Source of the DNA: Henckelia pumila
Taxonomy: Eukaryota; Streptophyta; Magnoliopsida; Lamiales; Gesneriaceae
Assembly: GCF_033568475.1 (NCBI RefSeq)
Contig: NC_133123.1
Span: forward strand, 6,014,001-6,078,000
DNA: 64,000 nt
Direction of reading: 5' to 3'
The notes beneath the pieces were generated by a model. The model ran no database searches, was not told the origin of the DNA, and saw only the letters and a list, made by a program, of their open reading frames with translations. Numbering within the stretch: the stretch's first letter is position 1; each line of letters opens with the position of its first letter. Of the stretch, positions 1 through 64,000 are shown piece by piece. The position numbers and the translations under genes are program-made.

Positions 1-422
1 CATGGGAATGGATAAGCTAAATGTAGAGCGTATTCATGTTGATACAAATACAATTTGAAAGATGTAGCATCTTAGAATATGCTAATGAGGCTCTACACTT
101 TAGTGGATGATCAAAGATAATGTATGCAGTTTGATTTATACAAGCAGCAGAGACGTTGCCGTGTAAGACACAATATGCCTGACTATAGGAGAGAAACCCG
201 CCGGTTATGAGTTGATAACCTGCAAAGAGAAATGCTGCTTAGGTCGTGATACTGCTATTTGCTTAGCATATGTACTTGAGATACGTGCGCCCGTGCACAC
301 ACACACACACACACACACACAGATATAACTTTTCATTCCTATTTTTGCATATGATCTGACAAGTTAATGAGAAATTAATTGTTATGGTCTGTTTGTTGAA
401 ACTTTACTTCATATTAATATAG
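1..422 (+). other. PP5 intron sequence with a CA microsatellite
   Basis: This is non-coding sequence upstream of the first visible PP5 exon, presumably an intron of that gene. It holds a (CA)n run at about 295-321. I see no exon with both splice signals and PP5-like coding in this stretch. Confidence 0.6.
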
Positions 423-3400
423 GTCAAAAAGATTTGTCCAAATGACCCTGATGCTACCAAGAAATTGAAGGAATGCGAGAAAGCAGTTATGAAGCTAAAA
501 TTTGAAGATGCAATTTCTGTACCTCAATCTGAAAGACATTCAGTAGCTGATTCTATTGATTATCACACTATAGGTATGCGATAATGTTATCACTGCCAAC
601 TAAAATTATTTGTCACCTCTTTCTTTGTGTGGATGGTGTTAAAATTGTTTCCAGTCTTATCTGGTCTACTACCAACACTTGTGTCCCCGAAATTTGTTAA
701 TTGTTGTGACACTCCTCTTAGTACAGTCGAGTAGCAGGAGTTTTGAGTCTAAAGTTTTAGGTGGTGACGTGGTGTTCGGATGTGATTTCTTATCTTGGCA
801 TTTTGAGAATGGGTAATCTGAGTTTGCTTAGAAACTGTTGTAATGTGTTATGAAAGTAGAAAATATTTTAAACTTGCAATTGATTGGTGAATTGGAAAAA
901 GGTTATCTAGATGGGGTTCAGAGATGAGAAAGCTTGTTTCCGAATCCCACCAAAACACAGGTTTAATGTTTAAACTTGTAATTCCTAGCCTTCTACCCCT
1001 CTCTATTTGAGGGATACTGGGAATGGAACATTTCAATTACCGATCGAAACCTCAGATCTATCAATTAAGCAATATTTATTTTGAGATCTACCTTTTGAAG
1101 ATTTTTTCTGCTGCTTAGCAGCTATCTATTCACGAATTTCTTTGTACTTGAGAGCAGTGTGTGGAGTCTCAATATTGAGTTGTATTTGGTGTTTCTAGTT
1201 ACAATTTTTTAATCTAGCAACAAACCCCTTTTCACCCATTTAAACCTTGCATAAATGACCAAGTTACTCTCCAGTTCTCATGACATCCTTTGATATTTAC
1301 GATTCACTCATTCACATTTTATTATTTTGTGGTAGTTGAACCTTTAAGTAGTAAGCTTATTATATTTTCTTTTTTTTCCCCTTTTTAAGAAATATCATTT
1401 GTCAGAATTATTTTTGTTTCCAAAAACTGGGTTTAAATTGTGGACTTAAGTAAGAATGATCTAAAGTTTTTAATGATTCAAATATAAATCCATTTATTAA
1501 AGTGTAATGGGCTATTGACCATTATAATAAATTTAACAGATGCTGACAAAGGCACGTGAAATTCTTTTCCTTGATATATCATCATTTTGGTAAAATAAAT
1601 GGTGATCACTAAACATTTAAGATATTTTGTTATAAAATAAAAAAATAAATATAACAAATGGATGAAACCATAATATAAGTTTTTTTGAAACTGAATTGTA
1701 AGTGTCAAATACAATTAGTTTAGGTAAACCTTATACTTAGTCATGTTAATAAATATGTAACTGTGGATGTCGGTAACTCTTACACTTACTAGTATATTAC
1801 TATTTTATCATTATAGGGGATAGGGCAGGCTCATCTTTTGTTTCCCTGAGAGCTACTGCTGTAGCAGCGGCAGTCGCTGTAGTGGCAGTAATGGCAGTAT
1901 ATATGGGGGCTAAAGCAGCCATAGCAGTGGCAGCGAGAGCTGTGGTGATGATATTGGTGGTCTGGGTAACATTTTGGCATGGTCGCCGCAACGAAGGTGT
2001 CTTTACCAAGGGTCAAACATTTGACTTAGGTAGAACTTTTAAGATAAACTCAATTAATGAGGACCGAGGAGATATAAACTCACGATCTTCTAAGTTGGAA
2101 AAGTCGACCTTTTAATTGTGGATAAAATATAAGTTCTAGGCAAGTCTGTGTGTGAAAATTAGTTTAACACAGCTAAATATTATCATCTCTTTGATGTTGC
2201 TGCCTAATACAATTGCGTTTGTTGACCCAAGGAACTTTAGTAGTTGGAGATTAGAGTTCAGTTGTTCCCTATGGTGTCTGGTCTAACTCTACTGAGTGAT
2301 AAGTAGAAGAGAATTGCTATCAACTAGTTGGACAAACCACGAATAATTGTCTGTTCTCAAGTAAGGTTTCAAATTTTCACCAGTATATCAGCTGCAAAGT
2401 TCTAAGTTTCAGACGGACATGTTTGAAAAATAATTTGTTGAAATTTTTAGATATAGAATGTGTTATCTGATGACTGATGCTGCTTCTTTTTTCTCTCGTT
2501 TTCTTGCCAAATCAAAAGTTTAATTATTATTGAACCACTCTCAGGTCTGCCTTGCAAAATTTCTAGATCATATAGTGAATTGGGTTGGTTGTTGAACCAA
2601 ACATAATCTAAAGTTGTATCTTTAGTGGAACCAAAGACAAGTCATAACAAACTTTATTTCAGACCCCTTGTTTGACAAAAAAGCGCCAACTTGTTAGTGC
2701 CAGATAATTGAGGCCTAAATCAGATCATGACATTTCAAAACTTGTTCGTTTTGGTTCAGAAGCATAGATTAGGAGAAAAGAATTGGTGTGGAATTGGCGA
2801 TGCGTGGGTGATATTGGATTTTTGAACAATGTTAGTCGTCATAAACTTATCTGATGAATCCATAACATTTATGATCTGGGTTTAAGGTGCTTACCAACAG
2901 GCTTAACATTCCTGTTTAGTTCTTGATGTTATTTGTATGCAATTATTCTAAAAAGAATGCCAACTTGCTAGAACATCATAAAAATATTTACTGCTTCATG
3001 CTCTATATTCCTTAACCAATTTATAAACCTGAAAAATTAACAATGATTGTGTTTTCTGTTCTTAGACGTGGAATCTCAATATACTGGTGCTAGAATAGAA
3101 GGAGATGTTGTGACTTTGGAATTTGTGAAGAAAATGATGGATGATTTCAAGAACCAGAAGTGCTTACACAAAAGGTATACAATGGTACATACTACTTTGA
3201 CTGTCATATGTTGTGACAAATTTAAAAAAAACTTTATATTTTGGAAGGTCCAAGTCGTCTATTTTTAGATTTGTGAAATGATATTTTATAGAAGAAGTTA
3301 GATGGATCTGAATGTTAGTTTCCATTATATTACAGATACGCCTACCAGATTGTGCTACAGTTAAGAGAGACGCTTCGGGCACTGCCATCTCTTGTTGATA

Positions 3401-6400
3401 TCAATGTTCCCGATGGGAAACATTTCACTGTATGTGGTGATGTACATGGCCAGGTAATTCCTCTTCTGTCATTAATTTTCTCTGAACAATCTTGGTTTGT
3501 TATCTTTGCCTTATTTTGTGAGCCTCACTTAACATGATAATTTTCTAAAATGCATGTTCAACAATTGTTTTGTATGTGCAAACATTATTTCCTGAGGACT
3601 TGCACTCTTTTACTTGGCGGTAACAACCTTTCTTTGTATATTCTGTTAAAACTATTTGTATGCTAAGTATGTTGAGAAACTTGCAGCACATTGCTGGGTA
3701 TAGTGGATTTGTTGAGATACTTGATTAACTTTCAGTTTTCTTTAGCGTTTGGAAGGTGTAATTAAAAAAAGTATGTTTTGCATGTAAAAATCTATAACTC
3801 ACGCATCTAGCCCTGATGATGGACTCAACTTTTAAAATGTTTTGATATCATTTTAAGAGTTTCTCTTGTTTTGTATCAATTATTGTTTTTGTTGGTTGCT
3901 TATGTGGTTTGGATTTCAGTTGACTGACATCTCTTTTGGTTTATGACGTGTTACAACTACACAAAAGTTTTGTTTGATATTTTTCTTTTTTCTTTTTAAA
4001 AAGTTACTCTCTCTCTGTACATACATACATATATATATATGTATGTATCTATTACTATATACCAAGGGAGAGTGCATAATAGAAACTGTCATTTGGTGAA
4101 GCGTTTTCACATTCCAATAATACCTTTTTAACTTCACCCACTATCCACATTAATTTTCTTTTTTTTTTTTAATAAAAAAAAACCTCATCCAATCATGTTA
4201 ATCCACACATTCCTTTTTCTCGCAAACTCACCATTTTTACCACGTAGCGTCTACATTTTGATTGGTCGATCACTAAATCTATTAATAATGTAAATATTAA
4301 AATTTGTATTAGATTTAGATTTAATTTGATATAGAATTGCATAAAAAATTCATTAAAAAAACTAATGTAAAAAAGTAAAATATTCCATGCGTGTGCATTG
4401 TAGCTAGCATGTATGTATGTATGTTATTGATTGATGATTCATATTTGGTGATTGCAGTTTTACGATTTAATGAATATATTTGAGCTCAATGGGCTTCCAT
4501 CAGAGGATAATCCGTATCTGTTCAATGGAGACTTTGTAGATAGAGGTTCATTTTCTGTTGAAGTGATACTCACACTATTTGCCTTCAAATGCATGTCGCC
4601 ATCAGGTATCCTCCCTATGTTCTTGAATTTTGGATTTCATTGCACTATACAGTTTATTCCGTCACTGTTAGGGTACAAACAGATTGAACCAAGTGGAGTA
4701 TTATTTATTTATTTTTTTAAAATTGATCTGTTCTCACTTCTCAAAGAATTACTGCACGTAGGATTGAATCTGATAGTATTTTTTCCGCAATGGTTTCAGC
4801 TATGTACCTTTCTCGAGGGAACCATGAAAGCAAGAGCATGAACAAAATATATGGTTTTGAGGGCGAGGTCAAGTCGAAATTGAGTGATAAGTTTGTGGAA
4901 CTATTTGCTGAAGTGTTTTGTTGTTTACCTCTGGCTCATGTCATAAATAAGAAAGTTTTTGTGGTCCACGGAGGACTTTTCAGCGTTGATGGTGTTAAGC
5001 TCTCTGAAATCAGAGCAATTGATCGATTTTGTGAGCCTCCTGAGGAAGGTAAGCAAAAGATGTGGTGGTATAATTATTTGTTAATTTTGTTTGACACTTC
5101 TGTTTGTTGTACGCTTGTATCCATGTAGCCTTACAAGGAAAAGAGCTTCAAAGATATTTATGTTTTTACCCATTTCCATGGCATTAGTTTTACCCAACGT
5201 TGTTCTCGTTGACGCTCTTAAAAAAATTGACTGCTTTTAACTGAAGCTTACTTATACGAATTCTAGTAATTACTGATACCTTAACACACATTTACCTGGT
5301 AATGGGTTAGAGCACCCACAATGGGTGTTCAATGCATTGTGGGTGGGTGTTAATAACACCCACCCCAAGGAGAGAGGAGCCGGGCGTTAACGCCCGGCTC
5401 CACTATTCCTTCTTTTTTTTTTAATTGTGCGTGCATGCACGGCCAGACACTTTGTGTATGCACGCGCCATTAGGAGAGTGAAAAGTGCAGACGCGTGGGG
5501 CCCGCGTCTGCACCTTTAATATTTTTTTTTTCAATTTTTTAATTTAAATAAAATATAAAAAATGGTAAAATTGTTTGAAATGGTCCAATTTTTAATATTG
5601 TTTTAAATTAATAAAATTAAAACTAGAAAATAAGAATATTATTTAAATAATAAATATAAATTTAAATATTTTAAGATATGTTTAAAATATATTTATTAAA
5701 TGAAAAGTAATTTTATATTGATTGTGTGGAATGTGGGACCCATAAATAATGAGTGTTATTGTTAAAAGGGTTGTGGGTGTTATAAGGTATGCGTTATTAA
5801 CAGTGGGGTCCAAAACTTTTGATGATGTGGAGAGTGTTATTGTGTTAATAACGAGATAGCACTGCGGATGCTCTTAGGATGTTCGTTATATGCTCGTGTC
5901 TCATGAAATATATGTTGACTGGCTTATTTTTCGGAATCAGTATTCCCAAAATTCTTGATGACTGTTCCCTATCCCTCTCTTTTTTCTTTAGGAAAACTTC
6001 AAGTAGGATTCTAGGATATTAATTATTATACACGTGTTATAAGGGGACCGAAATCAGGAGTAGGAGTGGATAAAGGGAATATACTAAAGTGAGTGAGGAG
6101 ATTGAGCCGATTCAAGAGTTCTGTTTATTTGTGAGAGGATGTATGAACATTCTTTACTCAGTTAGACAAGTTGTAACTCCCGTCTGCTTTATGAAATCTC
6201 TCTTTACAGAGATCTCATGGATGTTTTTTTTAACCTCATTTTAAGGGAACCGGAAAATATAGTTTTGAATTTTAAAGTTTGGGTTTATCTGGTAACCTGA
6301 TTAAATGCTCTAGAAAGGTGGTTTCAACACGGCCACTTCTGACCCTTCTATGAAAGCTGATGTTTTTTTGACACAAAATTCTTGTATAATAATTTGTAAT

Positions 6401-7740
6401 ACAACCTAAGATTTTTTTTCCTTTACATGGTGCTACGGTAGTTGAAGCCTGATTGTACCTGCTCTTCCTTGTCAAGTAGATCCTAGGTTATGAAGTTGCA
6501 GTAACACTGCATTCGATTCCTCACTTGTATCACCTGGAGCAAGGGTGTCGTGTTGATGATATCTGAAGGATCTATTTCAATGTCTACTGCTTTGCCATCT
6601 AAATTTTGGATAAGAATTGACTGCCTTTTGTGATTTGTAAACGTTACATAGGGTTGCTTCTAACATCCTAGTTCCTGTGCTTTTTTGTTTAGTTGAAGGC
6701 ATATCTTGTTACTCTTCCTAAAGATGATTGCTTCTGCAGTTAGGTTGATAATATCATAAGCTGAATTTTTTAGACAATTAATAATCACATGTTACACGAT
6801 GCTGTTATCTGGGGTGTAATGGCAAATGTCATGCATTCTTTTCTATGGTATTCAGGGTTGATGTGCGAATTGCTATGGAGTGATCCACAACCTCAACTTG
6901 GGAGGGGACCCAGCAAGCGTGGCGTTGGTCTTTCATTTGGTGCTGATGTAACAAAAAGATTTTTGCAGGACAACAACCTAGGTTGTTTTCTATGGATTTT
7001 ATTCAAGTCCACGGCATTGTCTATGCACTTTATATTTTCACAAACTAAACATCTTCACCTCAACTTGTTGATGCTTTACAGATTTAGTAGTGCGGTCGCA
7101 TGAAGTCAAGGATGAAGGTTACGAGATCGAACATGATGGTAAACTTATCACCGTGTTCTCTGCCCCAAATTACTGCGATCAGGTAAACTTCTTGTCTCCA
7201 TTCGTCTTACACCATATGATTGTTTTGAGCATTTTTATGCAACCATGTCGTTCCACAAACATGTACGGGAACGGCAAACTTGCTTGTATAATGCTATCTT
7301 GCTTTTGTATGGGATAGTTTTTTTTCTGACTTTATCTGATAGCCAGATTCTGGTTAATATTTTATCTGCTTGTTGCAGATGGGAAACAAGGGTGCCTTTA
7401 TTCGTTTTGAAGCTCCTGATCTGAAACCAAATATCGTCTCCTTTTCAGCTGTGGTTAGTAGCTTCCCTCCTGCACAAATGCCCCTAACCACATACCACAA
7501 AATTAGCAAATGAAAATTTTTACCACTATCGTTTTCTGGCGTACCTTCTAAATTTTACCTGGAGGGCGGTTTGAATCCTAGTCTGCGCGAAAACAACCAT
7601 CCCGTTTCATTTTAGCATGAATTTACACTGTTATGGTTAGATAACAAATTTTGACAGTGAAATCTTTTGATCAATCACAGCCGCACCCAGACGTCAAGCC
7701 AATGGCCTACGCAAACAATTTCCTGCGAATGTTCTCATAA
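423..7740 (+). CDS. PP5: Serine/threonine protein phosphatase 5 (PP5), 3' part
   Basis: This is a PPP-family phosphatase that removes phosphate from Ser/Thr; plant PP5 acts with Hsp90 and phytochrome. Constitutive exons: 423-573, 3066-3174, 3336-3453, 4458-4605, 4800-5048, 6856-6981, 7082-7182, 7379-7453, 7681-7740. Together they give 378 residues plus a stop. The first visible exon is the end of the TPR region ([19 protein letters not shown]); about 100 N-terminal residues lie left of the window. The metal-binding and catalytic motifs are all present: [33 protein letters not shown] and FSAPNYCD. The C-terminus is the PP5-type [12 protein letters not shown]. All borders are GT-AG and keep phase. 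An optional cassette exon at 1817-1996 is listed separately. The gene looks intact. The family is certain; the exon borders are inferred from the sequence alone. Confidence 0.95.
1817..1996 (+). CDS. PP5: Alternative in-frame hydrophobic cassette exon of PP5
   Basis: This 180-base segment lies in the large intron between exons 423-573 and 3066-3174. It is preceded by TTATAG and followed by a GTGTCT donor. It begins and ends in the same phase as the exons around it, so including it adds exactly 60 residues without changing the frame. The 60 residues are dominated by Ala, Val, Met and Ile (for example [20 protein letters not shown], then [12 protein letters not shown]) and end with a basic HGRRNE. 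This fits two membrane segments. Arabidopsis PP5 is known to have a longer membrane-bound isoform, made by including an exon at this same place between the TPR and phosphatase domains. That makes functional homology likely. Use of the exon in this species cannot be seen from DNA. Confidence 0.85.
4007..4050. repeat. Simple repeat (TC, then TACA/TA)
   Basis: A short microsatellite in a PP5 intron. A CT run is followed by TACA units, a TA run and TATG units. Confidence 0.7.
5310..5873. mobile_element. PIF/Harbinger (Tourist)-like MITE in a PP5 intron
   Basis: A 564-base element starts GAGCACCCACAATG and ends with the near reverse complement (CACTGCGGATGCTC). It is flanked by TTA on both sides (5307-5309 and 5874-5876). 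TTA duplications and GAGCATCC-type ends are typical of plant PIF/Harbinger MITEs. It has no coding capacity. The middle is AT-rich, and the left part contains two strong palindromes (5341-5365 and 5376-5401). It lies in the 1.8 kb intron between exons 4800-5048 and 6856-6981. Confidence 0.8.
5376..5401. repeat. Perfect 26-base GC-rich palindrome inside the MITE
   Basis: The left arm GGAGCCGGGCGTT is followed directly by its exact reverse complement with no loop. A second, near-perfect palindrome (GGGTGGGTGTTA arm) lies just upstream at 5341-5365. Both lie within the MITE at 5310-5873. Confidence 0.85.
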
Positions 7741-8852
7741 ACCGTGATCTCCTGACCTGGGCTGCCTTTTATCCCAATTCTTCACGCTTGTTGCCTAACA
7801 AGTGCAAAATAGCAGCAGAGGGCTGAAAGAATTCGTTCACGTCAAGGGAAACACGTGTATTTGCCTATACAGACGGCTCTTTTCTGACTTGCCCCAATGT
7901 GGATTTCAAAGTTATAGGCTTAGCAGGCTACACACAGCGGTCGCCATCATTTGTATTCATGTTATATAATCATTGCTCATTGTGATTTTAATTTGCCTTG
8001 GATATCAATAATCAATTTTGCCTTATTATGCTACGTATCAAGCCGCAAGTAATGAGCGTCCCTTAGTATTCTTTTTTAAAAAAATTATAAAAATTTAAGG
8101 GTTGCATCATTTTTTTTGTAAAAAAAATCCAAAACTTCTCATGTCCAACTAGAATGTGGGAAACATAAAGGTTTAGCAGCAAGTCTAGAGATCAATGTTT
8201 ATCAACTTGTGAAGTTGAATTCAAATTACACAAAATTTACTAATGTACGAATAAGGAGCGAAAGGGACATTCCATTCGAGCATGAAACATCTTTACACAG
8301 AAAGACATGAACTGTGTAACCTGTCCCATGAAAATTAAAATCAATGTTGAAGCACCGGTTACTTACACTGTTACCCTTTTCCTTTTTTCATCATCAAGTC
8401 ATTTCCCCTCTTTCCCTTTTCATCGCCATTCAATCATCAAGTCTTGATCAAATGAAGCACTCCTCGGTTTTTGACGCAATTATCATGTATTTCGTGTTGA
8501 ATCTTTGGAAATTTATCATTCTTAGTGTTCTTGTACTAAACCATTTGCCAATAATTTATCCTTGATCACAAAACATGGACTGTAAAATATGGGAAGATTT
8601 GAATTGCCATCTCCCGGCATGGTTTCACTCTCATGATAATAAAATTAGATTCTTGACCCTACATTAGCTTCAATTTTCTCACCCAAAATCATACCCCACC
8701 CATCACGTCAATCAAATCTTTGCACAATTTTCATTTACCCATCTCCCTCTTTCTAGCGTTTGAATCCGAAGAAGGCTCCCCAGCATTGTGAGACCACCAT
8801 TTCCACTCCAATGACAAATTTTATTCACCAAATTCAACTCAAAATAAAGAAG
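7741..8852. other. Intergenic region between PP5 and the RLP29-like gene
   Basis: About 1.1 kb holding the PP5 3' UTR and the promoter and 5' leader of the next gene. I see no coding region, RNA gene or clear repeat. Short open frames here lack any recognisable protein. Confidence 0.6.
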
Positions 8853-10262
8853 ATGCTCTGTTCATTTTCACGTCCATGTTCCCTTCAAACACTTCTCCTA
8901 ACACTAATTTTTCTTTCATTATCTCCTGTCTTCTCCACTATTCAGATTGATGCAAACAGCCAGCCAAACAAGTATCCCCCTCCTAATATGGATCCACTTG
9001 AACTTGAAACCTTGTTCAAGATTATGGAAACCCTGTCATCTGATGAAAATTGGAGAGTTTCTTACCCGGACCCTTGCCAGCCGGGTTCATCCTGGCCGGG
9101 AATCGAGTGCAAGATTACAGGAGATGACATTCTTTTCCATGTAATTAGACTTGATTTTGGCACCCCACCAAATCCAACATGCAAGAAAACAGCCACGTTT
9201 CCTTCAGAAATCTTTCATCTCCCGTATCTTGAATCCATTTTCATTTTCCAGTGTTTCACTCATGCCCCGACAGTTATTTCGGTCTCACTAAACGAATCGT
9301 CCATCAATTCTCCAATTCAACAGCTGAGTTTGAGATCAAATTCTAGACTTGTTGGCTCAATCCCACCTCAACTTTCCTCTTTGAAATCACTCCAAATCCT
9401 CACATTGTCACAAAACAGGCTCGCAGGGCCAATTCCAGTTGAAATTTTCAGTTTGAGTTCACTTTTGCACCTGGATTTTAGCTACAACTTCATCACTGGA
9501 GCAATCCCCTCTGAAGTAGGCGATTTTAGAAACCTTGTGGGCCTTGATTTAAGCTATAACAAGTTCGTGGGACCAATCCCATCTGAAATAGGACAGCTAG
9601 TTGAACTTCAAAAGCTTGACTTGAGCTACAATTCTTTAACTGGAAGCATTCCAGAAAGCATTCAACAGCTGCATGCTTTGGTTTTCTTGGATTTGAGCAG
9701 CAACAAATTGAGCGGGAGACTCCCAGATGGATTCAAAGGGTTGCAGAATTTGCAGTATTTGTTATTGGAAGATAATCCAATGTTTATATCTCTGCCATTG
9801 CAATTCAGTCATCTCAAGAAACTTCAAGAACTCAGGCTCGGAAATTGTGGCTACTCGGGAACAATACCAGAGAAGTATTCAGAACTAACAAATCTAAGCA
9901 CACTTTCATTGCAGAACAACCGTTTATCAGGTGAAATTCCAGCGGGTTTCGGCAACCTGTCACATATATATCACTTGAATTTGAGCAGAAATTTTCTGAA
10001 CGGGGTTGTGCCTTTTAACTCAAGTTTCTTGAAAAGGCTTGGAAGAAACTTGGACCTCAGTGGCAACCCGGGGTTGTGTTTGAGTCCATCTGCAGCGGCG
10101 GATGATGTTCATGTTGGAGTAGATGTTTGTGGGAATAATAAATATGGGTCATCAATTCAGCCGCCGGAGAAATCTGAAGCTCCAAGGGATCATATCACAT
10201 CATTTTGGTTCAATGTTGCTCTGATTTTTCTTGCACTGAATGAAATATTGTGTCCTGCTTAA
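8853..10262 (+). CDS. RLP29: RLP29-like leucine-rich repeat protein
   Basis: This is a single-exon extracellular LRR protein without a kinase, closely resembling Arabidopsis RLP29 (At2g42800) along its whole length. The likely start is the ATG at 8853 (469 residues), which has A at -3 and leads straight into a signal peptide (LQTLLLTLIFLSLSPVFS). An in-frame ATG at 8811 would add 14 residues. Next come an LRR N-terminal cap with a PDPC motif and a SSWPGIEC motif, and then about ten plant-type LRRs (LxxLxLSxNxLxGxIP). The end cap is LDLSGNPGLCL. The C-terminus has a final hydrophobic stretch (FWFNVALIFLALNEILC), either a short membrane anchor or a GPI-attachment signal. RLP29 itself has no firmly known role that I can state. 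Family is secure; anchoring mode and ligand are unknown. Confidence 0.9.
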   Translation: MLCSFSRPCSLQTLLLTLIFLSLSPVFSTIQIDANSQPNKYPPPNMDPLELETLFKIMETLSSDENWRVSYPDPCQPGSSWPGIECKITGDDILFHVIRLDFGTPPNPTCKKTATFPSEIFHLPYLESIFIFQCFTHAPTVISVSLNESSINSPIQQLSLRSNSRLVGSIPPQLSSLKSLQILTLSQNRLAGPIPVEIFSLSSLLHLDFSYNFITGAIPSEVGDFRNLVGLDLSYNKFVGPIPSEIGQLVELQKLDLSYNSLTGSIPESIQQLHALVFLDLSSNKLSGRLPDGFKGLQNLQYLLLEDNPMFISLPLQFSHLKKLQELRLGNCGYSGTIPEKYSELTNLSTLSLQNNRLSGEIPAGFGNLSHIYHLNLSRNFLNGVVPFNSSFLKRLGRNLDLSGNPGLCLSPSAAADDVHVGVDVCGNNKYGSSIQPPEKSEAPRDHITSFWFNVALIFLALNEILCPA

Positions 10263-13200
10263 TGGTTTGCTGAAGTTTCTTGCTGATCAAATGTTGCTAT
10301 TTTGATTAGTCTTATGTTTCTTTGATATTGGTAGGTCATAGACTCGTTAATACTCGAGCAGAACCCGAATCAAGAAAAATATAGTGATCACATTTTATAC
10401 TCGAGCTCCAGAATCCATAAACCACTTTTGAAGTCATAAAGACAACTTAATTTAAATGGTCTTTTAACGGATTCGACTAATCAAAAAATCTTTTCATACA
10501 TCATTCTTTTCTCTTCGTCTGTCTGTTCTTAATAAGAACATCAATAAGAGCTCCCCCGTGTCTTGATTCGTCGTCGTGCAGTCGATGTGAAATAGGTAAC
10601 ATTTGATTCTGGACATCCTAGTAGTTGTAAATTGAGTTGCCTTTGGTTCTAAAATATTTGATGATATTACAAGTGAATAGTTGCAAAAAGAGATCAACCG
10701 GAAACGGCACTTTCTTACTCGCCATCTCAATTCACCACATCTGCTATAACATGAGAATTTTCAGGTCACTTACCTGACCTGCAATATAAAAAAATTCGGT
10801 CAGAAACAAAAATGACAAATTCTTGGTTTACAAAAATGACAAATGGAAAATAAATAATAAATGGTAAATTTTTTTTTAGGCGTAATTAATTTCAAGAAAT
10901 GGTAGAGGATATGACATAACAAGACCACTGGAAAACAAGGACAAGTTCACAGACAGGAAATGGATCCCACATTTCTATTTTGTTACTTTTACCTTTGTGG
11001 TACAAAGGTTGCACCTTCTCTTGCAGGTTTGCCCCTCAGTTTTCCTTTGATGAATCCAAGCTGTTGATGCAAGAATTTGGGTCAGTTCTGAAATTCTGAT
11101 TAGTGATCTGTCTTTTTCGAACATGCGGAGGTTTCTTTTACTGTCATATGTTTTTTGCCATTTGCAAAATCACCACTCACGGTTAAAAAATTGTTAAAAA
11201 ATATTGGTTTACAGTTACTGCAGGCTACAGTCCCTTTGTACAGAGAAATTTATGTTACTCCTCCTTTACATGGATAATCAACATAATAAACATTGTTTGA
11301 AAAGTTCATCGGGCAGATTTCTCAAGAGTTTGCATATACTCCACGGTAAATAAATAAAGATGGTACATGTATAATAAATATACACGGCAATATTGTGAAA
11401 GTGTTTATTGTGGTTATATGAACTTGGGTCTGCAGGTTGTTCATTTATAACTGTCTCATTCTCATTTGAACTATATTTAGAATTCATTTTGAAATATTGT
11501 GTTTCGGTCGGGTTTGGATCCTCTGCTGTGTTGAATACACAACATCGGATATTGTGCACTTTTTACCCAAGATGATACTTTACAATCTACATACTGTCAG
11601 ATAAATTTGTAAAGTTGTCAGATGAATTGAGATGATCGACTAATCATCTTGTGTAAAAAATGCACAATACACTGTGTTTTCAGTCACACTAAAGAATCCA
11701 AATCCGTTTGTGTCCTTCACAACTCCTTATGTTCATTTTATTTGAGGTAATAATAATATTATTGAGTTTCATTACTTTACATGTATTGCAAGACTGAAAC
11801 CAAATGACCTATAAATAAGATTCCTACACGCCTAATAAGTAGCTAGGTACCAAGATGTAATGGTCTAAAGATATAGCTGTCCTAGTAAACACTACTAAAA
11901 ACACTGAATAAATGGGGGGGCCTTCATTCAATTCAACCTTTTTTTCCCCTAATAATGCCATCCACTATCGGCTATCCACTTCTTTTATCCCAGCTCCTTA
12001 TAATTCGGTGATATATAAATCTACCTTGCATTCAGATTAAAACATATTTCAAATCATTATATTATGTAACAAAAAAGTATGAGAGACTTGTGTAATTAAC
12101 AGCAAAAATTCACCAAATGAATAGCGTTTGCTCGTAGCAAAAAATAAAATAAATTACAGCATCACATAAAAAATGAGTGAAAACAGTAGTTGAAAACGTG
12201 ATGTGCACACAAACACAAGAAAAACTTCTACTAGATTACAAATATTTAGTCAATGAATGTTTTTTTTTTTTGGTTAATATTTTAAAATGAAAAAAAAAGA
12301 AAAAGAAGAAGAAGGTACATTTGCTTTGATTATGAACGGTTTTTGTAATTTGGTAAAAATCTGTTCATTCATGCAAAGAATTTATGTTCATGAATACTTT
12401 GTATCCATATATAAAATCAAATCAGTAAAGCACATGCTAGAAAGAATAAAGTTCACTGGTTCAATGGCTACGAAACAAAAGCCATACCATCCTCTTACTA
12501 TTTTTCCTTAGAAAATTTTAACTAATCAGAGTAAGAGTAATGTTCACTCAATCACTTGTCACCCCAATCCCTCAATCGATTACTATTTTCATGTGGTAAA
12601 TTTAATGATACGTCAATGCCCCAAAAATTAACTTATCCGTGCATTTTGACTTCTGTTGCAACCCAATAAAATTTTAATTTTTTTTAAAAAAAGAAAACAA
12701 AATCTACTGTTGTTCTTGAAAAATAATCACATCTACACTAAAAAAACATCATATTGGTATAATATATGTTTTCTTTAAAATTTATTAAGATTTTTAGTAT
12801 ATTAATTGTATAATATTCTTGTTCAAACTTTTTTTTAGATTTTGAGGAAACATGGAACAAAAACATATACTGTATGATTTGGTATGTGAAAAGGAAAGGT
12901 GCACAGAAGAACATATGAATCCCATTACATTCAGAACCTCACGTGGGGAGACTGCCCGCTTATAAGTTTGCATTGTCATGTACTATTTGAAAATTCGTAC
13001 ACTACTCTCTATCTATATATATGCTATGGAGTTTGGTTTCATGTAACTAGAATTATATCAGAAAGCAAGGTGTTTATTAGTAACGGTGAAAATAACACAA
13101 TTTGGCACATTGCTTAGCATGTGACATCTATGACAAACAAAATTATATTATATTCAAGTGAGAAATATTAAAAAAATATATAAAATAAACCCGAATTACT

Positions 13201-13430
13201 TTTTCTAAGGCTTTAGTTTCTCTAGGGGTGAGCAACATTTCGGTTAAATCGATCGAACCGGATTAATTCGAAAATTCAATTTTTTATGTAATAAAATCGG
13301 TTTGGTTTGGGTTATTGTTGTGATTGTTCGGTTAAATTAAACCGAATGAACCGATTATATTTTTTTTGAGGCAAGAACCGATTATATTCTTTAGTTTAGG
13401 GCCATAATAGTTTCGGCCATTGGGTTTTGT
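10263..13430. other. AT-rich intergenic region
   Basis: About 3.2 kb without a recognisable gene. It contains the RLP29 3' region, poly-A and purine tracts (about 12285-12312), and short open frames that match nothing I know. Near 13225-13385 there are repeated CGGTT/AACCG words of the kind found at one end of plant hAT MITEs, but I could not find a matching second end. Confidence 0.5.
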
Positions 13431-13661
13431 TTTGATTGGCCCAGGTTTTTTTTAAGAAATAAGAAAATCGGGCTTCTCACACAAAATTGTGCCCATTGGG
13501 TTTTAACGGAATGCTCAATTTACTGTTTAGCCTAATATACGGTGGCCCAATAGAACACAGCCTATATAAACAATCGTTGGCCCATTTTCTGAAGCCCATT
13601 GTTTTGTTTTACAGTATCGTCGCCAGGTTAAGCAGCGGCACTTCTGTATCAGCTTGCTGCA
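13431..13661 (+). promoter_or_regulatory. COQ3 promoter with site II motifs and a TATA box
   Basis: Several site II-type words (GGCCCA/AGCCCA) lie at 13438-13443, 13544-13549, 13579-13584 and 13593-13598. TATATAAA occurs at 13563-13570, about 95 bases before the start codon. Site II elements bind TCP factors and are common upstream of plant genes for mitochondrial and ribosomal proteins, which fits COQ3. Function is inferred. Confidence 0.55.
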
Positions 13662-16642
13662 ATGGCTTCAAAGCTTCTGTTGAAACGACTCCAAGCCCTA
13701 ACCAGGTCCTCTCCAAGGTTCCACAATAAGTTTTTTCGATCCCAAAATCGATGCTTGAATCTTGTAAGGCATTATTCGGATTCCGTCAACAGTCCACCAG
13801 CTCCCGGTTTTCAGTTAAAGAGCTCGTTGAATCAAGATGAGCTTAAGAAGTTCTCCGCCATTGCTGAGACATGGTATTTTCAAAATTTTTGGCGATTTCC
13901 GGCTTTTTTTCATTCCAGTTATTGTTGAAGATTTTCTTCTCTTTTTTGATGTTTTTTGTTGAATGAATTGGAGGTGGGATTCGGAAGGACCGTTTAAGCC
14001 ATTGCACGTGATGAATCCTACCAGACTTGCCTTTATCAGGTCCACGTTATGCCGGCATTTTGGGTAATCATAAATTATTCTCAATCTTTTCGAGTTTGAA
14101 AAATATGTTTCTTAATTCTGCTAAACCGTAGTTTCACTCTGAGTCAAGAGGTTATCGATCGCTGTTGAACGTTATCAGGCCTACTTGTTGTAGGAACCTG
14201 AGAAATGGTGTCCCGCCTTGATATTCCTCTCGTTCTTGTTTTTCTTATAAAAACTAGTTGGTATCGATTTGTTTCAGAAAGGATCCACACTGTCCAAGGC
14301 CATTTGAAGGATTGAAATTCGTGGATGTTGGTTGTGGAGGGGGTATTTTATCTGAGGTATGCATCTTAATCTTTGGCTCTCTGGGAGGGTAGTAATATCT
14401 ATCCCTTGAGACGGGCTTAAGCCTTTTAAATAAACTTGGGTACTAAAGTTCCTGTTTTGAAGTTTTCTAATGACTTATCCTTTTAAATTTCAGCCTTTGG
14501 CTCGCATGGGTGCTACTGTAACAGGAATTGATGCGGTAGACAAGAATATTAAGATTGCACGTGTTCATGCGGTATGTTACTCTTAACTACCTAAGTGTCA
14601 TTGTATGAGCGTGGGAAAAAGATATTATGGGCATGCCCTTCTTGATGGTTTCATTTTGTTACAAAAGGATTTGGAGTGTAGCAGATTTACATTTTCCTCA
14701 AGATTTTACCTTTTAATGAGGTTCATCTTTTATTTTGCTATTCATTTATAAGAGTTTGCATCTTTGCAGGATCGGGATTCAGTAACTTCTTCAATTAATT
14801 ATCAATGCACAACTGCTGGTACACATCATACTTGTTTGTTGCTGCGAAGGTTAAATTATTGATCTGTCGTTTGTGCTTTTTCAATTTTAATTAGTCTTTG
14901 GATTCTTTGTGCATGTCGCGTTTTTGTATTTGGTGGTAACTCATTTCTGCTTGCTATTCCTCAAATCTTACTATTTTCTTCCAATTTCCCTATCTGTGCT
15001 CACCCACAATAACGAGCACAAGATTTTTGTTAGCTCTTCCATGTGTTCTTTTTTATTTTTCCTGTAACACCATGGGCAATTATATGTTTGTTTTCTTTCT
15101 GTTTTTACCTTCCCTGTTCTTTTCCTTTTTTGCCTTTAATGTTTGATGGAGCAAGCAGATTAATGGAAGTGATTAAAGCGTGTGTGATCACTGATCTGTA
15201 TTTCCTTTTGCTTTGGCATGGAATGTGATTTATTGTTGTTCACATCTAAAAATTCCAAAAGTATAAATGTTTCATTTTTACATCACCGTTTTACTCGGAT
15301 TGTTTATACAGCACACCATGTTAACATTTAAGATTCTGTGTTTCATAATTTGCATCCGTTTGTGCTTTGTTAATGATTTTAACATCTTTATATATTTCTT
15401 TCTGTCATTCATTCAGGAAACCTTTTCTTTTGAATTTGAAAACCTTTGTCAAAAGCTGATGCCATCATTTTTGTTATACAGAAACATTGGTGGAAGAGAG
15501 GAGAGAATTTGATGCTGTAATTGCTTTGGAGGTGTGTTAGCTTATTCATACAAATGCAGTTACCAATGGTGCAACTTGTGGAAAAATAAGGGTTGCACTA
15601 CTAATATGGCTTCCAAAGCTATTTACTAATACTGTTCATTCTGCATGGAATGAGTGGATTCTTTGATTGAATTCAGTTTTTTTTTGTTTAATTATGTTCA
15701 TTTTCCTTATTATCGTGTTTATAAGAAAGTGGACAAAATCTGATCGTCTAGCATCCTACCTAGGTAATTGAGCATGTGGCAGATCCTGCTGAGTTTTGCA
15801 AATCTTTGTCAGCATTGACAGCTGTTGGTGGAGCTACTGTAATCTCAACCATTAATCGATCAATGAGAGCTTATGCAACTGCCATTATTATTGCAGAATA
15901 TGTCTTGCATTGGGTATGAATACCATACAACCACTCATTTTTTCGCACTGTTCGTATGCTTGTAGACCGTGGACTAGATAGAGGCATACGTAAAGTGTCT
16001 TACTTAGTCACCTTGAAAGTGTCGCTTGTGCGTATCATGTGTGTTTACATTTATCCAACTTTTCTTAAACCTTTGATGCGCGCGGATGGTCACGTGACAG
16101 TATCTGCCACTTGTATTGACTCCAGTGAATTTTTCTAAAAAAATTCTTCTGGAAAAGTAATATGATGCAATGCCTACAGATGAGTGTTATCTGCTTCTAA
16201 ATTTTGACTAATGCATATATTTTCTTGAAAACCATCTCTATTTACCAGCGAAATTTACGTGTAAAGTATATAAAATATGACTTAAAAATGGTCCCTCTTT
16301 TTCATCTTTGTTTGGTATTAAAGAGTAACATTTTGTTAACATACAGCTTCCAAGAGGTACACATGAATGGTCAAGTTTTCTCACGCCAGAGGAACTGGTC
16401 CTAATCCTCGAGCGTGCTTCAGTTCATGTAAGCATAAAATAAAAGTGGCTAGCTTTCTCATTCTTGTTTTCCACGGGGTTGACTGTCTCGTTTTCCCTCG
16501 TTTGATTTTTGTTTGTTATTCCCATTTTCATCAGGTTCAAGAGATGGCCGGGTTTGTCTACAATCCTCTGTCAGGGCAATGGTCTCTCGCTGATGATATC
16601 AGTGTAAATTTCATTGCATTTGGAACAAAACAAAGCGCATAG
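13662..16642 (+). CDS. COQ3: Ubiquinone biosynthesis O-methyltransferase COQ3, mitochondrial
   Basis: COQ3 carries out the two SAM-dependent O-methylations of the ubiquinone ring in mitochondria. Exons: 13662-13873, 13974-14063, 14278-14356, 14494-14571, 14770-14818, 15482-15531, 15764-15913, 16347-16427, 16535-16642. They encode 298 residues, and all phases fit. The first ~45 residues are rich in Arg, Ser and Leu with few acids ([20 protein letters not shown]), as in a mitochondrial presequence. Conserved COQ3/UbiG motifs follow: [12 protein letters not shown], the SAM-binding [35 protein letters not shown] and [17 protein letters not shown]. The C-terminus is [21 protein letters not shown]. 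The start codon sits just downstream of a TATA box and several site II motifs. The gene looks intact. Confidence 0.95.
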
Positions 16643-17309
16643 AATAACAGAATACACTGCTTTTGTATAGGTTATTTAATTCATTTTCCGGTTTACTTCG
16701 TTTGATGCATTCATACGCACGCCCCTGCAAATATGTATTCATGCATGCAACACTTTGCGATAAAATCATACCAACACCAATCTGATGTAATATGTAACTG
16801 TAGTGATCAGTTTGTAGGTTGTTTCTATTTGTTTTAAAAATAAAATGCATTTTTTTGACAAATATAAACATTCCTTTTTCTATTCGTTATCAATTATTAT
16901 TTTCAATTTAAAATGATAAATAAAAAATAAAATACAAATATCATTGCTTTTTATGGGTGGAGTTCATGCTAGCATGATGATATGATTCTCGTGTTACATC
17001 TAATGGTCCAAATTTGATTTGGATGTGTCAACCCTTTTTATGATAGATATTTGTTTTTGTCGTTTAATATATATATGGTTATTCATAAACTGATGCTTCT
17101 TTGTTTTGGAATTTCATTTTACTCTAATAACCAGACGCTAGAGACTAAAACAAAATGTGATACACCTTTTCTCCCAAAAGAATCCAAAAGTATATATGCG
17201 TGCAATTCAAATAAAATACATTTTTAACTTTATACGTGAATACATTATACAACAAATGTTTATATCTGTATAATAAAAATTATAACGGAGGGGAGGTTCT
17301 CTTTCTGAG
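16643..17309. other. 3' flank of COQ3
   Basis: An AT-rich intergenic stretch that should hold the COQ3 3' UTR. I see no gene or clear repeat. Confidence 0.5.
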
Positions 17310-17318
17310 AGAAATAAC

Positions 17319-17581
17319 GGGCTAATTGCATCCACACCCCTGTGAAAAGTCTAAAAGACATAAAACCCTCTGCGTAAAATTAATAGCATGTTAGATCCTA
17401 TGTTTTAAAAAAATTAGCATAAAAACCCCTATAAGAGGGTATAAATGTGCCCAAATTTGTATAAAATAGGGGTGAAATGTGCTACATTTTAAAAAACTGA
17501 GGGATGCATTAATCTATTAATATTTCTTAAGGGGTTTTATGCCTTTTAGACTTTTCACAAGGGTGTGAATGCAATTAGCCC
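17319..17581. mobile_element. MITE with ~50-base inverted ends and a 9-base duplication (Mutator-like)
   Basis: A 263-base element has terminal inverted repeats of about 50 bases at 17319-17368 and 17532-17581. They start GGGCTAATTGCAT and differ at only a few positions. It is flanked by a perfect 9-base direct repeat, AGAAATAAC (17310-17318 and 17582-17590). A 9-base duplication is the mark of Mutator-like transposases. It carries no gene. It lies in the space between COQ3 and the 3' end of GatA. Confidence 0.85.
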
Positions 17582-17590
17582 AGAAATAAC

Positions 17591-18330
17591 TGATAGGATT
17601 TAATTTTACTCAGGAATTTTATATGAGTAGACTAGGTGCAAAATGCCCTTTGTTTCCTGTTAGGTTTTTTTTTTAGTTTTTAGAAAAAAAAAAATGTAAA
17701 CCATACTGCATTATTAAGCTAGTAGTTGCAAGAGCTTATTTAACTGTTTTCGAGCTTCTAGTTAATGAAATATTTGGAAATTATATGTAAAAACTGAAAA
17801 ACAATTGGAATAAATCATTGCAAACACTCTTTACACATGAACTAAAATAAACCTCAAGGTACATATATAATGAAGCATCATGGCTTGTACCGAGTTCAAA
17901 CTATGTTCAAAGTTGTTACATTATCCAAAAAAGCACAATAAGAAAGTGAGATTTCATTCAATGCCACATTATAATGGTCAAGTTTTTTCGGGAAAATAAG
18001 CAAAACCAAATATTAAGGCAACTAATGAAATTTGACGCTATACTATCTCGTGAAGGTGAATAAATTTAAAGTAATTTATACACGTTCTCTGTCCTATGTC
18101 TTCAATTTTCGGGTAGACAGATCACGGTCAATGACATGAATGAACTTCACTCCTAGTCTAACTTAAAATCCATAGCACAGCTAACTTTTTCAAGAACATC
18201 TGATAATGATACAAAGGAATAATAATTTTTTTTAAAAGTAAAAAGGTGGAATGAAAATCTGTAGAAAAATTCGAACCAAAAATCTCATCCTCCCGCAGAA
18301 TATTTGCATGCAATCGACACCACATGGTGA
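17591..18330. other. Intergenic region between two convergent genes
   Basis: AT-rich sequence between the MITE and the GatA stop codon, holding the GatA 3' UTR. Nothing else is recognised. Confidence 0.5.
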
Positions 18331-21300
18331 TTAAGAACCCCATTCATCAGCTATAATTGGTGGGATAAAAGAACCACCCTGAAGAGTCTGCTCAAAGATA
18401 TGCCCTACACTCAACAACTTTTCCTGCATCATCAACATTCAGACAAATGCATCAGAACTTACTTTATTTTCTTATAGGAAGAGGACGCATATTAGATAGC
18501 ATTGAGAGATGTATAGTGGCAGAATGAACAGGTTAATTTTTTGGCTAAAACAAGAATATTTCCTCACCTCATCAAATGCAGCTCCAATCATTTGAATTCC
18601 TACGGGCAGGCCCGCAGATCCCCCTTCAACAAATCCACATGGCACAACCAATGCAGGCAGACCAGCCAAGTTAACATTGACCTGCGTTTACAGATAAAAA
18701 TTTAGAAGAATGGCAAATCAGAACCTTGCATGCGCAGCAAAGATGCCTTGTAACCTTTGTGCATCTCTCCCTCTACACATACACACACACACACATTTGA
18801 GATCGTTTCACCAAATGGGAAATGGAAAATGTTTTTCTACTCTAGCAATTAAAAATGATTTGGGTGTAAAGAACAATACCCCCTTAACCCCTTATGATGT
18901 AGGAACCACAAAGACTCGCGGCGCAGATGCACAAGATAAGGGAACAACAAAACACCTGAAAATCTCCAAATAAATACACAACTGCAAAATCTAGAAGTGT
19001 TTCTAAAAACTCACAGTCATTATGTCTCCTGCGTACATGGCCAGTGGGTCATTTTTCTTTTCACCTGGACAAATTACATAAATTTTTTTTTGAATGATTT
19101 AAAAAATAAATTATGGGTCCATAAACCAAAGATGAAATAACGCGCAACGTGAACTATGCAGGTGTCATACCAATCTTATAAGCAACAGATGGAGCAGCAG
19201 GAGTTATCAAGATATCATTTTTGTCCAAAGCTTCCTTGAAGCCATCCCGAATAAGAGTCCTAACCTGAAACAGCAGCAAGGAAAATAATCAAGTACAGAA
19301 ACAAATAACAATATGATATACACTCATGACACAATGATTACACCAAATTACTTCCAGGGCGATAGTTGATCAGCTTATCAAACATTGAGTTTCAAATATT
19401 CTAGAGCCACAGTAGAATGACCAAACATACGATATTAATTTTCTTTATCTAAGTTGTCTCATCCATGAACAATATAAAAACAAGGAATTGGTAGCCAAAC
19501 CTGCTGGGCACGCTTGTAATATGCATCATAATAACCAACTGAAAGTGCGTAAGTACCCATTAGAATTCGCATTTTAACCTGCAATAAGAAGATAAATGTT
19601 GCAAAGTGAATATCTGGAGAGGTTTTTTTCAGACAAAATAATGGAATAACAGAAGAAACTTTCCACAATAATGCATGCCATAAACCCATAGCACAACAAT
19701 GAGCTATTTTTCCCCAATAGATTCTCAAGAGTCGTACCTCAGAACCAAAACCTTTAGCTCGGGAATCCCCATAGAGAGAATTAAGCTCTTCTCCAAAAAC
19801 TTGATTGCCATATCTAAACAGAATAATAATTAGATACAACTTACAAGGTTTCTGCTGTTATTCCATACAATAAGTATTGGGTAGTTTAAAATACAGATGA
19901 TTATATACTGCTGTCTCCCAAATCCGTCAATCAACATCCCACTAGTTCTCTCTTTGAAATTTGAATTCTCATAAATGAATGTTGTAATATAACCTGACAC
20001 CATCATAGCGAGACAAATTCGATGATGATTCAGACGAAGCAAGGATATAGTAAGCTGGCAATCCAATGGAAAATGATGGTAATGAGACCTGCATCATGCA
20101 AAAAAATACCGAAAGGAAAAAATTATGAGTCTATCAGAGTGGCATACATAAAGGAATATTAGGAAATATATGACTGAGAAAAGGAAACCTCAGTGACAAT
20201 GCACCCTAGTTCCTCCAAATGCAAAACAGCATTACGAATTGAAGATATTACTTCAGAATCAACCCCATCTCCAAGCGTTTCAGATATCACACCAACTTTC
20301 AGCCCCCTCAAGGGTTTAGACTCCAAGTAATCAATTGCAACAAATTGTGATGCATAGTCAGGAACTTCCTAAAAATTGTATGTCCATCAGGATTAAGAGA
20401 CAGCTGAAGAATCTTGAAAGCATGACTTGCACACAACTCTTTTGTCTTTATCCTACAGTTCTGAACCAATGTATAGGAGCCAAGGATTCGTTTTTAATCT
20501 TAAGAAGGTAGAAACTAGACTAAATGGCTTGATTAGCACTCTCCTAGCCATAAAAAAGGTATGGCACTTAAAATTTGATGCATGATATTTTATACACACA
20601 CATGTATAAAAAATAAAATGAGGTTTGCCTTCATTTATTCCCAACAACCGAACTATTCACCTTAACTCCTACACTGGTTATATGATATTTATGGTGCTTG
20701 ATGGCATTTGATAATACCCCTTTAATTTGGCTTAGTAGAAGATTGGACGCTAGTGAAGCACGAATGCAGGTTTAAGTACTTGAACATTTACTTTCTTGCT
20801 ACTGGTTGCATCAAAATTATCATATCCCGAAACAGTGTGAAGGAGAATTCCTGCATCAGCAACAGATGAACCCAGGCATCCAATAACATCCAAGGATGAC
20901 GCATAAGCCACAAGTCCATATCTTGAAACACGCCCATATGTTGGCTTCAATCCAACAACCCCACAAAATGATGCTGGCTGCCGAACACTTCCACCAGTAT
21001 CACTTCCCAGAGAAACCATGCACTGTCTGGCAGAAACAGCTGCAGCTGAACCCCCTGAAGACCCTCCTGGTACCCGTGACAGATCCCAAGGATTAGCCGT
21101 CACCTAACGAATATGAAGATGTGTCACCTGAGTAAACCATATCCAGTTACATGCTGTAATTTAAGCTAATTCTTCACTTTGTAACAGTTTATCAACTCAA
21201 GGAAAAACAGACGAAATAGTTGTAACAAATCAAAAGAGCTCTGAGCCATCTAAGTATCTTATCATGATTTTAATATCCATAAAGATCTTATTCAACACTA

Positions 21301-22605
21301 AAGGACTGAAAGTGCTGCAGTTATTTGTGATTGACCGTGCTATTTGATCTGTGCTGTTGGCTCAATAACCGAATATTCAAAGTCAAATCATGGACCACTT
21401 CTTTTTCAAGAACACCATCCATGGTTGATATAGGAATATAAGGTCACTACACTTTACTTTGGCACCTTTTACAAGAGAACATATAATGAATTATTTGAAT
21501 CCATCTCTCCACCAAGTATCAGGTGTTACTTCAAATTTCAACATGGTGATTCTCTACACAGGGTAATGCAAGTAAAAATGGAATCAGTTTTAATCATAGT
21601 CACTAAAAGTTTGCAAAGCATGCGTCTCGACTCTAGGGGTACCTAGAATCTATACACAAGTCAAGACACAACTCTTCAATGAATCTCCACAACGAGACAA
21701 ACAAGTCATAATGCTGCCCAACAGATTATTTCACCGGAGAAAGTGCATCGCTGATGTACATAATAACAATACCGCAACAAAAAATATATGCTACAAAGTG
21801 CAAAAATTGAGACTTTCTCCGCCAAGGAAAAAAAAACCAATATCCAGACATTTTACGGAAGTCCATAGACTGAAACTGTTTGTGAACAGAGACAATTTTA
21901 ATCCGTCAAACACGTCCAGAAAAATTCACAAGCCTCAGTCCAGTTAGCCACATTGAACTTATTACCGATTCAGATGACCAGTTTTACGAGCAGGGAACCC
22001 AGTTCACTTAGCCACATTGCGAACCAAGTAAAGTACATGCAAAAATCAAACTCAATCATTGCTAAAGAAAAGATACTGACTTGATAAGCAGAGCCTTCAG
22101 TTGTACTCCCCATACCAAACTCATCTAAGTTCGTCTTCCCAACAATGATAGCCCCCGACTCCCTAAGCTTCTTCACTGCCGTGGCATCAAAAGGTGGCCG
22201 ATAGTTCTCCAAAATTCTAGACCCTGCGGTCGAGGGCATGTCGGAGGTGCAAATATTATCCTTAACCCCGACCAAAACCCCAGCCAGGGGCCCCACTTCA
22301 TCATTGTTCCTAATTTTATCATCCAGCTCCTGAGCCTGCCTCAACACGGCTTCTTCTGGAGAGACATAGAGGAAGCTTTTAACTTGAGGCTCAGTGCGGC
22401 GGAGGCGGTGGAGGAAGGACTTGGCGAGGTCGACGGCAGATGTTTGGCGGGAGAGGAGTGATTTACGGGTCGTGAGGATATCAGATGGCGGAGAAGAAAT
22501 GGCGGTGGCGTTGGCGGGGTTGGGTGAAGCGTGTAGGCATTGGAAGGTGGTGGTGGCGGTGGCGGGGGATCGGAAGAGACGGGGCGGTTGGGCTGAGGAT
22601 AGCAT
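18331..22605 (-). CDS. GATA: Glutamyl-tRNA(Gln) amidotransferase subunit A (GatA), organellar
   Basis: GatA is the glutaminase subunit of GatCAB. It releases ammonia from Gln so that Glu-tRNA(Gln) becomes Gln-tRNA(Gln) in chloroplasts and mitochondria. Exons in transcript order: 22605-22081, 21103-20792, 20368-20189, 20088-19994, 19813-19738, 19578-19501, 19264-19171, 19064-19015, 18681-18568, 18423-18331. They give 538 residues with consistent phases. The N-terminus ([20 protein letters not shown]) looks like a transit peptide. The amidase-signature triad is visible: Lys in GVKDNI, the cis-Ser in [12 protein letters not shown] and the nucleophile Ser in [12 protein letters not shown]. Later conserved parts are [35 protein letters not shown] and LPVGIQMIG. 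The start faces RPL18A across about 245 bases. The gene looks intact. Confidence 0.95.
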
Positions 22606-22849
22606 TTTCCGGTGGTGAACTGGAATGGAAGTCAGGGACTCGGCAGTTTATTATCTTGTTCGGAATTTGGGCTCCTTACGATGGGCACATGATAATATAT
22701 TTGATATGGTCTAGCCCAATATTCGCCTTTGGCCCAATAGAATGACGAGCCCATTTAGTAGGGTTTCCTTCCATTTCTCATGCGCACGATATATAAATTG
22801 AAACCCTAACACTTTTTACAGGCGAGGCGCACATCGAAATCCACTGGAA
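22606..22849. promoter_or_regulatory. Shared bidirectional promoter, GatA / RPL18A
   Basis: Only 244 bases separate the two divergent start codons. Within them lie four site II words: TGGGCT at 22668-22673, AGCCCA at 22713-22718, GGCCCA at 22731-22736 and AGCCCA at 22748-22753. A telo-box (AAACCCTAA) is at 22801-22809 and a TATA-like ATATATAAAT at about 22789-22798. The site II plus telo-box pair is the known signature of plant ribosomal-protein promoters. Shared use by GatA is inferred from spacing. Confidence 0.7.
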
Positions 22850-24903
<2,054 letters not shown>

Positions 24904-25164
24904 GCTGATTGAGTTTAGCGATTGCCAAATTTATATCCTCTCATTTTGTAGTCGGTAAATTGAATCCAGTTTTTGGTTTGATTTTTCTAATCATTGGACA
25001 AATGTTCTCTCTACTAGTGTTGATCTGAAGTGAACTACGATAGATTATTCGTGATTATGAATGATCGAGTTCTATTTTTAATTTAAGCGGACTTTATTGC
25101 TGATGCTTTCTAGTGTATTTAGTAATTTAGAGTGTTCAGCCGTTGTGTTTTAATAGGCATTTTG

Positions 25165-26090
25165 CAATGTTGTAAATGGCGGGAGACAGTGGCGGTAGGC
25201 GGTCTTAATAGGCTTTTTGCAATGTTGTAAATGGCGGAAGGCGGTGGCGGGGCGGTAAGTGACCGCCCACCGCCTAGGCGGTTGAATTTGTTTAGCTATT
25301 GCATAGGTAATTATATACTAGCTTATTTGTACACCCGTTGTGTGTGATGAAAAAATTGATTTTTTAATTAAAATTAATGTTTTTTAAAAAAATTTAATAA
25401 ATTTATGGGAACAAAAAATAAATTTTTTTGGATTAAATATTAGTCATAAGTTTATGATAAGTAATTTAAAGATAATAAATTATATATTTATATTATTTAT
25501 TTTTCACCATTATTTTTCAAATAATTTGAATTCAAATTGAGGTCATACCAAGAGACCAAGTTGATTTTTTTAAGGCCTTTTCACTTAATAAATAGTATAG
25601 ATAATCATGCAATGTAATCACAAATAGTCAAAATTTTTATGTAATATATATAACTAAATAATATTTATGCATAAAAAAGTTTCATACAATATAATACAAT
25701 TTAAACAAAGTGCAAATAAATATATGCAAACTAACAAGACAATTAAGGTGGTGGCTGATGGCGACAACGGCGGAGGGCGGCTGGAAGCGGTTTGAGGCAG
25801 CGGTGGCTGATGGTGGATGACACTTGAAACCAAAAGTAAATGCAAAAGAGAGTGGTGTTTTTATTTTATCTAGATTTTTTAAATTGATTGTCTTTGCCTG
25901 GTTTTTAAAATTATTTGACTTTGATAGTAGAATGAGATTTTAAAATCATTCACCGCATTGACCGGCTCGCCCGCCTGATGGCTTTGAACCGCCTCAAAGA
26001 CCGCCTTAAACAAAGGCGGGGCGGTCGAGGGCCGCCTATCGCTTAGGCGGTGCCTAGGTGGCCACCTTGACCGCCATTTAGAACAATGAC
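25165..26090. mobile_element. hAT-like non-autonomous element with GC-rich ends
   Basis: The left end reads CAATGTTGTAAATGGCGG and the right end is the near reverse complement of CATTGTTCTAAATGGCGG. Both ends are followed inward by runs of GGCGG/CCGCC words in otherwise AT-rich DNA. Such ends are common in plant hAT-type non-autonomous repeats. The left end is present twice in tandem (about 25165 and 25220). The flanks GCATTTTG and ACATTTTT may be a worn 8-base duplication. No coding region is convincing. Confidence 0.55.
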
Positions 26091-26435
26091 ATTTTTGCAT
26101 GTTTATTCACACTATTTCCTTTGTAAAAATTTAAAAATAGACTTCTATTTTTTCCAGAGTCCTGATGAGTAATTTAGGTCAAACTTCATTTTGAAAAGTA
26201 ATATTTTCAAGTGTATTTGATACTGATAGTATTTAAATATATATCAAATTAAATCATTTGACTTGAGTTATTTTACCAGCTATACCGCAAAAAATTACAT
26301 TTGCTTCCCTTTAAATAACGCCTTTGGGTTGGATTCACTTGTATTTCATGAAAGAAAAACGCGGAGCAGCTGTTTCTTTTTCAAGAAGCCTTTGTATAAT
26401 CTAAGTTAGAGAAATTGTTGGTAAGTGATGTGATC
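26091..26435. other. Intergenic sequence left of the gypsy element
   Basis: AT-rich sequence with no recognisable gene or repeat. Confidence 0.5.
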
Positions 26436-26440
26436 ATGTA

Positions 26441-27303
26441 TGATATACCTCAATAAAGTGATCTCCTGGGATGAGCTGAAGAAACTCCTCCAAATAAGAG
26501 ATGAACTGCTGCTGACCTGAAACCACTAACAAGAATGTTAAGGGGGACCGGAAGGTGTTCCGGCGTATCCCCTCCGACGCTCAAGTCAGATGCTAGGATA
26601 GCGAAAATATAGAGAGTGGTGTGTGCCCACGAGTGAAGAATTAGGATGCAAATAATGAAAATGAACCTGATATTTATAGGAGAGAGCTCCGGATTTAGCG
26701 CCTACCTTCCTTATCAAGAATCCGCAAATCCCGGGATCACAATCCCGAATATTTAGGCTGAGATCTCGCCCGAATCTTGTCTGACAAAGGAAATGACAAA
26801 CATTTAATCTGAGCTGAACTGTTATTATGAGGACGCTATACTACCTGGGGTCATATGGAAAAGGGATGAGTGATCTATTGCTGAACCCCTGAACTCAACC
26901 CGAGCACTGATCCTAACATCTTAGCTAGCTCATCAAGGTTGTCCAACCCCTCTACCGAGCTAACTCCCTACTGACATCGGGGCTGAGATGAATTCCAGAG
27001 CTCCCAACCTAAGATGGAGATGATGGTGGAGGAGTTTGAAGGAGGTCCTAAGCTCCCGAGCTGAGCTCCCGAGCTGAACTGGATGATGGTGTGGAGGAGC
27101 TTGACTGAGCTCCCGAGCTCCCGAGCTCCCGAGCTGGGTGATGGTGGTGGAGGAGCTTGACTGAGCTCCCGAGCTGGGTGATGGTGGTGGAGGAGCTCGA
27201 AGGATCTCCCGAGCCGACCTCCTGGACCATCCTGTCTATCTAAGGATTGATCTTTACCTTAGGGTCGTCTTTGCGCTGAGGTGATTTCCTCATCGGGGTA
27301 TCA
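26441..27303 (-). repeat. Left LTR (3' LTR) of the Tat-type element
   Basis: 863 bases, with TG...CA ends on the element strand. A minus-strand TATA box (CTATAAATA) lies near 26671-26680. An internal tandem run of GAGCTCCC-type units makes this copy 56 bases longer than the right one. Confidence 0.93.
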
Positions 27304-27512
27304 CAAGTCCCTCCCATAAAAGTCGAATTGAGGTCAAAGACTCGAAATTCGTTTTTATGTTGAGATGACCCTAAGTGGATGCCGAGCTAAGGTGCCTCAC
27401 CGAGCCCAACTGTCATTCCGGCAAGTACTATGTAACGGTAATTTTTTGAATTCTACTCGATCTGAGCCGTCCACCTGTCCCAAGATCAATGACCTGGATT
27501 GATCCGAACTTT

Positions 27513-27520
27513 CTATAAAT
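27513..27520 (+). promoter_or_regulatory. TATA box for the antisense gene
   Basis: CTATAAAT lies about 180 bases before the first ATG of the antisense blocks, just inside the 3' LTR. The sequence between them is pyrimidine-rich (TTTCTTTTTCC), like a leader. Confidence 0.55.
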
Positions 27521-27701
27521 AGGCCTCACTGTAAAAATATCATTTTTACTTTCTCCGTCTCTTGTTTTTGTGAATTCTCTCTTGGATTCCTTTCTTTTTC
27601 CGAGCTCCTTTGCTTTTCTTTCCTTCTCAAAGTTTCCGAGCTCCTTTGCTTTTCTTCCCTTCTCAAAGTTTCTGAGCTCCCTAAGTAAGTAAACACTCCT
27701 C

Positions 27702-29752
27702 ATGGCTACTTCTTCCCGAGCTTATTCTGGAAGCTCAGACGAAGTATTTGCTGAGGTGGATCGATTTGATTCCCTCACTCTTACTGCAGGAGAGCCTACA
27801 GGCCAGGATCTTGCTTTCGCATCATCCCCTGCTCGGGATGATGACCTGGGCTACGACCCTGAAGCCCCTGTGGTGCCGTGGTATGAGCAATACCCCTCCG
27901 AGCTGGATGCTTCGGATGAGGACAAGATAAGAGCTCTATCCCACGCCCCTAAAAATTACGAGTTTATCATTCCTGACCCCACAGACCGAGCTAACCACCC
28001 TCCTCCAGGATTTTATACTTTTTATTTAGATCAGCTGGAGGCAGGTCTTAGATTTCCCCTCCCCTTACTTTTCCAACAGCTCAGCCGATATTATGAGCTT
28101 CACCTAGGACAGTTCACCCCCAACTCCTTCCGAACTCTTTGTAGTTTTGTAGTTCTTTTTAGGACTCTGGGCTTTGAAGTTAACTGTTTTACCATTTGTA
28201 ACTTCCTGCTGCCCAAACGTTCTGAGGAGGGCCCCTTTTATTTTTCCTGCCGACCCAACTGTAAATTTTTTAAGGGTTCTCCCAGCTCCAATAAAAATTG
28301 GAAAAATGCCTTCTTTTTTGTATGTCCCTCTGACGATTGGGACATATGTTCTGCTTGGAGGGATGTTCTCCCCCTCCTACCTGTTCCCACCCCGGGCTTT
28401 CGTCAAGGGGAATTGTTTATCGGAGCCCAAAGGGCTATAGGGGGAAGGTGCTTTGATGTCTCTGCCCTTTTGGCAGAGGACCTGCTATGCCACCATGAGC
28501 TCAGCTCGGCAGATGTTTCCATTCGAGGAAACTTAGGTACGGCCTTTCCCCCGCCCGTGCTCTGCTTTACTAATATTATGCTATCTCATTTCTTGTCCTG
28601 ACCTTCCCTATGTCTCTTGCAGAAAAAAGGGTTATGGACTCAGCCATGAGGAGAATGTTGGAGAAGAAGAAAACAACTGCCCCATCAGGGAGCCGAGCTG
28701 CAGGGAGCTCAGCCAAATCTAAAGCCCCTTCACCACGGGCCACCAGCAAGCCGGAGCCTTCTGCCACCCCGTCCAAAGGCTCCAAAAGGCGGGCACCGTC
28801 AAGCCCTCACCCGGAGGTAGTGGAGCTGGACTCCGGGAAGTCTTTTATTTCGGAGGTGGCGCCCTTTCGTCAGTTCAGGGCGGAGAAGCCTCAGACTCCC
28901 GTGGTCCGGTGCAGGACCAATTTCTTCGAAATGTACCACGATGCCCTGCGCATTGTGGGGGTCGGGCCTACTCCCACGGCTGGGTCAGTCCTCCGGGATA
29001 TGATTTCCCAGGCTGATGCCGATTATGTGAAAAGCCTTGGATGGGCTGAGCTGATGCAACGTTCTAACACTGCCTCAGCTGAGGTAACCTTCCTTTGTTC
29101 AGTACTTTATGTTCTTCTTTTGCATTCTCTTTTAATTGTTCTTTTCCTTTCCTAGGCTGCTGTCCTGAACGCCGAGATGTCCCTCCGAGCTTCCATGACT
29201 CGAAAGCAACTTTCTAAGGATGCCCGAGGTTATGAAGCTCATTTTGCTGAGCTTAGCCAGTTAGCGGAGGAGGCGAAGCTTGGTTATGAGAAGGAGGTAG
29301 CCAATCTCCGAGCCCAGATGGAGGAAATGAGGATGGGCTTCCAAACTGAGCGGCTGAAGCATCAAAATGACCTCCGGGTTTCCGAGGTGCAGAAGGAGAA
29401 TCTTCGGGGTGAACTCAAGGGGTCCCATGATCAACTTGCTCAGGCCCTTCAAGAACTGGAAGATTCCCGAGCTGAGCTTTCCAAGGGAGCTGAAGGCTTC
29501 AAGGAGGCATTCTTGAAGTCTGATGAGTATATGGACGAGGTGGCTGCTCAAGCCTATGGTTATCTGGCCAAAGGGTTCGACGGCTGCACTCAGCAGTTCA
29601 GGGCGGCAGGCTATCCTCCTAAAGGGACCCCTGTAGACTTCCTGGACCTAGACGGGTTTGCCCTCTCCCTTACCTCAGCAGAGGCAGCAAAAGAGGATGG
29701 GGGCGCAGATGAACAGGGTGAGGATGAGGGCGAGGGAGAGAATGAGAGTTAA
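27702..29752 (+). CDS. Antisense accessory gene of the Tat-type element
   Basis: On the strand opposite gag-pol, between pol and the 3' LTR, three open blocks lie at about 27702-28536, 28623-29083 and 29156-29752. They are separated by two short stretches with GT...AG ends, branch-like T-rich tails and matching phases, as expected of introns. The first block holds a region like the 'putative gypsy type transposon' domain (PFYFSCRPNCKFFKGS, NWKNAFFFVCPSDDWDIC). The second is Ser/Ala/Lys-rich with a basic stretch. The third is a long charged coiled coil with an acidic tail. A TATA box (CTATAAAT) lies at 27513-27520 on the same strand. Antisense ORFs at this place are known in Tat elements (for example maize Grande); their function is not known. 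Confidence 0.75.
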
Positions 29753-29879
29753 TTTAGGGTTTTTGGAGATGTAAACATTTAAATTTTTGTCAGATTATGC
29801 AAACTCAGTTCTATTATTATTCTTTTAGGTTATCACAATTTGAGTTGCGATTACTAACACCTTAAAATGAGCTGAGCCG

Positions 29880-30760
29880 AGATCCCTGGAGGGATGCAAA
29901 ATTAACACTTAAAAATAAACGAACACCCAAAAGGCATTGAGCTGAGCTTACCTCTAGGTGGCCGAGCTGATCTCCTTAAGGGGAGGTAAAATAACCACTT
30001 AACAATAAAACAACACCTGAAAGGCCTTGAGATGAGCTGATCTCTAGGTAGCCGAGCCGAATTCCCTAAGGTGGCCGAGCTCTTGAAAGGGAGGCAAGAT
30101 AAATACTTAAAAATTAACCAACTCCCGAAGGTGAGCTGAGCTGATCTCCTGAAGGAGGCAAAATAGATGCTTAAAAATTAACTAACTCCCGAAGGTGAGC
30201 CGAGCTGAGCTCCTGAAGGGAGGCAAAATAGATGCTTAAAAATTAACTAACTCCCGAAGGTGAGCTTAGCTGAGCTCCTGAAGGGAGGCAAAATAGATGC
30301 TTAAAAATTAACTAACTCCCGAAGTTGAGCTGAGCTGAGCTCCTGAAGGGAGGCAAAATAGATGCTTAAAATTAACTAACTCCCGAAGGTGAGCCGAGCT
30401 GAGCTCCTGAAGGGAGGCAAAATAGATGCTTAAAAATTAACTAACTCCCGAAGGTGAGCTTAGCTGAGCTCCTGAAGGGAGGCAAAATAGATGCTTAAAA
30501 ATTAACTAACTCCCGAAGGTGAGCTTAGCTGAGCTCCCCGGAGAGAGCACAGTACGGATTTACAAATAAACTAATCATTCGGAGGCGCTGAACAGAGCTG
30601 ATCTCCTTAAGGGGAGCAAAGTACTTGTCTTAAAATAAACTAACACCCGGAGGCGTTGAACAGAGCTGAGCTCCCTAAGAGGAGCAAAGTACTTGTTTTT
30701 AAAAATAAACTAACACCCGGAATCCGAGCTGAGCTGTAGGAGCCGAGCTGAGCTGCCGGA
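29880..30760. repeat. Tandem repeat block, ~65-base unit, in the Tat-type element
   Basis: The core at about 30080-30540 is seven or so copies of a 65-base unit containing AAAATAGATGCTTAAAAATT and CTCCCGAAGGTGAGC. More diverged versions with GAGCTGAGCTC words extend on both sides. It lies between the antisense gene and the 45-base repeat. Confidence 0.8.
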
Positions 30761-30948
30761 GCCGAGCTGAGCCTCTGGAACCAAACTTCCGACCTGACCT
30801 AAAATGTGTTCTCAGATTGCCTAATTGGGCTCCCGAGCTCCCCAGCCAATATTCCTGGACCGCCAGCTCATCTACATGAGACCACTATGAAGTGACCCGC
30901 AACTGAACTGCGCCCGAAAATCAGGGTCGAGGTGACTAGACTAAGGCA

Positions 30949-32035
30949 AAGGGCTGAACCAAAGTCAGGGGCCTAAGAGGCGTGACTAAGGTGATGAGCT
31001 GAACCCAAGTCAGGGGCTCAAGGAGCGTGACTAAGGTGATGAGCCGAACCCAAGTCAGGGGCTCAAGGAGCGTGACTAAGGTGATGAGCTGAACCCAAGT
31101 CAGGGGCTCAAGGAGCGTGACTAAGGTGATGAGCTGAACCCAAGTCAGGGGCTCAAGGAACGTGACTAAGGTGATGAGCTGAACCCAAGTCAGGGGCTCA
31201 AGGAGCGTGACTAAGGTGATGAGCCGAACCCAAGTCAGGGGCTCAAGGAGCGTGACTAAGGTGATGAGCTGAACCCAAGTCAGGGGCTTAAGAAGCGTGA
31301 CTAAGGTGATGAGCTGAACCCAAGTCAGGGGCTCAAGGAGCGTGACTAAGGTGATGAGCCGAACCCAAGTCAGGGGCTCAAGGAGCGTGACTAAGGTGAT
31401 GAGCTGAACCCAAGTCAGGGGCTCAAGGAGCGTGACTAAGGTGATGAGCCGAACCCAAGTCAGGGGCTCAAGGAGCGTGACTAAGGTGATGAGCTGAACC
31501 CAAGTCAGGGGCTCAAGGAGCGTGACTAAGGTGATGAGCCGAACCCAAGTCAGGGGCTCAAGGAGCGTGAGGTGATGAGCTGAACCCAAGTCAGGGGCTC
31601 AAGGAGCGTGACTAAGGTGATGAGCTGAACCCAAGTCAGGGGATCAAGGAACGTGACTAAGGTGATGAGCTGAACCCAAGTCAGGGGCTCAAGGAGCGTG
31701 ACTAAGGTGATGAGCCGAACCCAAGTCAGGGGCTCAAGGAGCGTGACTAAGGTGATGAGCTGAACCCAAGTCAGGGGCTTAAGAAGCGTGACTAAGGTGA
31801 TGAGCTGAACCCAAGTCAGGGGCTCAAGGAGCGTGACTAAGGTGATGAGCTGAACCAAAGTCAGGGGCTCAAGGAGCGTGACTAAGGTGATGAGCCGAAC
31901 CCAAGTCAGGGGCCTAAGAGGCGTGACTAAGGTGATGAGCTGAACCAAAGTCAGGGGCTTAAAAAGCGTGACTAAGGTGATGAGCTGAACCAAAGTCAGG
32001 GGCTCAAGGAGCGTGACTAAGGTGATGAGCTGAGG
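30949..32035. repeat. Minisatellite, 45-base unit, about 24 copies, in the Tat-type element
   Basis: A regular tandem array repeats GTGACTAAGGTGATGAGC plus a GAACCCAAGTCAGGGGCTCAAGGA part. The period is 45 bases (for example, matching phase between 31081 and 31261). Copies differ at few positions, and higher-order alternation of GAGCTG and GAGCCG copies is visible. Tandem repeats between pol and the 3' LTR are a known habit of Ogre/Tat elements. Open frames across it are a by-product of the period being a multiple of three. Confidence 0.92.
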
Positions 32036-32136
32036 CACATTTACATCAATATTTCTGAAAAAATAACTGCTTATAGATAAACGTAGAAAGTAGCTTGTAC
32101 AAATTACAACTTAAAGGAAAATTGAACTTGCAACAT

Positions 32137-33840
32137 TTAAGAATAATATTTGCGTAAATTGTAAGCGCTCCAAGGTCTCTTCAACATCTTTCCTTTTGAA
32201 TCCTCCAAGTAGTAAGCATCCGAACTGAGCCTCATCACCACCTTGTATGGTCCTTCCCATTTAGGGTCGAGCTTCCCTACAGCCACCTCCTGAACTTTTC
32301 TCAGCACCAAATCTCCTACCTGGAAATCCTTCCTGCGCACCCGACGATTATAGGACCGAGCTATCCTGTTCTTGTATGCCTCCATCCTGATAGCAGCAGC
32401 TTCTCTCTTTTCACCCAAAAAGTCTAAGTCTTCCCTCCTTCTCTTTCCATTTTCTTCATCATAGAAAATGATCCGAGCCGACTCCTCTTCAATTTCTACT
32501 GGCAGGACGACCTCATTTCCATACACCATACTAAATGGAGTCTCTTCAGTTCCAATTCTTGGTGTGGTACGATATGACCATAACACACTAGGGAGCTCTT
32601 TCACCCAATTTCCCTGGGCTTGGCCTAAACGCGTCTTCAAGCTTTGCACCAAAGACCTATTAGTCACCTCCACCTGACCATTACTCTGAGGATAATGGAC
32701 AGATGTGAAGTGTTGCTGAATTTTCATTTCTTTACACCAATGCACTCGAGCCCCTTGAAACTGCCTCCCATTGTCAGATATGAGCTTACGTGGTACTCCA
32801 AATCTGCACACAATATTCTTCCACAGAAATTTCAAGACTTGCCCTTCAGTAATTCGAGCTAAAGCCTCGGCCTCAACCCATTTAGAGAAGTAATCAATGG
32901 CAACCAACAAGAATTTCTTTTGAGCTGGGGCTGGAGGGAAAGGACCCACAATATCAATTCCCAATTGATCGAAAGGACATGCTGCTACTATCCCTTTCAT
33001 TAACGCTGCTGGTTGGTGCTGAAGTCTACTATGTCTTTGACAACTATCACAAGAAGTCACCAAAGTTATGGCATCCTTCAGAATAGTGGGCCAAAAATAT
33101 CCCGCCAAGAGAACCTTACGAGCTAGAGAATAAGACCCTAAATGATTACCACAACACCCCTCGTGTATCTCCTTTAGGACATAATGAGCTTCTTTGGGGC
33201 CTATACACTTGAGAAGAGGTCCGGCAAATGACCTCTTATAAAGAACTCCCTCCATCATCACAAAGCGGAGACTCCTCTGTTTCAACCGATATGCCTTCTT
33301 CGGATCCTTTGGTAACTCCCCCTTCTCTATGTAATCCAAGAGCTCCTTTCTCCAGTCACTCTCTTCCTGAGCTAATGGTGAGAGCTCAGTAGAGGGTGTC
33401 AATTCCACTTGCACAACAACTTTCCTGGTCTTCCAGCTATGAAGTGAGCTAGCCATCTTGGCGAGATAATCTGCTTTTTCATTGTCCTCCCTCGGAATTT
33501 GTTCAAACAACACCTCATCAAAGAAACCCTTAGCTTCCTCTATCGTCCTCATATATTCCTTCAGCTTTTCATTTTTGACTTCATACGTTCCATTTACCTG
33601 CTGGGCTACTAACTGTGAATCAGAGTAGAGGTGCACCCGAGCTGCCCCAGCTTGCTTAGCTGCTCGGAGGCCAATCAACACAGCCTCATACTCTGCTTCG
33701 TTATTAGAAGCTCGAAAATCCAACCTAACTGCTAATCTGATCTCATCTCCACGAGGGGAGATCAAAAACACCCCCACCCCACATCCTTCACTATTAGAAG
33801 AGCCGTCAACGTATACTTTCCACAAATCCTCTGCTTCCAT
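32137..33840 (-). CDS. Second RNase H and integrase block of the Tat-type element
   Basis: The block opens with an archaeal-type RNase H (VYVDGSSNSEGCGVG; NNEAEYEAVLIGLR; LYSDSQLVAQQVNG), a domain gained by the Tat lineage. The integrase follows, with a zinc-binding HHCC region (ending CDSCQRH), a catalytic core (GIDIVGPFP, ISDNGRQFQ) and a C-terminal chromatin- or DNA-binding tail (GDLVLRKV...WEGPYKV). It directly follows the gag-RT block on the element strand. Confidence 0.88.
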   Translation of the reverse strand: MEAEDLWKVYVDGSSNSEGCGVGVFLISPRGDEIRLAVRLDFRASNNEAEYEAVLIGLRAAKQAGAARVHLYSDSQLVAQQVNGTYEVKNEKLKEYMRTIEEAKGFFDEVLFEQIPREDNEKADYLAKMASSLHSWKTRKVVVQVELTPSTELSPLAQEESDWRKELLDYIEKGELPKDPKKAYRLKQRSLRFVMMEGVLYKRSFAGPLLKCIGPKEAHYVLKEIHEGCCGNHLGSYSLARKVLLAGYFWPTILKDAITLVTSCDSCQRHSRLQHQPAALMKGIVAACPFDQLGIDIVGPFPPAPAQKKFLLVAIDYFSKWVEAEALARITEGQVLKFLWKNIVCRFGVPRKLISDNGRQFQGARVHWCKEMKIQQHFTSVHYPQSNGQVEVTNRSLVQSLKTRLGQAQGNWVKELPSVLWSYRTTPRIGTEETPFSMVYGNEVVLPVEIEEESARIIFYDEENGKRRREDLDFLGEKREAAAIRMEAYKNRIARSYNRRVRRKDFQVGDLVLRKVQEVAVGKLDPKWEGPYKVVMRLSSDAYYLEDSKGKMLKRPWSAYNLRKYYS

Positions 33841-33866
33841 ATGTCTCGTTTCGGCAAGGAAATCAG

Positions 33867-36800
33867 CTAACGCTGGGCCTTAACGGCCGTCCTTGGTTCA
33901 TACTGGATATCATACTCACTGAGCTCCGTAGTCCACTTTACCAACCTTCCCGAAATATCAACTCGAGTTAATATCCTCCCAATATGGCTGTTGGTTAGCA
34001 CCACAATAGGATGTGATAGAAAGTAAGGTCTGAGCTTCCTTGCTGTCATAACCAAGGCTAATGCTAACTTTTCCACCTCTGAATACCGAAGTTCTGCACC
34101 CTTAAGGGCATGTGAGAAGAAATAGATAGGGTGTTGAGCTGTTCTCTCCTGCCTAATAAGTACTGAGCTAACGGCCCCTTCCAAAGCTGATAAGTAGATG
34201 TACAATGGTTCACCAGGAATTGCCTTAGCCAACACAGGGAGCTCAGCTAAGTAACTTTTTAAGTCATCAAATGCCTTCCCGCATTCATCATCCCATTCAA
34301 ACTTCTTGGCTTTGCGAAGCACCTTGAAGAAAGGTAAGCTTCTATGGGCTGATCTTGATATAAATCGAGACAAGGCTGCAATCCTTCCTGCCAACCTTTG
34401 AACTTCTTGCAAGTTACGGGGAGCAGACATGGATCGAATAGCCTGCACCTTCTCAGGATTGGCCTCTATGCCCCTCTCAGTAACCATATACCCCAAAAAC
34501 TTACCTCCCCTGACTCCGAACACACACTTCTCCGGATTAAGCTTCACCTGATAAGCCCTCAAAGTCGAGAAAGTCTCCTCTAGGTCGGCCAGCAACCCCA
34601 CATCATCCTGAGACTTTACCAGAATATCATCTACATAAACTTCCATATTTCTGCCAATTTGGGAGGCAAACACTCTGTCCATGAGTCTTTGATAAGTGGT
34701 CCCTGCATTCTTCAAACCAAAAGGCATCACTCTGTAACAAAAAGTTCCATGAGAGGTGGTGAAACTTACTTTGTCCTGATCTTCCTCCACCAGAGGAATT
34801 TGATGATACCCTTGATATGCATCCATGAAGCATAAGTACTGATGATCTGCCGTTGAATCAACCAATTGATCAATTCGAGGCAGGGGATAGCAATCCTTTG
34901 GGCATGCCTTATTTAGGTCCCTGAAATCAACACACATCCTCCACTTGCCTGAACTCTTAGGGACAAGGACCACATTGGATAACCAGGTAGGGAATTGCAC
35001 TTCCCTAATGTGTCCTGCCTTAAGAAGTTCCTCTACCTCTTTTTTAATGACTTTATCCTTGTCTGGACCAAAGTGTCTCTTCTTCTGTTTTATCGGTCTT
35101 ACTCCCGCAAGAATATTTAATCGATGAACCATAATTTCTGCACTGACCCCTGTGAGCTCCGATACAGACCAAGCAAAAACATCTTTGTTCTTCCTTAAGC
35201 AACCAACCAAATTTTGCTTCACTGATGGGCTCAGATCAGCAGCTAATTTGACAATCTGAGCTCCCGGGATTAATTCCACCTTCTCATGACCTTCTTCGGA
35301 CATCAGAAGCACCTTCTGTCCGTGTGTCTTCAATGTTCGACCTATTGAAACCATTCCTACCTCCCTCTTCTTCTTCTTTGAATCAATCCTTACCTCATTC
35401 ACATAGCATAACCGAGCTGCTTTCTGATCACCCCGAACAACCCCCACTTCTCTTCCACTTGGGAACTTCAACTTCTGATGATAGGTAGATGCCACGGCTC
35501 GGAAATCACTCAGGGCAGGGCGCCCCAATATTCCATTGAAAGAGGATGGTGCCTCCACCACGGTGAAGCAAGCCATTTTGGTTACTCTCTGCTCTCCACT
35601 CCCAAGGGACAAGGGGAGCACTATCTGTCCCAATGGTTGCAGAGCATGACCCGTGAACCCATACAACTCTGTGGTGATTGGATCCAATTCAAATCCTTCC
35701 AATTTCATTTGGTCCAGAGTTTCTTTAAAGATAATGTTTACTGAGCTCCCAGTATCCACAAAGATACGAGCCACGTCATAATTGGCTATGGTCAAAGTGA
35801 CCAGTAGGGGATCATTATGAGGTAGCACCACATCCTTTAAATCTTCCCTTCCGAAACTGATGTTCGGGTCAGTGGGACAGCTGAGTTGCGAACTTACCTC
35901 AAAATTTTCCAACCTACGCCCGTGAGCTTTGCGAGCCCTTCCCGAATCTCCATCCGTACTACCCCCGGAGATCATATGGATAACACCCCGATCGGGATGA
36001 TTTGCAATCTGTTGCACCCTATCTCCTCGACCGTTTGGAGAAGCTCTTCCCTGATGATCACCTTGATTCTCTCTATCTTCATTCCTTTGATTCCTCCATT
36101 GAGGAGCTCGGCCTTGGCGAGGAGGATTTGCTCTTTGAGTCAGCTCAGCTCTGATTCGAGGGTCATCATACATGATCCTTTGAACCTCCTCACCTAGCCT
36201 CTGACAATCATTGGTGATATGCCCATACTCCTGATGAAAATCGCAAAACTTGTCAGATGGCGGTAACCGCGGGCCTTTCTCAGCATTGCGGGGCCTCACA
36301 AGTGCTCGCCTATCCTCACATACTTGCATTGCCTTCTCCAGGCTCACCGATAGGGGTACATAGGGGTAGGGTCCTTTGGCCCTGTTCATCTCTTCTGCCA
36401 CCCTCTTCCTTCCTCCTTCTGTCTTTCCCTCGGCCTTTGCTCCCACCTTGGCACTAGGCTTACTTCCAGACGTTCCTTCCTGTCTCCTCTGCCTCTGTGC
36501 ATCCTCCAAATTCACGTACTTCTCAGCTCTACTAAGGAGCTCATCATAAGTCAAAGGAGGCTTCTTGACTAAGGATCTGAAAAACTCCCCTCCTCTCAAC
36601 CCTTGAGTGAAAGAGTTGACCAAGGTGTCCGCCGTGGCAGCAGGTACTTCCAGAGCTGCTGTATTGAAGCGCTGAACATACTCCCGCAACGATTCCACCT
36701 CAGATTGCTTCATATTGAACAAACTGAGAGAAGTCTTCAAATATTTCTTGCTACTCGCATACTGGTGTAGAAAAGCTGAGCTGAAGTCATTGAAACTCTG

Positions 36801-37241
36801 AATACTACCAGGCTGTAAAAGGTTGAACCATTGCTGGGCTGACCTTACCAAAGTAGTGAGGAAGACCCGACATTTAATTGCATCTGAATATCTATGCAAC
36901 AAGGCTGCATTTTCAAATCTCCCCAAGTGTTCCTCCGGATCTGAGCTCCCGTCATACTCCCCTAAAGTAGGCTGCTTAAAATTTGCAGGGAGTTCCTCAT
37001 CTAAAATAGCCCGAGCAAAAGGACTTTCCCTTTGTATAGGCCCAGGCCGACCTCCTACTTGCCGACCTAGTCTCCTAATCTCTTCCCACACCGCATCCAT
37101 TGGGTTTGGCTGACCCACGGGAGGAGGTGGTGGATTGTGACCCATGGCCGCTTGCACCGTTTGAGTGATGAACTGACTGAGCTGATCTACAATCATATCC
37201 GCCACATTTCCTCTTCCCCTTCCTCTTCCTCTTCCTGCCAT
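33867..37241 (-). CDS. Gag, protease, RT and RNase H block of the Tat-type element
   Basis: This long reading block starts just inside the 5' LTR with a Gly/Arg-rich stretch (MAGRGRGRGRG). A gag capsid region follows at roughly residues 100-260, then a Cys/His knuckle (CDFHQEYGHITNDC) near residue 330. Next come the aspartic protease (VDTGSS, near residue 495), the reverse transcriptase (residues ~700-900; YVDDILVKS) and the first RNase H and connection region at the end. It is a fossil virus-like element part; the protein families are certain. Confidence 0.9.
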   Translation of the reverse strand: MAGRGRGRGRGNVADMIVDQLSQFITQTVQAAMGHNPPPPPVGQPNPMDAVWEEIRRLGRQVGGRPGPIQRESPFARAILDEELPANFKQPTLGEYDGSSDPEEHLGRFENAALLHRYSDAIKCRVFLTTLVRSAQQWFNLLQPGSIQSFNDFSSAFLHQYASSKKYLKTSLSLFNMKQSEVESLREYVQRFNTAALEVPAATADTLVNSFTQGLRGGEFFRSLVKKPPLTYDELLSRAEKYVNLEDAQRQRRQEGTSGSKPSAKVGAKAEGKTEGGRKRVAEEMNRAKGPYPYVPLSVSLEKAMQVCEDRRALVRPRNAEKGPRLPPSDKFCDFHQEYGHITNDCQRLGEEVQRIMYDDPRIRAELTQRANPPRQGRAPQWRNQRNEDRENQGDHQGRASPNGRGDRVQQIANHPDRGVIHMISGGSTDGDSGRARKAHGRRLENFEVSSQLSCPTDPNISFGREDLKDVVLPHNDPLLVTLTIANYDVARIFVDTGSSVNIIFKETLDQMKLEGFELDPITTELYGFTGHALQPLGQIVLPLSLGSGEQRVTKMACFTVVEAPSSFNGILGRPALSDFRAVASTYHQKLKFPSGREVGVVRGDQKAARLCYVNEVRIDSKKKKREVGMVSIGRTLKTHGQKVLLMSEEGHEKVELIPGAQIVKLAADLSPSVKQNLVGCLRKNKDVFAWSVSELTGVSAEIMVHRLNILAGVRPIKQKKRHFGPDKDKVIKKEVEELLKAGHIREVQFPTWLSNVVLVPKSSGKWRMCVDFRDLNKACPKDCYPLPRIDQLVDSTADHQYLCFMDAYQGYHQIPLVEEDQDKVSFTTSHGTFCYRVMPFGLKNAGTTYQRLMDRVFASQIGRNMEVYVDDILVKSQDDVGLLADLEETFSTLRAYQVKLNPEKCVFGVRGGKFLGYMVTERGIEANPEKVQAIRSMSAPRNLQEVQRLAGRIAALSRFISRSAHRSLPFFKVLRKAKKFEWDDECGKAFDDLKSYLAELPVLAKAIPGEPLYIYLSALEGAVSSVLIRQERTAQHPIYFFSHALKGAELRYSEVEKLALALVMTARKLRPYFLSHPIVVLTNSHIGRILTRVDISGRLVKWTTELSEYDIQYEPRTAVKAQR

Positions 37242-37281
37242 ATCTACGTCTTAGCTCGATGTTCCCACAGACGGCGCCAAT

Positions 37282-38088
37282 TGATATACCTCAATAAAGT
37301 GATCTCCTGGGATGAGCTGAAGAAACTCCTCCAAATAAGAGATGAACTGCTGCTGACCTGAAACCACTAACAAGAATGTTAAGGGGGACCGGAAGGTGTT
37401 CCGGCGTATCCCCTCCGACGCTCAAGTCAGATGCTAGGATAGCGAAAATATAGAGAGTGGTGTGTGCCCACGAGTGAAGAATTAGGATGCAAATAATGAA
37501 AATGAACCTGGTATTTATAGGAGAGAGCTCCGGATTTAGCGCCTACCTTCCTTATCAAGAATCCGCAAATCCCGGGATCACAATCCCGAATATTTAGGCT
37601 GAGATCTCGCCCGAATCTTGTCTGACAAAGGAAATGACAAACATTTAATCTGAGCTGAACTGTTATCATGAGGACGCTATACTACCTGGGGTCATATGGA
37701 AAAGGGATGAGTGATCTATTGCTGAACCCCTGAACTCAACCCGAGCACTGATCCTAACATCTTAGCTAGCTCATCAAGGTTGTCCAACCCCTCTACCGAG
37801 CTAACTCCCTACTGACATCGGGGCTGAGATGAATTCCAGAGCTCCCAACCTAAGATGGAGATGATGGTGGAGGAGTTTGAAGGAGGTCCTAAGCTCCCGA
37901 GCTGAGCTCCCGAGCTGAACTGGATGATGGTGTGGAGGAGCTTGACTGAGCTCCCGAGCTGGGTGATGGTGGTGGAGGAGCTCGAAGGATCTCCCGAGCC
38001 GACCTCCTGGACCATCCTGTCTATCTAAGGATTGATCTTTACCTTAGGGTCGTCTTTGCGCTGAGGTGATTTCCTCATCGGGGTATCA
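37282..38088 (-). repeat. Right LTR (5' LTR) of the Tat-type element
   Basis: 807 bases, nearly identical to the left LTR. Its minus-strand TATA box lies near 37512-37520. The primer-binding site begins directly inside it on the element strand, at about 37264-37280. Confidence 0.93.
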
Positions 38089-38093
38089 ATGTA

Positions 38094-38420
38094 TATTAAT
38101 TTTTAAAAATAATTTTATCTTAAAATAAATTTTCAATGAATACAATCATATCGGCGTAGTTTCCCTTTATAAAAAATTATTGTTCAAATTTTCCATTTTC
38201 ATGATAATCTTGTATATAAATACAATGCATATTATTAGAAAAAGAAAATTCCAAAAAATTAAAGGAACCATTCAAGTATTGCTATTTTAGAAAGAACGCG
38301 GTAAAAAACATACTAAGCAGTAAGATTTCCTCGAGGATAACTGAAAACGTCTTTCGCACATCTTTTATTTGGATTTCAAAGAAAGTTGCATGACAGATAC
38401 AGCATATTGCGTTGATGAAG
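38094..38420. other. 3' flank of UreG
   Basis: AT-rich sequence between the gypsy target duplication and the UreG stop codon. It holds the UreG 3' UTR and nothing else I recognise. Confidence 0.5.
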
Positions 38421-40826
38421 TCATTTGCGCTTCTTCCCTGTTGCCACTTCCCAGGCCTCTAAAATGTGGCCAACTATCTCCTTAACACCAACACCATGCT
38501 TTACCTGCATGAACATTATTTTAGCTCATCATCCGTATCACCATATGCCATCTAAGTCAACAGAAAAACAAAATGATTCAAAGGAGCACCCAAAACAGGA
38601 TGATCGAAAGCTATCCGACTTAAGAACATAGATAAGTTACGATTTTAATGTCCTGGAGTAGTGAAAAATTACAAAACCTGAGCAAAAACAAACGGACCAC
38701 CATCCCTCATTCGAAGTGCATCACGTTGCATGACAGATAAATCAGCTCCAACTGCAGCAGCAATGTCTGTTTTGTTTATGACCTACAATTGGCTCAAAGG
38801 TAGACTTGAAATGATTAGACTGATTTAAAAATTTGACATGAGAAACACGGAAGCAGCAAAATAGAACGCCTACCAGGAGGTCAGCTTGTGTTATGCCTGG
38901 ACCTCCTTTCCGAGGGATTTTGTCTCCGCCAGATACGTCTATTATATATATTATGTAATCAGCCAGTTCTCTGCTGAAGTTGGCAGCCAGATTGTCTACA
39001 TGCAAGCAAGAAAAAATCAGGGCTTGTCTCAACATTCTTCACTCAAAATACTGATGCATTATTTAATGATTTTAGCAGCAAATATAATATCTGACCACTT
39101 GTACGAGTTCAGAAATACCTCCCCCAGATTCACAAAGAAGTATATCTGCTTTATGCAAGTTGGATAATTCCTCAAGAGGCCCGAGATTAATGCTGATATC
39201 TTCTCTGATAGCGGCATGAGGACAGCCACCTGTTTCTACAGCTCGAATCCTTTCCTCAGGAAGTGCTCCATGCTTTATCAAGAACTCACCATCCTCTTTA
39301 GTGAAAATGTCATTTGTTACCTATGATAATGGAAATAAAACAATCCATCTCAATCCAAGATATAAATCTTCATGTATTATAATGCAAAAAATCATTGTAT
39401 GTTTAAAAGATATTTGCAATCTCCCAAAATAAAAGCACGCATCATAGATCCGAATACAATTCCCAAAACTATATTTTCTTTCAATTTATATATAACAGCA
39501 GAATTTTATCATTCCCCAAAAATACTCTATAATCACATAAATTTTTTCTCTTCGTGCCAAATTTAAAGCATCTCATTATCAATTAAAAGAATTAAATACA
39601 TATGCGTTACATCACCAACCTAATAAATTATTATATGGCATGACATCTACTGTAAAAACTATCTCATCAAAAAATGAAACCAAATATAATCACATTATAC
39701 CATGCAATATCTCAAAATACATTTTCGCAAGACCTACCAAAAACACCACAAACCTCACCATAAATTTCTCCAATTTTTCCAGCACTAATCATCACCTGTA
39801 GTGGCCCGCTAATGATGAGTTAAAACTCAATGATCAAAGATAAGAGCCAGGGGCTGAGGCTGCACTAGAATGGCTAAAATCAAGCCCCTTCAGCTTGCTT
39901 GAATTCCAATGTCCATAGCTTTTAGGTCACTGTAACCCACATTTATGACGCATATTTCAAGAGAGACATATCAGTGCTCCCAACTAGCAAATATTCGTTT
40001 TTGTTTGTTTGTTTCGAGTGAGATTTCACTAAAGATTTTGTCTTTGATTTGTGAATTTGGTGGTGAATGACTGAGTTATGCTCGACACTAGTACCACATC
40101 TTAGTCTTAATAAAGGAATACATCATATGAAAGGGAAAAAGCATCATAAAGAAGGTATACATACAGCTGCGAGACTGTACTTGTCCCTTAGAAGTTGGCA
40201 TAAAGCAAGCATCAAAGCAGTCTTTCTGCAGAATAACAAACATTGGGTATCAAAACAAGAATACCGGAGAAATATAACTTTTCTTATTAGGCATAGGCTA
40301 AACAATTTGACTAAAAAACTTGACACATGAGAATTCACAAACAGTTCGACTGCACAATGGATAAACAATTCCCAACAAATAACAACAAAAAATCAGATTA
40401 AAAGGGACCATCTCACATAAATTAAGCAAGAAATTGGAAATACCCAGTTCCAACAGGCCCACCAATTCCAATGGTAAAAGCTCTTTCATTAAAATCCCTG
40501 TTAACAAGTGGAGGTGCTCTTCTGCTAAAGTAGCCTGGCGAGTAAATGGGTTCGTGAGTGTGAGGTGCCAGTCCATCATGGCTATGATACACCTTCCCAT
40601 CTGGACCAACCCATGTTTCCCTGTTGAAATTCGAAACGCATCATCGCATCAGATTCAGGAACACAGCACCACATTGAACAAAATAACTTTACTCGAAAAT
40701 GAATTAGTGCGTTGAACTTGAGGGGGAAATGGAAACGAAAAACTACTCGTGAGTATGATGGTCATGGTGGTGCTCATGGTCATGTTCATGGTCATGGTGG
40801 TGCGCATGATGCTCTTCAGACGCCAT
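38421..40826 (-). CDS. UREG: Urease accessory GTPase UreG
   Basis: UreG is a SIMIBI-class GTPase that helps load nickel into urease together with UreD and UreF. Exons in transcript order: 40826-40747, 40620-40444, 40225-40165, 39320-39119, 38995-38874, 38782-38678, 38504-38421. They give 276 residues, and phases agree. The N-terminus is a plant-type His/Asp/Glu metal-binding stretch ([19 protein letters not shown]). Then come the P-loop [26 protein letters not shown], the nickel-binding CPH in [28 protein letters not shown] and the guanine-specificity NKTD. An intron divides the P-loop codon for a Gly. The gene looks intact. Confidence 0.96.
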
Positions 40827-40963
40827 TGGATGAAAGTTTGCAGCGAGTTTGGCGGGGAGTCAACTCTTGCGCAAGCAATTGAAGGTGAAAGAGAGCAAAG
40901 TCAGTACTTCTTGGACTAAACTGAATTTGTAGATCCAAAATTTGTCCATTAACTTAAATGTAA

Positions 40964-40966
<3 letters not shown>

Positions 40967-41054
<88 letters not shown>

Positions 41055-41094
41055 GTAGTAGTAGTAGTAGTAGTAATAATAATAGTAGTTTATT
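40967..41094. repeat. TAA/TAG microsatellite
   Basis: About 128 bases of uninterrupted TAA units pass into TAG units and back near the right end. It lies about 140 bases upstream of the UreG start codon, so it may be inside or next to the UreG promoter. Confidence 0.95.
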
Positions 41095-41326
41095 ATACAT
41101 AGTAAGCTTAAAAATTTTAATTGTTTTTTAAAAATACATTTGAAAAAATCAAAGTTCAAAATTGATCAAGCCAAACCAAGTGAATCGGACCAAACCGAAA
41201 TCCAGATTTGATTTTTAGTTATTAATAATAGTTTGATTTTGTTTGCAATTTTACCAAAGGAATAAAATTGGTTAGGTTCGAGTTTTATAATATCGTTCTC
41301 ATTTCCATGGCTAATAAATTTAGAAT
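41095..41326. other. Intergenic sequence between the microsatellite and the copia element
   Basis: AT-rich sequence with CGGACCAAACCGAAATC-type words seen in plant hAT MITE ends. No complete element could be outlined. Confidence 0.4.
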
Positions 41327-41592
41327 TGTTGAAAAATATTATTATTATTAATATTATGTTGAATATTGAATGTTGAATATTGAGTTGTAAAATGTGGAAA
41401 ATTAGTGTGTGATGATGTAGATGATGTATTTATTTTTGGACTAATCTCAAATGTGGATCTATAAATAGGTCTTCATTTGTGATGAAAAACACAATTGAGT
41501 TGAGAGAAAAATATTATAAAGTGTGGAGTTTAAGAATATTTTGAGTTTTGGAGTTTTTACTTTTTACCATAAATTTTTACTTTTTCACAACA
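41327..41592 (+). repeat. Left (5') LTR of the copia element
   Basis: 266 bases starting TGTTGAAAAATATTATTATT and ending TTTTTCACAACA. A TATA box (CTATAAATAGG) is at about 41459-41469. It is almost identical to the right LTR. Confidence 0.93.
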
Positions 41593-41916
41593 CGTTATCA
41601 GCACGATCGCTCGAAGGTTCTCTATAATTTCCGACGCTCCAAAATACAAGAAGAAGTCAAAAATATTCAACAAGTAAGAATTTTTATTTTACTGTTTATA
41701 TATTTTTATTGTGTATATATTAATATATAATATCATGTTATGAAAAAAAAAATAAGTTTTTTTTCAAAACTTGTTATAAATCCTGGGAGGATGTTAAGAC
41801 GACATCCCACACTCCCGGTAAGAGATACGACAAGTATAAAAGCCTCTAAGGTTTTTAAACAATAACGTGATATATATTTATTATGTATATATATTAACTA
41901 TATTAATATATAATTT

Positions 41917-42078
41917 CATGTTATTATATAAAAGGTTGTCTATGACACTGACCTTATAATAACGTGATATGATATATATTATTGTGTATTTATATACTAA
42001 CCATATTTGTATAATCTCATGTTATTATATAAAAGGTTGTCTACGACACCGATCTTATAATAATGTGATATGATATAC
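41917..42078 (+). repeat. Direct repeat in the copia leader
   Basis: A unit with CATGTTATTATATAAAAGG and a TTGTCTA.GACAC part occurs at 41917 and again at 42018 (period 101 bases), in the untranslated leader between LTR and gag. Confidence 0.7.
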
Positions 42079-45000
42079 ATAATTATTTAATTATGATTAT
42101 CATTATATGCATTGCATCATTATCACAAATTTTTATTCAACACATACTCGATTTTTTTTCTTTACCCCCAATGGTCACAAACGGCTAATTTTTGCCCTAT
42201 AAATATGTTCACTCAAACTCATTTTCAATCACACCAAATTCACTCTTTCTCTCAAAATATTTTCTCCTCGGTTTTTTTTTAAAAAAAGAAGAAGATGGTG
42301 TTTTTGACCTTTCTAAGGCTATTTTTCATAACGACTATGATCATCATGCTCACGAGTTTTGTACTCACCGGTGATTTTCCACCACAGATTTTTTTATCTA
42401 TTTATATACGCACTTGTAATTTTCGTCCTTCCATTATTTTGTATTATCATACTAATAGAAATTAACTAATAAAATGCATTGTTATTTTTCTAGTACCACC
42501 ATGTCAAATTTGGCAAAGATTGAATTCGTTGCGCTCGATATCACTGGAAAGAATTATATGTCATGGACTCTCGATGTAGAGATGCATCTTGAGTCATTGG
42601 GTCTAAGTGATACCATTAAAGAAATTAATATATCAACCTCACAAGATAAAGCAAAGGCAATGATTTTCTTACGCCGACATCTTGATGAAGGGTTGAAATG
42701 TGAGTATCTCACAGAAAAAGACCCAATGATTTTATGGAAAGGGTTGAAAGAAAGATTTGAGCATATAAGGGAAGTAATACTTCCGACCGCCCGTGATGAA
42801 TGGAATTCGTTGAGAATCCAAGACTTTAAAAAAGTCAGTGATTATAATTCTGCGATGTATCGAATAGTCTCGCAATTAAAATTCTGTGGACTTGAAGTCA
42901 CAGAGATGGAAATGCTTGAGAAAACGTTTTCCACTTTTCACGCATCAAATATAACTCTACAGCAACAGTATAGAGTGCGTGGTTTTACGAGATATTCTGA
43001 ACTCATTGCATGTCTTCTTGTGGCGGAAAAGAACAACGAATTGTTAATAAGAAATCATCAATCCCGACCCACTGGATCAACGGCATTTCCTGAAGCAAAT
43101 ATCGTAATGAAAAATAAAACCAAAATCAAAGACATAGACCAAAATTTGGTCGTGGACGAGGTCGAGGAAGTGGGCGTGGGCGTGGACGTAAAAATTATCG
43201 CGGTCGTGGTCGTGGCCGTGGATATGAAAATAATCGAGATAGTTATTTCAATAACTCATCTCAAAAGAACGTCACGAACCACCCACCAAAAAGGCAGCAT
43301 GAAAATACGAGTGAAAATGAAAATCACTCAAAAAGATCTGAGAGTGTTTGTTATAGATGTGACACTCCAGGACATTGGTCACATATTTGTCAAACCTCTG
43401 AGCACCTATGTAAGCTCTATAAAGAATCGACAAAGGGAAAAGGAAAAGAGACCAATTTTGTTGAAAATAGTGACCATTTAATTGGTTCAACTAGTTTCAA
43501 TGCTTCAGATTTTTTGAATGATTTCGAAGACATTGATTAAAATATTGGTGGGATTAGATTGTAACAAATTTGTATTTTTTCTTGTATTATAAAGCATGTT
43601 ATATTTTGCATTTATATTGTACTTAATTTTTCTTTATTGCATTTTTGTGAAGTTTGATATGGAAAATGCTATGAGCAAACATGGAAATAATATCATGGAA
43701 ATTTGCATACCGGATAGTGGTACAACGCACACTATTCTGCGAGATGAAAGATATTTCTTGGAAATAAAACCAACAAAAACAATGGTGAATACAATATCAG
43801 GTCCTGGAGACTTGATTGAAGGTTGTGGTAAAGCACAATTTTTGTTACCAAATGGTACAAAATTTCTGATAAATGATGCTTTATATTCACCACAATCGAA
43901 AAGAAATTTGTTGAGTTTTAATGACATATATTCTCATGGATATGATACTGAGACGATAACTAATGGAAATCAGAAATATATGTGTCTTACCACATATAAA
44001 TCAGAAAAGAAATATGTGGTTGAAAAATTATCAATGCTCTCTACTGGATTGCATTATACACATATAAGGTCAATCGAATCAAATATGGTGGTTAATAGTT
44101 CTTCAATATTAATCAATTGGCATGATCGATTGGGACATCCTGGTTCAATAATGATGCGAAGAATTATTGAAAATACGCATGGTCATCCATTGAAAGACGA
44201 GAAGATCTTTCAGAATAATAAGTTTCAATGTAAAGCATGTTCTCTTGGAAAACTTATTATAAGACCATCTCCAGCTAAAATCCAAACAGAATCACCCATA
44301 TTTCTTGAACGCATTCAGGGTGATATTTGTGGGCCAATTCATCCACCATGTGGACCATTTCGATATTTTATGGTATTAATCGATGCCTCTAGCAGATGGT
44401 CACATGTATGCTTATTGTCAACTCGGAATGTGGCATTTGCAAGATTAATGGCTCAAATAATAAAATTGCGGAATCAATTTCCCGATTATACAATCAAGAA
44501 AATAAGACTTGATAATGCTGGAGAATTTACTTCCCAAACTTTCAATGACTATTGTATGTCAATGGGAATTACTGTTGAACATCATGTTGCTCATGTTCAT
44601 ACACAGAATGGATTAGCTGAATCATTGATTAAACGTCTAGAACTGATTGCTAGACCAATGATTATGAGAACAAAACTCCCTATTTCTATATGGGGACATG
44701 CAATTTTACATGCTGCGGCATTAATTCGCATCAGACCAAGTGCATATCATAAATTCTCCCCATTGCAGCTTGCATTTGGTAAAGAACCAAATATTTCTCA
44801 TCTAAGAATTTTTGGATGTACGGTGTATGTGCCTATTGCACCACCTCAACGATAAAAAATGGGTCCTCAAAGAAAAATCGGTATTTATATCGGTTATGAT
44901 AGCCCATCAATCATTCGATATCTTGAGCCTCAGACAGGCGATGTGTTTACAGCACGTTTTGCTGATTGTCATTTTAATGAAGAAATCTTTCCAATGTTAG

Positions 45001-47306
45001 GGGGAGAAAAGAAACACATCGAAAAAGAAATCACATGGTATGTACCATCATTGTTACATTTGGATCCAAGGACCAAATAATGTGAGAAAGATGTACAGCA
45101 AATTGTGCACTTGCAAAGAATTGCAAATCAAATACCAGATGCATTTGTAGACACAAAAGGGGTAACAAAATCATATATACATGCTGTAAATTCCCCTGCT
45201 CGAATTGAAATTCCAAAGAAACAAATTGAAGACACTCATGATGTCATAAAACGCTTGAAGCGTGGAAGGCCAGTCGGTTCCAAGGATAAAAATCCTCGGA
45301 AAAGAAAAGGCATAGAGAAACACGATGATCATAAAATAGAAAATGGTATTCCAGAAGAAACACCTGATGATGAAAATGTTCTGTCAGAACCACAAACTGA
45401 CGAGAATCGTGAAATCTCTATCAATTATATTAATACTGGAAAAATATGGAACCGAAAAGATATAGAAGATATTGATGAGATATTTTCTTATAATATGGCA
45501 TGTGACATCATAAATGAAAACGAGGATCATGAACCAAAAACCTTTGGTGAATGTAAAACTCACATGATTGGGCAAAATGGAAAGATGTCATCCAGGTTGA
45601 ATTGGATTCGCTAAGTAAACGTAATGTTTTTGGACCTATAGTCCCCACACCTGAAGGTGTAAAACCTGTTGGATACAAATTGGTTTTTATTCGAAAGCGA
45701 AATGAGAAAAATGAAATAGTAAGATATAAAGCTAGACTTGTTGCACAAGATTTTTCTCAAAGGTCTGGAATTGATTATGAAAAAACTTATTCTCCTGTTA
45801 TGGATGCAATTACGTTTCGATATTTGATTAGTTTGGCAGTGTCTGAAAATTTGGAAATGTGTCTGATGGATGTTGTTACAGCTTTACTTATACGGATCAC
45901 TTGATAGTGATATATACATGAAAATCCCCGAAGGATTTAAGATGCCTGAGGCACAAAGTTTAAAACCCAGAGAATTTTATTCTGTAAAATTGCAAAGATC
46001 ATTATATGGGTTGAAGCAATCCGGCCGAATGTGGTATAATCGGCTAAGTGAGCACTTGATGAAAAAGGGATATGTAAATGATCCAATATGCCCTTGTGTT
46101 TTCATCAAGAAAACAACATCCGGATGTGTAATTATTGCTGTATATGTTGATGATTTAAACATCATTGGAACGAATAAAAAAATTCAAGAGGTTATGATGT
46201 ACTTGAAGGAAGAATTCGAAATGAAGGATCTTGGAAAAACCAAGTACTGTCTGGGTTTGCAAATAGAACAAAAAAAATGTGGAATTTTTGTTCATCAGGA
46301 AAATTATACAGAAAAGATCCTTAAACGTTTTAATATGGATAAATCAAATCCATTAAGTACTCCAATGGTTGTAAGATCATTAAACATAGAAAATGATTCA
46401 TTCCGTCCATGTGAAGATGATGAAGTTATTCTTGGTCCAGAAGTACCATATCTAAGTGTCATTGGTGCCCTTATGTATCTTGCAAATTGCACTAGACCAG
46501 ATATATCTTTTGCTGTAAATTTATTGGCAAGATTCAGTTCATATCCAACAAAGAGGCACTGGAACGGAATTAAACATATATTTCGTTATCTACGAGGAAC
46601 GACAGATTTGGGACTTTTGTACTCAAAAGACACCAATCAAAGTATCATTGGTTATGCCGATGTTGGATATTTATCTGATCCACATAAGGCACGTTCCCAA
46701 ACCGGATATGTATTTACTCGTGGAGGCACCGCAATTTCTTGGCGTTCACAGAAACAAACACTCGTAACAACTTCATCAAATCACGCTGAGATTATTGCGC
46801 TACATGAAGCAAGTCGTGAATGTGTTTGGCTAAAATCAATGACACAACATATCCAAACTTCTTGTGGATTATCAGTAGACAAGAAGCCTGTGACGTTGTA
46901 TGAAGACAATGCTGCATGTATTGCTCAAATGAAAGAAGGATACATCAAAAGTGACAGAACAAAACATATACCCCCAAAGTTCTTTGCCTACACTCAAAAG
47001 CTTGAGAAGAATAAAGATATTGATATCTGTTATATTCAATCAAGTGAGAACTCATCAGATCTCTTCACAAAGGCACTTCCCACGACGATATTCAGAAAAC
47101 ATATATACAACATTGGGATGCGCAATCTGCGGAATATATGAAGAATCACTCATGTTAACATGAGAGGGAGTTTACGTGGCTGCACTCTTTTTTTCTTACT
47201 ATGGTTTTTATCCCACTGGGTTTTTCCTAGTAAGGTTTTTAACGAGACATTATAAAACACGTAATAAAGACAGTCATCATATCACGATCATCATCACAAG
47301 GGGGAG

Positions 47307-47575
47307 TGTTGAAAAATATTATTATTATTAATATTATGTTGAATATTGAATGTTGAATATTGAGTTGTAAAATGTGGAAAATTAGTGTGTGATTATGTAG
47401 ATGATGATGTATTTATTTTTGGACTAATCTCAAATGTGGATCTATAAATAGGTCTTCATTTGTGATGAAAAACACAATTGAGTTGAGAAAAAAATATTAT
47501 AAAGTGTGGAGTTTAAGAATATTTTGAGTTTTGGAGTTTTTACTTTTTACCATAAATTTTTACTTTTTCACAACA
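47307..47575 (+). repeat. Right (3') LTR of the copia element
   Basis: 269 bases, nearly identical to the left LTR. It is preceded by a purine tract (AAGGGGGAG at about 47299-47306), the polypurine primer for plus-strand synthesis. Confidence 0.93.
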
Positions 47576-47580
47576 AGAAT

Positions 47581-47875
47581 ATATCATTATTAGTCATCAT
47601 AATATTTTATATATTCATGAAGACATAATTCTAAGATTATTATGAGAACGAATTAAAAATATAGAATTCTCATTATAAATCATGCTAAACCGTTAGAATG
47701 ACAGAATGTACCACAAAGGAGCGCAATCAAATTTTGGTTTCCAACTACTACAGAAACATTAATACAAAAAGCCATGATCAAATATGTTCTGCAAAATACA
47801 TCAATAACAAACTGGTTGGCATCAAATATGAGAGGATAATCGCTGCTGTGAATGCGGCCGACGAACATCATATCC
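47581..47875. other. 3' flank of ARPC1
   Basis: A short intergenic stretch right of the copia target duplication, holding the ARPC1 3' UTR. Confidence 0.5.
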
Positions 47876-50800
47876 TCAGAAGTATTCTAATAAATCTTGT
47901 TGAGTTTCCAAATCCCATATTACTACCTTTCCATCCAATCCTGTGATTAATATTTCCGATGATAAATAAGTGTCCTGCCATATGTGTGAGTACCTTGAAG
48001 AAATAATACTATACAAATTCAAGGGCGCCTAATCCAACCTGAAGTGCTGAACCTGGTGACCACAGTATCCCCTGCTTTCTTGAAGGGGACGATGCAACTA
48101 GAATTTGGAACAAGGAAAAAGTAGCTTATTTTACTGCTGTTGTCTGATGTCAAAGGCATCTGTAGAGTAAAGGTGAAAATGAGGAGTAAGCATGACTGTA
48201 CTTGATACAGTTGTCGTGTGTTCTTGAAGGTTCAATGGCGTCGCTGCTGCTTCCATATCTTGATTGGCCATAAAATTTTCCTAACTTTCCTGAAAACTGG
48301 GTAAAAAGAACATGAAAGACATAAAATGAAGAAAATTGCCTACAGCAAACTTAAAGAGGAAAAAGTTTTAAAACACAAATATGGAAGGGATGGTAGGACG
48401 AAACTTGTAATTCAGAAGACAATAGACAGGACTCGCACCTCGAAAAAAATGAGGTTGATGCACTATTATAACAAGTAAAATGCCAAATAACTTGTGCATT
48501 TAGATATTCAGGATCAGGATGCAGACCTCCGGTGCAATTTGGACTAGATATTCTGAATAGTCAGTAATCGACTCAAGGGTTTTGCATTTGTTTTCAGAGG
48601 GATTTAAAGTTTAAGATAAAAATGCATACCTGTGATCCATATTTTGCACTTGACGAAGATGTCTTCCTCTCATCAAGATACCTCAAGAAACTCCTAAAGA
48701 TAGTAAAAAAAATACAGATCCAATTTTATAGAGAAGTAAAACACTTGCAATGAAGAATGTAATCACCGATTTTTCTACAACGGGTATGCATATACAGTCG
48801 TCAGTCAGTGGACGAAAAATGGACAAGATAAAAATATCTTCTTCTTCATAAAATTATCAAAAGTAAGATGGAAACCAGATGAGATGACAATCAATCAATC
48901 ATAGAACAGAAACAGTTTATTCCAGGTGTTAACTCACCATAATCCCCTTTCATCTGCAGCGAATACCATAGGATTACAATCAAATCCCACACCGATAACC
49001 ATTCTCTCGGAAATGAATAAAACCTAAAGCATATGTATCAATCAGTGATTAAAATAAACGAAGAAACTAAGAAAATTACAGAGAATGGATGCTGACCCAC
49101 ATCACGAAGAGGCAAATCATGGAATGCCACACTTTGAGCTGATGGAGAAGGGCCGACTTCATCAACAAAGTAGATCATTGAATTGTGACCTGAGGTTTTA
49201 TCCCAATTAAATGTGCAAATATTTACTAATTACTCCATGCTTAACTAAATCAATATAAAAAATTTAGATGAGGTAAAATAAATATACAGGAATCACTTTT
49301 TCTAGAGGTTGCAAACACTCCCTAAGAAATAAACCCATCAATTAAATTTCAGACAAATACCAACTGCATTTGGATATCTTTGCGCACAAGCAAAGATCAT
49401 TCTGACAATGAAGCAAAGTGATGAATTTCTTACCTACGTAGGCTAAGGTATTGCCACTTGGAGACCATTTCATACCGAAAGCCCAACTAAATGAAAGATC
49501 AAGCTGCATGATTTGCTGCCTCAAGCAAATAAAGCAAAAGAAAATCAACTGGAGATCAAGTATTCCATACAGACAAAAAGATGGTGATGGCAAATGAAAC
49601 TTACACGCTATTGTTTCTGAATGAAACATTAATATAAATATTATGAATCAATAGACATGTTTTTCTAGCCGTTGTTCACATATTTATTCGAGTTCTCTAA
49701 ATTATATTAGTTTTCAGGTGCTTCACAAATTTGTGATTCTTCCAATTCTTAGGTAATGTAATTTCCTTCCCAAATGAAATCAAGGGCGTCATTTAAATCA
49801 AGAAAACAAAATCAAGGAAAATCGGTGTATTCCTTAAATTGCATAAATAATATATTTCATTAACACAACACATTTGCCAGCTCTTGTTTCTAGTACTGGC
49901 ATTTCTAGCAATAAATGATATTACCAGGACTCTTGTGCCGTTATTTTCTACTGGAAGCATAAATTTATAAATTTTATCACTCTAATGGACCAATGGGTTC
50001 TTTCTTAACACAAGCTTAAATAAGCATAAAGTAGTACCTCTCCAAATTTTGAATCTGACGAAGAAACTGAAGAGTCCCTGGTTAATGGGAGACTGTCAGA
50101 TATCAGGGAAAAATGTTTGATTCAGAAAGCATGATAATTTCCAGTAACTTCGTGGTAACATACCTTGTGTCCACACCTTTGATGAAAGTAGAGAATACTC
50201 GACATTTTCCATCTGTTGATGTTGTTGCCAGTAATGCCTAAAATATCATTACAACAGAAGGGAAAAGGAAGAAGGTCAACCAATGTATTTAACTCAAGGA
50301 GAAAAATCTAATACACTTGTTGGACATCATCTATATGTGAAATGGTACATGAACTGGCTGCTGGATTCAATCAGGGAGCAGATAAAGAGGGTGACAATGA
50401 AGAGCAATAATTCGCTATTAATATTTATATTATTTAATAGAAGCTGAAAAAAAAAAAACTCAAGTGCATCAACTAGTGCAATACAATTGAATTCATAAAA
50501 GCACAAGTTATTGGCCCTGTTTGCAATTTGTGCTCTCGAACCATTTTGCCACTTCATACACACCGTGGTCAGATAACAACTAAATAAAAAAAAAGTAGCA
50601 AGATTATCCCATGTGTTCAATCTATTCATTTGTTGCAAAATTGGTAGTAAACGGGAACTTTATGTCTTCAATGAAGGTCCTCCACTCCTTTTGGCCACAT
50701 ATGGGAATCATGGGTATTGAATCTTAGCAAGGACTAAGGAGAGGGAAAACAGAAAGCATTGAAGATTAATTTTCATCACATTTTTCTTTGGACATAGCAT

Positions 50801-53781
50801 ATAATCATTTCAAATACTTCGATGAAATTGTGTACGTCGGAAAATTCATCTCATATAAATATTAAGATATTCATGATGAAATTAATATGAGCATTTCACA
50901 TTTTCCTTCAAAACCAAATTATAGAAAATTATTTTCTTTTTTGCACGAAGTATCAGATTAAACATGGTCCTTACTCCTTATAACACTTTAGTGGATATTC
51001 CAAAATCAATAAAGCTTACATTCACGTGTGTCCCATGACATGCACAGATGAGTGCTTCCACTTTAAATAAGAGACATAGAAGATGGCATATGCCCTTTTC
51101 CGAAAGGAACAATGACAAAGTGGCAAAGTGAGAATGTGCATTTGAAACTGTATGCAATTATGCACTGAGAACTGGCCACTTAGATAATATGCAAGTGCAG
51201 ATGATAACTGACAATAACTCACATTATTTGGGTGCCAAGCAACACTTGTCACAGAAGATTCATGTCGCTTTCTAATAACCTTACTTACCCACCTGGGAAG
51301 TAACAAAGTAGATGGACATTAGCATCAAGATACTAATATTTACACATGCAGAAAGACAATGAGATCCCTAAAACATAAAAAATGCAACTTGTAAAATCCA
51401 ATTGGTCAAAAGGAAAATAGTAATAGAGAAAAATATGTTCTCAAAAAAAAAAATAATAGAGAAAAATATCTTCTCAGATAAACTAATTTTGACGCCCAGA
51501 AATTAAGCCATTGAACTAAACAATGCCTTCGACAAGGAAGAATCCGAATTTCAATATGTCATTCATAACTCTGAATAAACAGGCCGTGCACAGCATTCTG
51601 GAAATGATGTTTACCCAGTTGACTGAAGAGGCGCAATGTCCAGACATTAAAGAATGCATTTTCCCATTTGTAAATTGTATCATTCTCACTTCACTAGTCT
51701 CACCTAATTTGCCAGCCATTTTTAGCGCCATATTGATTGCTTGCAAGATTTAATCAGTTCAATCCTGATCATAAACTTTTTCTTTTTTTCAAAAAATAGT
51801 CTATAACAGCAAATAGAAAAGAGAACTTCCAAATCTAAAATAGCACGATTAGTTCTGCTTGCATATCCAGGATTATATGCTTGAATCCAGGATTAGTTCT
51901 GATTGCAAATCATAGCTTAGAATGTTTGTCTGAAATCAACATCTAACGAATTTCAATCTAAAATAACACGATTATGTAACCACATTCCTTCTTCCACTTG
52001 CCTTAATTACATAAGCTCTCAAGATAAGCATGTAAAAAGAAAGAACTAATTACATAATGTCATTTAATATCAGGTTGTATTTTAAATTGATTGTGCAGCA
52101 TGTAAATACAATCTTTAGGAATTTATTATCTAACATTCTTTAGGGCTCTGAAGAGATATATTTCAAAACAAAGTACTGAAAAATGCACACTATTCCATAT
52201 CGATGTGCGCATACAGGTAGAGAACATGAACTTGTGTTACTAATGGCTTCTAGTACCATTAATTAACAGGCTGGATCACAAAATAGATAGATATTCACAT
52301 CAAAAGAGCAAAATAATAAGCATGCTCAGGTTGAAACAGAACAATGCAGTGCTACTCAATTGATAATATGCGACAACTGAACAATCGTACCAATTGTTTT
52401 CTTGCTCGTAATAACATATACAAACAGTTTTAGCTCCACTTCCAACAGCAAACTTATTTTCTGTAAGAGAGAGCCAAACCATTAGAAAACTGAACCGGAC
52501 CCTGTTAAAAAATGGTTATTTTGACCTAAATCAAATGAAACCTGCGAAGGACCTTAACGACCACACACTATAATGTCAACAAAAGTTTATATTCGGATGA
52601 TCAAAGAACAAAATCTCAGACAACAGAAATTACTCACAATTTTCAACAAATAAGAGGGAGCAAAAACTTTCAATAATTCCATTACCTACAAACTTTAAAA
52701 AGAACTGCTCATACTCACATCTATTTAAAAGTCAAGCCATACTGCTGGTGTCTAAAAATTACATGAAAATTATACCATCATGTTACTCAATATTTGCTAA
52801 AAATTGCTATAAGACTGTTGAAATAAATTATAGTCCAAACATTTAAACAGTTTATAACAGACATCCATACCTTTTGGACTCCAATGTACACAAAGCGCAG
52901 CGCGATTTAGCCTAAGGATAACAAGTGTTGGCACCCACTGTGTCATTTCTTGGGACCAAACATATCTAAAAAGAAAGTTTAATGGGGTCAGTTACAACGA
53001 AATTCGATTGCAACAACAAGAAAAAATAAAGAGGAGGGCCTTGAAATTGTGTTCGAAGTGAGGAATGAAGCATGCAACACATTTTGCCTTCACTTAAAAG
53101 TTGTCATCTTTTACAAATTTCAATCAAGTCAAACGGCAAGAAAACAGATGCTTTGAGTGATACAGACAGAACAACAGGTGTTCAAATACGATCACTTACG
53201 AATTTCTATCATGTGAAACAGTGACTATTCTGTTCGAGTTTCTGCTCCAATCTATTCCAGAAACAATTTGGTCATGCTGCGATAGAAAAGACCCAAAAAA
53301 AAAAAAGTGAGATGCAAAGTGCAGTAACTGATGCGCCAAGCGAGTTCCATATAAAAATGAAAAGCTACTCAAAAACTCCATCTAGCCAAAAAAAATTTCT
53401 AAAAAAAATGCAAAACCCCAGTTGCTAAATCCTCAAAGATAAAGCCTTTTATAATGAAAGAGAAACTTAAGAGTAATCTGCCGATATAAATAAATACAAA
53501 GCCACCGTGAGTTTTACCTTCTGAAGAACATGGATCTTCTCCCACTTCTCTTCCAACAACTTATAAATGTGCACTTCGTTATTATTCGGACAGAATGCCA
53601 CCACTGAAATTGGAGAGGAAACATATCATCACCAATTCAACTACTAAAAAAATCCCACAAGCACGCATCACGTGAGCAAAAGGAAATCATGAGATTCGAT
53701 ATGGGAAGTACTGGATTCATCCGGGCTCCAAACATGGCAAGTAATGCACTGAGCGAACTGATGAACTGAAACAGCGGCCAT
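47876..53781 (-). CDS. ARPC1: Actin-related protein 2/3 complex subunit 1 (ARPC1)
   Basis: ARPC1 is the WD40 subunit of the Arp2/3 complex, which nucleates branched actin filaments in the cytoplasm. Fifteen exons in transcript order: 53781-53712, 53603-53518, 53276-53200, 52965-52871, 52460-52391, 51292-51223, 50237-50164, 50077-50038, 49515-49434, 49189-49101, 49023-48938, 48693-48630, 48296-48202, 48097-48039, 47940-47876. They give 373 residues with consistent phases. The WD40 repeats are visible throughout: [96 protein letters not shown] and [15 protein letters not shown]. The Ser-rich segment near residue 205 and the stretch around [16 protein letters not shown], before the last blade, are typical of ARPC1. 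The gene looks intact. The borders of the shortest exons are the least certain part. Confidence 0.93.
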
Positions 53782-54099
53782 AAACTGGAATTTATCTGCA
53801 GTTGTTGATACAAAGGGAAAGGTTTAGGTGGAAACTTGTACGATTTCAACGAGAAAATCTGGAAAATAGTAGATCGGAATTCAAAATCACCCGGAAGCAA
53901 ATTGCCGAGGAGCTATACTATGATCTTCTCTTCTACAGCAGGTGACAGACGGGAAGTCGTTCCCGAGTTCGTTCTTTATTTTGGTTGTATACTTGTCCTT
54001 ATTCCTATTTTAGCCTTCAATGGTGCTCCAAAATTGGATTCTTTGAACAAAATTTATTTAATAGAGCATGTTTTTTTTTTTTTTTTTTATATGAAACAA
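53782..54099. promoter_or_regulatory. ARPC1 upstream region
   Basis: Promoter and leader of ARPC1 by position. No strong element is recognised. A long T run is at about 54070-54088. Confidence 0.35.
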
Positions 54100-54410
54100 G
54101 TCGTGAAGCCCGTCGAAGCGTGAAAGTGCTTCAAGCTTTTCAAGCGCCAGCTTAGAACGAGCTTAAGCGTGAAAAAACGTTTTAAATATTTGCTATAATC
54201 TTAATTATTTTAAAACAAACATTAAATAAAATGTTAAATTAATTATAAATATATGATTTAATAGATAATTCAAGTTCTAAACTATACATATACACATTTA
54301 TAAAAATGTTTTCATTTTAAAAAATAAATAAAATCTTTTGTTTTAAAAAGCGATCGCTTATCGACCTTAAGCGTATTAAAGCTTAGCTTAATCTCGTTTT
54401 TAGAACATTG
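54100..54410. mobile_element. Probable hAT-like non-autonomous repeat
   Basis: AAGCG and CTTAAGC words crowd both ends (54100-54180 and 54345-54405) around an AT-rich middle. The right end CGTTTTTAGAACATTG resembles hAT-like repeat ends. Exact ends and a target duplication were not found. Confidence 0.4.
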
Positions 54411-55325
54411 ATAAATAATAATACATGGCAGCTTGTCTGAAACTTTTGCAAGTCAATCTAGTACTCTACTGATTTTTGCTTCGTGACTCTGATATGCTGG
54501 CTCGACTTTTAATTCTTTCCGTACTACTGGGGGCAATTGGTGAATCCAATCTTTACCGATTTTCAAACGATATTTCTAAAATCGAATAGCAACACAATGC
54601 TTTTTGTTGGAGATTATCGTAGGTACAAAATCAATAGAAGAATGGACACAAATTGATATACCAAAACAACTTTCTTTTTGTTCTTTTTTGCCAGTGTTGT
54701 TCACTCTACATTTCATGTATAAAATCTATACATATACTGGAATTTTTATACATTAAAGTGGAGTGTATGCAACAAAAAGCAGAATGCAAATAGTCTTTCT
54801 TTTTTTTTTTTCCCTCTCTCTTTCTGTGTTGGTTTGTCGACCAGGAAAAGCAAATAATAACCTTGAAATATATAAAAACTAAGATTATATTGGTCAAATA
54901 CCAAAACTTCAACTTTAACCTAATCCTTTTCTCTGATACACATTTCTTTTGAAAGCTCTCGTTAGCCCCTTCATCGCTCGGGAGTTTATACCTGGAAATC
55001 GAATGACCACCATTAGAGTGAAAGGAAGTTTGTGGCATGAGTACAATTTATAAATATTCTAATCTAACAAAGTAAAAGGGCCAAAAAATTCAAGAATATT
55101 TGGAGCACTAAATACGAGAACAAACAAATCCACATTACCCCAAAATTCCCTATTTGTTTCAGAAAATAAAGATGAAAACTAATCAACTTGCAATGACAAC
55201 AAAACAAAAATGAATAGAAAAAGGCATTGAAGAAGAATATATACGGGATTTAGAAAATAGAAAGCAAGGGGAGAGGAACAAACAGATAAATGTAGGAAGA
55301 GCAATCAGGAAATGACTCCTAACCT
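54411..55325. other. Intergenic and GPI8 3' flank
   Basis: AT-rich sequence with the GPI8 3' UTR. No gene or clear repeat is seen. Confidence 0.45.
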
Positions 55326-58300
55326 TCAACGTGAAATCCAAGAGGAGAACCCCACCAGTGGAACCAGAAATATCAAACCATAGCTGACAAAGCTATCAAT
55401 TTGCTGCACATTTTCAATCTGGTCAAGAACAGTATTCCAAGTGCGTGTAAACGGACAATTTACATGTTTATCCTGCAGAATAAATCATCCTCGTCACTTC
55501 GACGCACAAGGAAACTGGATGGTCAAAACAACAAATTAAAACATGGCCTCTATCTGAAAGAGTATAGAGTGCTGCTCACTTGTATGTTAGGCTCGGCTAG
55601 TTCTTGTGGAAATTCTGAAGTTTCAAGTGTTCTTCCTTTATCCCTGCCCGACGGATTCTGATGCATCTCAATTCTAGCTTTATTTGAGTGTCTGCCAGAG
55701 AAGGCTCGATAAGCTGAATCAGTATGGATTGTCTCCATAACAGACCCAAAGAAGTTGGTCACAGGTACCTAAACTCAGTATGAAGGTCAAATTAGGAACA
55801 ATTAATAATCTGATTTTAGGTGATATTCAGTCGTAATCTCCTCAATCTTTCTTTTTGAACTCATCTCCCTTTTTACAACAATTATAGAAAAACAACGCAA
55901 GCTATCTGATTACCATATACCTCTGCCAGATGTCGTTGGTATAAATCCGTTCGATAGTATGCAGTTGACATCAATAGGTTTGGATTATAAGAGTTGAAAA
56001 GACTGAAATACAAAGGGAAAATTCAAGCCTCAAATCAACAATTCTGAAGTTAGGTAAAAGGAACATGTAGAGCAAGATTAATGACAACAATATATAAAGA
56101 TTTGGTTTCTTGTATGTGGAATAGGGAAACTGATTTTCATTTTATCCATTAACTTCTCTATTAAATTTTCAAAATTTGATTTTGGTGCACTAACTATTAT
56201 ATTTTTTTGGCTATTTTGATTCGATTGCTGACGTAACATCTGACAAGTTAGCAATTTTTTATGTCACGCCAACAACAATTACACCAAAATAGGTGAAAAT
56301 TAAAAGTCAGTGTACTAAAACAAAACCGTAAAACTTAATGGACCAAAAAAACTATTTTTCCCCGTGCAATATTATTAGAACAAGCACAATCTGGTCATTC
56401 AATTAAAAAAGTCACTATATTGAGTTGCCATCAAATTCTGATCAAGGATCACCTTATAGCCTAAAGATCAAAAGACAGACCCGGGATTATAACAGTTATC
56501 ATGCATATGTTCTCTTTCAATTTTACCTGCTCAACGAGGCATTGTCGTACATGTTTAACCTCTCAAAGAAAGCAAGAGTATAAAATGTGAACCTATCCAC
56601 AACAGATACACCAACCTGTACCAAAAGAACTAATGAGAAAAAATACGACAAGAATTCAAGACTTGACACAGAGATTAAGAATAAAATCTACCAATCTTCG
56701 TAAGCAAAGAAGATAATAGATAGGTAAAATTTACATCAGAGTCCAAGTGATGTGAGTATGAATTCTCTCCTTTCTTGCTACTTCCAATAGCCAAAACACC
56801 GGGAGATTGAAGCTGCCAAACAAAAAAGGGCACTTCTTTTTTGTCAGTTAATTCTGTAAGGAAAAATTCATACTTATTGCACCTTGAGAGAAAGAGGGAT
56901 ACTGAATAAACACTGAAAGCATGATAAAGCAGTGCACCCTGTCAGTTTAAACTAAGGGAAGAACACTTCGTGTAAAATACAACGTAACTAGAGAATCTAA
57001 ATTTCCTTTTGCCATGATCATGCGCTAGCTGTGTTCATGTAATTATCAACTGAAGCAAGAAAAACTATTCCAACCAAGGCACCAGCTAAAAACATATGGC
57101 AAGGATATCATGACACAAAAAAAGGGAAAAACGCAATCACCTGAGAAAAAAGAGTGGCAGCTTGGCAAGTATCTACCATTATCAACAGCTCCTTAAATCT
57201 GATAATTTCAGAACATAATCCAGGCAACAGTCGTTATTTCGTATCGACCATTAAAAAAAATTGGTTGGTTTTCTTACATTTCATGTCCAAAGAAAAGAGT
57301 GAGGGAAGAAAGAGAGAGAAGAGCCTTCAAAGACTCAAAGAAACCACAAGTGCTTTCTAAAAATTAACCAGCTAGACAAACCCTTACCTACGCTTTTCCT
57401 TCATTTGTTTCACTGCATCAGCTAAGTCATGGCTCTGAAGCTCCTCTGCGTCCTGAAATTTGAGAAACTCATCCCCACCATGCCCAGTCATGTAAAGAAG
57501 TATGTGGCTACCTTCATCACTCAGAAGTCGTTTTGACCTTGGGACAGCTGTTTCATGACGTCCCGTCAACACTCTCAGAAAATTTTCAACAGTCACTTCA
57601 TAACCTCGATAATCTACCTAAATTTGAGAATGGCAAGTCATTCATGAGAAAAACACTAGGAAATTTTGAATCAAATAAAAATGTTCACAGCCATCAGCCA
57701 TCAGCCATGACTAGAGAACAAAATCACATGTTATTTATTTAGAGAATCGTCCTTTAATGGAATTTTAGTGCTTAGTAGAGGAGGTTGAGGTAAATAATAA
57801 ATTTTCACTTCAATTCAGTACTCCACAAATAGCAAGAAGAAAGCATTAAATATATCTCATGAAAGACTCAATCATAAACTTTTCTAGGTATTTTAAATGA
57901 TTAGTGGAATAAAAGCACACCTACTTGAACTCATTACTCACATCAAATGTATATATTCTAACAAACTTGTAACCAATTGAAGGCACAAGAACAATCATTT
58001 CAATAGTGCCACGAAAACATCACTCCGTTGAAATCAAGTCGCGTATATCAACTGTATATAAACATCACAAAACGAAGCTCTCTGAATGGAATTCATCGGG
58101 GATCCAAGTATCCAACAGAAAATAAACTTACCTCAACATTATCTCCATACAAATTGAGACGGTGATTTTCATTGTTGAAGACCTGAGCAGGGAACTTGTT
58201 TCGAGAATTGCAAGCCATATCATCAGCCAACATAAGAATTATCCTTTCATCAGGAATTCCTAACCGTTTGACAGTCCTGAAGATGACATACAAATTCAGA

Positions 58301-58909
58301 AAACAAGGGAAATTAAGATATGTATGCATTATTTTTCCTTGAATAGAAAGCACAAATATCAAGTTTAGAATATTACAACAATAACAGACAACAAACAATG
58401 AAGAAAATGTAGAAGCAAACCAACTGTTACCTATACAGGGATAAAGTATTTGCCATGTGCCGATAATTAAACCTGAAGGACAGAAACAAAAACAAATCAA
58501 CATATTCACATTGAATTTCAAAAGGGGATTCTGGATACATAACATACACCAATTCAGGAGTAACAGTTTGATTCCTCTTGGAGGTACTATTTAACGCATA
58601 TCATTTGAAATTTGGGAACAAAATCAAACTCCTTGACAATCGAGTACCGGTACTCCTCAAATTGATCAACTTCTCCACAAGCCCACGAGTTTAAATTAGC
58701 AGAAACAAACTTTTCAATGAAAGAGCAGCTGAACTCAATGAGAAAGAAAATTACCAGAAGCGCGAGGTGCAGACAAGAACTGCCCAGTTGTTGGTGTGCA
58801 TTGTGGAGGAAGAAGAAGAAGAAGCAAAGGCACTCGACGGGATCGCATTGGAGAGACACAGTAAGAGGACGGAGATCAGAAGTTGCCAAGATTTGAACAA
58901 GCTCTCCAT
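55326..58909 (-). CDS. GPI8: GPI-anchor transamidase catalytic subunit (GPI8 / PIG-K)
   Basis: This is a C13-family cysteine protease of the ER. It cuts the C-terminal signal of precursor proteins and joins them to GPI. Exons in transcript order: 58909-58755, 58472-58431, 58276-58132, 57617-57388, 57198-57141, 56812-56735, 56615-56527, 56002-55921, 55768-55580, 55472-55326. They give 404 residues with agreeing phases. The N-terminus is a signal peptide ([20 protein letters not shown]). The catalytic His is in [10 protein letters not shown] and the catalytic Cys in [11 protein letters not shown]. Family blocks include [58 protein letters not shown] and [14 protein letters not shown]-terminal hydrophobic segment ([18 protein letters not shown]) is the membrane anchor. 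The gene looks intact. Confidence 0.95.
56124..56363. mobile_element. Possible MITE in a GPI8 intron
   Basis: The two ends (GGAAACTGATTTTCATTTTA and the reverse complement of the stretch around GGACCAAAAAAACTATTTTT) are similar when inverted. They share words such as TTTTGGTCCATTAA and GGTGCACTAAC. No target duplication is clear. It lies between exons 56615-56527 and 56002-55921. Confidence 0.4.
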
Positions 58910-59255
58910 TTTCTATGAAATTTATCAAGGGACGTTGGCTGTGCCTCCTTATTTATTCAAGGAGTAATTCTTCTTGTATTTTATACTATTTTTTTATTAA
59001 AAAAAAAACTTATACGATCGAGCATTTGAGAGAACTTGATAAAAATCGTATCGACTCCAAAGCTTATTTATTTACTAATTTTGTCCTTAAAAAAGCATAA
59101 AATAAATTATGAATGTATTATTAGTTTCATTGTTCGATGTATTAAATTAGTTTTCACAAAAGCATAAAGGAAAAATTAATAATATAAGGTTACATGCTTC
59201 AATTGCTAGTATTTACAATATCTAATATATTATAAATATATAATGTTCAATGTTT
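58910..59255. other. GPI8 upstream region
   Basis: Promoter region of GPI8 by position, AT-rich. No motif is strong enough to name. Confidence 0.4.
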
Positions 59256-59367
59256 ACTGTTTGGAAAAGCTTTTAGGAAGCACTTTTCAATTTTTTTTTA
59301 ACAAAATTTCAAAAATTTGAAAAATTTTGTTAAAAAAAAATTGAGAAATGCTTTCTCTCAAACACTA
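59256..59367. repeat. Small foldback element (hairpin MITE)
   Basis: About 112 bases form one long inverted repeat. TTTGGAAAAGC...CAATTTTTTTTT faces AAAAAAAAATTGAG...TCTCAAACA, with AACAAAATTT and AAATTTTGTT arms meeting near 59313. It resembles short plant foldback MITEs whose ends read TGTTTGG. Confidence 0.6.
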
Positions 59368-59578
59368 AAGTATGTACGAATGTTAGATGGTCTTTAGAGT
59401 GCCAAACTTTACCACAACATCATTGGAAATCGATAATTAGAAAATGATAATTAGAAACTAATAATACTAGGGATATTAATATAGAAAATGCAAACATAAA
59501 AGCCATAGTATATACAATTGCTTACAAAAAAAAATTCTCACCACAGTGCATATATAGTCACACGCAACAGAGTTCAAG

Positions 59579-62500
59579 TTACTTATCACATACATCTTCA
59601 TTGGTTATTTGCAAAATGCTATTCTCTGCTTTGTCAATCACTGAATGGGATGAATCAGAATAAACCGGTGTTGACATACTATTACTTCGGCTGGGATTTT
59701 GCCAGAAATGGTTTCTTATGGCCTTGAATTTCGGATCCACGGTTGAAAAACTGGGATCAGAAAGTAAATCTTGCACTGCAGTTTGACCTTCGAGCATGCT
59801 CACTGCTTGAGACATTATCGGCCTCAGAGTTGGGGCAGCATTCGTGCACAACAGGGCCACATTCAGCATCACCATTGCCTCTTCCGGCGAGTAGGCCGAA
59901 CCCAACTCCGGGTCAACTAGTTCCAGTAGACTACCCCTTTCTTGCAAAACATACGCCTGGTGAAGGTTTTCGACGCATATCAGAAACAGTTCGAATAACC
60001 TATGACATCACATGTGTTCAAATTTTATTTCTAGTTTTTTCTACCTTTGCCTTCATTTTTTTCCCCTCGTATGCATACGAGTTAGGAAGACAATTCTTCA
60101 CAAGAAATTAATAAATTTGGAAACTCATCTAGTTATCGATTTCTATTTACATGAAAAGAAAAATTTATAAACTTCTGGTTGAAAATATATGGAAATTAAA
60201 TCCGTGGATAAAACTACAGAAATGTCAGAGGAAAAGCATAAATCTTAAATCAAAGGTACAACAATGCATACCCAGTCCAGAAGATAAACAAAGTCTTCCA
60301 CTGGCCTATAGTTTGTGTTGCTTTTACCACTGACTATTTCCAATGCAACCACACCGAAGCTGTACACATCTGCTTTATTAGTAAGGTAACCACGCATTGC
60401 ATATTCAGGAGCCATATAACCTCTGCAAGCCAATTTATAGAGTTTTCAGTCAACACAAAACTTCTGTTTTCAACAGTCGATTAACAGGTCATAGACTTGC
60501 AATACATTGGTTAAAATGTTATAAGCGTATGCCTAAGAAATGTACGGAAAGGTATTTTGGGGCCATTGCTATTTACCTTACCCTCTTAATTTTTTCTATA
60601 CTTTTATTTTGCAAATATGATCTCACTCCTTCAAACTGTTGGAGTTTTAGTTTCTCAGCTGCGTGAAACTTTTGGCGCAGTCGTAAAAGCCAGCAATTTT
60701 GTGACACAAGTCAGAACAGAACTTACATTGTTCCTGCAATTCGTGTACTAATATGAGTATTTTCATCCTCGTTGAGCTTTGCCAGGCCAAAATCCGATAT
60801 CTTGGCATTTAAGTCTTTATCTAACAAAACATTGCTAGCCTTGATATCTCTATGGACTATTTTCAGCCTTGATTCTTCGTGAAGATAAGCTAAACCTCGA
60901 GCTATGCCAAGGCAGATTTTTTTCCTCGTGGGCCAGTCTAACTTCAATTTTTGTGTCACATCCTTGCCTATAGTCATAGAACCGTAAAAAATAAGCTTTC
61001 TAGCGCAAATCAATTGTTTTGTGTACAGAAATGTTTTAAACCAGACAAATTGGAAAATAAAACGATACTTACCAAAAAGAGCACGCGATAGACAATTGTT
61101 TTCCATGTACTCGTATACCAACATTAACTGATTCCCTTCAACACAACAGCCATAAAGCTTTACTAGGTTCGGATGTTGCAATGCAGATATCATTCCTATT
61201 TCATTCACAAATTCACGTGTCCCTTGTTTAGACTTCGAGGACAGTTGCTTCACAGCAATTATGGTCCCATCGGATAAGAGACCCTGTTATGGATGAAAGC
61301 AGCAAAACGGTATTTCGATAAAATGGGAGGAGTCTAAAAGTGTGTAAGGGCATAGCCAAGTTCGTAGACCAAATTCAAATAGCTAATATATACCATACTA
61401 TTTTTACAAAAAAAATTTACTAAGTTCATAGATTTCATTTTTAAAAATTGCATATTTTTACTGTGAAACAGAAATATTTTCTAGTGTTTCATGTTTTTAT
61501 GATAAGCTTAAAGCAAGCCATCATTGCCTAATGTTGATGGTTAGAACAATCATAGTACCTTGTAAACAGAGCCAAAACCACCCTCACCAATTTTGTTCCC
61601 TAGATCAAAGTTCTTCGTTGCAGCCTTTATCTGTCTTAATGTGAATAGACCTGTCTGTAGATCAAGGCCTCTAAGCTCTGTAGATGGTTCAGGACTAAAG
61701 TTCATCAGAACGCCAGAACTGAGGTATATTGATTTAACACAGTAAACAGCTACTACCTATAATATTTGTTGATACACGTGAAGGAGAGGAGTTGAACCCT
61801 CATCCCTCATTTGTGAGTTGCCACTGGCCACACACTCCTACCTAATGGGAGGTCGCATAATCCCTTGTACTCGACTCATATTATGAAATCAAAGTGTGTG
61901 TGTGTATAGTTACTACTTTGTGGTACTGTTTAAACAAGAAAATGATAAATATCGAAATGAAATATTTGTGCTGAAGCTTGAGAAAATAGTAAATTTCGGT
62001 CAGTTTTACCTTTGTCAGCAGAACTTTTGCCTCCAAGATACCCTGCCTTACGCAAAACACCGAGAATCAGAAATAGAAGGCAAACCGCTCCAGCTGTTGC
62101 CCCAGCCAACACAGCAGAATTAATTTTTTTGTGATGAACCGGAGGTTTAAAATCTGCAACAAAATTTCGCATACAAAAAGTTAAAATAGCTATATACTAT
62201 AGTCGCAGCTATACATTACGTGTTCTTTGGGATTCTATGGTTCAGCTCACCATACTTGACAAGAAGTGAGATACAAAGCCTCATATAAACTATTAAGTTA
62301 GAACATAAGCTCATACCAGAATAGTTAACACGATCTTTTACGTGTAGAATGTGATGTGAAATTTTTAGTATCCCGGACTGCGGTTCAGAATGAAGACTCT
62401 TAGTAAGATGGAAGATCGCTTCAAATATGTAAGAAGATCATGGACAATATATCTTTTTACTGTTTCAAACATCAACTAAATAGGATTTTATTTGTAGCGA

Positions 62501-64000
62501 TTTAGAGTCATCCAAAACAAGAAGCAAAAATGTAACAAGAATCCAGAATGTTCTTAATACAAGATATAGGGACATACTAGGATCTACTGACATGGCTGAT
62601 ATTAAAGGGCCATAAACTCCTCTCTCTGGAATCCCAGTAGTCCCTCTTCCTGCCCAGTATAGATGGACCTTCAGAGTATGGTCCGTAACTGTTGCAGTGA
62701 ACGTCTCTACAATGGGCTTACCAGGCCCTCCAGCCTTGGCTGCAATATCAAAATCCTTCAAAACCATTTTTCCCTGCATTCAGTTAATGGTATACTGTAT
62801 CAGACTGGATACTCCATTCAGCTAGGACACGTGCAATTTTGCGGGCTGGGGGGGGTGATGTGTCACAAAATAAATTATTATTATTATTAGAAACTAATTC
62901 ACTCAAAGCATGAGAATGGTATTTATATGGCTCACATGCAAGCTGGAATCAGAGAATAAATAGCTGAAATAATTATCCAACGAATACATGTGCATGTGGT
63001 GGATATTGGGTCAAAAAATGCCAGAATAACCATCTATGTCCACAGTAATGAAATAGGACGAGGACTGTGTCCGCAAGATTCAAACTTATAATTTCTTGCT
63101 TTGGTGGCATGTTAAAAACTGGTTTTCCCAACAATTCGAGCTTGTGGAAGGTGTCCAACAGAAAACATTTATATATAACACCTTCATTGCATTTACCTGC
63201 AAATAAACATCAAATATGCGTCTCCCGAGGCTGTTGAATGAACTGTCATTCGTAAAAGTGATTTCAGCAAAGTGAAGTCTCACGGTGTAGTTTCCATTTA
63301 TTAGACAAAGGCCGTAGTAAGTGAGGGAAAGGGGAGATGCACGGGCAGAACTATAGAGTTCTGATTCTGGGGCAGTGATGTTATATAGAGGAGAAATGCG
63401 GCTACTAATGTAGTTATCTGAATCAAGATCGTTGTCCATGAAATTCCCTGTGCTGCTAAATGCCCAGTTCTGCTTTGAGAAAAACATTGAAGCACCTCTG
63501 GGCTCTAAATCAGCTTCATATATTGTATTATTGTAGGTTACTTCTTTGCCGCCACATTTAATGTACAACGAGTAAAACTCTGTTCATTGACAGTTAAATG
63601 AGATTCATCATGATTTAAACAAACTATAAATAAGTAACTAACATATAGACATATAAATAAATTCTTGAATGAACAATGTCTCACGCTGATTTCTATCTGA
63701 ACATGGAAATCCTTGCTCCAAACAAGAGTGAATCCTGCCTCTATACCAAAGAAAATGTATAAATTGTTGGTACAATTTGAGGAAGGTTATTTGAAAGGAA
63801 ATGGTGTAACACAAATATGCTATTGTAAGTCATAAATAAAAACTCATTCTCCAAAAAAATAGACGGTCTTACAATTTATTAGCTGTTGATGAGAAACTTT
63901 CCACCAAGTTTCTGAAAGAAAAAAATATGCGTAAAAAAATTGATGGTACAAAAATAAGGTGGAAAGCAGCTGGTTAAAAGTACAAAACATTTACACGCTC
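59579..64000 (-). CDS. LRR-malectin receptor-like kinase (LRR-VIII-2 type), 3' part
   Basis: This is a plasma-membrane receptor kinase. Exons in transcript order: 63911-63873, 63740-63685, 63579-63197, 62773-62578, 62153-62010, 61677-61559, 61283-61073, 60967-60727, 60422-60272, 59956-59579. Phases agree. The LRR exons lie right of the window. Seen here are the SCLEQGFPC linker, a malectin-like domain ([14 protein letters not shown] ... [13 protein letters not shown] ... [20 protein letters not shown]), a membrane helix ([20 protein letters not shown]) and the kinase. Kinase motifs are complete: [10 protein letters not shown], Lys in [18 protein letters not shown] (an RD kinase), DFGLAKL, and [20 protein letters not shown]. 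The order and junctions match Arabidopsis At1g53430/At1g07650-like LRR-VIII-2 kinases. The ligand is unknown. Confidence 0.93.

Follow-up and report, generated by a model that had tools for sequence, protein, structure and literature searches.

The DNA analyzed here is a window of 64,000 nucleotides from Henckelia pumila (contig NC_133123.1, positions 6014001-6078000 within an 885-Mb genome), the start of which falls inside a gene that, judged by its predicted product, is plant PP5, combining a TPR part with a phosphatase part. When position 573 is joined to 3066, the spliced reading is an intact protein of 487 aa in which three TPR repeats, a PPP5 region and a PPP-type metallophosphatase domain follow one another in a single chain; in Pfam these correspond to three stretches of TPR_1, to PPP5 at residues 124-217 (the whole profile) and to Metallophos at residues 225-419. 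The best solved relative of this 487-aa protein is Arabidopsis PP5 (7obe_A, E 8.2e-293, query residues 5-487 of 487). The 7obe entry is named isoform 2 and was aligned to the short PP5 without any insert, and the same holds for all PDB chains in the examined alignments to the short protein. The fourth intron of the gene contains an in-phase open segment that is the candidate cassette exon considered below. The features of the gene are as follows (window positions unless indicated otherwise; a slash marks the exon-intron border).

L002 numbering 8056-8140, 8266-8435 and 8545-8616 (upstream of the window): PP5 exons 1-3, from the spliced reading
423..573, plus strand: constitutive exon 4, in which the TPR region ends and the linker begins, from translation and the spliced reading
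574..1816, plus strand: intron preceding the cassette, 1243 nt, 31% GC
1817..2029, plus strand: putative membrane cassette exon as preferred here, with 71 codons in 213 nt, phase 1-1 and the donor TAG/GTAGAA
1817..1996, plus strand: the same exon as originally predicted, with 60 codons in 180 nt and a donor, AAG/GTGTCT, that may serve as an alternative 5' splice site
1852..1911, plus strand: first hydrophobic stretch, about 20 residues, Kyte-Doolittle peak 2.16
1915..1977, plus strand: second hydrophobic stretch, about 21 residues with one Arg inside, Kyte-Doolittle peak 2.40
1997..2029, plus strand: extension past the donor at 1996, an 11-residue tail (codons 1996-2028)
2030..3065, plus strand: intron following the cassette, 34% GC
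3066..3174, plus strand: constitutive exon 5, remainder of the linker and start of the phosphatase domain
3336..7740, plus strand: exons 6-12 (3336-3453, 4458-4605, 4800-5048, 6856-6981, 7082-7182, 7379-7453 and 7681-7740, the last with the stop)

Intron 2, which lies upstream of the window (L002:8436-8544), is a GC-AG intron (AAG/GCGAGT...ACAG), and intron 8 carries at 5310-5873 a MITE-like insertion that has TTA at either side and inner inverted repeats, its ends (GAGCACCCACAATG... and ...GCACTGCGGATGCTC) being imperfect inverted copies of each other. Farther along the window, several shorter arrays of GAGCTC-rich units occupy the region of 27-31 kb, and a 45-bp unit repeated in tandem about 24 times (94% match) at 30939-32033 adjoins long minus-strand ORFs of retrotransposon type (32137-37241). 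Copia-like ORFs are found on the plus strand at 42474-47141 (both sets of ORFs were assigned by eye), and the 14-bp doublet ATGTTGAATATTGA, present at both 41356 and 47336, perhaps lies in the two LTRs. A search of the window with Rfam at gathering thresholds gave no matches.

Exon 4 of PP5 ends with ...SIDYHTI and the first base of the following codon, and the open segment enters in the same phase from an acceptor, ATTATAG/GGG, located just before 1817. In the original prediction the segment 1817-1996 was described as having an acceptor, a donor, matching phases at its ends and no stop, all of which are seen in the sequence. The donor is a GT, the length is 180 nt, and the segment both starts and finishes in phase 1. 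The frame of the cassette stays open beyond this segment as far as 2112, with a stop at 2113. The remaining two forward frames of the cassette both contain stops. Inclusion of 1817-1996 gives an intact reading of 547 aa and inclusion of 1817-2029 an intact reading of 558 aa; the insert separates the TPR part of the protein from its phosphatase part. If the cassette were entered and no donor used at all, the frame 1777-2112 would yield a TPR protein with the membrane segment and no phosphatase; the signals AATAAA, AATGAA and ATTAAA do not occur in 1997-3065. The open frame 1777-2112 has no Pfam matches at 0.001, and three NCBIfam matches below the cut-off (best E 0.031) were taken as chance.

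The inserts of the tomato and Arabidopsis proteins were used for comparison in the form of presumed sequences. The large PP5 isoform of tomato is taken to carry 71 extra residues (556 vs 485 aa, counted on the presumed sequences) and the Arabidopsis insert presumably comprises 54 residues following Ile156 of the 484-aa form, with a shorter middle and without the 11-residue tail, its end being, on the same assumption, TFWWG-SFSGK. The 71-residue insert of the window matches the presumed tomato insert in length and, without a gap, in 36 of 71 positions. The score and the identity of this match to the presumed reference were reached in none of 20,000 plain shuffles, nor in any of a further 20,000 that kept the hydrophobic pattern by swapping hydrophobic residues with one another and polar residues likewise. 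The other 35 residues differ from the presumed tomato sequence. The 538-aa isoform of Arabidopsis PP5/PAPP5 (AT2G42810) shares the presumed insertion site and 21 of 54 aligned residues of the presumed insert but differs from the Henckelia form in the shorter, tail-less insert that we assume for it. By comparison, the catalytic part of the Henckelia protein is identical to that of Arabidopsis in 291 of 328 positions and the TPR-linker part in 128 of 155 aligned residues; the Arabidopsis 484-aa sequence used here is that of the 7obe chain. The original prediction held that hydrophobicity, not sequence, is kept in the insert. The insert indeed changes faster than the enzyme (21/54 vs 291/328), but residue likeness is clear (36/71 with the presumed tomato insert), so that the insert appears to be a faster-evolving part of the protein and yet more than hydrophobic filler. 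Two observations count in favor of the presumed sequences: the presumed tomato tail matched genomic codons outside the exon as originally delimited, and the presumed Arabidopsis lengths agree with those in passages of two papers, 484 in PMC8551457 and 484/538 in PMC2939883.

The position of the exon end is less evident than that of its start: with the acceptor at 1817, in-phase GT ends that keep both hydrophobic windows are found at 1981, 1996, 2011 and 2029. Pairing with the 5' end of U1 is strongest at 2029 (-6.4 kcal/mol), followed by 1996 (-5.2), 2011 (-3.5) and 1981 (-2.6), and the 11 constitutive PP5 donors form U1 duplexes of -2.5 to -9.5 kcal/mol. On this scale 1996 and 2029 are donors of moderate strength, which counts against the cassette reading; the strength of the sites does not tell constitutive from alternative use. 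An end at 2029 gives the 71 residues of the presumed tomato insert, gapless, and adds an 11-residue tail identical to the presumed tomato tail, GFFTKSRTLEL, in 6 of 11 positions; for the tail alone, the score was reached in none of 20,000 shuffles and six identities in 3 of 20,000. The donor at 2029 is likely to be used, alone or together with 1996. The end at 1996 that was originally proposed is probably wrong or one of two donors, the frame being open to 2112 and the end at 2029 giving the presumed tomato length; we prefer 2029, with dual use possible.

Two alternatives concern the same boundary. Under the first, the exon is real but ends solely at 1996, with 60 residues, and the rest is intron. 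The donor AAG/GTGTCT is in phase, the presumed Arabidopsis insert stops five residues past TFWWG, which fits 1996 and equals the length of the exon end there, and the GC content falls from 0.53 to 0.39 past this position. On the other hand, U1 pairing is weaker there than at 2029, the frame does not close at 1996, and the likeness of the following 11 codons to the presumed tomato tail would be unexpected for an intron; we consider this boundary unlikely. Under the second, the donors at 1996 and 2029 are both used and produce nested membrane forms of 60 and 71 residues. The two donors share a phase, and 1996 fits the presumed Arabidopsis end as 2029 fits the presumed tomato end, but in-phase GT sites are not rare here, as the four listed above attest, and use of both also seems improbable.

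The two hydrophobic stretches between the TPR and phosphatase domains that were originally reported are present, with the peaks listed above. Hydropathy was measured as the best 19-residue Kyte-Doolittle means, and in the short PP5 without the cassette no 19-residue window exceeds 1.59, vs 2.16 and 2.40 in the insert. A chance origin was evaluated in two ways. Of 500 dinucleotide shuffles of the intron, 15 contained one or more in-phase AG..GT frames having two hydrophobic windows, and such a frame was also present in 5 of 86 window tiles of equal length (half-overlapping, taken from either strand, starting at 8001 and including coding stretches). Therefore, hydrophobicity alone is a 3-6% event and, by itself, is weak evidence for a membrane exon; composition, codon-position bias and homology carry the case. 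The GC content of 1817-1996 is 0.533, compared with 0.411 for the highest 180-nt stretch of the flanking intron, and GC by codon position is 0.61/0.50/0.40 in the cassette and 0.48/0.32/0.24 in exon 4, the same falling order. The shuffles and tiles are what speaks for an open frame of chance origin, or a decayed relic, that lies inside the intron and is never spliced in. The GC and codon-position pattern unlike that of the intron, the gapless 71-residue match to the presumed tomato insert, which takes the same position in the linker, and the intact splice phases all oppose such an origin, and we consider it very improbable. It is scarcely credible that the exon is always included, such that the species makes the membrane form only: the splice sites of the cassette do fall within the limits set by the constitutive ones of PP5, but skipping preserves the frame exactly, and Arabidopsis has a soluble form that is stable and folded as an enzyme (7obe, isoform 2).

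The gene in the window is the only PP5 locus found in the genome. The profile PF08321 matches a single place in the whole genome, and the cassette DNA searched against its own genome yields only its self-match. For the 558-aa protein, 53 matches in its own genome were listed (78 of 90 candidates scored), 12 of which are the PP5 locus itself, at 70-98% identity; the other 41, at 28-54% identity, cover parts of the phosphatase or TPR region and, although not individually checked, are taken for other phosphatases and TPR proteins. None of these 41 covers the cassette, and there is no second PP5 copy among the 53 listed matches, with the same 78 of 90 candidates scored. A processed copy of PP5 mRNA joining 573 to 1817 was sought because this junction in a fossil cDNA would be direct evidence of splicing; none is present among the 53 listed own-genome matches. 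The exon-8 peptide gave 74 pattern matches against genome_contigs and 4 against viral_contigs, with no confirmed relatives in either set, and thus there is no plant contaminant in them to provide a second cassette.

Taken together, the segment very probably represents the membrane cassette exon that plant PP5 is already known to include or skip by alternative splicing. This reading, a membrane cassette exon with probable homology to the known one, was already proposed in the original prediction and is well supported by the frame that is open with and without the cassette, by composition and by the match to the presumed insert. Passages of PMC7950214 describe alternative splicing of PP5 in Arabidopsis and tomato, where an extra exon gives rise to two putative transmembrane domains, a feature that the tomato large isoform has in common with the reading proposed here. 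According to the same passages, tomato has a soluble smaller isoform and a larger one that resides in the ER and nuclear envelope as an integral protein. The tomato isoforms are credited to de la Fuente van Bentem et al. (2003, Plant Physiol 133:702), as cited in passages of PMC7950214 and PMC8551457, and the same paper appears in the reference lists of PMC4100160 and PMC1082884. The larger splice form of PAPP5 is stated to have two additional transmembrane helices (passage of PMC8551457), and for AtPP5 two splice variants of 484 and 538 aa, in cytoplasm, nucleus and ER, are given in a passage of PMC2939883. In the main text of a 2026 paper on Arabidopsis PP5 (PMC13307163), the terms "isoform", "membrane" and "splic" are absent and the membrane form has no part; a text search of PMC8234546, on Brassica PP5.2, turned up no passage on a PP5 membrane exon.

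The insertion site in the window corresponds to the border between Ile156 and Glu157 of the Arabidopsis 484-aa form. It is located inside the linker, P115-T173 in the Arabidopsis crystal structure, and directly before P160-A165, a segment with lower deuterium uptake upon activation by arachidonic acid (both from passages of PMC8551457). Skipping of the exon would join 573 to 3066 and produce a soluble PP5 of 487 residues. Upon inclusion, the two hydrophobic segments, separated by a very short turn, would form a hairpin in the membrane of the ER or nuclear envelope, a topology that would keep the TPR and phosphatase domains both cytosolic. We infer the production and destinations of both forms in Henckelia from the published work on tomato and Arabidopsis; the hairpin topology and an effect of the insert on autoinhibition are likewise predictions. 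The Arg within the second hydrophobic segment counts against the membrane reading. An AlphaFold model of 1819-2028, made without an alignment, is a single continuous helix over residues 2-65 (pLDDT 79.4, pTM 0.37) with no hairpin. It gives the hairpin no support and yet is not decisive against it because the model knows no membrane and had a single sequence.

The find is mostly ordinary, although the segment probably extends beyond its originally proposed end. One more plant PP5 gene joins those of tomato and Arabidopsis, in which the splicing switch has been known since 2003, and a likely exon boundary is corrected for annotation. It is conceivable, if quite doubtful, that the two nested in-phase donors give two membrane forms with Arabidopsis-like and tomato-like juxtamembrane tails and that, with the insertion directly before P160-A165, splicing might set both the place of the phosphatase and its autoinhibition. 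The insertion beside a lipid-responsive segment of the linker raises the question whether insertion into the membrane may free the autoinhibited phosphatase.
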